Shown here: positions 1-64,000 of the stretch, piece after piece
Position numbering within the stretch: position 1 is the first letter of the stretch
How the letters are laid out: every line of letters starts with the position of its first letter
Source of the DNA: an uncultured Pseudomonadota bacterium
GTDB taxonomy: Bacteria; Pseudomonadota; Gammaproteobacteria; Burkholderiales; SG8-39
Assembly: GCA_903921325.1 (NCBI GenBank)
Contig: CAIXPL010000004.1
Location: 62,001-126,000, forward strand
Length of the DNA stretch: 64,000 bases
Direction of reading: 5' to 3'
Made by a program: the position numbers and the translations under genes
Notes under the pieces: model-generated
Told to the model about the DNA's origin: nothing
Databases searched by the model: none
Seen by the model: only the letters and a program-made list of their open reading frames with translations

Positions 1-724
1 ACACTTCGATGTTGACGTGCGGCGCGGCACGCAGCGCGGCACTCAACCGGTTAAATAGCAACGGAAATTGTTTGAGTGGTGCCAGGCGCGAGACGATGCC
101 CAGAGTGAGGCCCGAGCGCCGTTCAAACCGCCGTTCAAAGCGGTTCCGGCCCTGCACCGCGCGCAGCAATCGGGTGCCTAACGGGGCAAACCGGCGCATC
201 ACTCGATCGCGGGGTTTGTGGCTGTCCCAGTCGCACAAGGGCCCCCGGACCACCTGCCCCGCCCCCTCTGAGTGTCGCGCGAGATCGATCGCGGCATACA
301 AGGGTTCGGGCCAGATGGCCTTGAAGCCATGCCGGGTGAGTGTATCGATCACATGCCGCGAGACCGGCACAACCTGATGAGCCAGTTCGTAGTACGCGGG
401 CCAGCGCGCTTCATAGAGGGCCTGATGTGCAAGCGCGATCAGCGTGGTGCGGCCCTGTAGTGCTGCGAGCACAGCGCGTGGCAGGGGCGCGTGGATCACC
501 AGGATTGCGCCCTGCGGAACCACCTGTAGTGCGTGCTCGGCACGCTCGATCGGCACCTGAACCGATTCGGGCAAGGCGAGTCGGTTCCAGAAGCTCGCGC
601 TACGCAAGGTGATCAGGTGGGTCGCCCAACCGCGCGCCAGCAGCGCCCGCGTGAACGTCCCGCTATAGACTTCTGCGCCGCCCAGTGCACTGGACAGATT
701 GATCTGATAAATGACTCGCGACAA
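1..724 (-). CDS. Glycosyltransferase (GT4-like), C-terminus truncated by window edge; TTG start
   Basis: Minus-strand translation from TTG at 724 is open to the window edge: LSRVIYQINLSSALGGAEVYSGTFTRALLARGWATHLITL..., with the GGAE motif typical of GT4 enzymes. Missing from the supplied ORF track because it lacks ATG and runs off the edge. Confidence 0.7.
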   Translation of the reverse strand, partial: MSRVIYQINLSSALGGAEVYSGTFTRALLARGWATHLITLRSASFWNRLALPESVQVPIERAEHALQVVPQGAILVIHAPLPRAVLAALQGRTTLIALAHQALYEARWPAYYELAHQVVPVSRHVIDTLTRHGFKAIWPEPLYAAIDLARHSEGAGQVVRGPLCDWDSHKPRDRVMRRFAPLGTRLLRAVQGRNRFERRFERRSGLTLGIVSRLAPLKQFPLLFNRLSAALRAAPHVNIEV

Positions 725-727
725 TGC

Positions 728-1819
728 CTATTCCGCCTTGATGCCGGCTGTATCGAGCACCCGCTTCCAGCGTAGCGCCTCCTCGCGCATCTGGGCGCTG
801 AACTCAGCCGGACTTTGGCCGCCGACATTCATGCCCAGTGCGGCGTAGCGCTTTTGCACCGGCGGTTCGGCCATCACCGCGTGCACCTCTGCGGCCAGGC
901 GTTCGACGATACGCGGGTCGATGCCGCGGGGGGCTGCCAATCCCCACCAGTTGCCGGTCAGCAGACCCGGGAAGCCCGCCTCGGCCGCATCGGGCCGGTC
1001 TGGCAGCGCGGCCAGTCGCGTCCTTGATGCCACCGCCAGTGCGCGCAGCTTGCCCGAGTGCAGGTTGCCTTCGACCGAACTGAGGGTGGTGAAGTACAAC
1101 TGCACCTCGTCTGAGAGCAAGGCGAGCACCGCGGCCGGTGACCCCTTGAACGGAACATGCACCAGTTGCACCCCGGCCAGCTGGGCAAACAACTCGGCCG
1201 CCAGGTGCGGCGGCGTTCCGGCGCCTGGGCTGCCGAAATTGAATTTGCCAGGGTGTGACCGGGCATCGGCTTGCAGCTGGGCCAGGGTGTCCCAGGGTGC
1301 GCGCGCATTCACGATAACCAGCGAAGGTGCATCGGATATCAGAGTGATGGGGACCAAGGCCGTCAATGGATCAAAATCCATGGCCTTGTAGACAAACTGA
1401 TTGACCACGAAGTTGTTGGTCGCACCCAGCAGCAAGGTATAGCCATCAGGCGCTGCGCGCACGACCTCCTGAGCGCCGATGTTGCCACTGGCCCCCGCCT
1501 TGTTATCGATCACGAAACGCTGGCCGAGGCGCTGCTCCAGGGCGGGCGCAATCGCCCGAAAGGAAATATCCCCGGTATTGCCGGCGCTATAGGGGATCAC
1601 CAGCCGGATCGGTTTGGCCGGCCACTCCTGCGCGAGCGCCGATAGGGTGGCAAGCAGTCCGGCAAGCAGCGCGCACGCCCTGAGGCTTGCATTGCGCGTG
1701 ACGCCCGCATCGTTCCTGATGCGGGCCATGCCCGTGAAGCGCCTGCCGCTTCTGATGCTCATGGTGCTCTTGTCATTCGCAACCCTCGTACTGCTGCTCC
1801 AGTCGGTCATGCTGGTCAT
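728..1819 (-). CDS. Bug-family tripartite tricarboxylate transporter substrate-binding protein
   Basis: WPAKPIRLVIPYSAGNTGDI...DNKAGASGNIGAQEV...GTPPHLAAELF signature of Bug/TctC proteins. Confidence 0.92.
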   Translation of the reverse strand: MTSMTDWSSSTRVANDKSTMSIRSGRRFTGMARIRNDAGVTRNASLRACALLAGLLATLSALAQEWPAKPIRLVIPYSAGNTGDISFRAIAPALEQRLGQRFVIDNKAGASGNIGAQEVVRAAPDGYTLLLGATNNFVVNQFVYKAMDFDPLTALVPITLISDAPSLVIVNARAPWDTLAQLQADARSHPGKFNFGSPGAGTPPHLAAELFAQLAGVQLVHVPFKGSPAAVLALLSDEVQLYFTTLSSVEGNLHSGKLRALAVASRTRLAALPDRPDAAEAGFPGLLTGNWWGLAAPRGIDPRIVERLAAEVHAVMAEPPVQKRYAALGMNVGGQSPAEFSAQMREEALRWKRVLDTAGIKAE

Positions 1820-2682
1820 GCCGCGCGGAACAGCATGGCGACACCGCAGGCTGCCTGATTGGGCACCAGCAATTGGTCATCGACCCGCACATGCTCGATC
1901 TGCCCGGCGCGCAGACGGATTGCCATCGCCGGCAGGTCTTCGCTGGCGAAGACCACGGCGGCGATGAGGGGCGGCGCCGAGGGCAAGGTGCCCAGGGACC
2001 GTGCGACCGCGCCGCCCGCATCCAATACGCGCAGGGCGCTGTTGCGCTCGAAGTCCAGGCGATAACCTTCACGCGCCGGTTGCGCAATGCGCCCGGTGCC
2101 GCGGGCATAGCGCGTGACCACTGCCAGTGGGTCTTCGGCAACGATCCAGGTTTCGACCAATCCAGTGACCCGGTTGGGGTGACCCATGTAGCGAGTCTGA
2201 TGAATGTACTGAGGGGTCAGATGACGGGCCACCTGAATGAGACCTTCGGGCGTAGCGGCACCGTCAAATTGCACACGCTCAAAACGTGCCGTTCGCAACC
2301 CGTCGGCCGTGTCGACATCGCGTTCCAGTGCGATCACCCCCGAGCTGCGAATGTCGTTCGCAGTGAATTCGGCATAGGCCGCTTGCGTATCCTCAGTCCC
2401 GAAGCAGATGATATGGGCGCCTTCATGGCGACCGAGGAACCGCGCCTGGCGCGGATCGGGACGAGCCGGATCGGCGTGCGTGAGGACTTCGAGGTAGTTG
2501 GTCGCAAAGATTGCGCAGCGATTTGCCGACCCGAGGGCAACGACCGGATCGCCCGGTTTGACCGCCCCCCGCTGCGCCGACAACGGCGTGAGCAAAAACC
2601 CGAGAGTCTCCAGCACGCGCACGGCGTTCGCCATGTCGTGCACTGCCATGCCAACATGGTTGATATCTTGAATCGCGTTCAT
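1816..2682 (-). CDS. VOC/glyoxalase-like domain protein
   Basis: INHVGMAVHDMANAVRVLETLGF N-terminus; 4-bp overlap with the Bug gene. Confidence 0.8.
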   Translation of the reverse strand: MNAIQDINHVGMAVHDMANAVRVLETLGFLLTPLSAQRGAVKPGDPVVALGSANRCAIFATNYLEVLTHADPARPDPRQARFLGRHEGAHIICFGTEDTQAAYAEFTANDIRSSGVIALERDVDTADGLRTARFERVQFDGAATPEGLIQVARHLTPQYIHQTRYMGHPNRVTGLVETWIVAEDPLAVVTRYARGTGRIAQPAREGYRLDFERNSALRVLDAGGAVARSLGTLPSAPPLIAAVVFASEDLPAMAIRLRAGQIEHVRVDDQLLVPNQAACGVAMLFRAA

Positions 2683-2826
2683 GAGCGGGTCGGGCGCCGA
2701 TTGAAGAACACTGGATCAGGAAATTCCTGCCGGCAATCATAGTCCAAGGATGCAACCGGATGTCATGATGCCAATCCCAGTGCTCGCGATTGTCCTCGGC
2801 ATTCTGCGCGTGCTAATGTTGTCCGC

Positions 2827-3252
2827 ATGACACTCGAACCGATCGCCCTTGATCACCTCGTCCTGCGGGTCCATGACCTGAAGGCGATGGCCGCGTTTTA
2901 CTGCGACGTGCTGGGCTGCAGCGTGGATCGCTGGCGCGAGGAATTGGGCCTGGTGCATCTGCGCGTAGGGCGCGATTCAATGATCGACCTGGCCGATGCC
3001 GAGATCCTCAAGAAGCGCCGTGGAGCCGAAGGTCCGGCGATCGAGGGCACGCAGCGGTTCTATCCCAATGTGGAGCACTTTGCGCTCACCCTCGCCCACT
3101 TCGATGCCGATGCCATTCGAGCTCATTTGCTCGCCCATGGCATCACCGCTGCGCCGACCCTCAAGCGCTATGGCGCACTGGGTGATCGGGTCAGCATGTA
3201 TTTCACCGACCCGGAAGGCAATATGGTGGAATTGCGTGCCGCCCAGCCGTGA
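2827..3252 (+). CDS. VOC family protein (glyoxalase/dioxygenase fold)
   Basis: LDHLVLRVHDLKAMAAFYCDVLGC...YFTDPEGNMVELR. Confidence 0.9.
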   Translation: MTLEPIALDHLVLRVHDLKAMAAFYCDVLGCSVDRWREELGLVHLRVGRDSMIDLADAEILKKRRGAEGPAIEGTQRFYPNVEHFALTLAHFDADAIRAHLLAHGITAAPTLKRYGALGDRVSMYFTDPEGNMVELRAAQP

Positions 3253-3404
3253 CGCCTGGTCCCCGTTTTGCTTGTTGATCAAGGGCCAATGGCGCACGCC
3301 AGTTGCCTGGCGTGAGGCGCGTCTGGTTCGCAGCAATTGTTGGTTGATTTCCACCTGTTCCTGATGATCCGTTCCCCACTGTCTACAACTGCAAAGGGCT
3401 CACC

Positions 3405-4331
3405 ATGACCACCCGTCGCCAGATGCTCTCTGCCAGCCTCGCTGCTGGTGCCGCACTCGCCCTGCCCGCTCGGTTTGCCCGTGCGGCAAGCAAGATTCAG
3501 ATCGGCTCCGTGCTTGCGGGAACAACCATCGCCGCCGAGTTGATGCCCAAATATCTCAAAGAGGCAGGCATTGACGCCGAGGTGCTTAGTTTCCCCAACA
3601 TCACCCAGCGCATGCAGGCACTGGCCTCAGGCGATGTGCAGATCGGCTATGGCAGCGTCAATGGCGCTATCTTGCTTGCCAGTCGAGGCCTTAAATTGAG
3701 CATCCTTGCCAACGCCTGCGAAGGGGGTGGTCTGATGGTGGGCAAGCCTGAAATCAAAGGCCTGCCCGATCTGAAAGGACGCAAGGTCGCGGTGCAGCCG
3801 GGCAGTCTCACGCAGGCCGCCCTTCAGTGGAAACTAAAGAGCCTGGGGCTCACTGACGCGGTCGAATTGCTGTTCCTCGACGTGAACAATATGCCGGTGG
3901 CGTTACAGAAGGGACAGGTCGACGCGATCCTGCCTTTTGAACCGTATGCCACCCTGGCCCGGATGAACGGCTTTGGTCACGACATCTGGTATCCCTACGA
4001 CACCCCGATGGGACGCACCAATGTCGTATTCGTGGCCTCAAGCGATTTTGTTGCGCGCGAGCCGGCACTGGCGCGCGAGGTCGTGCGTGCTCATGTGCGC
4101 GCCACCCAGGAACTGCAGAAGGACAATAGCGCTGCGGTCGATGCCATCGTGAAATCGCTCAATCTGCCGCGCGAGGTCGCCATCGAATCGCTCAAAAACA
4201 CCTTCTTCGTTCCCGACACGACCGAGAAGTTCGAGAAAAGCATCATCGCGGTCGGACAGACCATGCTCGAGACCGGCATGGTCACGCGCCTGCCCGACTG
4301 GTCCACCTTCATCGACCGACGCTTCGTCTAG
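3405..4331 (+). CDS. ABC transporter substrate-binding protein (NMT1/SsuA-like), Tat/Sec signal
   Basis: MTTRRQMLSASLAAGAALALPARFARA signal; followed by permease and ATPase genes. Confidence 0.88.
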   Translation: MTTRRQMLSASLAAGAALALPARFARAASKIQIGSVLAGTTIAAELMPKYLKEAGIDAEVLSFPNITQRMQALASGDVQIGYGSVNGAILLASRGLKLSILANACEGGGLMVGKPEIKGLPDLKGRKVAVQPGSLTQAALQWKLKSLGLTDAVELLFLDVNNMPVALQKGQVDAILPFEPYATLARMNGFGHDIWYPYDTPMGRTNVVFVASSDFVAREPALAREVVRAHVRATQELQKDNSAAVDAIVKSLNLPREVAIESLKNTFFVPDTTEKFEKSIIAVGQTMLETGMVTRLPDWSTFIDRRFV

Positions 4332-4337
4332 GCACCG

Positions 4338-5102
4338 ATGGGCCAGTCGCGTGCCACCTTGCTGGGTTTGGCGCCACTGGCGGTCTTGCTCGGGCTATGG
4401 CAACTCGCAACCAGCGGGGGCTGGTACACCAGCGTCTTGCTGCCCGCGCCGATCGAGGTGGCGCGTGTCTTCGCCACCCAATGGCCGGCGCTATTGCATC
4501 ACGTAGGCGCCAGTCTGACGCGGGTAAGCGTGGGCATTGCGATGGCCTGTGCGACTGCCATACCGCTCGGGCTTTTGATCGGACGATTCAAATGGCTCGA
4601 CGAGGTGACTGACTGGACCATACAAATTTTTCGGTCGCTGCCGGGTATCGCGCTCATACCGCTGGCGATTCTGTTCTTTGGCATTGGCGACAAGCCGGCC
4701 ATCATTCTCATCACGCTGGCAGCATTCTGGCCGTTGGTGGTGAGCACCATATTCGGGGTGAAAAGCGTCGAGCGCACCTTGCTCAAGGTGGCGCGCGTTG
4801 CGCGAGCCGGTGACTTGCTGGTGCTGCGCGATATTCTGCTGCCCAGCGCCCTGCCCTCGATTCTCACCGGCCTGCGGCTCGCGGCGGGTGCCGGCTGGCT
4901 CACTGTGGTGACCGCTGAAATGATGGCGGTGAAGTCCGGGCTGGGCTACTACATCATGTATGCACAGACGACCTTCCGCGCCGAGGAGATCATCGCCGGC
5001 ATTCTCACGATCGGCGCGATTGGACTGCTGTTTGATCAAGGTATCCGCATGCTGCGCCATCGTATCTGCCGCTGGCAGGAAGGCCTGGTGCTCGAATCGT
5101 GA
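4338..5102 (+). CDS. ABC transporter permease (SsuC/TauC-like)
   Basis: Multi-TM; RSLPGIALIPLAILFFGIGDKPAI and GAGWLTVVTAEMM motifs. Confidence 0.9.
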   Translation: MGQSRATLLGLAPLAVLLGLWQLATSGGWYTSVLLPAPIEVARVFATQWPALLHHVGASLTRVSVGIAMACATAIPLGLLIGRFKWLDEVTDWTIQIFRSLPGIALIPLAILFFGIGDKPAIILITLAAFWPLVVSTIFGVKSVERTLLKVARVARAGDLLVLRDILLPSALPSILTGLRLAAGAGWLTVVTAEMMAVKSGLGYYIMYAQTTFRAEEIIAGILTIGAIGLLFDQGIRMLRHRICRWQEGLVLES

Positions 5103-5199
5103 GGAAGGACGCGACCTATCACTGGCGCACACATACTGGTCCCCCCGGCATGCGTACCGGCCAAGCGTGCCAATGGGTCGATGCCTTGAGGTGGGCGGC

Positions 5200-5967
5200 A
5201 TGAGCCTGCTTGAATTGACATCGGTCTCCAAGACCTACCGGCGGCGCGGTGAAACCGTGCATGCGCTCGACGCGGTGTCTTTCAGCGCGCAATTCGGTGA
5301 ATTCATCTGCCTGCTTGGTGTGTCGGGCTGTGGCAAATCAACCTTGCTACAGATTCTCGCTGGACTAGAACACGCCGATGGCGGCGAGGTCCGAATGGAA
5401 GGCGAACCCATCACCGAGTGCCATCCCGAGGCCAGCGTGGTGTTTCAGGAGCACGGCCTGTTCCCCTGGATGACCGTCGAGCGTAATGTCGAATTCAATA
5501 TGAAGGCGCGCGGCGTCGGCAAGACTGAGCGAGGTCGGGTTGCGCACGACTTTATCGACCGCGTGGGGCTTGCCGGGTTTGAGCAGCGCTATCCGCATGA
5601 ACTCTCAGGCGGCATGCGGCAGCGGGTAGGCATTGCGCGGGCACTCACCACACGGCCGCGATTGCTGTTGATGGATGAGCCGTTTGGGGCGCTCGATGCG
5701 CAGACCCGCTCGGTCATGCAAAGCCAGTTGCTCGAACTCTGGCAGGCCTATCGCGCAACGGTTGTGTTCGTCACCCACAGCGTGGACGAGGCGGTGTTTC
5801 TGGCCGACCGGATTGTGATCATGTCACCGCGCCCTGGGCGGGTGCGATCGATTGTGCCAGTCGACCTGCCACGGCCGCGCGATCGTGCCGACCCGCGCTT
5901 TGGGCAATGCGTCGGTGAGGTGCTCGCGCTCATTCACGAGGATCTGCGGCAGTTGGTCGGGGCCTGA
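5200..5967 (+). CDS. ABC transporter ATP-binding protein (SsuB/TauB-like)
   Basis: GVSGCGKSTLLQILAGL Walker A, LSGGMRQRVGIARAL signature, LLLMDEPFGALD; start refined from ORF 4960..5967 to ATG 5200. Confidence 0.92.
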   Translation: MSLLELTSVSKTYRRRGETVHALDAVSFSAQFGEFICLLGVSGCGKSTLLQILAGLEHADGGEVRMEGEPITECHPEASVVFQEHGLFPWMTVERNVEFNMKARGVGKTERGRVAHDFIDRVGLAGFEQRYPHELSGGMRQRVGIARALTTRPRLLLMDEPFGALDAQTRSVMQSQLLELWQAYRATVVFVTHSVDEAVFLADRIVIMSPRPGRVRSIVPVDLPRPRDRADPRFGQCVGEVLALIHEDLRQLVGA

Positions 5968-6112
5968 GCCCAATCCGGCGAACGCACAGACGCGTGAAGG
6001 CGATGGTCGTATCGTTCGGTTGATTGGTTCTCTTTTGAAGGACCCGATGCGACTGAACTGGTGTTCGATTCCACGGTGCGCCGTCGCACCATCTGCGACA
6101 AAGCAAGGTGGA

Positions 6113-6703
6113 ATGCTGCCCAACCTGATCCTGCAGCGCCTTCATCAATGGCTGCTCGCGATCGTGATGGCATTTGCACTTTGCGCTGTAAGCGTCGCAC
6201 CAGTGCTTGCTGACGAATCTGCAACCGCGAGCACATGGTTCGATAGCATCATTGAACGCGTTAAAAGCACCTGGGTCGACGGGCAGCCGGAACTCTATCT
6301 GCCATTGCATACCTACCACGCGCGGTTTGCCTATTCCAAAGAGCAGATCGACGAATTCAACGAAACGCCGCTGGGCCTGGGCATCGGCAAGGGCACTTAC
6401 GACGCGAACGGCGACTGGCATGGTTTGTACGTGATGGAATTTCAGGCATCTCACTTCAAGCCGGAGTATGTGACAGGCTACGGTTACAAGACCTATTGGC
6501 CACTATTCGATCAACTGAAGTTCGGCTTGGGCTACACCGCCTTCGTGACGACAAGAGCCGATATTGGCCACTACACGCCGATTCCGGGCTTACTCCCGAT
6601 GGCTGCTCTCGAATACCAACGGTATGCTTTCAATGTCGTGTTCGTACCCGGTGGGCATGGTTTTGGCAACATCCTGCTGTTCTTTGGTACCGCGCACTTT
6701 TGA
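6113..6703 (+). CDS. pagP: PagP-like lipid A palmitoyltransferase (outer membrane)
   Basis: Signal peptide; LPLHTYHARFAYSKEQIDEFNETPLGLGIG...WHGLYVMEF...YGYKTYWP...IPGLLPMAALEYQR. Start refined from ORF 5852..6703. Confidence 0.82.
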   Translation: MLPNLILQRLHQWLLAIVMAFALCAVSVAPVLADESATASTWFDSIIERVKSTWVDGQPELYLPLHTYHARFAYSKEQIDEFNETPLGLGIGKGTYDANGDWHGLYVMEFQASHFKPEYVTGYGYKTYWPLFDQLKFGLGYTAFVTTRADIGHYTPIPGLLPMAALEYQRYAFNVVFVPGGHGFGNILLFFGTAHF

Positions 6704-6824
6704 CAGTGTCTGAGCGGTATTCGACGTTCAGAGGACGAATCGAATCGTCTTAGGTCACTGCAGGAACGGCTGGCTCCTGGTGTCGCCCGGTTCGCTCAGT
6801 GCCCGAGCCAGTTCACTTGATCGG

Positions 6825-7709
6825 TCACGCAACGCCCAGTATCCAGCCCTCGACACCGGCAACCGTGCGCTGCGAGTCAGTCAGATCCGGGTTGAGAAAC
6901 CTTGCTAGCTGGCCGTCAAGGTCGGCCTCGCGCATCCGCGCGGCAACCGAGTAGGCATCATGCTGATCGTCGGTGCGCCCCTCTTTCGCGTAGTCGTGTT
7001 TCCACAGGGTCGGATAGACCTCGGCCAGGGCCGACCGACCCGCAGGAATCTGCCAACCGTCAAAGGGCCAGAAGTGCACCCGCTCGCCCAATCGCCGGCG
7101 CAGATGCAGCAACCACGGTATGCCAGCATGTGTGGATTTGGCAACCGAGCCGGGCACATCGAAGTGGAATACTGACTTGGCCGACCGGGTCCGCTCCTCC
7201 GTGAACCGGCGCCAGCGGGCAGAGCCGGTGCGATCGGCGCCGTTGCCAACGATCCCGTCACGTACAAAGTCAACGCAGACATGGTCTTGGTCGGTCGGCC
7301 AATGGTGCTGAAAGTCTGCAAGGAAAGCCGGCCAATCGGGCGCCAGACAATGAGCCTCGAAATACCGCAGCGGAAACGAAAAGCCGTGGTCGATGCCGAC
7401 CAGAGTCGGTCTGTCCTCGGCCAGACGCGCGAGCAGCCATTCGGCAATACCGCGCCGCGTCCAACAGGTGCGCGGACTGGGCGGCGGGGGCACTTCTGCG
7501 GGACACGACGACAGGTCTGCCTGATAGACGCGTAAACCCTTGAGGCTGGCGCTTGGCGTCTTGGCTCCCGAATAATCGATGCCGATGTAGCGTTCGAAGG
7601 CAGGCTGACGAGGTATCTGGCCGCTAAAGCGGTCCGCGTGCCTTGTCTCCGCACGTCGCCGCGTCACCGCCACTTCCACGCGTGAGCCGAGCCCATTGAG
7701 CATCGCCAT
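6825..7709 (-). CDS. DUF429-like hypothetical protein (possible RNase H-like fold)
   Basis: YIGIDYSGAK N-terminal motif, GIDHGFSFP, DAYSVAARM; long intact ORF. Confidence 0.55.
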   Translation of the reverse strand: MAMLNGLGSRVEVAVTRRRAETRHADRFSGQIPRQPAFERYIGIDYSGAKTPSASLKGLRVYQADLSSCPAEVPPPPSPRTCWTRRGIAEWLLARLAEDRPTLVGIDHGFSFPLRYFEAHCLAPDWPAFLADFQHHWPTDQDHVCVDFVRDGIVGNGADRTGSARWRRFTEERTRSAKSVFHFDVPGSVAKSTHAGIPWLLHLRRRLGERVHFWPFDGWQIPAGRSALAEVYPTLWKHDYAKEGRTDDQHDAYSVAARMREADLDGQLARFLNPDLTDSQRTVAGVEGWILGVA

Positions 7710-7842
7710 GAGGCGCTCGAATCAAAGTCCCTATAGATGTTCCCGCTTCCACGGACGCTCTTTGTAGCCTTCGGAATCATGGCGCGATTGTCCCACTCCG
7801 AGACCAAACGTTGAATTTTCCGACCCAGCACCCCTTGCTACT

Positions 7843-7864
7843 CTTGCTACTTCTGCTACCGATC
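7843..7864. repeat. 22-bp direct repeat, copy 1 (CTTGCTACTTCTGCTACCGATC) flanking mazEF
   Basis: Perfect copy at 8680..8701. Confidence 0.95.
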
Positions 7865-7943
7865 GGCGTACGCGCCGGTGCGACGGTAGCGAACGAAGCG
7901 ACAGCAGTAGTTTTCTCCGGTGCCGAAATACAGTCTTTGAGGA

Positions 7944-8291
7944 TCACGGAATGATGAGCAACGCCTTGATCTTTGCACGCACGTGAGTCATGACGTCCGC
8001 AGGCACACTGCCTTTCTTCCTGGCACGACGAACCTTCCAGTCGAGCGACTTGACCTGATCAGCGAGAACAGCGCTGGCGACGCCATCTACCTCGATGGGC
8101 ACTTCAAAGGGATACCCCTTGATCTGGGTGGTCATGGGGCAGCAGACCATGAGCCCGCTCCTGCCGTTATAGCTCGCGGGGCTGATGACCAGGGCTGGAC
8201 GATGTCCGGCCTGCTCATGCCCGGACTGCGGGTCGAATTTGAGCCAGGCCACGTCACCGGCGTCGGGCACGTAGCCGCGCGTTGCCATCAA
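7944..8291 (-). CDS. mazF: MazF/PemK-family endoribonuclease toxin
   Basis: GDVAWLKFDPQSGHEQAGHRPALVISPASYNGRSGLMVCCPMTTQIKGYPFEV; paired with MazE. Confidence 0.93.
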   Translation of the reverse strand: MMATRGYVPDAGDVAWLKFDPQSGHEQAGHRPALVISPASYNGRSGLMVCCPMTTQIKGYPFEVPIEVDGVASAVLADQVKSLDWKVRRARKKGSVPADVMTHVRAKIKALLIIP

Positions 8292-8530
8292 AGGGCTTCT
8301 TTGCCGACCGGCATGCCGAAGCTGATCTCGGTGTGCAGGTTCCTGGCGGTGATGCCGCCAACCAGATTTTCAAGGTCGTATTCAATTTTGCTCGAAGGCT
8401 CGATGACGATGCGACCGTGCGTGACGGTCAGGTTAACCTTCTGCTCCAGGCTGAACGCAGCCTCCTTGATCGCGGACACCGGGAGCCGAACGGCAGGACT
8501 GTTGCCCCATTTGCGGATTACAGCTTCCAT
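8288..8530 (-). CDS. mazE: MazE-family antitoxin (AbrB-like)
   Basis: MEAVIRKWGNSPAVRLPVSAIKEAAFSLEQKVNLTV; 4-bp overlap with mazF. Confidence 0.93.
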   Translation of the reverse strand: MEAVIRKWGNSPAVRLPVSAIKEAAFSLEQKVNLTVTHGRIVIEPSSKIEYDLENLVGGITARNLHTEISFGMPVGKEAL

Positions 8531-8547
8531 GATCTCACTCCTGATTT

Positions 8548-8570
8548 ATGTATCTACATTGTAGATACAT
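8548..8570. promoter_or_regulatory. Perfect 23-bp palindrome ATGTATCTACA-T-TGTAGATACAT upstream of mazE, candidate MazE/MazEF operator
   Basis: 11-bp arms with 1-nt centre, 18 bp upstream of the mazE start codon. Confidence 0.8.
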
Positions 8571-8679
8571 CTGTAAGAAACTCAAGCGGCGCAGTGGCGC
8601 CGGGGCCGACACAGAGCGCTGGCCAGCAACTGTTATTGTCCGGCCGTGCTCACGTATTGCGCCTGGGACCCCTCGCCAC

Positions 8680-8701
8680 CTTGCTACTTCTGCTACCGAT
8701 C
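8680..8701. repeat. 22-bp direct repeat, copy 2 (CTTGCTACTTCTGCTACCGATC) flanking mazEF
   Basis: Identical to 7843..7864. Confidence 0.95.
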
Positions 8702-8899
8702 CACCTGGAGCACCAAGGGGATGGCCACAATCGTGGCCATAATTCCAAGATATATTAGTAGTCTGCCTAGCGATTCAGAGTTCATGAATTCGGATTGTCC
8801 CACCGGGCTATAGCAATACTAAATGCATGACATAATTCTGCCGTCAATCAAATGGGATAGCCATCTCGAACGACCGTAAATGGCCGATCGGCGCCTCGG

Positions 8900-8969
8900 C
8901 GGTAACGTTCAAGGTGACAGGCGCTGCACGGCTTCACCGCGTAGCGTCCCCTGCTCCGCCGGGTTGGGC
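8900..8969 (-). other. attC-like (integron recombination site-like) relic, tentative
   Basis: Minus strand begins GCCCAACCCGGCGG... (RYYYAAC) and ends ...CACCTTGAACGTTACCG; about 70 nt, internally complementary GC-rich segments; the distal GTTRRRY box is imperfect. Confidence 0.3.
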
Positions 8970-9052
8970 ATCTACGTCCTTTTGACGATGCGATTCGGTG
9001 GAGGGTAACCGTTGACGTCCGGAATTGGCCGGTGGCGGCAATTCTTTGCCCG

Positions 9053-9448
9053 TCAGACACTGACAAATCCCGGCAACTTGGCAGCCCTCGAATCGAAGGT
9101 TGCGGTGGCTGAGCATCCCAATCGTTTGTTCCTTGTTCCGATCAGACAATCTGCGAAACCAACCGATCTGTCCTTCCAGACAAACAGAGCCTCTTCTATC
9201 GCCGGCTCGTCCTCGAATTGAACATCGGTTGCATCCAGAAGCCCGGAAATCGTTCCGATGATTTCTGCTTTTTGGACGTCGTACCGGCTGCGCAATACCC
9301 ATTCGGTTTCCAAAAGAACCAGCTGGCTCACGAAAACACGCCTTCCCGCCGCCACTTCGCGCTTGATCAGGCGGCGCGCTTTCTCAAACTGCGATTCGTC
9401 ATCCCGAACCAAGAAGCGAACGAGAACGTTGGTATCAATGCCGAGCAT
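9053..9448 (-). CDS. vapC: PIN-domain toxin (VapC-like)
   Basis: MLGIDTNVLVRFLVRDDESQFEKARRLI; FADCLIGTRNKRLGC; paired with AbrB antitoxin. Confidence 0.92.
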   Translation of the reverse strand: MLGIDTNVLVRFLVRDDESQFEKARRLIKREVAAGRRVFVSQLVLLETEWVLRSRYDVQKAEIIGTISGLLDATDVQFEDEPAIEEALFVWKDRSVGFADCLIGTRNKRLGCSATATFDSRAAKLPGFVSV

Positions 9449-9699
9449 TAGATCGATAGCTGCTCAACAGATACGGGTTTCCGGCCCTTCTTGTGCAGTA
9501 TCCCGGCAAGCTCGGCGACACTCTTGCTCTTCACTCGCATTACTACCGTAGCATCAGGCATTAGCGTGAAGGTCATTCGATCTCCAGGCTTCATTCCAAG
9601 ACCATCCCGAATTTCCTTGGGAATTGTTGTTTGGCCCTTGCTAGTAAGTGTGGCATCCGTTGGCATCTCAATCTCCTCTATCCTTACGTTCTCCATCAT
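9448..9699 (-). CDS. vapB: AbrB/SpoVT-type antitoxin (VapB-like)
   Basis: DATLTSKGQTTIPKEIRDGLGMKPGDRMTF; start refined from ORF 9448..9807. Confidence 0.9.
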   Translation of the reverse strand: MMENVRIEEIEMPTDATLTSKGQTTIPKEIRDGLGMKPGDRMTFTLMPDATVVMRVKSKSVAELAGILHKKGRKPVSVEQLSI

Positions 9700-9888
9700 A
9701 GTAAGGGATTCGGGAAAAGGCAAGCGAGCATTATCGAAATGGAATGAGCACCTCGACCGACCGCTTTTGGCCGGAAGCGGCGTTGGTGGGCGTCTGCTCT
9801 GGAGCATCGGAATTTCTCGGAATCGTGAAAATCTGGAGTGGTTCGGCTTCGCCCGGATCCTTGGCAGTGGATCGCTTTTGGTTTTGCC

Positions 9889-10027
9889 TTAGCCGAACAA
9901 TTCAGCGTGGGTACCCGCACGTACGAAAACAATCTGCTCGTTCTGGCCGCGACCCTCAACGCGATAGATCAACAGAAAATCTCCTCCGATATGGCACTCC
10001 CGGTGATCTGCCCAATCGTCAGTCAGA
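9889..10027 (-). pseudogene. C-terminal remnant of a YafQ/RelE-family toxin
   Basis: Minus-strand translation: ...LTSDDWADHRECHIGGDFLLIYRVEGRGQNEQIVFVRAGTHAELFG-stop, a characteristic YafQ-type C-terminus; no upstream portion, since ychF coding begins there. Confidence 0.7.
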
Positions 10028-11114
10028 CGTTAAACCTGAAGTGCATCACATCGCCATCGGCCACCACGTACTCTTTGCCTTCCAGGCGCATCTTGCCGGC
10101 TTCGCGGGCGCCCTGCTCGCCTTTGCAGGCGATGTAGTCGGCAAACGCAATCGTCTCGGCACGAATGAAGCCGTGCTCGAAATCAGTGTGGATCACCCCG
10201 GCGGCCTGTGGCGCAGTAGCACCTACGCGCACCGTCCAGGCCCGTACTTCCTTCTGCCCGGCAGTGAAATAGGTCTGTAATCCGAGCAAGCGGAACCCGG
10301 CGCGAATCACCCGGTTGAGGCCCGGTTCTTCCAGTCCCATATCGGCCAGAAAAATCGCCTTGTCCTCATCCGACAGATCGGCCATCTGTGCTTCCAGCGC
10401 CGCGCTGATCACCACCACCGGTGAATTCTCCGAGGCGGCGTGTGCCTGCAGGCGCTCGAGCATCGCATTCCCGGTGAAACCATCTTCGGCCACATTGGCC
10501 ACATACATGGTGGGCTTGGCGGTGAGCAAAAAGAGCGGACGCACCACCGCCTGCTCTTCCTTGCTCAAGTCCACGCTGCGCGCCGGTCGGCCTTCGTTCA
10601 ACACCGGTTGCAAGCGATCCAGCACGCTCACCAGACGCTGCGCTTCCTTGTCGCCTGAGCGCGCCACCTTGGCATAGCGGGCATATTGCTTGTCCAGTGT
10701 CTGCAAATCTGCCAATGCCAATTCGGTATTGATCACCAGCGCGTCATCAACCGGGTCAACACGACCGGCCACGTGAATCACGTTGTCGTCGTTGAAACAG
10801 CGCACCACATGGGCGATGGCATCGGTCTCGCGGATATTGGCCAGAAACTGGTTGCCCAGGCCCTCACCCTTGGAAGCGCCAGCCACCAGCCCCGCAATAT
10901 CGACAAACTCCACCGTGGCCGGAAGAATCTTCTGCGGATTGACCAGTGCCGACAACTGCGCCAGGCGTGGGTCGGGCACCTCGACGATCCCCACATTGGG
11001 CTCGATGGTGCAAAACGGATAGTTCTCTGCCGCAATACCGGCCTTGGTGAGTGCGTTGAACAGGGTGCTCTTGCCCACATTGGGCAGGCCGACAATACCG
11101 ATCTTGAGCGCCAC
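10023..11114 (-). CDS. ychF: Redox-regulated ATPase/GTPase YchF
   Basis: [48 protein letters not shown]. Confidence 0.98.
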
Positions 11115-11117
11115 GAA

Positions 11118-11774
11118 TCACTCTCCCTTGGGTGCGGACGGGGCCGCGGGTGCAGTTGTTGCCGGTTTGGGCGGTTTGGGTGCTTTGGGTGGCTTGGCCA
11201 CCCCATGAAGTTTCAACATCGCCCCCTGCATGTCGCCCGAGACGATCTGGGACATGACATCCAGACTGCGGTCAATCGCCAAGTCAATGTCAATGCGATC
11301 ATCGACACTGGGCGAGGAGAGTACCCAATCCGCGACGCGATTGCGATCGCCGGGATGACCGATGCCCAGGCGCAAGCGCCAGAAGTCCTTCGAGCCCGAC
11401 TGCTCAGCGATATCGCGCAGGCCGTTATGCCCGGCAATACCACCGCCGAGTTTGAGCCGCGCAGTGCCGGGTGCCAGATCGAGTTCGTCGTGCACCACCA
11501 GAATCTGCTCGGGCTCGATCCTGAAGAAGCGTGCCAGGGGCGCCACCGACTGACCCGAGCGATTCATATAGGTCTGCGGCAATACAAAAAAAAGATCGCC
11601 GGCCGCAGTCTGCGTGCGGCCGACCAATCCCTTGTATTTCGTATCGCGATCGAGTCTCACACCGAGGCTCGACGCGTACCGCTCGATCAGCCAGAACCCG
11701 GCGTTATGCCGGTCCCGCTCATGCTCACGGCCCGGGTTGCCGAGCCCGGCAATCAGGCGGATCGGAGAACTTAT
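11118..11774 (-). CDS. pth: Peptidyl-tRNA hydrolase; apparent ATA start codon, Pro/Lys-rich C-terminal tail
   Basis: Frame extended upstream of ORF 11118..11660: (I/M)SSPIRLIAGLGNPGREHERDRHNAGFWLIERYASSLGVRLDRDTKYKG...; no ATG/GTG/TTG between the upstream in-frame stop and GLGNPG. Confidence 0.9.
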   Translation of the reverse strand: MSSPIRLIAGLGNPGREHERDRHNAGFWLIERYASSLGVRLDRDTKYKGLVGRTQTAAGDLFFVLPQTYMNRSGQSVAPLARFFRIEPEQILVVHDELDLAPGTARLKLGGGIAGHNGLRDIAEQSGSKDFWRLRLGIGHPGDRNRVADWVLSSPSVDDRIDIDLAIDRSLDVMSQIVSGDMQGAMLKLHGVAKPPKAPKPPKPATTAPAAPSAPKGE

Positions 11775-12457
11775 TTCTTACCGCCCTTGGCTGCCGGGGC
11801 CTTGGCCGCGGCTTCCTTCGGTGGCTGCTTGGACGCGGGCACTGCCGAGGCCGGGGTCGCGCCAGGTGCAGCCTTGTCCTCTTCCACCGCGCCGCGTGGC
11901 AGCGGTGCGACAACAACCACCGGATTTTCCTTGCGATGGATCACCGGCTCGACGCCCTTGGGGAAAGGCAGATCGGTCACATGGATGGCCTGGCCTGCGA
12001 CCAGGTCCTTCAGATCCACCGTGATGTACTCGGGGAGATCAGCCGGCAGGCAGCGGATGTTGATCTCATTCAACACATGGCTCACGTTGGCGGCAGACAC
12101 TTTGACCGCCGGTGAGATTTCCACGTTGGTAAAGTGCAGCGGCACTTTCATGTGGACTTTTTCATCGGCCCGCACGCGCTGGAAATCAACGTGCTGAACA
12201 ATCGGGCGCCAGGGGTGCATGTTGAACGCCCGCAGCAACACCTGCTCGGCCTTGCCGTCCACGGTGAGCGAGAGGATCGAGGCGTGAAACTTCTCATGGC
12301 GCAAGGCCTGGAAGATCGCGTTATGGTCCAGTTCGATGTTCATCGGATCGGCACTACCGCCGTACACGATGGCGGGCACTTTGCCCGCGTGGCGCAGACG
12401 GCGGCTCGCACCCGTCCCAAGCGCCTGGCGCGATTGCGCAACGACTTCAATTGCCAT
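11771..12457 (-). CDS. rplY: 50S ribosomal protein L25/general stress protein Ctc
   Basis: ASRRLRHAGKVPAIVYGG; followed by pth; Lys/Ala-rich C-terminal tail. Confidence 0.96.
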   Translation of the reverse strand: MAIEVVAQSRQALGTGASRRLRHAGKVPAIVYGGSADPMNIELDHNAIFQALRHEKFHASILSLTVDGKAEQVLLRAFNMHPWRPIVQHVDFQRVRADEKVHMKVPLHFTNVEISPAVKVSAANVSHVLNEINIRCLPADLPEYITVDLKDLVAGQAIHVTDLPFPKGVEPVIHRKENPVVVVAPLPRGAVEEDKAAPGATPASAVPASKQPPKEAAAKAPAAKGGKK

Positions 12458-12564
12458 TTTGCTACTCCTGTCTCGATGGGCCGTGCAGGCCAATCCCGCA
12501 CGAATCCGCCTCGGGGTCCGCGACCAGACACCCTCGGTTTACTGCCTTGATACCTGCTGTGGTA

Positions 12565-13515
12565 CTACTCGATGAATAGTGAACTCACCGAATCTTCGTT
12601 TGATATCCGCAGAATCGTCTCGGCCAGCAGGCCAGAGATCGACAGCACGCGGATTTTTGGGGTGGCAAGCGCATCGGCTCGCAGCGGAATCGTATCGGTC
12701 ACCACCAGCTCATCGAGCGCCGATTCAGCAATCCGCGCCGAAGCCCCACCCGAGAGCACCGGATGCGTACAGTAGGCCACCACCCGCACCGCACCACGGT
12801 CCTTGAGCACCTCGGCGGCCTTGCACAAGGTATTGGCCGTATCGACCATGTCATCCATGATCACGCAGGTGCGCCCGGACACATCGCCGATGATATTCAT
12901 CACTTCGGCCACATTCGGTCGTGGCCGACGCTTGTCGATAATCGCCAGGTCAGACTCAAGACGCTTGGCCAGGGCACGCGCACGCACCACCCCGCCCACA
13001 TCGGGCGAGACCACGACGACTTTTTCGTAATTGTGCCGCCACACATCACCCAGCAGCACCGGCGCAGCGTAGACGTTATCGACCGGCACGTCGAAAAACC
13101 CTTGAATCTGATCGGCGTGCAGATCCATGGTGAGTACCCGGTTCACACCAACGGCTGCGAGCATATTGGCAACCACCTTGGCGCTGATCGCAACGCGCGC
13201 TGAACGCGGCCGCCGATCCTGGCGCGCATAGCCAAAGTAGGGAATGGCCGCAGTAATGCGACCCGCTGATGCCCGACGCAGCGCGTCGATCATCACCAGC
13301 ACTTCCATCAGATTGTCATTGGTGGGGGCGCACGTCGATTGCAGCACGAAGCAATCCTTGCCGCGCACATTCTCGAGAATCTCGACGGTCACTTCGCCAT
13401 CGGAGAACTTGCCCACCGTGGCATGGCCAATCGGGATATTCAGCCGCTTGACGACCTGATGCGCAAGCATCGGATTCGCCGTGCCGGTGAACACCATCAG
13501 GTTTTCGTAGGCCAT
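12565..13515 (-). CDS. prs: Ribose-phosphate pyrophosphokinase
   Basis: [40 protein letters not shown]...[18 protein letters not shown]. Confidence 0.98.
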
Positions 13516-13542
13516 GATCCTGGAAAAAGTGAATGGTGGAAA

Positions 13543-13619
13543 TGGCTGGGGAGGAAGGACTCGAACCCTCGCATGTCGGAATCAAAATCCGATGCCTTAA
13601 CCAACTTGGCGACTCCCCA
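13543..13619 (-). tRNA. tRNA-Gln (anticodon TTG)
   Basis: Minus strand TGGGGAGTCGCCAAGTTGGTTAAGGCATCGGATTTTGATTCCGACATGCGAGGGTTCGAGTCCTTCCTCCCCAGCCA; cloverleaf with encoded CCA. Confidence 0.95.
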
Positions 13620-13727
13620 GTGGACTGATCCACCGTACTGCCTTGACTACCGATACTACCCGTATGACGCTGTGCGGCGTATCACCACGTCGCACTCTAT
13701 ACCGATCAATTCACAATTCAATCATCA

Positions 13728-14582
13728 TCAACACGCGAGCGGGTGACGATCAAGCCCCGCTGCCACAAAGCCCTGCATTCCGGGCGGCAGTTGCGCAATC
13801 ACCTCGCGCGCTTGCTGCTCATCATCAAACTGTGCAAACACACAGGCACCAGAACCACTCATCCGGGCCGTTGCAAATCGCGTCAACCAGTCCAGATGCA
13901 CGCCCACTTCGGGGTACCGGCGACGCACCACCGGTTCCAGATCATTGCGCGTGTGCTGCCCTGCAAAAAAGGCAGTGATTGTGATCGTTGGGGTGTCTCG
14001 TGTCAATGCCGAATCGCTGAATATCGGCCCGGTCGGAACAGATACCGGCGGAACCAGTACCACATACCACGCTGCGGGCAGCGCAATCGGACTCAGACGC
14101 TCTCCAACCCCCTCGCCAAAGGCATTGCGGCCGCGCACGAAGAACGGCACATCGGCACCAAGGCTGAGACCGATAGCGGCAAGCTCATCCACGCTCAGCC
14201 TGAGCGCCCACAACTCGTTCAGCGCAATGAGCGTGGTGGCCGCATCGCTGCTGCCACCGCCCAGGCCACCGCCGATCGGAATAGTCTTCTGGACGGTGAG
14301 GGTCACCCCGCAGGCACGCGGCGCACGCTCGCGCAGGCTGAGCGCGGCTCGCATTGCCAGATGCTGATCGTCTGCGGTGCCCGCCAGGGGACTCGCCAGC
14401 ACGATCTGATCATCACTACGGGGAGTGAGCGTGATCCAGTCATAGCAATCGATCAGGCGAAATACGCTTTGCAACAGGTGATAGCCATCGGCCTGTCGTC
14501 CGATCACATGCAAAAACAGATTGAGCTTGGCGGGTGCGGGTAACGGGATGCCCCAACCGGCGCGAATCGCCTGAGCACTCAT
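13728..14582 (-). CDS. ispE: 4-diphosphocytidyl-2-C-methyl-D-erythritol kinase
   Basis: PAPAKLNLFLHVIGRQADGYHLLQSVFRLID; PIGGGLGGGSSDAATTL; start refined. Confidence 0.96.
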   Translation of the reverse strand: MSAQAIRAGWGIPLPAPAKLNLFLHVIGRQADGYHLLQSVFRLIDCYDWITLTPRSDDQIVLASPLAGTADDQHLAMRAALSLRERAPRACGVTLTVQKTIPIGGGLGGGSSDAATTLIALNELWALRLSVDELAAIGLSLGADVPFFVRGRNAFGEGVGERLSPIALPAAWYVVLVPPVSVPTGPIFSDSALTRDTPTITITAFFAGQHTRNDLEPVVRRRYPEVGVHLDWLTRFATARMSGSGACVFAQFDDEQQAREVIAQLPPGMQGFVAAGLDRHPLAC

Positions 14583-15226
14583 GGCGCACCCCAGGTCGAC
14601 AGGATCAGGCGGATTTGCAAGCCGTCGCGGCGCATATCGATGCGCGAGGGCAGTGCGGAATCGGTGTGGCGGGCCAGTACATCGATGGTCCATCCAGCCT
14701 GATAGAGACTGCGAACCCGCTCATCTGCGCCCAGCACCAGCGGCGCATCCAGCGGAACCGCCGGCGCCGGTTCACCGCGCAACCAGAAGGGAAGTCCGGC
14801 CAGGGGAAGTGAAAAACCCAATGCCCGCTCAGTGAGCGCGTCAGGGTCATAGGCACGGATTGGCGCCTGGTCGGGTAACTCCAGGGTGTAGAGCGCGTCC
14901 TCACGAAGGATATGGGCACGCTGGGAACCGATCGGATCACGGATTACGATGTCGTCAGTGCGCTCGGCATGTTGCCATTGCAGGCGTCCACTGCCACCGT
15001 CGGATCGATCAGCCCGCCGCTGACTCACCGCGAAGCGGCCGGTCACCGTGAACCCGTATGCACTCACGCCGGAGGGATCGTTGCTCACATCAGTGTCAGA
15101 GGGCAATCCGGCACAGCCGCCCAGCAGGTTCAGCGCGACGAGTAGCGCAGCCACGCCCCAGGACCGCGTCCAACCACTCCCGGGCCGCAGCGCCATGCTC
15201 ATCGCTTCAATGAGCTTCGCCTGCAC
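14579..15226 (-). CDS. lolB: Outer membrane lipoprotein LolB
   Basis: Lipobox LLGGCAG; position between ispE and TPR protein; WLRGEPAP motif. Confidence 0.9.
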   Translation of the reverse strand: MQAKLIEAMSMALRPGSGWTRSWGVAALLVALNLLGGCAGLPSDTDVSNDPSGVSAYGFTVTGRFAVSQRRADRSDGGSGRLQWQHAERTDDIVIRDPIGSQRAHILREDALYTLELPDQAPIRAYDPDALTERALGFSLPLAGLPFWLRGEPAPAVPLDAPLVLGADERVRSLYQAGWTIDVLARHTDSALPSRIDMRRDGLQIRLILSTWGAP

Positions 15227-17045
15227 TCACTTTGAGGCGTTGCAGCGTACTTTTGAGTGTTTCGTTGTCGGGTGATCGACGCAGCGCATCGGTCCATACC
15301 TTGCTGGCCTCATCGCGTCGACCCATTTGCCACAGGACCTCGCCCAGATGCGCGCCGATCTCGGTATCGGGACGCCCGGCATAGGCTTGCTGAAGAGTCT
15401 GCAGCGCACCACTCAGATCACCCTGGCGGAATTGAACCCAGCCCAGACTGTCCTTGATAAAAAAATCTTCCGGGGCGAGACGCACAGCATGTTCGATCAG
15501 TTCACGCGCCTCGGCCAGGCGTAATCCTCGATCGGCGAGCGAATATCCCAGAGCGTTGTACGCCTGCGCCTGATCAGGCTTGATCGCGATCACCCGGCGC
15601 AGGCTGCGCTCCATCACCTCGATGCGGTTCAACCGCTCGGCGAGCATGCCCTGCTCGTAGAGCAGCTCGGCGTCGTCAGGATGCTGTACGAGCGCTCGGT
15701 CGATCAGGTCAAACGCTTCTTCTGGCCGCTTTGCATCGCGCAGCAATTGTGTCTCGATGAGCAGATCGGCAATCCGCTGTTCGCGAGCGACCTCGCCGCC
15801 CTCCTTGGCTGGTGTATGCAAAAACGCTCGCGCACCCGCCAGATCACCGGATTTGCCCATCGCAAGCGCAAGACGCGTTCGCGCTGCCCGGTAGTGCTCA
15901 CCAGGACTCACCTGGCGATACGATTCGATCGCCTCGGCGTAGCGCTTCTGCTCTTCGATCGCCTGCCCCAGGTACAGGTGAACCAGATCCTGATCCGGAT
16001 AGTTGATTTCCAGCAACTGGCGCAGATAGCGCTCAGCCTCCGGATAGTCTTCCAATTGCAGAGAAATCAGCGCCACCGGGTAAATCACTTCGGGATTGTC
16101 AGGATAGGCCTCGGCAAGGCGACGGAACTCGATTCGCGCCTGGTCGAACTGACCGCTTGCGGCGAGCGAGCGGGCATAGGCCAGCCGGACGTCGGCTGCC
16201 TTGGGGTGCGTAGCGCTGAACTGCCGCAGTCGCTCCTGCGCCTGCGCAGGCGAGCGTTTGCCAATGATCTGCGCCTCGAGCAGGACCGGGAGTTCCCAAT
16301 CGGCGCGCTGTGTTGCCGCCGTTCGAGCATGGGTCAGCGCCAATTCGCTATCGTCGGCCACGGCTGCCACTTGCGCCAAGGCCATGTGTGCCGCGGCGTT
16401 ATCCGGATAAGGCGCGGCCAGCTCGCGCATCAGACGCAGTGCCGCCGCCTTGTCGGGAACACCCGAGAGGAGTCGGCCCAATTGCAGGAAGGGTCGATCA
16501 TCGGTCGCCTTGGCCAGCATCCGCGTGAGCCCGGGCTTGGCCTCCTCCAGTCGATTGGTTGCCACCAGGATCTGCAGCATCCAGCCGCCAGCGTCCACTG
16601 AATTGGGTTCCAGCTCTCCCCAAAGGCTTGCCGCATTGAGCGCGACCTGCGGCATCCGGGCGGCCCAGGCGACTTCAGTGGCGCGCTGGGCCACGCGCGG
16701 ATCACGTAACTTGCGCGCCAGATCGAGATAGGCCTCGGCACCCAACTGTGGCTTGCCACGCTGTAGCGCAATCTCGGCAACCAGGAATTCATACACGAGA
16801 GCGCCGTTCAACTCGGTTGGCGCGCTGGGCGTGGCACGCGCGAGCGAGCCGGGCTCAGGAATACGCTTTTGTGGAAATCCCTGTGCGAGCAAGGGTCGCG
16901 CCATCAGGGCCTGTACCCCGAGCACCAGCGCCACACCGGCGATGACCGCGACGATGAGGATGCTGACTCGCGCGGCGCGGCCAAGCACGGCTGGCGCCGG
17001 AGAGGAACCCGCCGCAGGCGCGGGCATGACAATCGGGGGGAGCAT
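15207..17045 (-). CDS. Tetratricopeptide repeat protein
   Basis: Multiple TPR-like repeats (AYNALGYSLADRGLRLAEARELIEHAVRLAPEDFFIKDSLGWVQFRQGD); start refined. Confidence 0.88.
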   Translation of the reverse strand: MLPPIVMPAPAAGSSPAPAVLGRAARVSILIVAVIAGVALVLGVQALMARPLLAQGFPQKRIPEPGSLARATPSAPTELNGALVYEFLVAEIALQRGKPQLGAEAYLDLARKLRDPRVAQRATEVAWAARMPQVALNAASLWGELEPNSVDAGGWMLQILVATNRLEEAKPGLTRMLAKATDDRPFLQLGRLLSGVPDKAAALRLMRELAAPYPDNAAAHMALAQVAAVADDSELALTHARTAATQRADWELPVLLEAQIIGKRSPAQAQERLRQFSATHPKAADVRLAYARSLAASGQFDQARIEFRRLAEAYPDNPEVIYPVALISLQLEDYPEAERYLRQLLEINYPDQDLVHLYLGQAIEEQKRYAEAIESYRQVSPGEHYRAARTRLALAMGKSGDLAGARAFLHTPAKEGGEVAREQRIADLLIETQLLRDAKRPEEAFDLIDRALVQHPDDAELLYEQGMLAERLNRIEVMERSLRRVIAIKPDQAQAYNALGYSLADRGLRLAEARELIEHAVRLAPEDFFIKDSLGWVQFRQGDLSGALQTLQQAYAGRPDTEIGAHLGEVLWQMGRRDEASKVWTDALRRSPDNETLKSTLQRLKVSAGEAH

Positions 17046-17210
17046 GAGTGAGCTTGAGTTTAGGTATATTTCGGCGACGCTACAACCAGTTTCGGCCCGC
17101 GCATGGCAATGATGACACGCTTGGCCTGCACGAATCCATAACGAATGCATCAGGCTGTTACCGGTTGCTGCCGGCGCACAGCGCCCGCCCCGGCGCGCCA
17201 CGAGATCCCC

Positions 17211-18029
17211 ATGCCCGAATTACCCGAAGTCGAAGTCACCCGCCGCGGGCTTGTTCCCGTCATGGAAGATGCCCTCATCGAGCGGGTTATCGTACGCAAT
17301 CGATCGCTGCGCTGGCCGGTCCCGGACCTTATTGAAACGCTGCTGGCGGGCCGCATTGTGCGGGCGATCGAGCGGCGCGCAAAGTACCTGTTGTTCCGCT
17401 TTGATCACGGCACGATGATCGTGCATCTGGGCATGTCTGGCAGTCTGCGTCCGGTCGATCGCCGCAGCCCGCCAACGCCATGGGATCATGTGGAGTGGCA
17501 ACTGGGTGGCGGTGAGCGCGCCGTGCGTTTGCGCGACCCGCGCCGGTTCGGATCAGTGCTGTGGCATGTCGGCGAACCAGGCGAACACCCCCTGCTCGCC
17601 CGGTTGGGCGTCGAGCCACTCAGCCCTGCATTCGATGGTGAATTGCTCTATCGCGCCTCGCGCGGTCGGCACAGCGCGGTGAAGGTTTTCTTGATGGATG
17701 CGGCCATCGTGGTCGGCGTAGGCAACATCTACGCGAGCGAAAGCCTGTTTCGCGCCGGCATTCATCCGGCCACGGCTGCCGGTCGCATTCGACGTGAGCG
17801 CTATGACCGCCTGGCCGAGGTCGTGCGCGCGACTTTGAACGACGCACTGGCCGCCGGGGGCAGCACACTGCGCGATTTCGTTGGCGGTGACGGCAAACCG
17901 GGTTACTTCCAGCAAAGCTATTTTGTCTATGGCCGCGAGGGCGAACCTTGCCTTCGCTGCGCCCGACCGATACGCCGCATCGTGCAGGGCCAGCGATCGA
18001 GCTTTTATTGCCCGTCCTGCCAGCACTAG
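17211..18029 (+). CDS. mutM: Formamidopyrimidine-DNA glycosylase
   Basis: [15 protein letters not shown]-terminal zinc finger [25 protein letters not shown]. Confidence 0.98.
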
Positions 18030-18140
18030 GGGCCGATCCGTCCGGTGCGCAGCACCGGGTGCCACGTGCCAGGTGTCGAAGGCCAAACGCCATGCGCCAA
18101 GCGGATCGGTTCGCGCGATGATCAAGCGCTGCGCAGCGCC

Positions 18141-18887
<747 letters not shown>

Positions 18888-18888
<1 letters not shown>

Positions 18889-19472
18889 TATTGATCTGCT
18901 CCGCTAGCGTCTGCTTGCCCGGCAAGCGCGTAATGCACCGCACCGGCGCGACCTGATTTCAGTATCTGCAAGCCGGCTCCCGGCTGATATTTGCTTTCCA
19001 TCTCAACATAGATCAACGAGCGTTCTGCCAGCACCGGGGCGAGCAGCGGTTCAATACGTGCGATCCAGTCTGCGCCAAACGGAGGATCAAGAAAAACCAC
19101 GTCAAACAAGACCTCGGGGCTACGCTGCCGTCCCATCGCGCGCAGGAATTCTAGCGCATCGCATTGCAAGATCGTTGCACGGTCGGTGCCGATCGCTTTT
19201 GCGAACTCGCGCAATTGTCCGGTCGCCTCGCGCGACTGGTCGGTCATCACGACTTCGCGAGCATGGCGCGAAATCGCCTCAAACCCCAGTGCGCCGCTGC
19301 CAGCGAACAGATCGAGGCAGCGCCGTCCGGTCAAATCCTGTCCGAGCCAGTTGAACAGCGTTTCCCGCACGCGGTCTGGCGTTGGACGCAATCCGGGTTG
19401 ATCGACGAAGCGCAGACGCCGCCCGCGATGCTCACCGCCGATGATGCGTACCGTATTGCTGCGTGGGGTCAC
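18888..19472 (-). CDS. rsmD: 16S rRNA (guanine966-N2)-methyltransferase
   Basis: [49 protein letters not shown] start inferred. Confidence 0.93.
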
Positions 19473-19651
19473 CGCGAATTGACCAGAGGACTGATGAGAG
19501 GAGGGAATGCGAATAGAATCGGGCGGGCACCGATTATGCCATCGGTGCACCGGGACTCCGCCGCGTACGTTGCCGCGGGTTCCGTGACTCCTTGCAGGCG
19601 GTCGTACCACCCCCGCATACTTTCTTTACCTCCTCTGACGCCTGTCGCCCC

Positions 19652-20722
19652 ATGTTTGGTTTATTTCGCAAGTCCCCACCGTCTGCTGGCAACCCTTCAG
19701 CGTCCGGGCAAACACCCGAGACCCCTGCGGATGTCCCCGCCGGCCCGGTGCATGAGCAGCCATCAGCTGCTGCCACTACAGCAGCGGCCACTCCACATCA
19801 TGTGCCCGAGCGCAGCTGGTTCGGGCGACTGAAACAGGGCCTGCGCAAGACCGGCAGTGCATTGAGCGGGTTGCTGGGTGCCGGCCGGATCGACGAGGCC
19901 CTGTTTGAGGACCTTGAGACCGCATTGATCCAGGCCGATGCCGGACTGGGTGCAACCAATCATCTGATCACCGCACTGCGTGCCCGCGTGCGCAAAGATC
20001 GCCTGGAAACAGCCGCCGAGCTCAAGACCGCGCTGCAGGAAGAGCTGGTGAGTCTGCTCACCCCGCTCGAGCAAGCGCTCGATTATCGCCGTGCAAAGCC
20101 GTTTGTGATCATGGTCGCCGGGGTCAACGGCACCGGCAAGACCACCTCCATAGGCAAGCTTGCGCATCATTTTCAGGGCGAAGGGGCGAGTGTACTGCTG
20201 GCCGCCGGGGACACTTTCCGCGCTGCTGCCCGCGAGCAATTGACCGAATGGGGTGCGCGCAATCAGGTCAGTGTGATCGCGCAGGACAATGCCGATCCAG
20301 CAGCAGTGGTGTTTGACGCGGTGGCAGCGGCGCAGGCCCGCGGCATCGATGTGCTCATTGCCGACACCGCAGGTCGCTTGCCAACCCAGTTGCATCTGAT
20401 GGAGGAAATCCGCAAGGTGAAGCGGGTGATCAGCAAGGCCGACCCACAGGCCCCACACGAGGTGCTGGTGGTGCTCGATGCCAACACCGGTCAGAACGCA
20501 CTCGCACAGGTCAAAGCGTTTGACGAAGCCCTCGGCGTGACCGGCATCGTGATGACCAAGCTCGATGGCACAGCGCGCGGGGGCGTGGTGGCTGCGATCG
20601 CCTTTGCGCGTTCACGCGCTCAAGGCGCGCCTATCCCGATCCGCTTTATTGGGGTTGGGGAAGGCATCGATGACTTGAAGCCCTTTGTCGCGGCGGACTT
20701 TGCACGCGCATTGCTCGACTGA
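19652..20722 (+). CDS. ftsY: Signal recognition particle receptor FtsY
   Basis: VNGTGKTTSIGKLAHHFQGEG, TAGRLPTQLHLMEEIRKVKRV, TKLDGTARGG; start refined to MFGLFRK. Confidence 0.97.
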   Translation: MFGLFRKSPPSAGNPSASGQTPETPADVPAGPVHEQPSAAATTAAATPHHVPERSWFGRLKQGLRKTGSALSGLLGAGRIDEALFEDLETALIQADAGLGATNHLITALRARVRKDRLETAAELKTALQEELVSLLTPLEQALDYRRAKPFVIMVAGVNGTGKTTSIGKLAHHFQGEGASVLLAAGDTFRAAAREQLTEWGARNQVSVIAQDNADPAAVVFDAVAAAQARGIDVLIADTAGRLPTQLHLMEEIRKVKRVISKADPQAPHEVLVVLDANTGQNALAQVKAFDEALGVTGIVMTKLDGTARGGVVAAIAFARSRAQGAPIPIRFIGVGEGIDDLKPFVAADFARALLD

Positions 20723-20779
20723 GCGTTTGCGCCGCGGCGTGGCACAGCGCAGGCCGTCAGCGCCTCGCCGGGGCACCGG

Positions 20780-20817
20780 CAACCCGCGGTCGGCACCGTT
20801 GCGCCGACCGCGGGTTG
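20780..20817. terminator. Strong hairpin between convergent ftsY and class II aldolase genes, candidate bidirectional terminator
   Basis: CAACCCGCGGTCGGC-ACCGTTGC-GCCGACCGCGGGTTG; perfect 15-bp arms, 8-nt loop, no clear U-tract. Confidence 0.65.
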
Positions 20818-20848
20818 TTGGCGGCGTCGGCACCGCACTATTCCCGCA

Positions 20849-21649
20849 CTATTGCCGCCAGTCGATATAGCGGCCTGCGCGCACCATTTCCATACGTCGT
20901 ACGGCGCCCTCGAACACCAGGCGCGGCACCGTGCCCGCAGGATCGAACGCACTTGCATCCTTGCCTGACTGGCGGCGCACCGCCTCGTCAAGCACGGTGT
21001 CCCCGCCAGCCATCGAGGCAGCAGCCAGTTGCACCTCGCAGGCGCGCTGCAGCGTCCAGCAGCGAAAAAAGGCCTGCGGCAGCGTCTGCCCGGTGACCAG
21101 CAATCCGTGGTTGCGCAATATGAGCACATTGCTCTTGCCAAGACTCGACACAAGACGTTCGCGCTCGTCGCTGCGCACGGTGATGCCCTCAAAGTCGTGA
21201 TAGCTCACGTCGCCGTACAAGATCGCCCCATAGAAATCGTCATGGCGTAGCCCGCCGGCCTTGCAGGCCACTGCCATACCGGCTGTGGTGTGGGTATGCA
21301 TGACGCACTGGGCATCCGGGCGAGCGCCATGGATCGCCCCGTGAATGGCAAACGCGGCCGGATTGCCGCGCCAGGGGCTGTCATCGACATTGGCCCCGTG
21401 GATATCGACTTTGATGAGATTCGATGCGCAGACTTCGGCGTAATTAAGGCCAAACGGATTCACCAGATAATGATGTTCAGGGCCGGGTACGCGCAGTGAA
21501 ATATGGTTGAAGATCGCTTCGTGCCAGCCCAGATAATCAAAGACCTGATAACAGGCGGCCAATTCCAGCCGCAGCGCCCATTCCACCGGATCCATCGCGC
21601 GCGGCGGTTCGCTCGCGCGGCCTGGAAAGGCAAGTTCACTTGGAGTCAT
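20849..21649 (-). CDS. Class II aldolase/adducin family protein
   Basis: GWHEAIFNHISLRVPGPEHHYLVNPFGLNYAEVCASNLIKVD; VMHTHTTAGMAVA. Confidence 0.93.
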   Translation of the reverse strand: MTPSELAFPGRASEPPRAMDPVEWALRLELAACYQVFDYLGWHEAIFNHISLRVPGPEHHYLVNPFGLNYAEVCASNLIKVDIHGANVDDSPWRGNPAAFAIHGAIHGARPDAQCVMHTHTTAGMAVACKAGGLRHDDFYGAILYGDVSYHDFEGITVRSDERERLVSSLGKSNVLILRNHGLLVTGQTLPQAFFRCWTLQRACEVQLAAASMAGGDTVLDEAVRRQSGKDASAFDPAGTVPRLVFEGAVRRMEMVRAGRYIDWRQ

Positions 21650-21661
21650 CGGGGTATTCCT

Positions 21662-23299
21662 TCAATGATGGGTGGAGGGGCGCTCGCCAGGGTCGGCCAC
21701 CGCGACTGCGGCAAGCACACGCTGCAATTCGGTCTTCTGTACCTTGCCCATTGCATTTTTTGGCAGGCTATCCAGAAAGAACACCCGTCGCGGGTGCTTG
21801 AACCGGGCAATGCGCTCGTGAAACCGCGCCATCACCCCTGCCGCATCGAGCGTCGATCCGGACTGGCGTACGACCGCGGCGACCGCGACTTCTCCCCAGC
21901 GATCATCAGGCTGGCCCACGACCGCCGCCTCGATGATCTCCGGACAATCACTCAGAACATTTTCCAGTTCGGCCGGATAGATGTTCTCGCCGCCGCTGAT
22001 GATCATGTCCTTGGAGCGTCCGACAACATAGTAAAAACCCCGTTCGTCGACACGCGCCAGATCGCCGCTGTGAAACCAGCCGTCACGAAAGGATGGATTG
22101 TCGGAATCGGCCCAATACCCTTTCATCAGTGCGGGGCCACGCAGCCAGATCTCGCCGATTTCACCGGGCGCAACGTCGGCACCCTGGTCATCGACCAGCC
22201 GGACATCAACGTGAAGCCCGACCCGGCCGGTACTGCCCAGGGCGAGCAGGGCATCTTCACGTTTGAGATAGATCGAGACCGGACCGGTTTCGGTCGACCC
22301 GTACACCTGCGTCACCGGTACCCCGCGATCAAGAAAGGGGCGCATCAGGGCTTCGGGCACCGTTGAGGAGCCCGTATTGAGCATGCGCAGCGAGCTCAGG
22401 TCAGTCGAGAGCCAGTCCGGGTGACCAATCACCGCCTTCAGTGTGGCGGGCACCAGCAATGACAGAGTGGGGCGCACTTGCGCAACATCGTGCAGCCACG
22501 CCGCCGGATCAAAGCGCGCATGAACGCTCACCGTCGCCCCGGCGTGCAGGGCCGGCAGCGTCTGTATGCACAGGCCACCAACATGAAACATCGGCAGACT
22601 CGATAGCACATGATCGGCGCGGGTCAGATCGTGATAATCGATTGAATTGATCGCATTCCAGATCAACGCCTGCTGCGTATGCACCGCCCCCTTGGGGCGT
22701 CCGGTGGTGCCTGAGGTATAGACGATCAGCACCGGATCGTGATCGTCACCCGAAAACGGCAGCGCGGCGCGACGCAGAGCCTGCTCGGCGAGTGTCTCAG
22801 GGGCGGTGATGTCCTCCCAGCGCAGGACAGCCGCAGGGGCCGAGGGGTCTGCCGCATCCACGTTAGCGGCTGCATGCGCCGGCGTGTCCTCGGCGCCGGG
22901 TTGCGCGCCAACATCCATCAACACCGGCAGACAGGCTGTCGAGTGCGCCGTCAGTGCCATCGCCGTCTCATGAAACCCCGCCCCAGCGACCAGAATGCGC
23001 GATTGGGCGTGATCCAGAATCGACTGCAATTCCGGTCGCGCCAGACGGAAATTAAGGGGTATCAGTACAGCGCCGATCCGTGCCAGCGCAAACAGTAGAC
23101 ACAGCATCTCCGGATGGTTGTACCCAAGGTAGGCGACATGGTCGCCTCGCGACACACCAAGGCGATGCGCGAGCGCGCTGCTCACCAACTCGATGCGTTG
23201 CCACAACGCGCGATAGCTGATGCTGTTGCCCTCAAAGCGCAGTGCCGCCTGCTCGGGCTGAAACTGCGCGTGCCGCTCGATGATGCGCGACAGATTCAT
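21662..23299 (-). CDS. AMP-dependent acyl-CoA synthetase/ligase
   Basis: LIVYTSGTTGRPKGAVHTQ; GSTETGPVSIYLKRED; GENIYPAELENVL; KNAMGKVQKTEL. Confidence 0.95.
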   Translation of the reverse strand: MNLSRIIERHAQFQPEQAALRFEGNSISYRALWQRIELVSSALAHRLGVSRGDHVAYLGYNHPEMLCLLFALARIGAVLIPLNFRLARPELQSILDHAQSRILVAGAGFHETAMALTAHSTACLPVLMDVGAQPGAEDTPAHAAANVDAADPSAPAAVLRWEDITAPETLAEQALRRAALPFSGDDHDPVLIVYTSGTTGRPKGAVHTQQALIWNAINSIDYHDLTRADHVLSSLPMFHVGGLCIQTLPALHAGATVSVHARFDPAAWLHDVAQVRPTLSLLVPATLKAVIGHPDWLSTDLSSLRMLNTGSSTVPEALMRPFLDRGVPVTQVYGSTETGPVSIYLKREDALLALGSTGRVGLHVDVRLVDDQGADVAPGEIGEIWLRGPALMKGYWADSDNPSFRDGWFHSGDLARVDERGFYYVVGRSKDMIISGGENIYPAELENVLSDCPEIIEAAVVGQPDDRWGEVAVAAVVRQSGSTLDAAGVMARFHERIARFKHPRRVFFLDSLPKNAMGKVQKTELQRVLAAVAVADPGERPSTHH

Positions 23300-23391
23300 G
23301 GCCGCATGGGCGCTGCGCGCAATGCCACCTCAATCATCCTTGCCATTTCATCTGCCCGCTCAGACCCGATGTGGCCCCTGGTGCCCGCCGC

Positions 23392-23445
23392 GCCCTGCTC
23401 ACTGGTCTTGCCCTCCTCACGAGTCTTGCCGTGCTCACTGGGCTT
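23392..23445. repeat. Three tandem imperfect 18-bp repeats (GCCCTGCTCACTGGTCTT-like), intergenic
   Basis: gccctgctcactggtctt / gccctcctcacgagtctt / gccgtgctcactgggctt. Confidence 0.75.
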
Positions 23446-23448
23446 GAT

Positions 23449-25668
23449 TTACTCATCGGTCTCACCCGACTCATAGAGTGCTTCGCGTCCGAGTCGATCG
23501 AGACACAGTTCGGCTGTCCAGGGCAGCATGAGTGACCCGCAACGGCTGTCCCGATACAGCCGCTCGAGGGGCAAGGTCTTGAGCATGGATTGTCCGCCGC
23601 AGGTGCGGATTGCCAGACGGCAGATCTCGTTCGCGTTTTCCATCACCGTGTATTGCGTCGAATACAGTCGCAGACGGGCATCCTTGGGTGGATCGATACG
23701 CGCTTCATGGATCGTATGCAGAAACAAGGCGCGGGTCTGCTCAAGTTTTACCCGCATCTCCGCCACTGCAATCTGCTTGGTCGGATACATGCGCCGTTTG
23801 ACTGGCGGCATGCCCGCTACTTCGCCGCGCAGATACGCCACTGTGAAATCGTAGGCGGCCTGGGCAATGCCCATATACGTAGGCGACAAGGTCATGAACA
23901 TGTGAGGCCAGCGCGACGCGGCCTGAAAATACACGCCCGTGGGCATCAGTTGCTCAGTGTCGGCAACATAGACATTCTTGAATTCCAGATTGCGCGACAC
24001 CGTGCCGCGCATACCGAGAGGATCCCAATCGCCTGAAATGGTGACACCGCTTGCATCGGCTGGCACCGCGATGTACATGGTGTCGCGCATCGATGCGCCA
24101 GGCTTGTCTTCAGTACACAGCACACCGTAATAGTGGGCAGCACCAGAGAGTGAGGCGAAGATCTTGCGTCCGCTGATCAGCCAGCCACCCTCGGCGCGAG
24201 TGGCGAGTGTGCCAAAGGGCGCCTTACCCGCCGCCGCTGCGCTGCCCTCGGAGAACGGTTGCGCATAGATCGCGCCCTTGTCCACGACGCGCTCGTAGTG
24301 CAGCGCGCGACCATGGTTATGCTGGGCGCGCTGCGCCGCGGTCATCTCCAGATCATCGGCCAGTGGCCCGGACCACAACTGCGAGCAGGCGTGCATGTTG
24401 AAGGTGAGCGCGGTGGCACCGCAGTGCCGCCCGATGGTGGCCGCGACCATGCAATAGGTAGCGAAATCGGCGCCGTGACCGCCGTGCTCACGCGGCACAC
24501 ACAAGCGCAGCAGCCCGGAATCACGCAGATCGTCATAGTTCTCAAACGGGAAGGTCGCATCGCGGTCGTATTGCGCCGCGCGCCCGGCAAAACGGGTACG
24601 ACCCAACTCGTCGGCCAGCGCTATCAGCTGCGCCTGATCGGCACTCAGGGGATAACCCTCGCCGGTGATCGGTGGCGGGCTGTAGCGGCGCACCGGGCGG
24701 GTCGGTTTGGTTGCCGACGTTGCCGGTGCGGATGCTGACGAGCCCGCTGCCGCCGCACCGGGTGCCCCCGGCTTGCCTTCAGTCAACCCGCCGGATTGCG
24801 CAGCCTTTTGCACGGGCAGCGCCGGAAAATGCTGGCGCAGAAACGTGAGCACGCGCTCATCGAACCGCGCGGGTTGTTCCATGTGCGTGAGGTGCCCGGC
24901 ACCGGGCACACACAGGTATTGCGCACCGTTGACCTTATCGGCCATGCGGCTCATCACCGCCGGTGGTGCATTGCCATCGCGCTCACCGACGATGAGCAAG
25001 GTCGGCACGGCAATGCGGGCGAGCGCCGCGCGCTCATCGAAGCCCACCAGAGCCGCGAGCGAGCGGCGATACACATCAGGACTCACCCGCCCCATGGAAG
25101 CCTCGGCCAGGGCCACCCCGGCCGGGTCAGCATCCTCACCCAACATGGCGGCCACCAGACTGGCTGCCAACTCAGGCATGGTTTTACCGGCATCCAGCGG
25201 TGCCAGGCGCGCGGCCAGAAACTCGCGTTGCCAGTCACCCTCGGGTTTGCCAAAGGCGGGGCTCGTACCGTAGAGGACCAGCCCCTGCACGAGTCCGGGA
25301 TGAGCCGCCGCGAGCGACTGCGCCACCATACCGCCCATGCTGTGGCCGACCACTACGGTTTTTGGCGCACCCAGATGTTGAATCAATACGGCAGCCGATT
25401 CAGCCAGTGTCCGGATCGTATAGGGATCGATCGAAGCGCTCGCCCCGTATCCGGGCATGTCCCAGGCCACCACCCGGTAGCCGGCCGCGGCCAGTGACTT
25501 CATCTGCCAGGGCCAGACCGTGCGGTCACCACCGATACCGTGCAGGAGCAGGACTAGCGTATCGCCCGTGCCCTTTTCGGCATACGCTGGCAGTGCGCCG
25601 GGGGCCCCGCGTGCGGCACTGTGTGAGTCAGCGTTCGGGGGTGTGCCTGAATTTTGCGCATTGGTCAT
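23449..25668 (-). CDS. Two-domain fusion: N-terminal alpha/beta hydrolase + Ala/Pro/Ser/Thr linker + C-terminal acyl-CoA dehydrogenase
   Basis: VLLLHGIGGDRTVWPWQ, GHSMGGMVAQSLA, GERDGNAPP, GAGHLTHMEQ; then LCVPREHGGHGADFATYCMVAATIGRHCGATALTFNMHA ... YRDSRCGSLMLPWTAELCLDRLG; one continuous 739-aa frame. Confidence 0.92.
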   Translation of the reverse strand: MTNAQNSGTPPNADSHSAARGAPGALPAYAEKGTGDTLVLLLHGIGGDRTVWPWQMKSLAAAGYRVVAWDMPGYGASASIDPYTIRTLAESAAVLIQHLGAPKTVVVGHSMGGMVAQSLAAAHPGLVQGLVLYGTSPAFGKPEGDWQREFLAARLAPLDAGKTMPELAASLVAAMLGEDADPAGVALAEASMGRVSPDVYRRSLAALVGFDERAALARIAVPTLLIVGERDGNAPPAVMSRMADKVNGAQYLCVPGAGHLTHMEQPARFDERVLTFLRQHFPALPVQKAAQSGGLTEGKPGAPGAAAAGSSASAPATSATKPTRPVRRYSPPPITGEGYPLSADQAQLIALADELGRTRFAGRAAQYDRDATFPFENYDDLRDSGLLRLCVPREHGGHGADFATYCMVAATIGRHCGATALTFNMHACSQLWSGPLADDLEMTAAQRAQHNHGRALHYERVVDKGAIYAQPFSEGSAAAAGKAPFGTLATRAEGGWLISGRKIFASLSGAAHYYGVLCTEDKPGASMRDTMYIAVPADASGVTISGDWDPLGMRGTVSRNLEFKNVYVADTEQLMPTGVYFQAASRWPHMFMTLSPTYMGIAQAAYDFTVAYLRGEVAGMPPVKRRMYPTKQIAVAEMRVKLEQTRALFLHTIHEARIDPPKDARLRLYSTQYTVMENANEICRLAIRTCGGQSMLKTLPLERLYRDSRCGSLMLPWTAELCLDRLGREALYESGETDE

Positions 25669-25681
25669 GATCGATCACTCA

Positions 25682-26743
25682 TCAAGCGGGCTGCGGTGGC
25701 CTGACAGCGTCCACCAGTACCCCATTGTCCACTACGGCGACACCATCGAGGCTCACCGTGCAATGGCGCATCGGCAAGTCAAAATGCCCCAGGGTGTGTC
25801 GCCCCGCTACTTCGTTCGCACCCGTCGAATACAGAAAATTGCCGGCGAAGGCGCGCAACTCGGTGCCATTGAAATCACGCCGGTCATAGAAATTCATCGC
25901 ATCCCAGCGGGCGGCCGGATTCATGCCCCAGCCCACATGCGACACCGCATAGGCTGATCGATCGCCCCAGGCCGCGAAATAGCCGCGCATCAATTCGGCA
26001 TCAATGCCTTCGCCCGCGATGTCCACGACATGGTCATCGACGATGGTGAGTCGGACGGGGTCCTGGATATAGCGCTTGAAGGTGAGATTCACATCACCGG
26101 TATCGAGCACCAGAGTGCCGGCGACCGCACCCGCAGCTGGAAACGCGAGGCACAAACCACCTGGCCAATGCGCCACTGTGCCCGGGCGGGCGGTGTAGCC
26201 CCAAACGCCCCCTACCTGCGCGCCGGCAAGGCTGATCTGCAAGTCCGTCCCGGCGCGCGAACTCACGTGCATGCGGCTCGCCCCCCGCAACTGGCGCATG
26301 GCGGCACGCACGTTGGGCTCCAGCGCCGGATCTGGCATCAACCGTTCGAGTGCTTCAGGATGTTCATTGGAGATCATCAACAGGCGCGCGCCGCCCTTGA
26401 GGATGGCGGGCAGCTCGGGCGCGTGCAGCAAACCCTCAACGGTGAGATCGACCACCAGCACCGATTGCGACAACGCCGAGATCACTGGCACAAGTCCACC
26501 CAAGGCATCGCTTGCGCCGGTCGATCGGACCGGGGCTGGCGCGCTCAGGCGTGGCGAGGGCACAGTGATGAGAAACGGCCGGCAACCCAGGCGAAGCAGG
26601 GCCAGCTCAGCCAACTCCAGATTGATCTGACGCGACTGTGTCTCGGCGAGAATGGCCACGACATCGCCAGCAACTACGCCACAACGGCCAAACACCTCGG
26701 CAAAGCAGTCTATCCATTTGCCCTCGATCCGTTCGCGCAACAT
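25682..26743 (-). CDS. NicX-like (2,5-dihydroxypyridine 5,6-dioxygenase/leucyl aminopeptidase fold) protein, paralogue 1
   Basis: AVSHVGWGMNPAARWDAMNFYD; GHFDLPMRHCTVSLDGVAVVDNG; motifs match NicX iron-ligand regions as recalled. Confidence 0.75.
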   Translation of the reverse strand: MLRERIEGKWIDCFAEVFGRCGVVAGDVVAILAETQSRQINLELAELALLRLGCRPFLITVPSPRLSAPAPVRSTGASDALGGLVPVISALSQSVLVVDLTVEGLLHAPELPAILKGGARLLMISNEHPEALERLMPDPALEPNVRAAMRQLRGASRMHVSSRAGTDLQISLAGAQVGGVWGYTARPGTVAHWPGGLCLAFPAAGAVAGTLVLDTGDVNLTFKRYIQDPVRLTIVDDHVVDIAGEGIDAELMRGYFAAWGDRSAYAVSHVGWGMNPAARWDAMNFYDRRDFNGTELRAFAGNFLYSTGANEVAGRHTLGHFDLPMRHCTVSLDGVAVVDNGVLVDAVRPPQPA

Positions 26744-26950
26744 CGCTCTCTATCCTCCGTGGCTGGACGGACCAGCCGGGGTACTGCGACCCGGTCTGGT
26801 AGCACCTGAGCTTATTCTACGTGCCCGGCGCGATGCTGACCGGGAGCGACCGCCCTCACCCTATCGATCACCGCTGACCGACCCGGCCCATTTCGAGCGG
26901 TAATGACCCATAGCGCTGGATGCCCAAGTGCGGCACACCAGGGCCTGAGC

Positions 26951-27835
26951 CTACTTTCTAACCCCCGGTGTCTCAATCGCGAGCCCCTGTGCACGCCAGG
27001 CCAGAAACAGTTCCAGATCAAGATATTCCGCGGCGCCGTAGGGCCACATTTCGGCACGCACACCCGACAGGCAACTGCGAAACCGTCGATGCAACGACCC
27101 GGCCTTTTGCCATTCAATGCGATAAATCGGATAGGCATTCGGTTGGCCCTGACTGATGGTCTCGGCCAGCAGCCGGCGCCCCCAGTTTTGCTCATGGCAG
27201 TTGTTGCACGCGAGATTCATCTGGCCCATGCGGCGGTAGTACAGCGCTTGCCCAGCTTCGAAATGCGCGCGTGCCGGCCCTTCGATCGACACCCCGATCG
27301 GCATGCCGCGCGACATCGAACCGACATAGGCCGCGATCGCGATTGCATCATCCGATTCCGCTGTGAACGCGGGTGCCCTCTGGTGCGTCACCCGGCAGGC
27401 GTCGATGCGCCCCGACAGATTGAGGAGCCGGGCAAGGGTCGTGTCAAATTGTGGGTAGTGCGCCGCCACCCCTGCCATGCTGCGCGTTGCCTCACCGTGA
27501 CACTGGGCGCACGCGATGTTCGCGCTGCCGGCCGGCGATGACCACAGCTGCGCACCACGGTCGAGCCACAGTTGCGCCGGGTTGGCGAAATCATCGGCTT
27601 GCATTGCCTTGATGGCAGGTGCCTGAAAGCTCAGCCCCGAGCGCAATGCATCCAGTCCGATCACCCGTTGCTGAGCAAGGGCGGGCGCAACCGATAGCAG
27701 CAGACCGGTAGTGATCAGCAGGGCGAGGCGCGTCATGACTGACCCGATCCCAGCGGCCGTCCGACGCGCGACTCGGGTAGACGCTGCCCGCACCTCATCG
27801 GGCGCACGCCGCGCTGCAACAAGTCTGTGGCTCAT
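26951..27835 (-). CDS. soxA: Sulfur oxidation diheme c-type cytochrome SoxA
   Basis: Two CXXCH sites (CAQCH, CNNCH); YRIEWQKAGSLHRRFRSCLSGVRAEMWPYGAAEYLDLELFLAWRAQGL, typical SoxA C-terminus with catalytic Cys. Confidence 0.92.
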   Translation of the reverse strand: MSHRLVAARRAPDEVRAASTRVARRTAAGIGSVMTRLALLITTGLLLSVAPALAQQRVIGLDALRSGLSFQAPAIKAMQADDFANPAQLWLDRGAQLWSSPAGSANIACAQCHGEATRSMAGVAAHYPQFDTTLARLLNLSGRIDACRVTHQRAPAFTAESDDAIAIAAYVGSMSRGMPIGVSIEGPARAHFEAGQALYYRRMGQMNLACNNCHEQNWGRRLLAETISQGQPNAYPIYRIEWQKAGSLHRRFRSCLSGVRAEMWPYGAAEYLDLELFLAWRAQGLAIETPGVRK

Positions 27836-28329
27836 CGCAGTGTCTCCAGATACCGCACCACATCTTCGATCCCTTGTGCATCGAGTACCGGATGTCCCGC
27901 AAAAGCCGCAGCCACGCGCACCCTGCCCTCAACCCGATAATAGGCGGGCATGATGGATTGCGGGTTGATACGGCTTGAGTCGACCACGCGCAGGCGCAGT
28001 TGCCCTGCGTTCAGCCGAGCGCCGACCTGATCCAGTGGGGGCCCGAGATCACCCATGGCCTGCGAATCGCCGCCTGGCACCTGGTGACAGAGCACGCAGT
28101 TGGCGGTCCGTGAGAACACGAGTGCGCGTCCGCGCGCCGCTTCACCAGACAATCCGCCCAGGGCCTCATTGATGGCGCCGGCTTCGACCCTGAAAGGCAA
28201 CAGATCGTCATCGGCCCGGCTAGCCGAGGCGGCGAACACCAAGACCAAGGCCAACGCCAATGAACACGCACGGGCGGACGAACACAAGGCGCTGCGCGCG
28301 ACGCGTGCGAACCGGGACAACATGCACAT
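27832..28329 (-). CDS. soxX: Sulfur oxidation c-type cytochrome SoxX
   Basis: NCVLCHQVPGGDSQAMGDLGPPLDQVGARL...INPQSIMPAYYRVEG...LDAQGIEDVVRYLETL; start refined. Confidence 0.92.
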   Translation of the reverse strand: MCMLSRFARVARSALCSSARACSLALALVLVFAASASRADDDLLPFRVEAGAINEALGGLSGEAARGRALVFSRTANCVLCHQVPGGDSQAMGDLGPPLDQVGARLNAGQLRLRVVDSSRINPQSIMPAYYRVEGRVRVAAAFAGHPVLDAQGIEDVVRYLETLR

Positions 28330-28355
28330 CCGCAGCGGCGGCGTCGGTTCGACGC

Positions 28356-29423
28356 CTATTCGACGTGCGCGCCCGAGGCCTTGATTGCACGTCCCCACTG
28401 ATCCATCTCCTTGGCAATGAAAGCGGCGAATTCCGCCGGGCTATTTCCCCTGGGCTCAAGCCCCTGCGCGGCCAGTGTCGTCTTTGCCTCGGGCGTGGCG
28501 AGCGAGCGCCGGATCGCGGCATTGAGCTTGTTGATCACCTCGGCCGGCGTGCCCGCCGGGGCCACGACACCGCTCCAGAATGAAATCTCGAATTGCGGCA
28601 AGCCGGCCTCAATCACGGTGGGCACCTCGGGATAGGCCGGGTTGCGCTCGCGCGATGTCACCACCAACGCCCGTAACTTTCCCGCGCGAATGTGCGGCCC
28701 AAGGTTGGCAAAACTCTCAAACACCATCTGCACCTGGCCTGCGAGCAGGTCAGCCACAGCCGGGCCGCCGCCCTTGTAGGGCACATGAACGATGTCGGTG
28801 TTGGTGATCATCTTGAACAATTCACCGGCCAGGTGCAGGGGGGTGCCACTGCCGGCCGACGCAAAATTGAGCTTGCCCGGATGCGCGCGGGCGAGGTCGA
28901 TCAGTTCACGCACACTGGTTGCCGGCACCGAGGGGTGGACCGCGAGCACCAGCGGACCGATCGATACCATGCTCACCGGCGCAAACGATGACCGCGGATC
29001 ATAGCCAAGCTTCGGGTACATCCCGGGTGCTATCCCCAGGGTGCTGGTGCTGCCATAGAGCAAAGTGTAGCCATCGGCGGGCGCGTTGGCGGCGGCCTCG
29101 GAACCGACTGTGCCACCCGCGCCGGGATGATTGTCGATCAGCACCTGTTGGCCAAGGGACTCGGCGAGTTTCTGCGCGACCAGCCGACCGACGATATCGG
29201 TTGGGCCACCCGGTGGGAAGGGCACCACCAGGCGCAAGGGATGGGTTGGATACGATTGAGCACAGACACCGGTGGCTACCAGCACCAGGCCGGCAGCACT
29301 GGTTGCGAGCAATTTCCGAACCAAACTTGGACTGAGGAAGCTGCGCGCCCCCCACAGTCTGATGACTTTAGTTTGACAGTTGTTCGACATTAGAGTGAAT
29401 GGGTATAGTGCACTGAATGACAT
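28356..29423 (-). CDS. Bug-family TTT substrate-binding protein
   Basis: YPTHPLRLVVPFPPGGPTDIVGRLVAQKLAESLGQQVLIDNHPGAGGTVGSE. Confidence 0.95.
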   Translation of the reverse strand: MSFSALYPFTLMSNNCQTKVIRLWGARSFLSPSLVRKLLATSAAGLVLVATGVCAQSYPTHPLRLVVPFPPGGPTDIVGRLVAQKLAESLGQQVLIDNHPGAGGTVGSEAAANAPADGYTLLYGSTSTLGIAPGMYPKLGYDPRSSFAPVSMVSIGPLVLAVHPSVPATSVRELIDLARAHPGKLNFASAGSGTPLHLAGELFKMITNTDIVHVPYKGGGPAVADLLAGQVQMVFESFANLGPHIRAGKLRALVVTSRERNPAYPEVPTVIEAGLPQFEISFWSGVVAPAGTPAEVINKLNAAIRRSLATPEAKTTLAAQGLEPRGNSPAEFAAFIAKEMDQWGRAIKASGAHVE

Positions 29424-29684
29424 TGGCCCACGGGCTATGCGAGAGGCCGCTAAGTAAATCAGGTCCCTCGACGTTCAGTGTGGAATCTTACTTGAGCCTA
29501 CCAATTCCGTAGAAATGGTTAAGCGCAATCTGAACGCTTCATCTCAACCAGAGCACGGGATTAATACCGGCGCGCTGATCTCGGACGATGCTGCGAGAGC
29601 ATTGTTGGCCAGGCTTGCCCTCTTGGGTGGAAAGTGGCGGGAGATTTGCAGCGAGTTGGACTCTGCTGGGTATGGACCTCTTGG

Positions 29685-29729
29685 AGCTTGCTGCGGGCGA
29701 ACCAGTTGGCCCCAACCCCGCAGCAAGCT
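29685..29729. repeat. Inverted repeat (13-bp perfect arms AGCTTGCTGCGGG, 19-nt loop)
   Basis: agcttgctgcggg ... cccgcagcaagct. Confidence 0.8.
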
Positions 29730-29821
29730 TCAAACTATGTAGGCTCGACATTGCGGGCTTGGCGGCGAAGAAGGGCTTGTCCCTCAAGTAGCATCTTCCT
29801 GATCCCCAGGCTCTGGACCTG

Positions 29822-30169
29822 TTACCCGATCACATCGGCAGCGACCTCACGCAGCGTCTTGATGTCGGCCGCCGAGAGGCGGCCCATGACGCGCAAGACG
29901 AGTCCTTGCTCGATGGTAGTGAAAACCGGCTTGAGCACCGACTCCTTGACGAGCCCGGCACCTTGCCAGTCGCCGACCGTCGCCTCGCCGAAGGCAAGCG
30001 GTGTGCGCACCTGACTCGTGATGGCCATGATCACGATGTCGCGCCGGCTGGCGTTGTAGCCGTGGCTTGAGACGACAACGGCCGGGCGCTTCTTGGTGCC
30101 CGACTGATCGGTGAACGGAAACGGTACCAACACCACGTCGCCGAAGCTGAACCTTGAGGTGGCGGCCAT
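29822..30169 (-). CDS. MazF/PemK-family type II toxin
   Basis: FGDVVLVPFPFTDQSGTKKRPAVVVSSHGYNASRRDIVIMAITSQV. Confidence 0.92.
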   Translation of the reverse strand: MAATSRFSFGDVVLVPFPFTDQSGTKKRPAVVVSSHGYNASRRDIVIMAITSQVRTPLAFGEATVGDWQGAGLVKESVLKPVFTTIEQGLVLRVMGRLSAADIKTLREVAADVIG

Positions 30170-30172
30170 CGA

Positions 30173-30373
30173 TTACAGCCGGTCGTAAGCCGCGTCCTCG
30201 TCGTTGTCCCACACCTTGGAGAAGCTGGCTTCGCTGGCCTTGGCCGCAGCATGGGTGAGGCGCTGCTCATCCTCACGGGCGCGCAGGAAATCGACGAAGT
30301 CCTCGACCTCGGCCAGGCGCTGCGGGGGGAGCTGCTTGATCTTGTCGAACAAGACCTGATCGGGTGCGTTCAT
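30173..30373 (-). CDS. Cognate antitoxin (DUF2281-like)
   Basis: KIKQLPPQRLAEVEDFVDFLRAREDEQRL; directly upstream of MazF-like toxin. Confidence 0.85.
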   Translation of the reverse strand: MNAPDQVLFDKIKQLPPQRLAEVEDFVDFLRAREDEQRLTHAAAKASEASFSKVWDNDEDAAYDRL

Positions 30374-30418
30374 GGCATCGACTCCTTCGGGTTCCTCTTC
30401 TCGCTGCTGCCGCGCTGG

Positions 30419-30838
30419 TCAGCGCGTCATGGCCTGGGCCAAGGCCATCTCGATCATGCGTGCGACGAACTGCTGGCGCGACTTGGGCAGTTGGGCCACG
30501 GCCTCGATCTGCTGCTGCCACTGCGGCACCGGCCCGCGCTTGCCGCGCGCGGCCTTGGCTTGCTCTTCGCCGAACAAGACCTCCAGCGAGACCGCCAACG
30601 TACTGGCCACCACGGGCAAGGCTGACACCGGGATGCACCGTCTGCCGGCCTCATAGGCATGCACCGTCTGCTGCGACACGCCCAGCGCCTCAGCCAGTTG
30701 CGTCTGCGTGACGCTGCGCGCCTTGCGCAAGGAGGCGATGCGTTCGCCGAGGGTTACGAAGAACTGGCACTCGTCGCTGCTGATGGCCATGGCTGCTGAG
30801 GGTGCGTCGTGCAAGAGAGCAGCCATGACGATATCCAA
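30419..30838 (-). CDS. XRE-family HTH transcriptional regulator
   Basis: GERIASLRKARSVTQTQLAEALGVSQQTVHAYEAGRRCIPVSALPVVASTL. Confidence 0.92.
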   Translation of the reverse strand: MDIVMAALLHDAPSAAMAISSDECQFFVTLGERIASLRKARSVTQTQLAEALGVSQQTVHAYEAGRRCIPVSALPVVASTLAVSLEVLFGEEQAKAARGKRGPVPQWQQQIEAVAQLPKSRQQFVARMIEMALAQAMTR

Positions 30839-30961
30839 AGCGTGGTGCGGTGCTGGTCAGCATATCGCAATACGTGGTACAACAAAAGCGAGTTATTTAT
30901 TTAGCTGCCTGTTCGCCGCAAAGCCCCTGCGCCGCAGTCGGACAAAGAGGAGTCCGATCCC

Positions 30962-31094
30962 GTGGCACGCATCCCCGAGACTGAGCTTGAGCGGCTGAAA
31001 AGTGAGGTGAGCGTGCAGCGCCTGGCCGAAGCCCAAGCAGCGCGCGGTGATGGATGTGATCGAGGCCTTGCTGGTGCGGCAGGGCCGCTGAAGA
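30962..31094 (+). pseudogene. Remnant resembling a CHC2/primase-like N-terminus (MARIPETELERLKSEVSVQRLAEA) joined to an unrelated tail (PKQRAVMDVIEALLVRQGR-stop)
   Basis: N-terminal motif recalled from CHC2 zinc-finger proteins of mobile elements, but the CHC2 finger itself is absent and the frame changes. Confidence 0.45.
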
Positions 31095-31105
31095 CGGGAG
31101 CGACG

Positions 31106-31369
31106 ATGAACGCTGTGGTGTTCGAGCATGTGCCGGTGGCCGAGTTGCCGGAGAAGTGGCGCGCGAAGTTGACCCAGGCCGGCAGCGCCACGGTGACGGT
31201 GCGCATCGAGGAAGAAGCGCAGGCCGCCGCACCGGTCGAGGAATTCGTCACCGACGATCCGGCATTCGGCATCTGGCGCGACCGCGATGACATGGCCGAC
31301 GTGGCGGCCTACGTGCGCAAGATTCGCGAGCCGCGCTACAACCGCGACGGCTCGCGCAACGAACCCTGA
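31106..31369 (+). CDS. Antitoxin of a VapBC-type pair (intact)
   Basis: MNAVVFEHVPVAELPEKWRAKLTQAGSATVTVRIEEE...DMADVAAYVRKIREPRY; start refined from hybrid ORF 30962..31369. Confidence 0.8.
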   Translation: MNAVVFEHVPVAELPEKWRAKLTQAGSATVTVRIEEEAQAAAPVEEFVTDDPAFGIWRDRDDMADVAAYVRKIREPRYNRDGSRNEP

Positions 31370-31371
31370 TA

Positions 31372-31420
31372 ATGCTGGTCGATACCGATGTGCTGATCTG
31401 ACATCTGCGCTGGTACCAGC
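31372..31420 (+). pseudogene. VapC PIN-domain toxin N-terminus with in-frame TGA and loss of the body
   Basis: ATGCTGGTCGATACCGATGTGCTGATCTGACATCTGCGC = MLVDTDVLI-stop-HLR, matching PIN starts of type MLVDTDVLIWHLRG; rest of the domain absent. Confidence 0.75.
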
Positions 31421-31723
31421 GGCTCACACTAAAGACCTGAACCCGGCACCCTCCTATGCCAGAGCCACTTTGAAATCGGCGAGCAGGCGCTGACGGTCGA
31501 ACTTCTTGGGCATCGCGTAAGCGGGCGAGTCCAACTCGGCCAAGAGCATGCCTTCCATAGGTTCTGGCAGTTCGGCCTGCGGCGAGCGCACCCGAGTTCG
31601 ACACTTTGATGTCTTAAAGGGCAGTTTTTAAGCCTTTTGACCTCAAGGACCTGGACGATATCTTCAAATAAGTACACCCAGGGGTGCCGAGACAAATCAT
31701 GTATGTGATAGTAATATACAAAG

Positions 31724-32026
31724 ATGATTGATCTAGCCAAGATCAGCGGCTTCAATTGGGACGCTGGCAATGCTCGCAAAAGTGAAGACAAGCACGGCGT
31801 CTCTATGGCGGAGGCGGAGCAGGTGTTTTTCAACACCCCGCTGCTGATCCTGGAGGATGCAGCACACAGCGCCCAGGAGATCCGCATTCATGCGCTGGGA
31901 AAGACGGACGAAGGGCGAGCCTTGCACATCAGCTTCACCCTACGCAAAGCAGGAACCTTGATTCGGGTTATTTCTGCCCGAGACATGCACCGAAAGGAGC
32001 GAGCGATTTATGACCAAGCCAAATAA
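31724..32026 (+). CDS. brnT: BrnT-family toxin
   Basis: GFNWDAGNARKSEDKHGVSMAEAEQVFFNTPLLILEDA...LIRVISARDMHRKERAIYD. Confidence 0.94.
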   Translation: MIDLAKISGFNWDAGNARKSEDKHGVSMAEAEQVFFNTPLLILEDAAHSAQEIRIHALGKTDEGRALHISFTLRKAGTLIRVISARDMHRKERAIYDQAK

Positions 32027-32288
32027 GGCCCCTTTGAAAGCAACGCCGAGGTTCGCCAGCGAAAAGGCCGAGCGGGCGTACTGGGAGTCTCATGACTCCA
32101 CGGACCATCTGGATTGGAGCCAAGCCCAGAAGGTCTCCCTCCCCAATCTCAAGCCAACGACCAAAACAATTTCTCTGCGCTTGCCTCAGCACTTGCTTGA
32201 CTCGATCAAGTCGGCAGCGAATTCGCGCGACGTGCCTTATCAGTCACTGATCAAAGTCTGGCTGCAGGAAAAATTGCACAACCATTGA
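32010..32288 (+). CDS. brnA: BrnA-family/CopG-like antitoxin
   Basis: YWESHDSTDHLDWSQAQ...TISLRLPQHLLDSIKSAANSRDVPYQSLIKVWLQEKL; overlaps brnT. Confidence 0.92.
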   Translation: MTKPNKAPLKATPRFASEKAERAYWESHDSTDHLDWSQAQKVSLPNLKPTTKTISLRLPQHLLDSIKSAANSRDVPYQSLIKVWLQEKLHNH

Positions 32289-32383
32289 ATAGTCACTAAC
32301 CATGGAAAAAGGTCCTGCTCGACTTAGCACGCGACAGCAACCGTGATGAGGATCCGACCGAGCGTGCTTCCATAGACAGCGTG

Positions 32384-32464
32384 CTAAACGCTGCCCAAAC
32401 TAAAGTACCCACTAGGATCGGTATAGGCGAGGGGGTTGTTTAGCACATGGGCGTAGCGGTCGTA
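32384..32464 (-). pseudogene. RHS repeat-associated core-domain fragment
   Basis: Minus-strand translation YDRYAHVLNNPLAYTDPSGYFSLGSV-stop; the LNNPLxYTDPSGYF motif is diagnostic of Rhs cores. Confidence 0.8.
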
Positions 32465-32549
32465 GCTCGCTCGACTGTGCCGCTTCGGCGTCTTCTATCA
32501 CCGCAGTATATAGTGGCACTTCCCCGTTTGAATCGAGGCAATTCATCCG

Positions 32550-33629
32550 ATGCTGCCCAGTCATTTTCAGTCGACCGAAATCAATCCTGCGCGCCTGGCC
32601 GGGCTGTTCCGCCAGGAGTTCGCGCTCTCGGCAGTCAAAAAGGGCGAGACTATCGCCGTGGTGTCTGATCTGGGCACCCGACGCGAGTATGTCGAGGCCT
32701 CGTTTGCCGCCGCTGATGAGCTCGGCGCTGACATCTACGAGATGTGCGTGAACTCGGTGCCGTCCTGGACCAAGGTCGGTGTGCCCACGATAGGCCAATG
32801 CAAGGGCACTCTGGAAGCCCTGTGCCAGGTTGACCTGATCGTGATTTTTCATGTGCCCCTCTTTGCCAGCTGGCTGCGCACCGTGATGCAAAAAGGCGTT
32901 CGCGTGCTGATGATCATCGACGCACCCGATGATCTCGATCAACTCATGTCCCCACCAGGTCTCAAGGAAGCACTCAAGTACGCCGACTCGGTCTATAGCG
33001 CAGCGCAACGGATACAGGTCACCAGCAAGGCGGGCACTGATTTCACCTACGAGCGCGGTGAATATCCGACCATGATCCAGTGGGGCTACGCCGATGAGCC
33101 CGGTCATTTCGATCACTGGGGCGGCGGGCATATTCACACCTTCCCCAACGAAGGCAGTGCTACCGGGACGGTCGTGTTCCAACCCGGTGACATCGTCATC
33201 CTGCCCTACTGCCGCTATGTGCAGGACCCGGTGCGAGTGACCTTGCGCGAAGGTCATGTGGTGGATATTCAGGGTGGGCTGGACGCCAAGCTGATGGCCG
33301 ACTGGCTGGCCGAAGGCAAAACCTCGGCGACCGATCAGGACCCGTACGCGGTATCCCACCTGGGATGGGGCATGAATCCGCAATCGCGCTGGAACTGGCT
33401 GGGCCTTACCAGCGGCAACCCCGAGCGCAATCGCGCCGCGGCGCGGGTATTTGCCGGCAACTTCCTCTTCAGCACTGGCCCCAACACGCAGGGCGGTGGC
33501 AAGCGCACCACCCGCGGGCATTACGATGTGCCGATGCGGGATTGCACCGTGACCTTGGATGGCAAGGTGGTCATCGAAGAAGGTCAAATCGTTGATGAGC
33601 GCATGCGGGTTGCCCGCGTACCGCGTTAG
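32550..33629 (+). CDS. NicX-like dioxygenase, paralogue 2
   Basis: VTSKAGTDFTYERGEYPTMIQWGYADEPGHFDHW; VSHLGWGMNPQSRWNWLGL; FLFSTGPNTQGGGKRTTRGHYDVPMRDCTVTLDGKVV; matches NicX motif order. Confidence 0.82.
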   Translation: MLPSHFQSTEINPARLAGLFRQEFALSAVKKGETIAVVSDLGTRREYVEASFAAADELGADIYEMCVNSVPSWTKVGVPTIGQCKGTLEALCQVDLIVIFHVPLFASWLRTVMQKGVRVLMIIDAPDDLDQLMSPPGLKEALKYADSVYSAAQRIQVTSKAGTDFTYERGEYPTMIQWGYADEPGHFDHWGGGHIHTFPNEGSATGTVVFQPGDIVILPYCRYVQDPVRVTLREGHVVDIQGGLDAKLMADWLAEGKTSATDQDPYAVSHLGWGMNPQSRWNWLGLTSGNPERNRAAARVFAGNFLFSTGPNTQGGGKRTTRGHYDVPMRDCTVTLDGKVVIEEGQIVDERMRVARVPR

Positions 33630-33652
33630 CAGCGCACGGCATACGCACAACA

Positions 33653-34687
33653 ATGAGTGCAACCTCGAATCGACCCGATGCCCAATTGATCGCGGCACTT
33701 GAAGCGGCCGACTATCACCCGCTGTGGACCCGCTACAAGCAGATCACCCCGATCAAGCCGGCCGCGAAGGACACACCACGGCTGTGGCCCTGGCGTGATT
33801 TCGCACCATTTGCCGAACGGGCGGCCAAGGAAGTGCCGATTGAGGACATCGAGCGGCGCGCGATCATTCTCACCCACCCAGCCTTTGGCGGTGCCACCAC
33901 CACCACGGCCAATCTGATCGCGGCCTTCACGATACTCGAACCGGGCGACCATGCCGTGCCGCATCGTCACACCACGGCGGCCATTCGCTTCGCAACCCAC
34001 GCCGAAGGCGCGGTCACCATCGTCAATGGCCGACGCTGCGAGATGCAGCCGGGCGATCTCGTGCTCACGCCGCCCATGTGCTGGCACGGTCACATCAATG
34101 AGGGAACGCGGCGCACCTACTGGTTCGATGCAGCCAACATCCCACTGATCTGCGGACTCGATGCCAATTTCTTTGAACCCGGCAGCCGCAGTGACGAGCA
34201 GTTCTGGAAGGTTGACGAAGGCGATGAGCGCCTGTACGCCGCAAGCGGCCTGCAAGTGGCAAGCGACGCTGTGCAACCAGCCCCGCTGCAGTCGGGAAAG
34301 TATCACTACCCGGGCGTGGCCACCCGCGCCATGCTCGATGCACTGCCACGCACAGCCGATGGCGAGCGATCGCTGCGCTATACCAACCCGCAGACCGGCG
34401 GCCCGGTGATGGCGACGCTAGACTGTCAGGCAACGCGCCTTGCCCGGGGTGCGGCTACCCGCGCGCGCCGCGCCACTCATAATGCGATTGCGTTGGTCGT
34501 CTCGGGCGAAGGATGTTCAACGGTCGGCGATCAGCGCTTCGAGTGGCAGCAGGATGATGTGTTCACCATCCCGCACTGGACCTGGGCGAGCCATCAGGCG
34601 CGCTCGCCCGAGGCCGACCTGTTCATCGTCTCCGACCGCCCGGTCTTTGAGGCCCTCGATCTGTTGCGCATCGAACGCGAGGCGTAG
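33653..34687 (+). CDS. Gentisate 1,2-dioxygenase-like bicupin
   Basis: LEPGDHAVPHRHTTAAIRFATHAEGAVTIVNGRRCEMQPGDLVLTPPMCWHGHINEG. Confidence 0.9.
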   Translation: MSATSNRPDAQLIAALEAADYHPLWTRYKQITPIKPAAKDTPRLWPWRDFAPFAERAAKEVPIEDIERRAIILTHPAFGGATTTTANLIAAFTILEPGDHAVPHRHTTAAIRFATHAEGAVTIVNGRRCEMQPGDLVLTPPMCWHGHINEGTRRTYWFDAANIPLICGLDANFFEPGSRSDEQFWKVDEGDERLYAASGLQVASDAVQPAPLQSGKYHYPGVATRAMLDALPRTADGERSLRYTNPQTGGPVMATLDCQATRLARGAATRARRATHNAIALVVSGEGCSTVGDQRFEWQQDDVFTIPHWTWASHQARSPEADLFIVSDRPVFEALDLLRIEREA

Positions 34688-34695
34688 CGGGCCTG

Positions 34696-36978
34696 TCAAC
34701 GATTGCGGCGCAATGCCTGCAACTGATCGCGTCCGGCCAGATACTGATTGGGCCAAGCCACGTCAGTGACACCCGCATCAGCCGCGGCATGCAGCGTGAA
34801 ATAGGGGTCAGCCAGATGGGGACGTGCCAGCGCGCACAAGTCGGCGCGGCCTGATGCAATCAGGGTATTGACCTGATCGGCCGTGGTGATGGCCCCGACC
34901 GCCATCGTGGCAATACCGGCCTCGAGGCGGATCTGCTCGGAGAACACGGCCTGGTACATGCGGCCATAGACCGGGCTTGAGGCCGGATCGGTCTGCCCGG
35001 TGGACACATCAACCAGATCGCACCCGTGCGATTTCAGGAGCCGGGCAATCTGCACCGAATCCTCGCCGGTCAATCCACCGGGTATCCAATCGGTTGCCGA
35101 CAATCGCACCGCCATCGGGCGATCAGCGGGCCACAGCGCGCGGCACGCATCGAATACCTCAAGCGGATAGCGCAGGCGGTTCTCCAGCGTCCCACCATAC
35201 TCATCGGTGCGCTGGTTGGTAATCGGCGAGATGAAGCTGCCCAGCAGATAACCGTGTGCCATGTGCACTTCCAGCATGTCAAAGCCGGCCTCGATCGCCA
35301 TCCGCGTCGCACGCTCGTACTGGCCACGCACCTCATCCATATCGCCGCGTGTCATCGCGTGCGGGGTCTGCGAGGTAGCGCTGAAATACGGGATGGGCGA
35401 GGGGGCGAGCAGCGGCCAGTTGCCCGCGGGCAAAGGCTCATCAATGGCCTCCCAAGCCAGTTGGGTTGAGCCTTTGCGTCCGGCGTGTCCCAATTGCAGA
35501 CAGATCTTCGCCGCGCTCTGACCGTGCACAAAATCAACGATCCGCCGCCAGGCGGTCACGTGCGCCGGGTCATACATGCCGGCGCAGCCTGGGGTGATGC
35601 GTGCCTCGGGTGCCACGCAGGTCATCTCGGTGTAGAGCAGTCCGGCACCGCCAATCGCCCGCGAGCCATAGTGGACCAGATGCCAGTCGCCCGGTGTGCC
35701 ATCAACGGCCGAGTACTGGCACATCGGCGACACCACCACCCGATTGGCAAGGTGCATCCGGCGCAAGTGAAACGGCGTGAACAGCGGCGGGCGATTGGTG
35801 AGCGCGGTTGACTCCTCCACCGCGACTTTTTGATTCCACCACTGTTCGACTTCGGCAACCACTTTGGGGTCGCGCAGGCGCAGGTTCTCCCAGGTGATCT
35901 GCTTGGAGCGTGACAGCAAGGAGAAATTGAACTGCACCGGATCCATCTTCCAGAAGCGAGCCACGTTCTCGAACCAGACCAGGCTCGTTTGTGCGGCATG
36001 CTGGATTTTTTCCACTTCCGGTCGCCGTGCCTGTTCATAGGCGGCCAGCGCCGCCGGGATATTGCCGGGCGAAGCGATGACCGATTTGTGCAGCGCGATC
36101 ACATCCTCAAGGGCCAGTTTGGTGCCCGACCCGATTGAATAATGCGCGGTGTGGGCGGCATCACCTACCAGCACCGTGTTCTCATGGCTCCAGTGGTCGC
36201 AATGAATATTCGGAAAATTGCGCCAATACGAGCGGTTGGTCAGCACCGGGTGGCCGTGCAACTCGTCAGAAAATAACTTTTCGCAGTACCGCGCTGTGGC
36301 CTGCTCATCTTCGATGGTCAAGCCCGATTTGCGAAACGCTTCATCGGTGGTCTCAAGGATGACCGTACACTGACCGCGCGTGAACTGGTACGCGTGGATG
36401 GCCCAGATACCACACTCGTTTTCCTTGAAGGCAAAGGTGAACCCCGGCAACGGTGTCTGTGCACCGAGCCAGCAGAACTTGTTCGGACGCAGACTGATGG
36501 TCGGTTTGAAGTGGGCCTTCCACGCCTCACGCACCGGACTGTTCACGCCATCCGAGGCGAGCACCAGATCGGCGTCACGATGGGTCTCGATACCCGCATC
36601 ACGGGTCTGGTAGCGAATCTCGACGCCCAGACTGCTCGCGCGGCGCTGCAAAATCTGCAGCAGGGTAAGGCGCTGCAATCCTGAGAAACCGTGCCCCGAG
36701 GAGCGCAGCACATGGCCCTTGTAGTGCGTATAGATATCGTCCCAGTAGGCGAAGTTGGCCGCCACCTCGGCGTGGGTCTGTTCATCTGCCTCACGCAGAT
36801 TGCCCAGCGTTTCATCGGACAGGACGATGCCAAAGCCGAACGTGTCATCAGGCCGGTTCTGCTCGAACACGGTGATCTGCGCATCCGGCATGGACTTGCG
36901 CATCAGGATCGAAAAGAACAGTCCGGCCGGACCACCGCCGATCACATCAACTTTCATGATTCCCCCTGACCTGACCAC
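34696..36978 (-). CDS. Bifunctional salicylyl-CoA 5-hydroxylase-like FAD monooxygenase fused to OYE-family oxidoreductase
   Basis: N-terminal [21 protein letters not shown]...[25 protein letters not shown]-terminal [43 protein letters not shown]...[14 protein letters not shown]. Confidence 0.9.
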
Positions 36979-37047
36979 GCCGGCTGTGCGGCGCAGGATC
37001 GTTGCTGTAGGCTACGCTGTATATCACAACCCGTTTCGGACCTGCTG

Positions 37048-38745
37048 ATGCCTGTCAACAAGCCGCGATCACGCCTGACGGTTGAAGGAATGGACCGTAC
37101 CCCGCACCGGACTTTTCTGCGTGCGATGGGTCTCGATGAGGAGGCGATGGCACGCCCGTTTGTCGGCGTGGTGAGCACTCAAGGCGAGAACACGCCCTGT
37201 TCACTTGGTCTGAAAACCCAGACCGAGGCGGCCAAGACCGGCGTGGTCATGGGCGGTGGCTGGCCGTTTGAATTCACCACCGTGTCGGTGTCCGACGGCC
37301 TGTCGATGAACCATCGCGGCATGCGCATGAGCCTGGTGTCACGCGAATTGATTGCCGATTCGGTCGAAGCGGTGGTGCGCGGTCATGCCTACGATGCCCT
37401 GGTTGGCTTCGGTGGCTGCGACAAGACCCTGCCCGGATTGATGATGGCCATGGTGCGGCTGAACTGTCCCAGCGTGTTCATGTATGGCGGGGCCATGCTG
37501 CCGGGCCAATGGCGCGGCGCACCAGTGAGTACCGTCAATGCCTATGAGGGCATCGGCGCGGTGATCGCCGGAACAATGAGCGAGGCCGATCTCGCGAGCA
37601 TGGAGGTGGCCTGTTCACCCACCGTGGGTGCCTGCCCCGGGCAGTTCACCGCCAACACCATGGCAATGGTGTCGGAGACTCTGGGGCTTGCCCTGCCGGG
37701 CACGGCAATGATGCCGGCCGTATTCAGCGAGCGGCTGGCGCTCGCGCGTGCCAGCGGACAGGCGGTGGTGCGTATTCTCGATGGTCACGGCCCCCTGCCG
37801 CGCGATCTGGTGACCCGCAAAAGCCTGGAGAACGCCTGCGCTGCCGTTGCCGCCACCGGCGGCTCGACCAACGCCGGATTGCATCTGCCGGCCATCGCGC
37901 ATGAAGCCGGCATCGTGTTCACTCTGGATGATGTCGCGGCGGTGTTTCAGCGCACGCCGCTGATAGCCGACTTGCAACCCGGTGGCCGCTACCTGGCCCG
38001 CGACCTGCACTACGCAGGCGGCGTGCAGGCGGTGCTGCGCGCCCTGCTCGATGGGGGCTATCTGCATGGCGATGCCCTCACCCTGTCAGGCGCCACACTG
38101 GCGCAATCCCTTGCCACAGCGCCCGGTCCGGATGGCGCGGTGGTACGCGCTACCGATCAGGCCCTGCATGCTACGGGCGGTGTCGTGGTGTTAAAAGGTA
38201 CTCTTGCGCCGCAGGGCGCGCTGGTAAAAATCGCCGGCCTCAAAACACTGGTCTTTGAAGGTCCGGCACGAGTGTTTGAGTGCGAGGAGGATTGCACCCA
38301 GGCTGTGCGCGAGCGCGCCTATGCCGCAGGCGATGTACTCATCATCCGCAACGAAGGACCGGTCGGTGGCCCGGGCATGCGCGAGATGCTGGGCACCACC
38401 GCCCTCATCTACGGTCAGGGCATGGGCGAACAGGTTGCCCTGATCACCGATGGCCGTTTCTCCGGCGCAACTCGTGGCCTGTGCATCGGCTATGTGGGTC
38501 CGGAAGCGGCCGCCGGCGGGCCGCTGGCCCTGGTGGTCGACGGCGACCGGGTGCGCATCGACTGCGCGCAGGCACGCCTTGATCTGCTGGTGAGCGAGGA
38601 TGAACTGGCGCGACGCGCGCTCCACTGGACACCGAATTTGCGCCAACCGCTGGCCGGTGTACTGGAAAAATATGCCCGGCTGGTGGGCCCTGCGTACCTG
38701 GGTGCAGTCACGCACAGCGGGAATATGGCGTGGCCCGAAGGCTAA
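37048..38745 (+). CDS. ilvD: IlvD/Edd-family dehydratase (dihydroxy-acid dehydratase-like)
   Basis: [76 protein letters not shown]. Confidence 0.92.
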
Positions 38746-38898
38746 GCCCTGTCGGGGCGGTGCGGCCCGGGCGAGATGGCCACTCGGCCTCGGCTGTCCT
38801 GGCTGCCCCGAATAGCCGGGGGTGTCTATCCCGACCCGCCGCTGGGCTACAATCCGCGCGGCCGGGAAATTGAACCCACAGAGCGTCGCCAATCCACC

Positions 38899-39819
38899 AT
38901 GTCAGGTTTGTTTCTATTCGAACAGGGACTCAACGGACTGCAGTTCGGGCTGATGCTATTCCTGCTGGCCGCCGGTCTCACGCTGGTGTTCGGCATCATG
39001 GACATGATCAACCTGGCGCACGGCTCGCTCTACATGCTGGGGGCCTATCTGACTGCGTCTATTGCCGAGGCCAGTGGCTCATTTCTGATCGCCGTACCCA
39101 TTGCATTGGTCGCCACCGCGCTGATCGGGATGGCCCTCGAGCTGGCCGTACTACGCAAACTCTATGCGCGCGACCACATGTCGCAGGTGCTCGCCACCTT
39201 CGCCATCATCCTGATTGCCAATGACGCGGTGCGCATGATCTGGGGCGCGCAGCCGGTCTCGCTCAATACGCCCGCCGCATTGTCAGGCCCGATCGATCTG
39301 TTCCCCGGCATGAGCTATTCGGCCTATCGACTCACCATCATCGTGGTCGGTTTGATCGTGGCTGCGCTGCTCTATCTTCTGGTGACCCGTACGCGCACCG
39401 GCATGCTGGTGCGCGCCGGCGCCTCCAACCGCGAAATGGCCACCGCAATGGGGGTCAACATCAAACTGCTGTTTACCTGCGTCTTCGGCTTTGGCGCCGC
39501 CCTGTGCGCACTGGCCGGCGCCATGCTCGGTCCAATCCTCGCCGTTCAGGTGGGTATGGGGGAGGACATCCTGATTCTTGCATTTGTTGTCATTGTCATC
39601 GGCGGCATAGGCTCGATCCGTGGCGCCTTGGTGGGCGCTTTGCTCGTGGGCGTGGTCGACACCATGGGTCGCACCTTTCTACCCATGATATTGCGGGCGA
39701 TCTTCTCGCCAGTGGTCGCCTCCAACGCGGGGCCGGCGCTCGCCTCGATCCTGATCTATGTGTTGATGGCCGCGGTGCTGTTCTGGCGCCCGCAAGGCCT
39801 GTTCCCGGCGCGGGGCTAG
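38899..39819 (+). CDS. Branched-chain amino acid-type ABC transporter permease LivH
   Basis: GLQFGLMLFLLAAGLTLVFGIMDMINLAHGSLYMLGAY; start refined. Confidence 0.94.
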   Translation: MSGLFLFEQGLNGLQFGLMLFLLAAGLTLVFGIMDMINLAHGSLYMLGAYLTASIAEASGSFLIAVPIALVATALIGMALELAVLRKLYARDHMSQVLATFAIILIANDAVRMIWGAQPVSLNTPAALSGPIDLFPGMSYSAYRLTIIVVGLIVAALLYLLVTRTRTGMLVRAGASNREMATAMGVNIKLLFTCVFGFGAALCALAGAMLGPILAVQVGMGEDILILAFVVIVIGGIGSIRGALVGALLVGVVDTMGRTFLPMILRAIFSPVVASNAGPALASILIYVLMAAVLFWRPQGLFPARG

Positions 39820-39822
39820 CCG

Positions 39823-40773
39823 ATGCCACGCATCCTGCCCTGGGTAGCCCTTGCACTGGCGATTGCCTTTCCGCTGGTAGCCGAGCAGTTCGATCTGGGC
39901 TTCTATGTAAGCTTTGCCAGCCGCGTAATGATCTACGCGATCGCCGCAACCAGCCTGAACCTGATTCTGGGCTATGGCGGCATGGTGAGCTTCGGTCACG
40001 CGGCGTTCTTCGGGGCTGGCGCCTATACCGTGGCGATCGCAATGACCTACGGCCTCGATTCGGCATGGCTCGCCTGGCCACTGGCCATGCTGGTGGCGGC
40101 GGCTGTCGCGCTGCTGATCGGTGCGCTGTCGCTGCGCACGCGTGGGGTCTATTTCATCATGATCACGCTCGCGTTCGCGCAAATGATGTTCTATGTATTT
40201 ATCGGCCTGAAGGCCTATGGCGGTGAAGAAGGACTCAATCTGCCGCATCGCTCGGTGATCGGCTTCGGTCTCAACCTGAAAGACGATGCAAGCTTCTACT
40301 ACGTGGTGCTCGCCCTGCTGGTCGGCACGCTCGTGCTGTTGCAGCGTCTGGTCAATGCACGCTTTGGTCGCGTGCTGCAGGCCATACGCGAGAACGAATC
40401 GCGCATGGAAACCATTGGTTATGCGACCTATCGCTACAAACTGTGCGCCTTTGTGATTGCCGGCACGGTGTGCGGACTGGCCGGTGCGCTGATCGCCAAT
40501 CAGACCCGCTATGTGAATCCGAACCTGATGCACTGGGTGATATCGGGTGACATGATGATCATGATCATCCTGGGCGGACTCGCCTATCGCTATGGCGGCC
40601 TGCTGGGTGCGATCGTCATGCTCGTACTCGATGAAGCGATTTCGCCCTACACCACCTATTCCAAGTTTGTCATCGGTTTTGTGCTGCTCGCGGTGGTCCT
40701 GTTTGCACCGCGCGGTCTTGCTGCCTTGTTCGATCGCAAGACAGCCACCCAGCCTGCAAAGGCGGTGCCATGA
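39823..40773 (+). CDS. ABC transporter permease LivM
   Basis: MIYAIAATSLNLILGYGGMVSFGHAAFFGAGAY. Confidence 0.94.
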   Translation: MPRILPWVALALAIAFPLVAEQFDLGFYVSFASRVMIYAIAATSLNLILGYGGMVSFGHAAFFGAGAYTVAIAMTYGLDSAWLAWPLAMLVAAAVALLIGALSLRTRGVYFIMITLAFAQMMFYVFIGLKAYGGEEGLNLPHRSVIGFGLNLKDDASFYYVVLALLVGTLVLLQRLVNARFGRVLQAIRENESRMETIGYATYRYKLCAFVIAGTVCGLAGALIANQTRYVNPNLMHWVISGDMMIMIILGGLAYRYGGLLGAIVMLVLDEAISPYTTYSKFVIGFVLLAVVLFAPRGLAALFDRKTATQPAKAVP

Positions 40774-41537
40774 GCAAGAGCGTGCTCGAGGTGCGCGGCT
40801 TGTGTAAGCGCTTTGGCGGTCTGGTGGCCACCGATCAGGTCGATCTCGCGGTCCATTCTGGCGAAGTGCATGCGCTAATCGGACCCAATGGAGCAGGCAA
40901 GACCACGCTTGTCCATCAACTCTCGGGCACGCTGCCCCCTGATTCAGGCGACATCCTGTTCAAGGGCCAGGTGGTCACGCGCATGAGTGCGCATGCGCGC
41001 GCATTGCGCGGCCTGGTGCGCTCATACCAGATCACCAGCATTTTTCGCAGCCACAGCGTGATCGACAATATCGTGCTCGCGGTACAGGCCCGCTCCGGGT
41101 CGAGCTTTCGCTACTGGCGACCGGTCAGTGCTGAGCGCGCGCTCTATACCGAGGCCACGAGCATACTTGAGCGCATCGGTCTGCAGGACAAGGCTGCTAC
41201 CCGTGCTGCGATTCTGGCGCATGGCGAGCAACGCCAGCTGGAACTCGGGCTGGCTCTGGCCACCAAGCCCTCGATGCTGCTGCTCGATGAGCCTATGGCG
41301 GGCATGGGTCCGGAGGAGTCTGAGCGCTTGATCCCCCTGATTGCCAGCCTGCGCGGTGAACTGTCGATTCTGCTCATCGAGCACGATATGGGCGCGGTGT
41401 TTCGTCTGGCCGACCGCATTTCGGTGTTGGTATCGGGCCGTGTGATCGCGACCGGCGTGCCGGACCAGATCCGTGCAAATCCGGACGTGCGGCGCGCTTA
41501 TCTGGGCGATGACATGCCAGGGCAGGTGATCGCATGA
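40770..41537 (+). CDS. ABC transporter ATP-binding protein LivG
   Basis: LCKRFGGLVATDQVDLAV...GPNGAGKTTLVHQLSG; 4-bp overlaps on both sides. Confidence 0.95.
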   Translation: MSKSVLEVRGLCKRFGGLVATDQVDLAVHSGEVHALIGPNGAGKTTLVHQLSGTLPPDSGDILFKGQVVTRMSAHARALRGLVRSYQITSIFRSHSVIDNIVLAVQARSGSSFRYWRPVSAERALYTEATSILERIGLQDKAATRAAILAHGEQRQLELGLALATKPSMLLLDEPMAGMGPEESERLIPLIASLRGELSILLIEHDMGAVFRLADRISVLVSGRVIATGVPDQIRANPDVRRAYLGDDMPGQVIA

Positions 41538-42247
41538 GCACGCCACTGCTTGAAGTCACCGGTCTGCAAACTGCCTATGGGTCAAGCCAGGTGCTGTTTG
41601 GAATCGACCTCACGATCGCTGCGGGCGAAGTGGCGACCCTGCTCGGGCGCAATGGCATGGGCAAGACCACGACCCTGCGCTCGATCACCGGATTGACGCG
41701 GGCGCGCGCCGGTTCGATTCGCTTTCGCGGCACGGCGATTGAATCGCTGGCCGCGGACCGCATCGCGCGCATGGGCGTGGCACTGGTCCCCGAGGGTCGG
41801 CAGATATTTCCGAACTTGAGCGTGCGCGAGAATCTGGTGGCCTTTGCCGCCAATCGCAACGGCACGCAGGCGCCGTGGACGCTCGATCGCGTGTTCGAGT
41901 TCTTTCCGCGTCTGGCCGAGCGTGCGAGCAACATGGGCAACCAGCTATCGGGCGGCGAGCAGCAGATGCTTGCGATCGGCCGCGCGCTGATGACCAATCC
42001 TCACCTGCTCATCCTCGATGAGGCCACCGAAGGGCTTGCCCCTCTGGTACGTGAGGAAATCTGGCGCTGCCTGAGTGCACTCAAAGGCAGTGGTCAGACC
42101 ATTCTGGTAATCGACAAGTATGTCGAGCGACTGATCCAGATCGCCGACCATCACACGATCATCGAGCGTGGACGGGTGGCATGGCATGGCTCATCGGCGG
42201 CGCTCGATGCCGATCATGACCTGTGGCATCGCTATCTCGGGGTCTAG
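41534..42247 (+). CDS. ABC transporter ATP-binding protein LivF
   Basis: [50 protein letters not shown]. Confidence 0.95.
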
Positions 42248-43026
42248 TGGCCCCGCAGTGTCTTCAACCAGCCCAAGCCAGCGCGGGTTCCTGAGCGTGG
42301 CCGATATTCGCAGCCGATCCAGCCTTGATAGCCCAGTTCATCGATCAAGCGGAATAGATACGGGTAGTTGATTTCGCCATCGTCGGGTTCGTGACGACCC
42401 GGTACCCCGGCAATTTGCATGTGACCGATGAGCGGCATTTGATCGCGGATACGGGTGGCCAGATCACCTTCGACGATCTGGCAGTGATACAGATCCATTT
42501 GCACGTGCAGATTGTCCGCTCCCACTTCAGTCACGATGGCGCGCGCTTCGGCCTGTGTGTTCAGAAAATATCCGGGAATGTCACGCGGGTTGATCGGTTC
42601 GATGGTGATCATGAGACCGGCGGCCCGCGCCGCCTGTGCCGCCGCGCGCAAATTGGTCACGTAAGTTTCGCGCATGCGCACGCGATCGGCGCCCGCCGGC
42701 GCAATGCCGGCGAGCAGGTGAATGCGCGGGCAATGCAGTATTCGGGCCGCCTCAATCGCCTGCGCAAACAGTGCCTGACATTGCAGCTCGCGGCCCGGCA
42801 GCGCGGCCAGACCGCGCTCCCCCGATTCCCAATCACCCGGTGCGCAATTGAACAGCACCTGTTGCAGTTGATGCGTGCGCAACCGGGCAGCCACGGCGTT
42901 GAGGTCGAGCCCGGTCGGAAACAACCACTCAACGGCCGCAAAGCCATCTTCCGCGGCAAGCGCAAATCGTTCCAGAAAAGGCACCTCGGTATACATGAAC
43001 GACAGGTTCGCAGCAAAGCGGGGCAT
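42244..43026 (-). CDS. hyi: Hydroxypyruvate isomerase-like TIM-barrel protein
   Basis: [75 protein letters not shown]. Confidence 0.93.
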
Positions 43027-43075
43027 GAGCGCTCCAGAGTCAGACGGTAACGGGTGAGGCTAGCAACGATACGCC

Positions 43076-43144
43076 GTGTGTCGTGCCCTGTGTGTCGTGC
43101 CCTGTGTGTCGTGCCCTGTGTGTCGTGCCCTGTGTGTCGTGCCC
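43076..43144. repeat. Tandem 14-bp repeat (GTGTGTCGTGCCCT) x about 4.9, perfect
   Basis: Four perfect units plus 13 nt of a fifth, in the divergent intergenic region upstream of the Rieske alpha gene. Confidence 0.98.
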
Positions 43145-43335
43145 GATCTGGCATGCGTGCCAAGTCGTTCGCGGGGCGGTGCGGGGGCAAGGCGCAGGCA
43201 AGGCCGCGGCACGCCAGATCTCATCCTTTCGATTCGAATCGACCGGCGCACCGCGTGCTACACCACGTTCTGCCAGGTTTCTACGCTCTGGTATCCTCAT
43301 CGTTCGAGTCGAGCCGATCGTAAGGAGGGGCCGCC

Positions 43336-44649
43336 ATGCCCAGAGACGCAGAGAGTGATATTCGCAGCCTGGTCGAACCGGACCGGGTGCATCGCCGGGC
43401 CTATAGCGATCCGGATATTTTTGAACGCGAAATCGCTCAGATCTTCGAGAAAACCTGGATCTACGCCGGGCACGAGACACAAGTACCCAATCCCGGTGAT
43501 TACTGGCAGTTCCAGATCGGTCGGCAACCACTCGTGATGGTGCGCGGCAACGGCGATGAGATCCATGTGCTGTACAACCGCTGTCCGCATCGCGGGGTGC
43601 AGGTCTGTGGCAGTCGCCATGGCAATGGTGGTGACGCACTCACCTGCCCGTATCACGCCTGGCGTTTTCATTACGACGGTTCGCTTGAATCGGTGCCGCT
43701 TGAGGCGGGCTATCGCGACACGCGGTTTGCCGCAAACAAGGGCGACTTCGGCATGAAGCGGGTCGCACGGGTACAGCGCTATCGTGGCTTTGTATTCGCG
43801 AGTCTGGATCCGCGTGGCCCTGATCTGGTCGAATGGCTGGGCGAGGCCAGGGTCGCCTTCGATGATATTTGCGATCGCTCACCGGTGGGCCGGGTCGAGG
43901 TGGTGCCAAACTGCTTTCGTGTCATTCAGCGGTCGAACTGGAAGTTCTTCATGGAGAACCAGCTCGACGCGGTGCACCCTTCCGTCACCCATATGTCGAC
44001 CGGTTATGCTGCGGCTGAAGTCGAGCGCAAACTGAAACGCGAAACGGGCAGCCAGCCCCTGCACTATCACTACCTGTCGGCCTTCACGACGCCATTTGAG
44101 AAGTGGGACCAGCTTGAGACGGCCGGCTATCCCTATGGCCATACGACCCTCGGTGGCTATATGGGCCTGCGCCCGAGCGATCCTGACACCTTGGCGCACG
44201 AGAAGATCCTCGCCCAAGCCTACGGTGAGCAACGCAAGGAAGAAATCCTTGGGCGCAATATCCACCATGTGCTGATCTACCCATCGATCTCCGTGCAATC
44301 GCCCTTGCAGCAATTGCGCGCGATACGACCGATCAGCCATAACCGCACCTTGTCGGAGATCTGGCATTTCCGCCTGGTCGGGGCACCTGAGGCGATCTAC
44401 CGGCGTTCGCTGTGGTACTACAACCTGGTGAATTCACCGGCCACCATGATCAATGCCGATGACCTGGAGAACTGGCAGCGCGGCCAGTTCGGTCTGTCCT
44501 CCGATGGTGGCGACTGGGTGAGCTTTCATCGTGACTACGGTCGTGACACCGACGCCAATGGCGAGCTGCATTCGACCAATGGTTGCAGCGAGCTACCGAT
44601 GCGCGCGCAGTTTCGCGCCTGGGTCAACTATCTCACTGCCACGGAGTAA
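43336..44649 (+). CDS. Rieske ring-hydroxylating oxygenase alpha subunit
   Basis: CPHRGVQVCGSRHGNGGDALTCPYHAWRF Rieske motif; ENQLDAVHPSVTH iron site. Confidence 0.93.
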   Translation: MPRDAESDIRSLVEPDRVHRRAYSDPDIFEREIAQIFEKTWIYAGHETQVPNPGDYWQFQIGRQPLVMVRGNGDEIHVLYNRCPHRGVQVCGSRHGNGGDALTCPYHAWRFHYDGSLESVPLEAGYRDTRFAANKGDFGMKRVARVQRYRGFVFASLDPRGPDLVEWLGEARVAFDDICDRSPVGRVEVVPNCFRVIQRSNWKFFMENQLDAVHPSVTHMSTGYAAAEVERKLKRETGSQPLHYHYLSAFTTPFEKWDQLETAGYPYGHTTLGGYMGLRPSDPDTLAHEKILAQAYGEQRKEEILGRNIHHVLIYPSISVQSPLQQLRAIRPISHNRTLSEIWHFRLVGAPEAIYRRSLWYYNLVNSPATMINADDLENWQRGQFGLSSDGGDWVSFHRDYGRDTDANGELHSTNGCSELPMRAQFRAWVNYLTATE

Positions 44650-44651
44650 TC

Positions 44652-45167
44652 ATGGCCGAGCACATCACCGCGGCGTCTGGCGCCGACCTTGCGACCTACC
44701 ACGACGTGTCGCAATTTCTCTTCCAGCAATCCCATCTGCTCGACAGCAAGCGCTGGCAAGACTACATCGACCTGTTCACAGAAGACGGTTTGTACTGGAT
44801 GCCTCCGGCACCGCATTACACCACCTGGGATGGCACGCCCTCGATTTTCATCGAGGACCGCGATCTGATGACGGTGCGCATGAAACGGGTATCGCATCCC
44901 AATGCCTGGTCACAGCAAGCCGAATGGGCGACCAATCACGTGGTGTCCAATATCGTCATCCAGGGGACCGATGCAGGATCAGGCGATCTGCTGGTGCAAT
45001 CGCGCTTTCACATGCTCGAGGTCAGGCGTGACGATGTTCGCCATTTTGCCGGCACCTATCAACACCGTCTGCGCAAGCTCGATGGCCACTGGCGCATTGC
45101 CTCGCAACGGGTCGACATGGTGAATGCCCAGGCCGCGTACGAATACGTGTTGCAGATCTGGGTATGA
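44652..45167 (+). CDS. Ring-hydroxylating oxygenase beta (small) subunit
   Basis: QFLFQQSHLLDSKRWQDYIDLFTEDGLYWMPP...GHWRIASQRVDMVNAQ; start refined. Confidence 0.92.
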   Translation: MAEHITAASGADLATYHDVSQFLFQQSHLLDSKRWQDYIDLFTEDGLYWMPPAPHYTTWDGTPSIFIEDRDLMTVRMKRVSHPNAWSQQAEWATNHVVSNIVIQGTDAGSGDLLVQSRFHMLEVRRDDVRHFAGTYQHRLRKLDGHWRIASQRVDMVNAQAAYEYVLQIWV

Positions 45168-45835
45168 CCCCTGGCACGCTGGTACGTGCCGGATTCGACG
45201 TTCCATTCGAGCCGTTCGCCTTTCTGCGTAATGGTGTTGCCGATGGCATGATGATCGAACTGGTGCGGCATCTGATCGAACGATCGGACCATCGCTGTGA
45301 ATTCGTCGCAATGCCTCTGGCAGATTGTGAGCCGGCTTTGGTCGAGGGTCGGGTCGATGCGTTGGCCTTCAAGGGCGTCACACCTGATCGCCTGCTACGC
45401 ATGGACTTCAGCGAACCGCTGATTGTGTCGGGTGCGGCAACCTTCACCCGCAAGGGACTCCCCCCATCAACACGCCTGGAAGCGTTTCACGGTTTGCGGG
45501 CGGTGACCACGCGCGATGGACCTTTCTGGGTGCAACTGCAACGCGACCATCCGGCCATTGCTCTTGACCATGCTGACACTTACGAAACCGCTCTCGCCGA
45601 GGTCGCTGCCGGTCGTGCCGATCTGGCGGTACTCAATCTGCAGGCAGGCACCTGGATCGCACGCAAGGCGTACCCCGGCGCCATTGAACTGCCGCAGGCA
45701 CCCTGCTCGCCGCTCACCGTCGCGTTATGCACAGTGAAAGGACGGCATCCCGCGTTGATCGCCATGATCAATCGTGCGCTTGCAGCCGCCCGCGCCGATG
45801 GCAGCTGGCAACAGATTCACGACCGCTGGCTTTGA
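45164..45835 (+). CDS. Family-3-like solute-binding domain protein with no recognisable signal peptide
   Basis: LVRAGFDVPFEPFAFLRNGVADGMMIELVRHLIERS...VDALAFKGVTPDRLLRMDFSEPLIVSGAATFTRKG; 4-bp overlap with beta subunit. Confidence 0.8.
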   Translation: MTPGTLVRAGFDVPFEPFAFLRNGVADGMMIELVRHLIERSDHRCEFVAMPLADCEPALVEGRVDALAFKGVTPDRLLRMDFSEPLIVSGAATFTRKGLPPSTRLEAFHGLRAVTTRDGPFWVQLQRDHPAIALDHADTYETALAEVAAGRADLAVLNLQAGTWIARKAYPGAIELPQAPCSPLTVALCTVKGRHPALIAMINRALAAARADGSWQQIHDRWL

Positions 45836-47119
45836 TCAGGCAGGAACGCGGATCCCGGCGTGCCGCAGCAGTGCAATCACCGCATCACGACTCACCCCTT
45901 CGGTGATGAACACCACCGTCGAACCAGGCTCGGCGGGGATGTCTGAAGCGGCGCCCGCCCATGGTTCGATGCGATAGACCCTGTCGCCTGCCACTTGCAA
46001 AACGCCATACCCGTCACCTGCCTGTACGATTCCTTTGACGCGCAGTATCTGGCCCGGGAAGCGATCAAGCAGATTCTGCAAAGCCGCCTCGAGAGGGCCT
46101 TTCGCGACCGGCTCTGCCATGCGCAGGCTGAACGTGGCGATGGACCGATGCGAAAACGCCCGACCCGGGCTGACCGGACCGATGGGGCGTGCGACGAATC
46201 CAGGGCTTGACCGTTCCGTGCTCGACTGTTCCGTGCTCGACTGTTCCGTGCTCGACTGTTCCGTGCTCGACCGTTCCGTGCTCGACCGTTCAGTGCTTGA
46301 CCGTTCAGTGCTTGACCGTTCAGTGCTTGACCGTTCAGTGCTCGTCCGTTCAGTGTTCGATGGGTCAGTGTTCGATGGGTCAGTGTTCGATAGGTCAGGG
46401 GTCTGGCGTTCCGGGCGTGCTGATTCCACGCCGAAGCGGGACACGCTGGTAGTTGACGTGCGAGCGCCCGTGGGCCATTGCACCACCGAGGAAGCATCGG
46501 TAAACCATTCAGCAAAAGGCGCGTCATCGGCCGAACGCGCCATGATGCGTGCTGCAGGGTTCGACTGCTGCAACCGGTCTCTGAGTGCCTCAATGACCGA
46601 GCCTGCTACCAGATCACTCTTGGTAATCACCAGTTGGTCAGCCAGCGCAATCTGCGCGCGCGACTCGGGATGCCGGTCCAGCTGGGCAAGGCCCTGACTG
46701 GCATCGACCGTACACAGGATATTGCTCAGTCGATAGCGCTCGGCGACTATTCCGGGGGCACTCAAGGTCGCAACCAAGGGCATCGGATTGGCGATGCCTG
46801 TGGTCTCGATCACCACCCGATCAAAGCGCGCAATGCGACGCTCAAGGCGCGCCCAGTAGAGGTCCTCCAGCGCAGCGTTCAGATCCCCGCGCACCGTGCA
46901 ACAAACGCATCCGCCTGCCAGCAGCGTGGGGCTCACCAGCGCCATGGGCATCAGTTGCTGATCGATGCCGATCTCACCCAGCTCATTGATGAGGATTGCT
47001 GTATCGACCAGCACGCCCGCCTGCAAGGCTCGCGCCAGCAAGGTGGTTTTGCCGCTGCCGAGAAACCCGGTCAGCAGACTGATGGGGATGGGCGAGGTCG
47101 CAGGTGTATTCAGCGCCAA
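45836..47119 (-). CDS. CobW/P47K-family GTPase (metal chaperone-like) with repeat-expanded insert
   Basis: PISLLTGFLGSGKTTLLARAL; GGCVCCTVRGDLNAAL; C-terminal CobW_C-like RILRVKGIVQ; insert (SSTER/SSTEQ)n. Confidence 0.92.
   Translation of the reverse strand: MALNTPATSPIPISLLTGFLGSGKTTLLARALQAGVLVDTAILINELGEIGIDQQLMPMALVSPTLLAGGCVCCTVRGDLNAALEDLYWARLERRIARFDRVVIETTGIANPMPLVATLSAPGIVAERYRLSNILCTVDASQGLAQLDRHPESRAQIALADQLVITKSDLVAGSVIEALRDRLQQSNPAARIMARSADDAPFAEWFTDASSVVQWPTGARTSTTSVSRFGVESARPERQTPDLSNTDPSNTDPSNTERTSTERSSTERSSTERSSTERSSTERSSTEQSSTEQSSTEQSSTERSSPGFVARPIGPVSPGRAFSHRSIATFSLRMAEPVAKGPLEAALQNLLDRFPGQILRVKGIVQAGDGYGVLQVAGDRVYRIEPWAGAASDIPAEPGSTVVFITEGVSRDAVIALLRHAGIRVPA
46211..46404. 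repeat. 15-bp minisatellite, 12 complete units plus a decayed 13th, in frame inside the CobW-like gene
   Basis: Units ccgttccgtgctcga / ctgttccgtgctcga / ccgttcagtgcttga / tgggtcagtgttcga etc. Confidence 0.97.
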
Positions 47120-48219
47120 GGGTCGATGCAGCAGTGAATGGCGTCCGCATCGCCCTCACCGCCCACGGTGCGTAGCGCGCGGTCTGTTTCGGCCAGCGCG
47201 TAGGTGTGGGTACACAGTTCACCCAGCGGATGGCGGCCACTTGCGATCATCCCAAGGGCCAGTTCCACCGACCGATAACTGTGGCCGCGCATGCCTTTGA
47301 CGGTCAGAAACTTTCGGATGATCAGATCGCTCTCAAATGCGGGCACCGGGCGACGCTTCTGTCCGCCCAAAATGACGCGCCCGCTCTTGCGCGCTACACG
47401 TATCGCCGAGACCACCGTCTCGGGGCCGCCCGAAGCACAGTCGATCACCAGATCAACCATCAATCCGCCGGTGATATCGGCCACGGTCTCGAGCAAATCC
47501 TGTGACTCGACATCGATCGTATGGTGCGCGCCCAGCCGTCGTGCCATGGCGAAGCGCGCGGTGTCGCGTGCCAGGCCCGAGACAATGATGCAACTCGCGC
47601 CGGCTTCAGCCGCGGCCACGACGCAGGCAAGTCCTTGCTGGCCCGGCCCCTGGATCAGCACTGCCTCACCAATGGCCGCCCCGCCCTGCAAATAGGCCCA
47701 CTCGACCCCGTTACCGAGCGGCAATGCAAGCGCGGCCTGCTCAGCAGGCACGTGTGCGGGCACCCGGTGAAACACGGCATTGGCTGGCAGATACTGATAT
47801 TGACTGAATCCACCCCACAGACCGGGCGCCACTGACACACCGGTTGAACCGAAGCGAATGCTGTTGGGGTTGGAGAGCAAGGTGTCAGTCGCCTCGCACA
47901 GGCGGAAATCGCTGCTGCGGCAATAGGCGCAATGGCCGCATGGCAGATACTCTTCGAGCGCCACCCGATCACCTTCGGCAAGCCCCCAGCGCAGGCGTGC
48001 CGCCGGGCCCAGCCGGTCAATGCAACCAACCGACTCGTGACCAAGGATCATCGGCCCTTTGACCCCGGGATAGTTGGTGTAATACGGCCAGTCACTACCG
48101 CACACGCCAGTGAGTTCGATCTTCAGCAACCCGGCATCGGCACCGATGCTGGGGAACGGAAATTCGCGCACCTCCGTCTGGCGGTTGGCAATCGCCACGG
48201 CCGCTCTCAGATCACTCAT
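47110..48219 (-). CDS. Zinc-dependent alcohol dehydrogenase (MDR family)
   Basis: GVCGSDWPYYTNYPGVKGPMILGHESVGCIDRLG; CGHCAYCRSSDFRLCE. Confidence 0.94.
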   Translation of the reverse strand: MSDLRAAVAIANRQTEVREFPFPSIGADAGLLKIELTGVCGSDWPYYTNYPGVKGPMILGHESVGCIDRLGPAARLRWGLAEGDRVALEEYLPCGHCAYCRSSDFRLCEATDTLLSNPNSIRFGSTGVSVAPGLWGGFSQYQYLPANAVFHRVPAHVPAEQAALALPLGNGVEWAYLQGGAAIGEAVLIQGPGQQGLACVVAAAEAGASCIIVSGLARDTARFAMARRLGAHHTIDVESQDLLETVADITGGLMVDLVIDCASGGPETVVSAIRVARKSGRVILGGQKRRPVPAFESDLIIRKFLTVKGMRGHSYRSVELALGMIASGRHPLGELCTHTYALAETDRALRTVGGEGDADAIHCCIDPWR

Positions 48220-48244
48220 TGCCCGTCCTCTTATGTTCAAGCGC

Positions 48245-49522
48245 TCAGATGCTCATATGCGGCAGGCCGGGACCGGCACCGGCTTGCACGACTTCGTCAA
48301 CGATGTCGCCAAACGGAATGCCGGCTGGCCGCAGAAACGATGCCGAGCGCAGGTGATGCGACTGCGGATCGAGTGCGGGCGGTTGTTCTCCACGTTCAAG
48401 ATTGCGCGCCGCGCGCAGCAACCGGTTGCGCGCCATGATGATGCCGGTGTCGGTCGAGGCAAGGGTTTCGCGTGACCGATCATGGATCGGGCCGCAACTT
48501 TCCTGCAACGACGCGTCCTGCATTGCAATACCGGGGACGCCGCTGTAGTGACGCCCGGCGCGCTGGTCAGCACGATTCATCAAGTAACCGTTGGCGCGAT
48601 TGGCCTTGGGCTCAAACGTACCCGGAATCAATTCAGCGTAGATCCCTTCCCCGCTTTGCAATGCTGCGTGTTCGTCGGCGCTCAGATCGCGCACCGGATG
48701 ATGCGTGAAAGTCCACACCCAGCAGTGCTGGTCATCGATCGGCACAAACGCGTGACCATGCAAGGCATGATCGCCATAGGGAGGAATCATGTTGTAGAAG
48801 GGTAGAACGAACTGTGTGATACGCCAGTAATCGTCAGCGCCGTCCGCACTGCGTCGCGCACCGATGGTGAGTCCGGTGGGCGAATCCATCACTTCCATAC
48901 GCGGCTTGGCGTCGTTCTGGTATTTCGCGCCCAGTGAACCGATGCGCATTGGCTCGTTGGCAAGCGCGCCACGGTGCAACCAGGACACGTGGGCCCCGTC
49001 GATCCCGCCCTCGAGCGCCTGCACCCAATTGGAGTTTTGCAGACGCTTATTCACATAGCGCTGACCCGGACTGACCATGGCCCATTCAAACTCAGGCACC
49101 GCGGGCTGCAGATCGGCCGGTCCCATATAGGCCCAGATCACACCACCGCGTTCGACACAGGGATAGGACTTGAGCTTCACCCGGGCACAGAAGGCCTCGC
49201 CCTCGGAAGGGATTTCAATTGCCCGACCGTCCACGCCATATTTCCAGCCGTGATAGGGACAGCGTATCCCGCCTTCTTCATTACGGCCGAACCACAGCGA
49301 TACCCGGCGGTGGGCACAGAACTCATCAACGAGGCCCAGCCGGCCCTGGCTATTACGAAAGCAGATCAGTTGTTCAGAGAGCAAAGTCACCTGTACCGGA
49401 TCGCAATCAGGACCGGCCACTTCTTCGGCCAACAAAAAGGGCAGCCAATACCGCCGCAGCAGTGCGCCCATGGGGGTGCCAGGGCCAGTCAGAGTCAGGG
49501 TCTGGTTTTGTTCAGGAGTCAT
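48245..49522 (-). CDS. Rieske oxygenase (phthalate 4,5-dioxygenase-like, alpha-only type)
   Basis: FCAHRRVSLWFGRNEEGGIRCPYHGWKYG; EGGIDGAHVSWLHRG. Confidence 0.93.
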   Translation of the reverse strand: MTPEQNQTLTLTGPGTPMGALLRRYWLPFLLAEEVAGPDCDPVQVTLLSEQLICFRNSQGRLGLVDEFCAHRRVSLWFGRNEEGGIRCPYHGWKYGVDGRAIEIPSEGEAFCARVKLKSYPCVERGGVIWAYMGPADLQPAVPEFEWAMVSPGQRYVNKRLQNSNWVQALEGGIDGAHVSWLHRGALANEPMRIGSLGAKYQNDAKPRMEVMDSPTGLTIGARRSADGADDYWRITQFVLPFYNMIPPYGDHALHGHAFVPIDDQHCWVWTFTHHPVRDLSADEHAALQSGEGIYAELIPGTFEPKANRANGYLMNRADQRAGRHYSGVPGIAMQDASLQESCGPIHDRSRETLASTDTGIIMARNRLLRAARNLERGEQPPALDPQSHHLRSASFLRPAGIPFGDIVDEVVQAGAGPGLPHMSI

Positions 49523-49650
49523 ATCGGTGCGACAGCCAATGAGAGAAAACCGCGAGGACTTGATTTTACGCTCGCTATGGGGGGCCGGCACTGCGAACCC
49601 TGGTTGCGACTGGGCTACAATCCGCGCCGCACTGAAGGCGCGCAAAGCCG

Positions 49651-50670
49651 TTGCACGCCGTGCCTGTCCTGCGGAGAGTGTTGATGCCCTCAGCCACTCG
49701 ATATATCGGGCGCCTGCTGCGCGTTCTGATCGGATCCCTGTGCCTGGCGGCCCTGACCCCGGGCTATGCCCTCGATTACCCGTTGCGACCGGTCACGCTG
49801 GTGGTGCCTTTCACTCCAGGCACCGGTATTGACATCATTGCGCGCACGCTCGCGCAACGGCTCTCGGTGCAATGGGCGCAAGGCGTCGTGGTGGACAACA
49901 AGCCCGGTGCCAGCAGCAACATTGGCACCGAATTCGTCGCCAAGGCGCCGGCCGATGGCTACACCTTGCTGGTCACGGCCACCAGCTTTGCCACCAACGC
50001 AGCCATCAATTCACATCTGCTGTATGACCCGGAAAAAAGCTTCGCGCCGGTGGCAGTACTCGCCAACGGCACCTTGAGTCTGGTAACGAGTCCAGCCAAT
50101 CGGGCGCAGAGCGTGCAGGCACTGGTCAGTTTTGCCAAAGCAGCGCCGGGTCGCCTCAACTACGGCTCGTCAGGCAATGGCACGCCGCAGCACCTCACCA
50201 TGGAACTGTTCAAGCTCGAGGCGGGTGTCCAGATCACCCATGTGCCGTACAAGGGGACTGCGGGCGCGGTGAATGACCTGCTCGGGGGCCGGCTCGATGC
50301 CATGTTCATCCCGGTGAATACAGCGCTGCCCTACGTGCAGCAGTCGCAGTTGCGCATGCTGGCCGTATTGGCACCTGAGCGCATGGCGGTGGTGCCCACG
50401 GTGCCCACCATGAAAGAGTCAGGCTATCCGGGTGTTCAGGTCGGTAGCTGGTATGCGCTGCTCGCCCCCGCCGGCACCCCGGCCGCAATCATCGCGCGTC
50501 TGAACACGGACGTGAACAACCAGATTGCCGCACCCGAGGTGCATGCCATTCTGGAAAAACAGGGGTTTGCCCCCCTGGCCGGCCCGCCAGCACGCCTGGC
50601 CGACCTGATCCATACCGAGCTGGCGCGCTGGCCGCGCGTAGTGGCCGCGGCCGGTATTCACGCTGACTAG
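49651..50670 (+). CDS. Bug-family TTT substrate-binding protein
   Basis: YPLRPVTLVVPFTPGTGIDIIARTLAQRL...VVDNKPGASSNIGTEFVAKAPADGYTLL. Confidence 0.95.
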   Translation: MHAVPVLRRVLMPSATRYIGRLLRVLIGSLCLAALTPGYALDYPLRPVTLVVPFTPGTGIDIIARTLAQRLSVQWAQGVVVDNKPGASSNIGTEFVAKAPADGYTLLVTATSFATNAAINSHLLYDPEKSFAPVAVLANGTLSLVTSPANRAQSVQALVSFAKAAPGRLNYGSSGNGTPQHLTMELFKLEAGVQITHVPYKGTAGAVNDLLGGRLDAMFIPVNTALPYVQQSQLRMLAVLAPERMAVVPTVPTMKESGYPGVQVGSWYALLAPAGTPAAIIARLNTDVNNQIAAPEVHAILEKQGFAPLAGPPARLADLIHTELARWPRVVAAAGIHAD

Positions 50671-50671
50671 G

Positions 50672-51709
50672 TCAGTGCCGGTACTTGCGCGCAGCGGCCA
50701 GAACTGCCTCGTAGTCTTCCTTCAGTTGAGGACTGGCATTGATGATGGGGGGCAGCGCCGAGGTGACATCGGCCAGATACTGTTTGGCATCGGCCGGCGA
50801 GAACATGATGCTCTGGCCACCGTTTTGCTCCCACACCTTGCGATCCTTCTCGGCATCTTCCACGCCCCGAGTACCGAACAGGCTCTCGGCCTTGCGCGCT
50901 TCATCACGCACGATCGCCTCAAGCTCGGGTCCGAGTGACTTCATGTACTCGCGATTCACCAGCCCGGATGCCACCAGAAAACCGCCCGGCAGATAGGTCA
51001 TGAACTTGGTCAGGTCGTAGTACTTGAAGGCGGTAAAGATACTGATCGATGCGGTCACCCCGTCGATGGTGTGGTTCTGCAAGGCAGGCAGCACCTCGCC
51101 CAGAGGAATCGACAAGGGTGAGGCACCCACCTTGCGAAATGGCTCCATGTGCAGCGGCGTGGGGCCTGGCACGCGCAGCTTCTGGCCCTTGAAATCGGGC
51201 AGAGTGCGGATCGCCTTGTGCGACACGATCACCATCGGACCATTCACAAAGGTCATCAGCGGCTCGACGCCCTTGGCGGCGCCAAAGGTGGCCAGACGCT
51301 TGCGAATGTCAGCATCATCAAACACCCGCGCCGCATGCTTCATGTCATCAAACAGACCGGGGGCATCAAACACCAGAAAGCGCGGCTCCAGACCAATCAA
51401 AAAACCCACTGCAGGGATGGACATCTCAATCGTGCCAAGGGCCACCCCTTCAACGGTGCGTGGGATCGAACCAAGCTGGCTCGCTGGATAGACTTCGACC
51501 TTGATGCGTCCTTTGGAGCGTTCCTCCACGCCTGCCTTGAACACTTTCATCCACTCATGGGCCACGTCGTTCACGGTCGGCGTGGAGAGCTTCATGGTGA
51601 ATTGTTGCGCCATGGGCGCCGTGCTGAACAGACCCGCCGTGCCGGCCAACGCGAGCGCGGTTGCGGCATGAAGCAGACGTTGCGGAAACGGACGGAATCG
51701 GCTGTGCAT
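50672..51709 (-). CDS. TRAP transporter substrate-binding protein (DctP-like)
   Basis: Signal peptide; EERSKGRIKVEVYPASQLGSIPRTVEGVALGTIEMSIPAVGFL; FKGQKLRVPG. Confidence 0.93.
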   Translation of the reverse strand: MHSRFRPFPQRLLHAATALALAGTAGLFSTAPMAQQFTMKLSTPTVNDVAHEWMKVFKAGVEERSKGRIKVEVYPASQLGSIPRTVEGVALGTIEMSIPAVGFLIGLEPRFLVFDAPGLFDDMKHAARVFDDADIRKRLATFGAAKGVEPLMTFVNGPMVIVSHKAIRTLPDFKGQKLRVPGPTPLHMEPFRKVGASPLSIPLGEVLPALQNHTIDGVTASISIFTAFKYYDLTKFMTYLPGGFLVASGLVNREYMKSLGPELEAIVRDEARKAESLFGTRGVEDAEKDRKVWEQNGGQSIMFSPADAKQYLADVTSALPPIINASPQLKEDYEAVLAAARKYRH

Positions 51710-51863
51710 GAGGTCTCCTCGGTTTCAATGAGTGTCCCGAGGCTCGCACCTGTTTGGTGTCGGTAACGCGGCCGGTTCGGCCAATCGCCCTGCCCTGGGA
51801 GCTACAGGGCGACATGCTAGCATCGCGCGCTTGTGCCAAACCATCTGCAGCTGGGAGAGACCT

Positions 51864-52694
51864 ATGGATTTCAGTAAATTGGAAGCGGTATCGGTCAGGA
51901 TCGACCAAGGTATCGCCTGGGTGACAATGAACCGGCCAGAGAAGCGTAACGCGATGAGTCCGCAGATGCATCGCGAGATGATAGACATCCTCTATTACCT
52001 GGCGACGGCCCCGGAAGCAAAACTCCTGGTGCTCACCGGCGCGGGCAACAGCTTCTGCGCCGGCCAGGACATCAAGCAGTTCTTTCGCGAACTCGATGAC
52101 AAACCAGCCGAAAAATACAATATGTTGCTGGCGAGCCATGAATGGCGCTGGAACCAGCTCACCCGCTTTCCCAAACCGACCATTGCGATGGTCAATGGTT
52201 ATTGTTTCGGTGCCGCCTTTACACCCCTGGTGGCTTGCGATTTTGCGATCGCCGCGGATGATGCCCAATTCGGGCTCTCTGAAATCAACTGGGGCATTCT
52301 GCCCGCCGGTCTGGTATCCAAGGTGATGCTCGACTCGGTGAGCTATCGCAATGCCCGCTTCTATGCGCTGACCGGACGCCCCTTTGATGGCCGCAAGGCA
52401 GCCGAAATGGGTCTGGTTGATTTTTCGGTGCCGATCGGTTCCCTGGTCGAGGAAACCACCAAGCTCGCACAGGAACTGCTCGCCAAGAACCCGCAGACCT
52501 ATCGTTCGATCAAGGAAGCGTTGCACCACCTGCGTGGCATGAGCCCGGAACAGGCCAACGACTATCTGAAAGCCAAGGAATCGGAGATGCGTTTTCTTGA
52601 CCGGGAGAATGGCCGCGCTCAGGGCATGAAGCAATTCCTCGATGACAAGACCTATCGCCCTGGCCTGGGCCACTACAAGCGCGAAACGGAGTAG
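51864..52694 (+). CDS. p-Hydroxycinnamoyl-CoA hydratase/lyase-like crotonase
   Basis: WVTMNRPEKRNAMSPQMHREMIDILYYL; VLTGAGNSFCAGQDIKQFFRELD; PTIAMVNGYCFGAAFTPLVACDFAIAADDAQFGLSEINWGILPAGLVSK; GRAQGMKQFLDDKTYRPGL. Confidence 0.88.
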   Translation: MDFSKLEAVSVRIDQGIAWVTMNRPEKRNAMSPQMHREMIDILYYLATAPEAKLLVLTGAGNSFCAGQDIKQFFRELDDKPAEKYNMLLASHEWRWNQLTRFPKPTIAMVNGYCFGAAFTPLVACDFAIAADDAQFGLSEINWGILPAGLVSKVMLDSVSYRNARFYALTGRPFDGRKAAEMGLVDFSVPIGSLVEETTKLAQELLAKNPQTYRSIKEALHHLRGMSPEQANDYLKAKESEMRFLDRENGRAQGMKQFLDDKTYRPGLGHYKRETE

Positions 52695-52700
52695 TCGCTC

Positions 52701-53852
52701 ATGGATTTTGAATTCAGCGAAGAACAGAACCTGCTGCGCGATGCGGTGCGCAAGATGATGGACCGCGTCGCCACACCGGAGTACGTGCGGCGCCTGGATC
52801 GTGAGCAAGCCTATCCGACCGAGCTCTATCAGGCCTGGGTCGACATGGGCCTGATCGGGCTGCCGTTTCCCGAGGCCTATGGCGGCTCATCGGGCAGCGT
52901 GATCGATATGGTCATACTCGCCGAGGAGCTGTCGCGCAAAAGCGCCGACTTCTACATGGCCTACGCCGGCAGCATTTTTTGCGGCCTGAACGTGCTGCGC
53001 AAAGGGTCAGAGGAGCAGAAGAAGCGCTGGCTCGGTCAATTGCTCGAAGGCAAGATCCGCATGTCGATCTCGATGTCCGAACCCGATGCCGGTTCCGATG
53101 TCGGCGCGATGCGCACCACCGCGCGACGCGATGGCGATCACTGGGTGATCAACGGACAGAAAGTCTGGGCCACCGGTGCGGGCGCCAAGGACAACGTCAT
53201 CAACGTCTACGTGAAGACCGATACGACGGTGAACTATCGACAGGGCATGTCCTTGTTTCTGGTCGAGAACACCACCCCCGGTTTGGAGATTCGCAAGCTG
53301 GAGATGCTGGGGCGACGCTGCGTCGGCACCTATGAGCTGTTCTTCAACGACGTGCGGGTGCCGGCTGATCAACTGATCGGAGGCGAGAACAAGGGCTGGG
53401 AGTGTGTCCTCTCGGGACTGCAGATCGAGCGCCTGTGTTCGGCCGCCGGCAATTGTGGCGCGGCCCAGGCCGCGGTCGATCTGGCATTGGAATACGCGAA
53501 GGAGCGCAAACAGTTTGGTCGCCCGATCGGTACCAATCAGGCAATTGCGCACATGCTGGCTGACATGCAGACCGAGGTCGATGCCGCGCGCACCCTCACC
53601 TGGCGCGCGGCCTGGATGGTGGCCTCGGGGCGTGACGCCCTGCGCGAGATCTCGATGGCCAAGCTGATGTCATCGGAGACCTATGTGAAGGTGGCCAACC
53701 AGGGCATGCAGATTCTGGGCGGCTATGGCTACAACATGGAATTCGACATGCAGCGGCACTACCGCGATGCGCGTTCAGCGACGGTCGCCGCCGGCAGCTC
53801 GCAGATGCAACGCAATGTGATTGCGGGACTCATGGGGCTTAAGGTCCAGTAG
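52701..53852 (+). CDS. Acyl-CoA dehydrogenase
   Basis: MDFEFSEEQNLLRDAVRKMM; MSEPDAGSDVGAMRTTARRDGDHWVINGQKVW; ILGGYGYNMEFDMQRHYRDAR. Confidence 0.96.
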   Translation: MDFEFSEEQNLLRDAVRKMMDRVATPEYVRRLDREQAYPTELYQAWVDMGLIGLPFPEAYGGSSGSVIDMVILAEELSRKSADFYMAYAGSIFCGLNVLRKGSEEQKKRWLGQLLEGKIRMSISMSEPDAGSDVGAMRTTARRDGDHWVINGQKVWATGAGAKDNVINVYVKTDTTVNYRQGMSLFLVENTTPGLEIRKLEMLGRRCVGTYELFFNDVRVPADQLIGGENKGWECVLSGLQIERLCSAAGNCGAAQAAVDLALEYAKERKQFGRPIGTNQAIAHMLADMQTEVDAARTLTWRAAWMVASGRDALREISMAKLMSSETYVKVANQGMQILGGYGYNMEFDMQRHYRDARSATVAAGSSQMQRNVIAGLMGLKVQ

Positions 53853-53931
53853 AGTCCGCAGTCCAGTACTGCGGGAATCAGGGCTTGCGCTTGCAGGTCC
53901 AGCCCGCCTAGCCGCCTGAGCCGTTCGGCGC

Positions 53932-53974
53932 TTACTGGGCACTGATGCGGGTCTCGATTTTTGTGTAGCGCGAC
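53932..53974 (-). pseudogene. Remnant of a Bug-family gene C-terminus (RYTKIETRISAQ-stop)
   Basis: DNA and peptide similarity to the C-terminus of the intact Bug gene at 54739 (RYTKIVREARISAE-stop). Confidence 0.65.
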
Positions 53975-54415
53975 TTATGCCGTTTCCAGAGGCTTGACCT
54001 TGCGCGGCCGACCGCCCAAACGCCCGTTAGCGCGCGCCGCGTCTGCCTTCTCGGGTGTTGACGCTTTACCACCCGCTTTGCCCATCGCCTGCGCCATCCA
54101 GTTGCGTGATCCGAGAAACCCCTGGAGCAGCGCCGGAATGTACAAGTCCGCGTCCAGCCGGGGGAAATGCAGACCAAGGCCCGATGGTGAAATTTCAATC
54201 TCTGCCAGCTGCGACGGCCGCGCCGATTCGAGTCCTTGCGCGTCATGAGGCTTGAATGCCACCTCGAGCCCGGTACTCAGCGCGATGACAATGCGGCCAA
54301 CGCGACGGTCATATCGAGCGGTCACTGCCGTGGGCGTGCCCGCCAACTGCGCCTGAGCGCGCGCGTCAGCCGCCTTGACATCAACAGTTGCTAACGACGT
54401 GCGTTTAATAGCCAT
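53975..54415 (-). CDS. DUF2442-like protein with C-terminal GRPRK basic motif
   Basis: VTARYDRRVGRIVIALSTGLEVAFKPHDAQGLESARPSQLAEIEISPSGLGLHFPRLDADLYIPALLQGFLG. Confidence 0.85.
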   Translation of the reverse strand: MAIKRTSLATVDVKAADARAQAQLAGTPTAVTARYDRRVGRIVIALSTGLEVAFKPHDAQGLESARPSQLAEIEISPSGLGLHFPRLDADLYIPALLQGFLGSRNWMAQAMGKAGGKASTPEKADAARANGRLGGRPRKVKPLETA

Positions 54416-54650
54416 GAATGGCGCTCCACTGCGCGTACAACTCGACCCGATGCCGGTCCAGCTCTGCTGCAATCATCGTCAAATTACGCTCCGAGAAACC
54501 AAAATTCTCGCGCACATTCGGTGGTCCGTCCGGAGGGTTCAGTCTGAAAACCGCCTCGCAGCCTTTTCCCATGACATGAACATGCGCTGGCCTGTGATCG
54601 TTGGGGTAGACGACCACACGAAAACCATGAAATCGATGAATAGTGGGCAT
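54405..54650 (-). CDS. DUF4160-like small protein
   Basis: MPTIHRFHGFRVVVYPNDHRPAHVHVMGKGCEAVFRLN; overlaps the DUF2442 gene. Confidence 0.88.
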   Translation of the reverse strand: MPTIHRFHGFRVVVYPNDHRPAHVHVMGKGCEAVFRLNPPDGPPNVRENFGFSERNLTMIAAELDRHRVELYAQWSAIHGY

Positions 54651-54738
54651 GCTACCACTAACCTAATCGCTTGGGTTTTCTATCGACCGTAGCGCAAGGA
54701 AGATTGCGCGAACCGATGGGACTAGAGGTTCAATAAGA

Positions 54739-55968
54739 CTACTCGGCGCTGATGCGGGCCTCGCGCACGATTTTTGTGTAGCGCGCGACCTCGGCGTCGA
54801 TCACCTTGGCGAATTCAGCCGGAGTGGATCCGATCACATCGAATCCTTCGGGCGGAAAGCGCACTTTGATGTCCGGGTCGAGAAATCCCTTGCGCGAGGC
54901 AGCTGCCAATTGGTCAACCAGGCCGGCGGGCATGCCCTTGGGTCCCCACAGGCCGTACCAGGAGGTCATGGCAAACCCTGGCAACACGGTCTCGGCGACT
55001 GTCGGCACGTCAGGCAACGCACTATTGCGGCGGGTGCTGGTGACAGCGAGCGCACGCAAGCGGCCGCTCTTGGCGTGGGCGATCAACGACAAAATGGGTG
55101 CAGACATGCCGGCGACCTGATTGCCCAGCGTGTCGCTGATGGCAGGGCCCATGCCCTTGTAGGGGATGATGTTGATCGGGGCACGCAGCTCCGAGCGAAA
55201 GGTCTCGGCCACCAGATCATCGGGCGAACCAATCGCCGCAATCGCCCAGTTGAACGCCGGCCCGTCGCGGCGTGCGACCAGCGCGCGAATATCCGGGATC
55301 GGCTGCGCCGGATGGGCGACTATCAGCAAGGGCACTTCGCCGATCTCGGTGATCGGGGTGAAATCGGCAACCGCATCGTAGGGCACCTGCGGCATGATCA
55401 GCGCATTGATCAAATGCACCGAGGCGCTGATCATCAACGTGTAGCCGTCTGGGGGGGCCTTGGCGACGATGGCCGCGCCGACCAGACCGCTGCCACCAGG
55501 TTTGTTTTCAACGATGAAGGTCTGACCGAAGGCATCCGAGAGTTTTTGCGCGAGCGTGCGCGCCACGACATCGGTGCCACCACCGGGGGGCGCCGGCAGA
55601 ATCATGCGCACGGGGTGCGTCGGCCAGGTTTCGGCGTTCGCCGAGCGCACCATCGTCAGCCCGGTCACGGCGCTGATCGCAACCGTGCATGCTGTCAGAC
55701 GAACCATCGCGCTGCCGAGGACGGTCAATGCCGCGAGAAGCGCGCGTTTCACACGACCGCCCCGACCGCCGATCGCGCTCAGATCGCAGCGGCTCACCCA
55801 GCCAGCCGCTCGTGCCATGTCATTCAATGCATTAATCCGCTTTCTGTGCATCCGGGCGCTGATGGCGAAAGCCGTGCGCAAAATGCCCTTTGCCCGCGAG
55901 GTCGCCCTTGTCAAAAATCCAGGTGTAGCCGTCAGTCGGGTTGGACAGAATTTCCCAGCAATTGTCAT
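54739..55968 (-). CDS. Bug-family TTT substrate-binding protein
   Basis: WPTHPVRMILPAPPGGGTDVVARTLAQKLSDAFGQTFIVENKPGGSG. Confidence 0.94.
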   Translation of the reverse strand: MTIAGKFCPTRLTATPGFLTRATSRAKGILRTAFAISARMHRKRINALNDMARAAGWVSRCDLSAIGGRGGRVKRALLAALTVLGSAMVRLTACTVAISAVTGLTMVRSANAETWPTHPVRMILPAPPGGGTDVVARTLAQKLSDAFGQTFIVENKPGGSGLVGAAIVAKAPPDGYTLMISASVHLINALIMPQVPYDAVADFTPITEIGEVPLLIVAHPAQPIPDIRALVARRDGPAFNWAIAAIGSPDDLVAETFRSELRAPINIIPYKGMGPAISDTLGNQVAGMSAPILSLIAHAKSGRLRALAVTSTRRNSALPDVPTVAETVLPGFAMTSWYGLWGPKGMPAGLVDQLAAASRKGFLDPDIKVRFPPEGFDVIGSTPAEFAKVIDAEVARYTKIVREARISAE

Positions 55969-56344
55969 CGAGATCCCAGAACAGGAAGCTGTAGGTGCCG
56001 TGACGCGCCGAGGGGCGACTGATGTCTTTCAAAAACCATTTGTCCGCCTGCTCGGTGCAAATACGCCACGCCTCATCGACCTCGGCATCAGTCTGGACAT
56101 CGACACCATTGTGATAATGGCGCGGCATGGGTTCCTTGTCCTTGGTTTCCACCACGGCATACACATGGGCGCCGCCGAGCCGGATCATCAGCGAGATCGG
56201 GCTGGTGCGAACGCACTCGATGCCAAGAAACTCTTCATAGAAGCGCCGGCTCGCCTCGATATCGTGTGAACCGAGCGTGCCATGCGAAATGAATCGCGAT
56301 TTGATCGCTGGGGTCTTCGCAGCGTGCGGGGCGTCGTCGGCCAT
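55832..56344 (-). CDS. VOC/extradiol-dioxygenase-like protein
   Basis: ISHGTLGSHDIEASRRFYEEFLGIECVRTSPISLMIRLGG; YSFLFWDLDDNCWEILSNP; start refined. The upstream Bug ORF overlaps it only through its unrefined N-terminus. Confidence 0.87.
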   Translation of the reverse strand: MADDAPHAAKTPAIKSRFISHGTLGSHDIEASRRFYEEFLGIECVRTSPISLMIRLGGAHVYAVVETKDKEPMPRHYHNGVDVQTDAEVDEAWRICTEQADKWFLKDISRPSARHGTYSFLFWDLDDNCWEILSNPTDGYTWIFDKGDLAGKGHFAHGFRHQRPDAQKAD

Positions 56345-56544
56345 CGGGAGTCTCCTCGGTAAGATGCGCAGCGGGTCGATTGTACAATGGGCACCGTCCG
56401 TCAGCCGATGGGCATCATGCTGCGCCCACGCGGCATCGTGCTGCTGCCGACGGGTGCCATGGGTCGATCGATCGTCAGCATGCTGCACTCGCTCGCGACC
56501 ATCCATTGCAGGCCCGCCGTCCAACCGCAGGAGACCGTTACGTT

Positions 56545-57498
56545 ATGAGCGCACACGCAGGCAGGATCGATGTCCATTTTCATGTCGTGCCGCCGTTCTA
56601 TCGCAGCGCGGTCGAGGCGGCGGGTTTCGGACCGGCACGCGGCGCGTTTCCCGACTGGACGCCGGAACTTGCGCTTGGGGTGATGGATCGCTTTGGCATC
56701 GGATTCAGTTTCCCCTCAGTGACCTTTCCCGGGGTGCAATTCATGGACCCCGAATCGGCGCGTGAGATGGCACGGCGCTGTAATGTGTATTCGCGCGATA
56801 TCGCAGCGAGCGCGCCACAGCGCTTTGGTGCCTTTGCGCTCGTTCCGATGCATGAACCACAAACGGCGGTGGGCGAAATCGGCTATGCGCTCGATGAACT
56901 CGGCCACGATGGGGTGTGCCTGTTCACGAGCTATGGCAATCGCTTCCTTGGTGACGCGAGCTTTGATCCGGTGATGGCGGCGCTCGATGCGCGCTCGGCC
57001 GTGGTGTTCATCCACCCGACCTTCAGCCCACCCAGCCAGGCCGTGGGGCTGCTGCCTGGATTCGCCATGGAATACCCGTTTGACACGACGCGGGCCGCGG
57101 CCAATCTGATTTTCAGTCACACCCTTGAGCGCTATCCCAATATCCGCTTCATCCTCTCGCATGCCGGTGGCACCTTGCCCTTTCTGGCCTGGCGCCTGTC
57201 GGTGTCACCGCTGATCGCGCCGAAAGCCATGCCGATGGCCCCGGCCCGTGTGTTGGAGGGCGTGCGGCACTTCTGGTATGACACGGCGCTCTCGCCAGGT
57301 CGCACGGCAATGACTGCGCTGGACGAGTTTGCCGCGCCCGAGCGGGTCTTGTTCGGTAGCGACTGGCCGTATGCCAATGCCGATGTGGTGGCCCAGGCGG
57401 TGAGCGTCTATGAAACACCCGGGCTCATCAGTCCGTCACGCCGCTCCGGCATCGATCGGGAAAATTCCCTGGCGCTTTTCCCGCGCCTGGCGGCTTGA
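56545..57498 (+). CDS. Amidohydrolase family 2 (ACMSD-like)
   Basis: RIDVHFHVVPPFYRSAVE; FILSHAGGTLPFLAWR; ERVLFGSDWPYANADVV; start refined. Confidence 0.92.
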   Translation: MSAHAGRIDVHFHVVPPFYRSAVEAAGFGPARGAFPDWTPELALGVMDRFGIGFSFPSVTFPGVQFMDPESAREMARRCNVYSRDIAASAPQRFGAFALVPMHEPQTAVGEIGYALDELGHDGVCLFTSYGNRFLGDASFDPVMAALDARSAVVFIHPTFSPPSQAVGLLPGFAMEYPFDTTRAAANLIFSHTLERYPNIRFILSHAGGTLPFLAWRLSVSPLIAPKAMPMAPARVLEGVRHFWYDTALSPGRTAMTALDEFAAPERVLFGSDWPYANADVVAQAVSVYETPGLISPSRRSGIDRENSLALFPRLAA

Positions 57499-57511
57499 CG
57501 TGATCGACCCA

Positions 57512-58585
57512 ATGGAACTGCTGCCAGCGCGAGCGGACGATGACCACCGACCAGTCTCTGGCCGTCTGCGCGCAACGAACGCGGCCCTCGCCGCCTGCCT
57601 GCTGCGACTCCGCCACCCGCCGCTGGCATGGCTCGGCCGGGTGTGCCTGCTCTGGCTAGCAAGCGCGGGATTCTGTGTTGGGCACGCGGCCGACTGGCCC
57701 AACGGTCCGGTACGCATCGTGATTCCGTTTCCACCGGGAGGGGCGGCTGACCAGACCGGGCGGCTGCTTGCCGAAGCCCTGTCCAAGTCGTTCGCGCAGC
57801 AGTTCATCATCGACAACCGGGGCGGGGCCGACACCCAGATCGGCACCGAACTGGTCGTACATGCCAAGGCCGATGGCCAGACTCTGCTCTACACCGCAGC
57901 CCCGCTCATCATCGGTGCGGCCATCTACAGCAAGCTGCCCTATGACCCGATCCGTGATCTGGAGCCAGTCGCGCGGGTGGTCGAAAACGGCATGCTACTG
58001 GTGGCCCATCCCGGTGCCGCGGGGAACGTGCAACAACTGCTCGAACAAGCCCGTAACCAACCTGGGGCACTCACCTTTGCCACCGCTGGGCGCACCGGCG
58101 TGAGCTATATGGCCTGTGAACTGTTTGCCTCTCTCACCGGCGTTCAGGTGACCCCGGTACCCTACAAGGGGACGGGCCAGATCATGCCCGACCTGCTCGG
58201 CGGTCAGGTCAACTACTTCTTCGACAATCCCAGCACCAGTATTCCCCACGTCCGCAGTGGCCGGCTGCGCCCGCTCGGCTACACCGGTGCGCGTAGGCTG
58301 CCGGCACTGCCCGATGTACCCACCCTGTCTGAATCGGGCGTGCCGCGTTACGAGGCGGTCAACTGGTATGGACTGTTTGCGCCAGTCGGTACGCCGGGCA
58401 TGATCCTCGATCGATTGCATGATGAATCGGCACGCATCATGAGTCGGCCTGAATCGATCGAGCGGGTCGAGCGCGATGGATTGATCACCGTCTCAGGCAG
58501 CCGCGCAGACTTTGCCGCTTTTCTGCGCAGCGAACTCGCCAAATGGTCAAAGGTCGTCGCCGAGCGTCATATCACGCCGGAGTAG
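57512..58585 (+). CDS. Bug-family TTT substrate-binding protein
   Basis: WPNGPVRIVIPFPPGGAADQTGRLLAEALSKSFAQQFIIDNRGGADTQIGTELV; start refined. Confidence 0.93.
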   Translation: MELLPARADDDHRPVSGRLRATNAALAACLLRLRHPPLAWLGRVCLLWLASAGFCVGHAADWPNGPVRIVIPFPPGGAADQTGRLLAEALSKSFAQQFIIDNRGGADTQIGTELVVHAKADGQTLLYTAAPLIIGAAIYSKLPYDPIRDLEPVARVVENGMLLVAHPGAAGNVQQLLEQARNQPGALTFATAGRTGVSYMACELFASLTGVQVTPVPYKGTGQIMPDLLGGQVNYFFDNPSTSIPHVRSGRLRPLGYTGARRLPALPDVPTLSESGVPRYEAVNWYGLFAPVGTPGMILDRLHDESARIMSRPESIERVERDGLITVSGSRADFAAFLRSELAKWSKVVAERHITPE

Positions 58586-58589
58586 GTTT

Positions 58590-59375
58590 TTAGAGTGACG
58601 CCCAGCCCCCGTCGACGGGCAGGTCAACGCCGGTGATCTGCCGCGAAGCGTCACTGGCCAGAAACAACACCGCATTGGCGACATCCTCGCCAGTGGTGAT
58701 GCGACGCAGCGCGTATTCGTTCTCGAAACTGCGCCGCGCGTCTTCCACGCTAAGCCCCAGCTTGCGCGCTTTCTCCGGCAGCACCTTGGTGTCAAACCGC
58801 TCACCCTCGACCATGCCCGGCGCCACGCAGTTCACATTGATGTTGTACGGACCCAGTTCGATGGCGGTGCTCTTGGTGATGCCGCGCAGGCCCCATTTCG
58901 AGGCGCTGTAGGCCATGCGCCCGGCACGGCCACGCATGCCGAACGTGCCACCAATGTTGACGATCTTGCCGTAGCGCTGGGCGATCATGGTCGGGATCAC
59001 CGCGCGCATGGTGAGCCAGCAGCCTTTCATGTTCAGATCAAGAATCTGGTCAAACTCCTCCACCGTGGTCTCGTGTCCGCCACGCTCGATCGGACCGGTG
59101 CCACCGGCGCAGTTGACCAGGATGTCGATGCGACCGAAACGCTCGAGCACCTGCGCGACCATGGCCTGCACCGCGGCTTCATTGGTCACATCGCAGGCAA
59201 TCGGCAAGGCCTGACGGCCAAGGTTGGTCACCTGCACGGCCACCCCGTCGAGCGCTGCCGCGTCGCGCGCAACCAGGGCCAGCTCAGCGCCGGCCCGCGC
59301 CAGGACGAGGGAAATGTCCACCCCCATCCCTTTGGCCGGGCCGGTCACGATGGCAACACGCTGATCAAGATTCAT
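58590..59375 (-). CDS. SDR family oxidoreductase
   Basis: RVAIVTGPAKGMGVDISLVLARAGAELALVARD; YSASKWGLRGITKSTAIEL. Confidence 0.95.
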   Translation of the reverse strand: MNLDQRVAIVTGPAKGMGVDISLVLARAGAELALVARDAAALDGVAVQVTNLGRQALPIACDVTNEAAVQAMVAQVLERFGRIDILVNCAGGTGPIERGGHETTVEEFDQILDLNMKGCWLTMRAVIPTMIAQRYGKIVNIGGTFGMRGRAGRMAYSASKWGLRGITKSTAIELGPYNINVNCVAPGMVEGERFDTKVLPEKARKLGLSVEDARRSFENEYALRRITTGEDVANAVLFLASDASRQITGVDLPVDGGWASL

Positions 59376-59472
59376 GCGCTGAGCTACCTGCTTAACGTTA
59401 CTTCATGACGAACCTGACTGACGAACCCGACGACTGAGTCCGCCCGATGCGTGGCCTGACGGGTCGCTCCCC

Positions 59473-60405
59473 TCAGCCCATCTTGTGTTCGAATTCACCA
59501 ATCCCTTCGATCCACAGTTTCACCGTCTCACCAGGCTTGAGGAAGCGCTTGCGGCCCGCCCCAACCCCGGCGGGCGTTCCGGTCAGAATCAGATCACCTG
59601 GGCGCAGCGTGACTCTCGAGGAGAGCATTTCGATCTGCTCTGCGGTGTCGAAAATCAGGTTGTTGGTATTGGAGTCCTGCATCAACTCCTTGCCGACCCA
59701 CAGTTTCATGGCGAGGTTGTGCGGGTTCTTGATCTCGCTCGATGGCACGATCCACGGACCCACCGGACAGGCGCCATCGAAACACTTCTGGCTGATCCAG
59801 TCGTAGGCGAAAGGTGACGTTGAAGGCACCCCTTCGCGGCGCATGCCATCACGCGCCGACAGATCATTGGCAATGGTCCAGCCGGCCACATAGGACAGAG
59901 CCTTACCGGCCGGGACGTTGCTGGCCGTCTTGCCAATCACCGCGGCCAGTTCGATCTCCCAGTCCATGTTCTTGGCATAAGCAGGGATCTTAACGGTCAC
60001 GTTGGGGCCGACCACGCTTGAGCGCGATGTCTTCACAAAATGCCAGGGTTTCTGGCCCAGATCCTTCATGGTCGGACCAGGCTCATTGCCATGGGCGCGG
60101 TCCATCTCGGCCACGTGATCGCGGTAGTTCGCACCCGCGCAATAAATGTCGCCCGGATAGAGCACCGGGGCGAGCAGCTTGGCGCGCGCAAGCTTCACGC
60201 CCTTGGCGCGGCTCTTGCCGGATTCAATCCGCGCCGCAGCGTCCTTGAATGCCTTGTTCGCCTTGACCCAGTCCTGCAACGCGCCCAGTACCGTGGCATA
60301 GGCTGGCTGACCGGTCACCCGTGCTGCGTCATAAATCTCTTCGCCAACGAGCAGGCCTGCGCGCGCTTCGCGTCCGGATTGAAAGCTCAACAGTCGGTAA
60401 CTCAT
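59473..60405 (-). CDS. Fumarylacetoacetate hydrolase family protein
   Basis: DIYCAGANYRDHVAEM; DWEIELAAVIGKTASNVPAGKALSYVAGWTIANDLSARD; GDLILTGTPAGVG. Confidence 0.94.
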   Translation of the reverse strand: MSYRLLSFQSGREARAGLLVGEEIYDAARVTGQPAYATVLGALQDWVKANKAFKDAAARIESGKSRAKGVKLARAKLLAPVLYPGDIYCAGANYRDHVAEMDRAHGNEPGPTMKDLGQKPWHFVKTSRSSVVGPNVTVKIPAYAKNMDWEIELAAVIGKTASNVPAGKALSYVAGWTIANDLSARDGMRREGVPSTSPFAYDWISQKCFDGACPVGPWIVPSSEIKNPHNLAMKLWVGKELMQDSNTNNLIFDTAEQIEMLSSRVTLRPGDLILTGTPAGVGAGRKRFLKPGETVKLWIEGIGEFEHKMG

Positions 60406-60641
60406 GGTCTCTCCCTGATCCTGTGTCTTGTGTTTTGAATTCAGTGTCGGTGATGGACTCTGGTGACAGCAACGCTGGGAACATTCGCGCGCATCACCTG
60501 AGGCGGACGCTCCCCGCCGCGCACCCGATTATAGGTGCGTAAACAGGCAAAGCGGCTAGAATCGGGCACCCGATGGCAGCAGACAGGCGGCGGCCTCCAG
60601 AACCGGCCGGCGCCCTGCCCACGACAGCGCGAGGAGCAGCG

Positions 60642-61964
60642 ATGTCTTTGCAAGACAAATTGGCAGGTCTGATCGATGAGCGCGGCGAGCAGTTTCGCGT
60701 CGATCGCTCGGTGTATTTCGATCCCGAGGTGTTTGAGGCGGAAATGGCAGCCCTGTTTGAAGGCGGCTGGATCTACCTGTGCCACGAGAGCCAGATTGCA
60801 CGGCCGGGTGATTATTTCAGCACCAGGATGGGTCGCCAGCCGGTGTTCGTCGTGCGGCGCAAAGACGGTGGCATTGGCGGCTTCATCAACGCTTGCGCCC
60901 ATCGCGGCGCGACACTGGCCCTGCACGAGCATGGCAATGCCAATGCCTTTACCTGCCGCTTTCACGGCTGGGTGTTTGCCCAGGACGGTCGCTGCATCCG
61001 GATCAAGAACGAGGACACCGGTGGCTACGCCGAGCCCAACTGCCGCGAGCAGTTCGCGCTCACCGCCATTCCCCGTGTCGAGTCCTACCGCGGGTTCGTG
61101 TTTGGCAGCTTGCGTGCCGATGTGGGTCCGGTCACCGATTATCTGGGCCCGACCCGCCCATGGATCGACCTGATGGTCGATCAGTCGCCGCAGGGCCTGG
61201 AAATACTGCCCGGTGCTTCGACCTATGTGATTCGCGGCAACTGGAAAATGCAGGCCGAAAACGGGGTCGATGGCTATCACGTGTCCACCGTGCATCGGGT
61301 GTTTGCGCAGACCATGGCGCAGCGCGAAGAAAAGCTGGGCCTCTCCGGCATGCAACGCACCGAGGCCGGTCGCATCACCGGGAATGTGTCCTCTGCCGGT
61401 TACGACTTTGGCAATGGACACATGGCGATCTGGGCGCAGCACACCGACCCGACCAAGCGTCCGATCTACGCCGAGCGTGATCGGTTGGCGCAGACCATGA
61501 GTCCCGCGCATCTGGACTGGCTGCTCAATCGCGGGCGCAATCTGTTTCTGTTTCCCAATGTGCTCTTGATGGATAACCCGTCGACTCAAGTGCGCACCAT
61601 CCAGCCGATCAGTCCCGATCGTGCCGAGGTCACCGTGCGTTGCATCGCACCGATTGGCGAGAGCCCTGAGTCGCGTGCTGCCCGACTGAGAAAATTCGAA
61701 GACTTCTATCTCACCACCGGGATGGCCACCTCCGATGACCTGGCCGCACTTGAGGCCACTCATGCCGGTGGCTACGGCCGCGCGGCACGCTGGAACAACT
61801 TTGCGCGTGGCGTGGTAGGCACGATGTACGGCGCTCAGAATGCCGATGCGATGGCGATTGGCTGCGAGCCCGCATCGAGCACCGCCAATTGGGATCACGA
61901 GACTTTTTATCATGGCTTCTATCGCTACTGGCGCGAGCGTCTGCTGCAAGCGGAGGGTCGCTGA
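60642..61964 (+). CDS. Benzoate/anthranilate-dioxygenase-like Rieske alpha subunit
   Basis: INACAHRGATLALHEHGNANAFTCRFHGWVFAQDGRCIRIKNED; QAENGVDGYHVSTVH; start refined. Confidence 0.93.
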   Translation: MSLQDKLAGLIDERGEQFRVDRSVYFDPEVFEAEMAALFEGGWIYLCHESQIARPGDYFSTRMGRQPVFVVRRKDGGIGGFINACAHRGATLALHEHGNANAFTCRFHGWVFAQDGRCIRIKNEDTGGYAEPNCREQFALTAIPRVESYRGFVFGSLRADVGPVTDYLGPTRPWIDLMVDQSPQGLEILPGASTYVIRGNWKMQAENGVDGYHVSTVHRVFAQTMAQREEKLGLSGMQRTEAGRITGNVSSAGYDFGNGHMAIWAQHTDPTKRPIYAERDRLAQTMSPAHLDWLLNRGRNLFLFPNVLLMDNPSTQVRTIQPISPDRAEVTVRCIAPIGESPESRAARLRKFEDFYLTTGMATSDDLAALEATHAGGYGRAARWNNFARGVVGTMYGAQNADAMAIGCEPASSTANWDHETFYHGFYRYWRERLLQAEGR

Positions 61965-62456
61965 ATGAGCCCGCGTATCGATCTGGAAGTAAGCGCGCTC
62001 ATCTTGAATGAAGCGCGATTGATTGACCTCAAACGCTGGGACGCGTGGCTGTCGCTCTACTCCGAGGACGCGGTGTTCTGGATGCCGACCTGGCGCGATG
62101 AGGCAAGCACCAACGAAGACCCTGAGTTTGAGCTCAATCTCATGTATCTGAAGGGTCGTGCAGGCCTGGAAGACCGGATCTATCGGCTGGACTCAGGCGA
62201 TTCGTTCGCATCGGTACCGCTTGATCGCACCACTCATGTCGTCGGCGGCGTACTGGTGACCGGCGGGGACACCGAGCGCATCGACGTGCAGGCAAGCTGG
62301 ATCGTACATACCTATGGTTATCACGGCACCACGACCCGCAGCGGCAGCTATGAATACCAACTGCGACGTAGCGTCGAAGGACTGCGCATCGCGCGAAAAA
62401 AAATCATCATGATCGACGATCGACTGGAAGGTCCGGTCGATGTCTACCATGTCTGA
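61965..62456 (+). CDS. Aromatic-ring-hydroxylating dioxygenase beta subunit (BenB-like)
   Basis: LILNEARLIDLKRWDAWLSLYSEDAVFWMPTWRDEASTNEDPEFELNLMYLKGRAGLEDRIYRL. Confidence 0.93.
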   Translation: MSPRIDLEVSALILNEARLIDLKRWDAWLSLYSEDAVFWMPTWRDEASTNEDPEFELNLMYLKGRAGLEDRIYRLDSGDSFASVPLDRTTHVVGGVLVTGGDTERIDVQASWIVHTYGYHGTTTRSGSYEYQLRRSVEGLRIARKKIIMIDDRLEGPVDVYHV

Positions 62457-63237
62457 GCTGATCAGCATCGATGGGGTGTGCCACACCTATACGCCAGCCC
62501 ATGGCCGCGAGGTGCTGGCACTGGACAATGTTTCCCTTCAGGTACAGCGCCAGGAATTCGTCGCCCTGCTCGGCCCCTCGGGCTGCGGTAAATCCACGCT
62601 GCTGTACCTGATCGGCGGCTTTCTGCCAGTCACTCAGGGTTCGATCCGGGTCGATGGCAAGCCGGTGGGTGGCCCTGGTCCGGACCGCGGCATCGTGTTT
62701 CAGCATTTCGCTCTGTTCCCCTGGAAGACAGTGCGTGGCAACGTGCTCTATGGCCTGGAAAAAATGGGCCTGCCGCGCGCTGAGCGAGAAGAGCGCGCGC
62801 GCACCTTCATCGACATGGTCGGGTTGTCGGGTTTTGAGGAGAGCTATCCCTCGCAACTGTCCGGTGGAATGAAGCAGCGGGCCGCCATCGCGCGCACGCT
62901 CGCCATTGACCCCGGCATCCTGCTGATGGACGAGCCGTTCGGCGCCTTGGATGCACAAACCCGCGGCCTGATGCAAGCCGAGCTGTTGCGGATCTGGCGC
63001 GGTTCGCCCAAGACGGTGATGTTTGTGACCCATGATGTGCATGAGGCGGTGTATCTGGCGCGCCGCATCGTGGTGATGTCTGCGCGACCGGGGCGCGTCA
63101 AGGCGGTGATCGAAGCCGATCTCGATCGTGCCGATCCGCAATTGACCAAGTCGCGCGCCTTCATCGATATTGTTGATGAGGTGTGGTCGCTGGTGCGCGA
63201 AGAAGCGGTGCGCGCCGAGCGCTACCGCGCTGAATAG
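62440..63237 (+). CDS. ABC transporter ATP-binding protein (nitrate/sulfonate/taurine type)
   Basis: GPSGCGKSTLLYLIGGFL; LSGGMKQRAAIARTLAIDPGILLMDEPFGALDAQTRG; overlaps the beta-subunit gene. Confidence 0.94.
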   Translation: MSTMSELISIDGVCHTYTPAHGREVLALDNVSLQVQRQEFVALLGPSGCGKSTLLYLIGGFLPVTQGSIRVDGKPVGGPGPDRGIVFQHFALFPWKTVRGNVLYGLEKMGLPRAEREERARTFIDMVGLSGFEESYPSQLSGGMKQRAAIARTLAIDPGILLMDEPFGALDAQTRGLMQAELLRIWRGSPKTVMFVTHDVHEAVYLARRIVVMSARPGRVKAVIEADLDRADPQLTKSRAFIDIVDEVWSLVREEAVRAERYRAE

Positions 63238-63318
63238 GCCGACCAGCAGACCGCTCAGTCAACCCTTGCGCAGACACCTGAGTAGGCCCTCTGATTTGAA
63301 CCCGAGCAGATCTCCGAA

Positions 63319-64000
63319 TTGACTCACTTGAAAGCCCTGCTGATCCGCTACTCGCCGCTCGTGCTGCTCGCCGCACTGTGGGAGATTGCTTCGCGCAGTG
63401 GGCTGGTGTCCTCGCTCGCGCTGCCGCCTCTGAGTGATGTGGCCATTGCCTGGCTTGATCTGGCCAAGTCAGGCGATCTGTGGACCAATGGCCTCGCTTC
63501 CATGACCCGCATCGGCGCAGGCCTGGGGCTGGCCATTGTGATTGGCGCGGTGCTGGGCGTGCTGATGGCCTGGTGGCGAGCACTTGACCGTCTTCTCGGA
63601 CCGCTGGTCGAAATGCTCTACCCGATGCCCAAGTCGGCTTTGATTCCGGTGACTGCCTTGTGGCTTGGGTTTGGCGATGCCTCGAAGATCGTGCTCATAT
63701 TTCTGGGTTGCATGCTGCCGGTGATCCTCGGTGCCTACAACGGTGCGCGCGGGGCCGATCAGGCGCTGATCTGGTCGGCGCGCAGCCTGGGGGCCAGCCG
63801 ACTCGCCACCTTGTGGAATGTGGTGGTTCCCAGTGCTCTGCCTGAAATCGCCAATGGAATTCGCACCTCACTTGCACTGTCCTTCGTGCTGCTGGTGAGC
63901 GCCGAGCTGATCGTGGCGCGCAAGGGCTTTGGCTATCTGATCGGATTTCTGGGCGAAGGCGGCACCTACGATGCAATGTTCGCGGTGGTGCTCACCGTGG
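63319..64000 (+). CDS. ABC transporter permease (SsuC/TauC-like), truncated by window end; TTG start
   Basis: Open frame from TTG 63319: (M)THLKALLIRYSPLVLLAALWEIASRSGLVSSLALPPLSDVAIAWLDLAKSGDLWTN...SALIPVTALWLGFGDASKIVLIFLGC...; absent from the ORF track. Confidence 0.88.
   Translation, partial: MTHLKALLIRYSPLVLLAALWEIASRSGLVSSLALPPLSDVAIAWLDLAKSGDLWTNGLASMTRIGAGLGLAIVIGAVLGVLMAWWRALDRLLGPLVEMLYPMPKSALIPVTALWLGFGDASKIVLIFLGCMLPVILGAYNGARGADQALIWSARSLGASRLATLWNVVVPSALPEIANGIRTSLALSFVLLVSAELIVARKGFGYLIGFLGEGGTYDAMFAVVLTV

Follow-up and report, generated by a model that had tools for sequence, protein, structure and literature searches.

A widespread gene module with a NicX-like dioxygenase and its predicted role in the opening of a non-nicotinate aromatic ring

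Genes for a NicX-like dioxygenase, an alpha/beta hydrolase, a protein of the acyl-CoA dehydrogenase (ACAD) fold and a CoA ligase lie together in the window (the whole stretch of 64,000 nucleotides analysed here), and this four-gene order is a real and widespread conserved module, since it is kept far beyond the genome from which the window comes. We favour, by a modest balance of the evidence, the view that the module hydroxylates, opens and hydrolyses an aromatic ring other than that of nicotinate, with activation by coenzyme A. The observations behind this view are the gene set and its order, the iron site, the loss of the contact to the pyridine nitrogen, the loss of the dehydrogenase base, the hydrolase triad and an association with salicylyl-CoA 5-hydroxylase.

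The locus and the distribution of its gene set

The four tightly spaced, same-strand genes described in the initial annotation are all present on the minus strand, with gaps of 13, 149 and 12 bp (Table 1), and their family assignments were recovered (NicX by PDB 7cn3, Abhydrolase_1 and three Acyl-CoA_dh domains in one ORF, AMP-binding, Aldolase_II). Genes for SoxA, SoxX and a TctC-type protein are found directly upstream of nicX1 on the same strand, at a distance of 207 bp. Because they adjoin the cluster in this orientation and the stretch is kept in both other genomes of the genus (G001 and G002), the operon may be longer and include them, although their membership is uncertain. Promoter and terminator scans returned sites no more numerous than in shuffled sequence, and co-transcription of the module genes is therefore only presumed. 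The window had been said to hold no other nic genes, which is incomplete: NicE (maleate isomerase), NicF (amidase) and a molybdenum hydroxylase are absent from the cluster, but a second NicX paralogue, nicX2, had been missed. Both nicX2 and a bifunctional salicylyl-CoA 5-hydroxylase, likewise overlooked, lie 6-8 kb from the four-gene cluster, and this hydroxylase and a gentisate-dioxygenase-like cupin are both beside nicX2.

Table 1. Genes and domains of the cluster and its surroundings (positions in the window)
Feature	Coordinates	Strand	Remarks
nicX1: NicX-family Fe(II) ring-cleavage dioxygenase (predicted), non-nicotinate clade	25682..26743	-	353 aa
Hydrolase-ACAD fusion	23449..25668	-	739 aa, single open frame
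Alpha/beta hydrolase half of fusion	24814..25668	-	about residues 1-285; Abhydrolase_1 6.7e-31; triad Ser110-Asp231-His259
ACAD-fold half of fusion, putative two-component flavin monooxygenase	23449..24693	-	about residues 326-739; Acyl-CoA_dh domains
AMP-dependent acyl/aryl-CoA ligase	21662..23299	-	545 aa; AMP-binding 1.8e-84
Class II aldolase/adducin-type enzyme	20849..21649	-	266 aa; PF00596 (Aldolase_II), NF005451 above cut-off
SoxA cytochrome c	26951..27835	-	TIGR04484 224.8 bits, cut-off 110
SoxX cytochrome c	27832..28398	-	TIGR04485 74.5 bits, cut-off 61
TctC-type substrate-binding protein	28356..29423	-	PF03401 1.8e-75
nicX2: second NicX paralogue	32550..33629	+	phmmer to 7cn3 E=2.7e-63
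Cupin dioxygenase, gentisate/5-aminosalicylate dioxygenase-like	33653..34687	+	TIGR02272 226 bits, below equivalog cut-off 442
Bifunctional salicylyl-CoA 5-hydroxylase/oxidoreductase	34696..36978	-	NF006101 1119.7 bits, above equivalog cut-off 1078

Relatives of nicX1 are encoded at no fewer than 563 loci of the species-genome collection searched. Gene order was counted at 80 non-duplicate loci, 65 of which have enough sequence downstream: the same-strand order NicX-hydrolase-ACAD-ligase is present at 45 of these 65, and a further 16 have at least one partner gene. Carriers include Burkholderiales, Alphaproteobacteria, Acidimicrobiia and others. Close orthologues of nicX1 are encoded in cultured strains of Polaromonas, among them Polaromonas sp. 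AET17H-212, and of Cupriavidus gilardii. Among the 74 loci with upstream sequence, a flavin reductase (PF01613) lies at most about 4.5 kb from NicX in 23 and a MarR gene in 21.

The gene set as first proposed from the window thus recurs only in part. Orthologues of the aldolase adjoin the module in G001 and G002 alone, and this gene was rejected as a core member, being a genus-specific add-on. The fusion of hydrolase and dehydrogenase-like protein is indeed a single frame in the window's sequence, with an open junction and a linker rich in Ala, Ser, Pro and Thr, but the two are separate genes in both same-genus genomes and in nearly all relatives; an open in-frame junction was seen in one other locus (L071) and the fusion was rejected as a general trait. 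The logic of the module is retained in variants (G000:C21 and G142) in which NicX and the hydrolase are accompanied by another protein, one that by eye resembles an FAD monooxygenase. In rhizobial relatives the NicX, ACAD, hydrolase and flavin reductase genes are retained together with a glutamine-synthetase-like gene, and no CoA ligase is annotated; the plasmid-borne relatives with the glutamine-synthetase-like gene indicate no single substrate. Flanking genes were also considered as a substrate clue and rejected, being unrelated-looking chromosomal genes in most loci.

Active-site residues and the reactions that they suggest

The nicX1 product matches NicX (PDB 7cn3) with a phmmer E=1.6e-55, and its AlphaFold model (pLDDT 86) reaches a TM of 0.88 to the same structure (E 3.4e-37 in the fold search). 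With residue roles taken from the published work on NicX (PMC7910607), equivalents of the Fe ligands His265, Ser302, His318 and Asp320 are present in 77-79 of the 79 module members, and in both nicX1 and nicX2. Glu177, which in NicX contacts the ring nitrogen and O1 of the substrate (PMC7910607), is replaced by Val (Val180) in nicX1 and by Val, Gly, Ser, Asn or Ile in 78 of 78 module members; no module member retains either Glu177 or Glu308, whereas three nic-cluster NicX proteins retain both. The equivalents of His189 and His105 are conserved in nicX1. The paralogue nicX2, 38-39% identical to nicX1, carries Gln for Glu177 and Phe for His105 with its Fe ligands intact, and in a phylogenetic tree the nicX1-type proteins form a clade separate from nic-cluster NicX. 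Since the residue that senses the ring nitrogen is replaced, these sequences suggest that nicX1 acts on a target other than 2,5-dihydroxypyridine. The initial annotation had placed the cluster apart from nicotinate degradation as a catabolic-type locus, in agreement with the replacement of this substrate-reading residue and with NicE, NicF and a molybdenum hydroxylase not being beside it; the nicotinate pathway itself was rejected on residue 177 and the missing partners.

A nicotinate-like route for a different pyridine or azine has to be weighed separately. The monooxygenase would here produce a dihydroxy-N-heterocycle, nicX1 would cleave it to give an N-formyl amide, and deformylation by the hydrolase would follow, as in the series NicC-NicX-NicD. 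Such a route would match the hydroxylase-NicX-hydrolase-MarR logic of real nic clusters, the conservation of the two histidines and the position of a nicX2 relative in G207, which adjoins a xanthine-dehydrogenase-type molybdenum hydroxylase and an amidase. We nevertheless consider it unlikely, given the universal replacement of Glu177 in the module, the lack of recurrent molybdenum hydroxylase, NicE and NicF genes in module loci, the identity of only about 30% shown by NicE-type racemases elsewhere in the genome, and the absence of any role for a CoA ligase in the nic pathway. The Ser-Asp-His triad positions of the hydrolase are invariant in 48 orthologues, but this protein is only remotely related to the nic-cluster hydrolase of L187 (29 bits), a true nic cluster with NicE, NicF, NicC and a molybdenum hydroxylase set beside NicX, and close kinship to NicD was not found.

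In the ACAD-fold half of the fusion, neither the MCAD-type nor the IVD-type catalytic position carries Glu in any of 58 orthologues, which have Pro and Phe instead; each of two ordinary control ACADs carries Glu at one of these positions. The ACAD-fold model lies about equally close to ACADs and to ACAD-fold monooxygenases (TM 0.74-0.79), and the flavin-containing monooxygenase 5z8t ranks with the closest PDB entries in both sequence and fold, the identity to known ACAD-fold monooxygenases being about 20-29%. Because the catalytic Glu is missing in 58/58 orthologues and a flavin reductase is often nearby, the protein is probably a two-component flavin hydroxylase. It is to be noted that no flavin reductase was found in the cluster of the window's genus, nor an orthologue of the module's reductase in the window's genome at E 1e-10; this genome encodes four general PF01613 proteins, in trans only.

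These residues also bear on the initial reading of the cluster, in which ring opening comes first, followed by ligase-dependent activation of the product and its oxidation by a genuine acyl-CoA dehydrogenase, along a route resembling beta-oxidation. Although the Pfam ACAD domains, the CoA ligase adjoining in most loci and the top rank of dehydrogenases in the fold search would agree with it, a dehydrogenase with a CoA-bound ring-cleavage product as its substrate is improbable when the base positions are Phe and Pro throughout, a flavin reductase frequently travels in the operon and the rhizobial relatives keep this reductase without an annotated CoA ligase. Finally, in the fold search NicX is followed by M29 aminopeptidases, and RefSeq labels 54% identical plasmid relatives as "peptidase M29" or "leucyl aminopeptidase", but a peptidase in a cluster outside aromatic catabolism can be dismissed with near certainty, the TM of nicX1 to M29 enzymes being 0.54-0.62, its NicX-type His/Ser/His/Asp iron ligands being conserved and its partners being a flavoprotein, a hydrolase and an aryl/acyl ligase; structure and iron site thus uphold the original NicX-like identification.

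Proposed pathway and candidate substrate

In the non-nicotinate ring-opening pathway that we favour, the first step would be hydroxylation of an aromatic ring by the ACAD-fold flavin monooxygenase, which would receive reduced flavin from a separate reductase. The 1,4-dioxygenated ring would be opened by the NicX-type Fe(II) dioxygenase and the fission product cleaved by the Ser-Asp-His alpha/beta hydrolase. The AMP ligase would form a CoA thioester, and would do so at the outset, on the aromatic acid, or in the last step, on the acid that results from ring opening. The best PDB match of the ligase is feruloyl-CoA synthetase (8wev), and its sequence is compatible with both placements and cannot distinguish them. 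The order of reactions, para-diols as the substrate class, the placing of the ligase step and the substrate itself are inferences.

With carriers of the nicX1 clade defined at 65% identity or more, a salicylyl-CoA 5-hydroxylase above cut-off was found in all ten carriers among the genomes of the order, as against 22 of the 240 others (Fisher p=3e-10, with no correction for relatedness). It lies within about 8 kb of nicX1 in five of the ten genomes and 15 kb in a sixth, and on another contig in four, in 3-4 cases within a separate anthranilate-type cluster. It is close to nicX1 in several other lineages, and among the module loci it lies nearby in L053, L060, L061, L072 and L124, of which L060, L061 and L072 coincide with contigs from three of those genomes; it was not found near the module in alphaproteobacterial loci. 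L124 has an anthranilate-type cluster directly beside the module (5-hydroxylase, SDR, enoyl-CoA hydratase, ACAD and benzoate-CoA-type ligase). As the module appears tied to this 5-hydroxylase in the window's Burkholderiales lineage, the most economical guess for the substrate is an ortho-hydroxy- or ortho-amino-benzoate-type acid.

A tentative extension, possible but less likely than not, is that a second NicX-fold clade acts on 1,4-dioxygenated rings of carbocyclic (benzenoid) type. These might be opened as aryl-CoA thioesters produced with a salicylyl-CoA-type 5-hydroxylase, and the clade would belong to a widespread and unrecognised aerobic aromatic pathway that is annotated in databases as peptidase and acyl-CoA dehydrogenase. 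NicX of P. putida does not open benzenoid rings (PMC7910607), and the para-diol step of the favoured pathway therefore has no precedent in the family. Among the papers searched, none was found that describes this gene set or pathway, in line with its first description as uncharacterised, and the main text of the auxin iad paper names no such genes. If true, the proposal would give the aerobic catabolism of aromatic compounds a further way of opening the ring, the NicX fold would apparently not be limited to pyridines, and a sequence signature, loss of Glu177 with the iron site kept, would separate both NicX types; it would also bear on the RefSeq naming of the plasmid relatives as peptidases and on the at least 563 loci that encode a nicX1 relative.

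Comparison with known systems

The module shares with the nic core of Pseudomonas putida (NicC-NicX-NicD with NicR) a flavin hydroxylase (putative in the module), a NicX-fold Fe(II) dioxygenase with its iron ligands, an alpha/beta hydrolase and a MarR regulator. It differs in that its hydroxylase would be an ACAD-fold protein with a separate reductase whereas that of nic is a class A FAD enzyme, in the loss of Glu177 and Glu308 by a NicX of separate clade, and in having a CoA ligase and no NicE, NicF or molybdenum hydroxylase. The salicylyl-CoA 5-hydroxylase and 2-aminobenzoyl-CoA monooxygenase-reductase pathways (sdg, abm) have an aryl-CoA ligase and the same bifunctional 5-hydroxylase that is found near the module, whereas most module copies lack a 5-hydroxylase nearby; to our knowledge, the described sdg and abm pathways contain neither a NicX-like dioxygenase nor an ACAD-fold monooxygenase. 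The two-component flavin monooxygenases DszC, HsaA, KijD3 and 5z8t/5gj7 have the same fold as the module's ACAD-fold protein, a putative oxygenase that lacks the catalytic Glu and in part of the loci neighbours a PF01613 reductase, but the sequence identity is no more than the low value given above. The M29 aminopeptidases AmpT and PepS share a distant common fold with NicX, but at TM values of at most 0.62, and the metal-site residues of the module protein are the NicX set.

Conservation of the gene set around nicX1

At the positions given in the initial annotation we found four ORFs of the families claimed there, namely a NicX-like protein (nicX1), an alpha/beta hydrolase fused to an acyl-CoA dehydrogenase (ACAD) fold, an AMP ligase and a class II aldolase. 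This observation was confirmed with additions: a second, overlooked NicX paralogue (nicX2), a cupin, a salicylyl-CoA 5-hydroxylase, and Sox and TctC genes.

Coordinates of the features discussed
Feature	Position	Strand	Remark
Class II aldolase	20849-21649	-	
AMP ligase	21662-23299	-	
Hydrolase-ACAD fusion	23449-25668	-	
nicX1	25682-26743	-	
SoxA, SoxX	26951-28398	-	each above its own equivalog cut-off
nicX2	32550-33629	+	NicX structure 7cn3, E=2.7e-63
Gentisate-dioxygenase-like cupin	nicX2 + cupin, 32550-34687	+	directly after nicX2
Salicylyl-CoA 5-hydroxylase	34696-36978	-	beyond cupin, convergent with nicX2-cupin pair; above equivalog cut-off
Dense catabolic neighbourhood	42244-63237		three Rieske oxygenase genes, an ACAD, several TctC genes, a hydroxycinnamoyl-CoA hydratase/lyase-type enzyme (above cut-off)
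CobW-like GTPase gene	45836-47119		
15-bp tandem repeat, ~13 copies	46201-46398		within the CobW-like gene; encodes a Ser-Thr-Glu-rich stretch
Trio with the third NicX paralogue, locus L172 (G000:C21)	9867-13027 of L172		near Rieske oxygenase genes

Relatives were sought in a single scan of 85,462 species genomes; the 11-sequence NicX1 alignment used as query yielded at least 593 candidate stretches, at least 563 of them confirmed. In the best 80 of the at least 563 confirmed loci, the commonest neighbours were the hydrolase, the ACAD-fold protein and the ligase, followed by a flavin reductase and a MarR regulator. Sixty-five loci had room downstream; by tblastn, 45 of these showed NicX, hydrolase, ACAD and ligase in exactly this order on a single strand, 16 a partial set and four NicX alone. 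Judging by record titles, the loci spread over Burkholderiales, Alphaproteobacteria, Pseudomonadales and Acidimicrobiia. The aldolase of the proposed four-gene set does not belong to this core.

The window's hydrolase-ACAD protein is one uninterrupted frame with an Ala/Ser/Pro/Thr-rich linker. A TGA separates the two halves in one same-genus genome (G001), they are distinct, overlapping ORFs in the other (G002), and almost every relative encodes them as two genes; the fusion is therefore of recent or local origin. An assembly artefact, conceivable because the window's genome is a draft of 38 contigs, is a less likely cause.

Active sites of the module enzymes

The predicted nicX1 model (15 sequences, pLDDT 86) matched NicX with a TM of 0.88, M29 aminopeptidases being the next structural matches (TM 0.62 or less). 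In NicX, the iron ligands are His265, Ser302, His318 and Asp320, and the substrate is contacted by Leu104, His105, Glu177 and His189, Glu177 touching the ring nitrogen and O1 (PMC7910607). The iron ligands, His105 and His189 are retained in nearly all module-clade members. Position 177, however, is Val (41), Gly (31), Ser (4), Asn (1) or Ile (1), never Glu, and Glu308 is likewise lost, whereas three NicX proteins of annotated nic clusters carry Glu at both positions. In nicX2, residue 177 is Gln and residue 105 is Phe; position 105 alone is not diagnostic, because two nic-cluster proteins share this Phe. Module proteins were separate from nic-cluster proteins and from nicX2 in a tree that carries a long-branch warning.

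The hydrolase Ser110-Asp231-His259 set is invariant (48/48), and the nic-cluster hydrolase is no more than a remote relative. Feruloyl-CoA synthetase was the top PDB match of the ligase, which would fit an aryl acid as substrate.

The initial annotation had the ACAD-fold enzyme act as an acyl-CoA dehydrogenase on the opened ring. The two known base positions of such enzymes, MCAD-type and IVD-type, are Pro and Phe in 58/58 orthologues, whereas an ordinary window ACAD has Glu at one and an ordinary ACAD of locus L124 at the other. With the base Glu missing at both positions, this step is unlikely. Sequence and fold searches returned dehydrogenases and ACAD-fold monooxygenases alike, so that the fold alone is indecisive; a flavin reductase gene near 23 of 74 loci favours a putative two-component monooxygenase. 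The module's flavin reductase was not found in the window's genus, where such a monooxygenase would have to rely on any of four general PF01613 proteins in trans.

Salicylyl-CoA 5-hydroxylase and other neighbours

Among 250 genomes of the order, a 5-hydroxylase above cut-off was present in 10/10 genomes with NicX1 (at least 65% identity) versus 22/240 others (Fisher p=3e-10, treating related genomes as independent). Five of the ten carry it within ~8 kb and a sixth at ~15 kb; in the remaining four it is on a different contig, mostly in an anthranilate-type cluster. It was also close to the module at L053, L060, L061, L072 and L124, of which L060, L061 and L072 apparently duplicate the contigs of G170, G207 and G087. 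The 5-hydroxylases of these lineages and of the window's genus form a subtype with 64-78% identity to the window copy; the anthranilate-cluster type is distinct, at ~49-57%. No 5-hydroxylase was found near alphaproteobacterial copies of the module, and it is thus not a fixed part. The association with the 5-hydroxylase is the chief clue to an ortho-substituted benzoate-type substrate.

Both same-genus genomes retain the entire aldolase-to-5-hydroxylase block. nicX1 is immediately preceded on the same strand by SoxA, SoxX and TctC protein genes, the Sox pair being flanked by nicX1 and the TctC gene. This pair is conserved in the two same-genus genomes; no further sox genes were identified around it, and SoxY-like genes are located on other contigs. 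At locus L085, too, soxA/soxX-like genes lie upstream of the module, at a distance of a few kb. In G207 (L139), a nicX2 relative (66%) adjoins a xanthine-dehydrogenase-type molybdenum hydroxylase, CoxG and an amidase.

Variants and comparison with NicX

Rhizobial plasmids carry a relative of nicX1 (54%) with an ACAD-fold protein, a hydrolase, a flavin reductase and a glutamine-synthetase-like gene; no CoA ligase is listed on these versions. These plasmids (L132, Aminobacter pAA02; L133, Ensifer p1) also have a TetR regulator and an APC permease, and their NicX homologue is annotated 'peptidase M29'. A third NicX of the window's genome (58% to nicX1) is followed by a FAD-monooxygenase-like protein and an alpha/beta hydrolase; a comparable trio occurs in G142. 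The logic common to these variants is hydroxylase, NicX, hydrolase.

The proposed reading is supported in part: a non-nicotinate aromatic module holds, and the acyl-CoA dehydrogenase step is unlikely. The NicX fold may here open a benzenoid substrate. P. putida NicX was reported to lack ring-opening activity on hydroquinones or catechols (PMC7910607), and such a substrate would therefore be novel for the fold.

Follow-up and report, generated by a model that had tools for sequence, protein, structure and literature searches.

A hydrolase and acyl-CoA dehydrogenase-fold gene fusion in a conserved operon that probably serves the breakdown of an anthranilate-type aromatic acid

The stretch of DNA analysed here (the window, 64,000 nucleotides in all) carries on its minus strand, at 23449-25668, a single uninterrupted ORF of 739 aa according to the ORF list of the window, and stops are abundant on the plus strand across the same interval. 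The encoded protein consists of an alpha/beta hydrolase domain (residues 26-283; 24820-25593), a linker (residues 284-335; 24664-24819) and an acyl-CoA dehydrogenase (ACAD)-fold flavoenzyme domain (residues 336-739; 23452-24663), all encoded on the minus strand. Pfam search placed Abhydrolase_1 at residues 38-266 (108 bits) and the N-terminal, middle and C-terminal Acyl-CoA_dh domains (PF02771, PF02770, and PF00441) across residues 343-712, each above its gathering score. The AlphaFold model, for which 26 family sequences served as input, contained two confident domains (mean pLDDT 85.3, pTM 0.60), and the linker, which is rich in Ala, Pro, Ser, Thr, and Gly, was disordered in it (pLDDT below 50 at residues 287-314 and 316-323). 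At the sequence level, a chance ORF is ruled out because both halves are homologous to separate genes elsewhere. Both halves share one frame, and the gene fusion is real within this one assembly.

The hydrolase half contains the motifs GHSMGG (Ser110), GERDG (Asp231), and GAGHL (His259), which are near-invariant in an alignment with 95 relatives, and the oxyanion HG motif (His43-Gly44) is near-invariant as well. Its sequence thus holds the nucleophile-elbow serine, the acid, the histidine, and the oxyanion HG expected of an alpha/beta hydrolase. The top NCBIfam scores came from PcaD-type enol-lactonase models and were below the cut-off. In addition, we considered the hydrolase as an orthologue of NicD and rejected this assignment (about 30% identity over about 100 residues, and only 27 bits to the hydrolases of nic clusters). 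The first-pass annotation, made from the letters alone, had described one 739-aa frame with an intact Ser/Asp/His hydrolase and a linker of the above composition, and all three descriptions agree with the present results.

To place the fused gene in its context, the neighbours of 100 related loci were clustered. We found a conserved co-directional core composed of a NicX-like Fe(II) dioxygenase, the hydrolase, the ACAD-fold protein, and an AMP-forming CoA ligase. All four genes were present in 79 loci, and in many of the remaining 21 the contig or the fetched stretch was too short to show the whole core. In the window, the first core gene encodes the NicX-like dioxygenase (353 aa; 25682-26743, minus strand; phmmer to NicX 7cn3, 1.6e-55), and the last encodes the acyl/aryl-CoA ligase (545 aa; 21662-23299, minus strand; PF00501, 284 bits), whose nearest solved relative is annotated as a feruloyl-CoA synthetase (361 bits). 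A class II aldolase-family protein (20849-21649, minus strand; PF00596) is a member of the operon only in the window and in L012 and L052, the two genomes of the same genus. The operon ranges over Alpha- and Betaproteobacteria, including Pandoraea, Polaromonas, Limnohabitans, Roseococcus, and others. Among the distant relatives, the plasmids of Ensifer and Aminobacter have the order NicX-like, ACAD, and hydrolase; a flavin reductase is encoded close by, and a glutamine-synthetase-like gene takes the place of the ligase. The distant relatives L092 and L093 have no CoA ligase. L080 and L083 have the trio of hydrolase, ACAD, and ligase; a NicX-like match was not found across about 18 kb, and the trio there may work with another ring-cleaving enzyme. 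SoxA and SoxX cytochromes, both above the NCBIfam cut-offs, are encoded at 26951-28398 of the window, with the operon on one side and a TctC-type binding protein on the other, and this arrangement recurs in L012 and L052.

The genes around the operon bear on its substrate. Genes for tryptophan 2,3-dioxygenase, kynureninase, and arylformamidase were found in 19 Pandoraea loci, at a distance of 4-6 kb upstream and on the other strand, and in the Pandoraea loci among L013-L034 and L065-L074 the operon and a flavin reductase are divergent from these genes. One Pandoraea representative of each of the three enzymes passes its own NCBIfam cut-off, and together they would yield anthranilate; this context belongs to one genus and counts as one event. 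We also considered that the window genome itself makes anthranilate from tryptophan, and rejected it, as neither tryptophan dioxygenase nor kynureninase was found in that genome.

In addition, the window encodes a 760-aa protein of the bifunctional salicylyl-CoA 5-hydroxylase/oxidoreductase family (AbmA-like; 34696-36978, minus strand; NF006101, 1119.7 bits against a cut-off of 1078). Near the operon, relatives of this salicylyl-/2-aminobenzoyl-CoA 5-hydroxylase family occur in the window genus, in L070 and L076, and in Comamonadaceae, at least four lineages in all, and the NF006101-family neighbours elsewhere match the window protein at 43-79% identity. Next to it lies a cupin dioxygenase related to gentisate and 5-aminosalicylate 1,2-dioxygenases (33653-34687, plus strand; 2.9e-54 to PDB 3nst), which scores 226 bits with TIGR02272 and 207 bits with NF049978, below both curated cut-offs; besides the window genus, such a cupin is also found in Aminobacter. 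A second NicX-like paralogue (32550-33629, plus strand) is 37% identical to the first and has copies of 84-86% identity in L012 and L052. These three genes stand side by side at 32550-36978 and are kept in both same-genus genomes. Upstream in Comamonadaceae and Limnohabitans there is a second protein, of the benzoate-CoA-ligase family, together with an ACAD, an enoyl-CoA hydratase, and an L-PSP protein. The carriers near the operon, for carboxylates or polar solutes, belong to the TctC, TRAP, and ABC (family 3 binding protein) types. A Rieske-type ring-hydroxylating oxygenase large subunit at 43336-44649 of the window is related to benzoate/anthranilate dioxygenases and scores far below the cut-off. 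As associations, the neighbour contexts agree and point to an anthranilate- or salicylate-like acid, and the operon probably serves the breakdown of an anthranilate-type aromatic acid.

A NicX-type pathway for an N-heterocycle should also be considered. In such a pathway, the ACAD-fold domain as a monooxygenase would make a dihydroxy-pyridine-like ring, the NicX-like enzyme would cleave it, the hydrolase would act afterwards (as a NicD-like or C-C hydrolase), and the ligase would activate the resulting acid, so that the fusion would bracket the dioxygenase step. The NicX-like protein of the window is about 36% identical to the NicX (2,5-dihydroxypyridine dioxygenase) of nic clusters, and known nic clusters also pair an alpha/beta hydrolase with NicX. 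Furthermore, the Fe(II) ligands H265, S302, H318, and D320 of NicX, all shown by mutagenesis (PMC7910607), correspond to H269, S306, H320, and D322 of the window protein and are near-invariant in 96 relatives. However, the hydrolase is no NicD orthologue and scores best with the PcaD-type models. No NicC-type monooxygenase, molybdopterin hydroxylase, maleamate amidase, or Asp/Glu racemase-type isomerase was recognised in the annotated neighbourhoods, and the neighbours favour anthranilate/salicylate-type chemistry. We regard the N-heterocycle pathway as possible but rather unlikely.

The ACAD half raises the question of whether it is a dehydrogenase or a monooxygenase. It had been read at first as a complete-looking acyl-CoA dehydrogenase whose fusion would couple hydrolysis to alpha,beta-dehydrogenation. 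The fold is indeed complete (all three Pfam domains, and Foldseek TM about 0.8), and His426 is invariant in the alignments; the chemistry apparently is not. In a profile alignment to true ACADs extended without a gap, Leu715 stands opposite the catalytic Glu (MCAD Glu376 type), and among 101 aligned sequences Leu715 is near-invariant (more than 97% of relatives). The alternative IVD-type position (Glu254) is occupied by Met590, as counted by hand from the sequence. In a MAFFT alignment with a 5-residue gap, the catalytic Glu pairs instead with an invariant Glu720, five residues beyond the expected position, so the two alignments disagree on where this residue falls. Judged from these alignments, the catalytic base of the ACAD half has likely been lost.

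Among solved structures, the ACAD half has its best relatives in 5gj7 and 5z8t (about 120 bits), which are also top in Foldseek, and the title of 5z8t names a flavin-containing monooxygenase; no literature on PDB entries 5Z8T and 5GJ7 was found. As far as the models go, structure alone does not separate a monooxygenase from a dehydrogenase, because the TM scores to true ACADs (0.80-0.85) are as high as or higher than those to monooxygenase-type matches (0.77-0.80). A flavin reductase (PF01613) adjoins the operon in 46 of the 100 loci. These loci span several lineages, and the reductase gene can lie on either side and in either orientation. No such reductase was found beside the operon in the window genus; the window genome has four, all on other contigs, of which L108 is the closest to the operonic flavin reductases (about 33% identity). 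Group D enzymes, which have the ACAD fold, are two-component monooxygenases with a partner flavin reductase. Therefore, the recurrent reductase, together with what is known of group D (for example, PMC5481743), points to a two-component monooxygenase. From this context we infer a monooxygenase role, and hydroxylation through a C4a-hydroperoxyflavin is predicted for the ACAD half.

As the remaining alternative, this half would be a true acyl-CoA dehydrogenase, joined to a hydrolase that acts on thioesters or esters. The complete ACAD fold, the adjoining CoA ligase, the best NCBIfam ACAD-type score (the FadE16 'acyl-CoA dehydrogenase' model), and Glu720, which is invariant and close to the active-site region at the C-terminus, would suit it, but the residues at both expected base positions (Leu715 and, by the hand count, Met590) and the association with flavin reductases speak against it, and we think it improbable. 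Thus, the dehydrogenase reading is probably wrong, as far as the sequence comparisons tell, and with it the proposed alpha,beta-dehydrogenation.

As for the origin of the fusion, the halves are separate genes in all of the more than 100 related loci, both same-genus genomes included. These loci came from species genomes, plasmids, and samples at the class, family, order, and phylum levels, searched with full-length queries; two of the sources overlap, and the locus count may include genomes counted twice. The usual order in the split loci is hydrolase and then ACAD, overlapping or a few bases apart. In L012 the two genes are split by one in-frame TGA, and in L052 their frames differ and the domain matches stand about 220 nt apart. 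Aligned with these two genomes at the DNA level, the window has neither the ancestral stop of the hydrolase nor the ancestral ATG of the ACAD gene, and its linker derives from the former intergenic stretch plus the former N-terminal leader of the ACAD gene. Since both the stop and the ATG are gone, a single base change or sequencing error is insufficient to produce the fusion. We also considered that the ACAD half might be translated from an internal start of its own, and rejected this: near the junction there are only TTG295, GTG326, and TTG355, with no convincing ribosome-binding site by eye.

Among 47 aligned split pairs from related loci, the hydrolase and the ACAD are in the same reading frame in 36, usually with one TGA between them, against a chance expectation of one third; as the loci are related to one another, this count is not a formal test. 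Such a same-frame layout with a single TGA makes fusion by loss of the stop easy. For the mixed alignment, the rows of related hydrolases were built with the in-frame stop read as Trp. No further fused copies were found among about 1,300 genomes, GTDB species contigs, and plasmids searched, and apparent long open frames in other genomes were rejected as fused copies because they read through one stop. Thus, within this sample, no genome but this one seems to carry the fusion. It is very unlikely that the fusion reflects an error of sequencing or assembly, or a functionless mutation of short duration: its presence in one genome only, with split nearest relatives and a linker codon score near zero, would fit this, but the loss of both stop and ATG, the open linker in homologous context, and the catalytic or family-invariant residues and in-frame coding signature retained in both domains argue against it.

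Fusion of operon neighbours is a classic clue to two enzymes acting together. The earlier suggestion that both parts serve one pathway is strongly supported here, as in nearly all loci their genes are neighbours within one conserved operon. We give about even chances to the reading that the second and the third operon gene have fused specifically in this genome and act in a route of aryl-CoA hydroxylation, hydrolysis, and NicX-like cleavage. In this route, the ligase would convert an anthranilate- or salicylate-type acid to its aryl-CoA, and the ACAD-fold domain would hydroxylate the aryl-CoA with reduced flavin from a separate reductase. The hydrolase domain would then act on the product, most economically as a thioesterase that frees the hydroxy-acid, otherwise by opening the ring-fission product, and the NicX-like Fe(II) enzyme would cleave the ring. 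With the hydrolase as thioesterase, the fused activities would be consecutive steps. This parallels the logic of the conversion of salicylyl-CoA to gentisate. From context we infer the substrate class, the reaction order, and any benefit of channelling. More specifically, the operon could encode a route, so far unreported, that takes an anthranilate-type acid through CoA thioesters and is made up of the ligase, an ACAD-fold aryl-CoA hydroxylase, a thioesterase, and NicX-family cleavage of, for example, 5-hydroxyanthranilate, with the hydroxylase and thioesterase here forming one bifunctional enzyme; we offer this version tentatively and hold it to be rather unlikely.

If the general model is true, it would add a route of aromatic-acid degradation, an ACAD-fold enzyme that acts on an aryl-CoA, and NicX-family cleavage beyond pyridines. 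If the CoA-thioester reading is true, the operon would offer candidate genes for the route through 5-hydroxyanthranilate, which is known from physiology (Cain 1968, as cited in PMC4539516). The substrate class is specific enough for a direct test in a culturable relative. The operon is more interesting than the fusion itself and deserves attention.

No published function was found for an operon of NicX-like, hydrolase, ACAD, and ligase genes. Neither this operon nor a single chain of hydrolase and ACAD-fold enzyme, an architecture that the first reading did not know as a described enzyme either, is described in the literature found, the accessible part of PMC4539516 included; most subscription journals lay outside this scope, and the absence is weak evidence. 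That review covers anthranilate routes through catechol, gentisate (via 5-hydroxyanthranilate), 3-hydroxyanthranilate, and 2-aminobenzoyl-CoA (PMC4539516).

Among known systems, the 2-aminobenzoyl-CoA monooxygenase/reductase and salicylyl-CoA 5-hydroxylase pathways (Azoarcus evansii; PMC4539516 and PMC3534580) are similar in that an aryl-CoA ligase acts first and a flavin enzyme then hydroxylates the CoA ester. The same hydroxylase family has a member 9 kb from the fusion and others near the operon in other lineages. However, the flavoenzyme of those pathways combines FAD_binding_3 and OYE domains, whereas here it has the ACAD fold, accompanied by a ring-cleaving NicX-like enzyme and an alpha/beta hydrolase. 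The lower nicotinate pathway of NicX and NicD (PMC7910607) likewise has a NicX-like Fe(II) dioxygenase adjoining an alpha/beta hydrolase, but the hydrolase here is not orthologous to NicD, and an ACAD-fold enzyme and a CoA ligase replace NicC and NicF/NicE. Finally, the group D monooxygenases (DszC/TdsC, KijD3, HsaA, and XiaF; 5gj7/5z8t) resemble the ACAD half in fold, recurrent flavin reductase, apparent loss of the Glu, and sequence similarity. None from such an operon was reported in the literature searched. In contrast to these enzymes, to which it is only about 22-27% identical, the ACAD half of the window is fused to a hydrolase and encoded in an operon with a CoA ligase.
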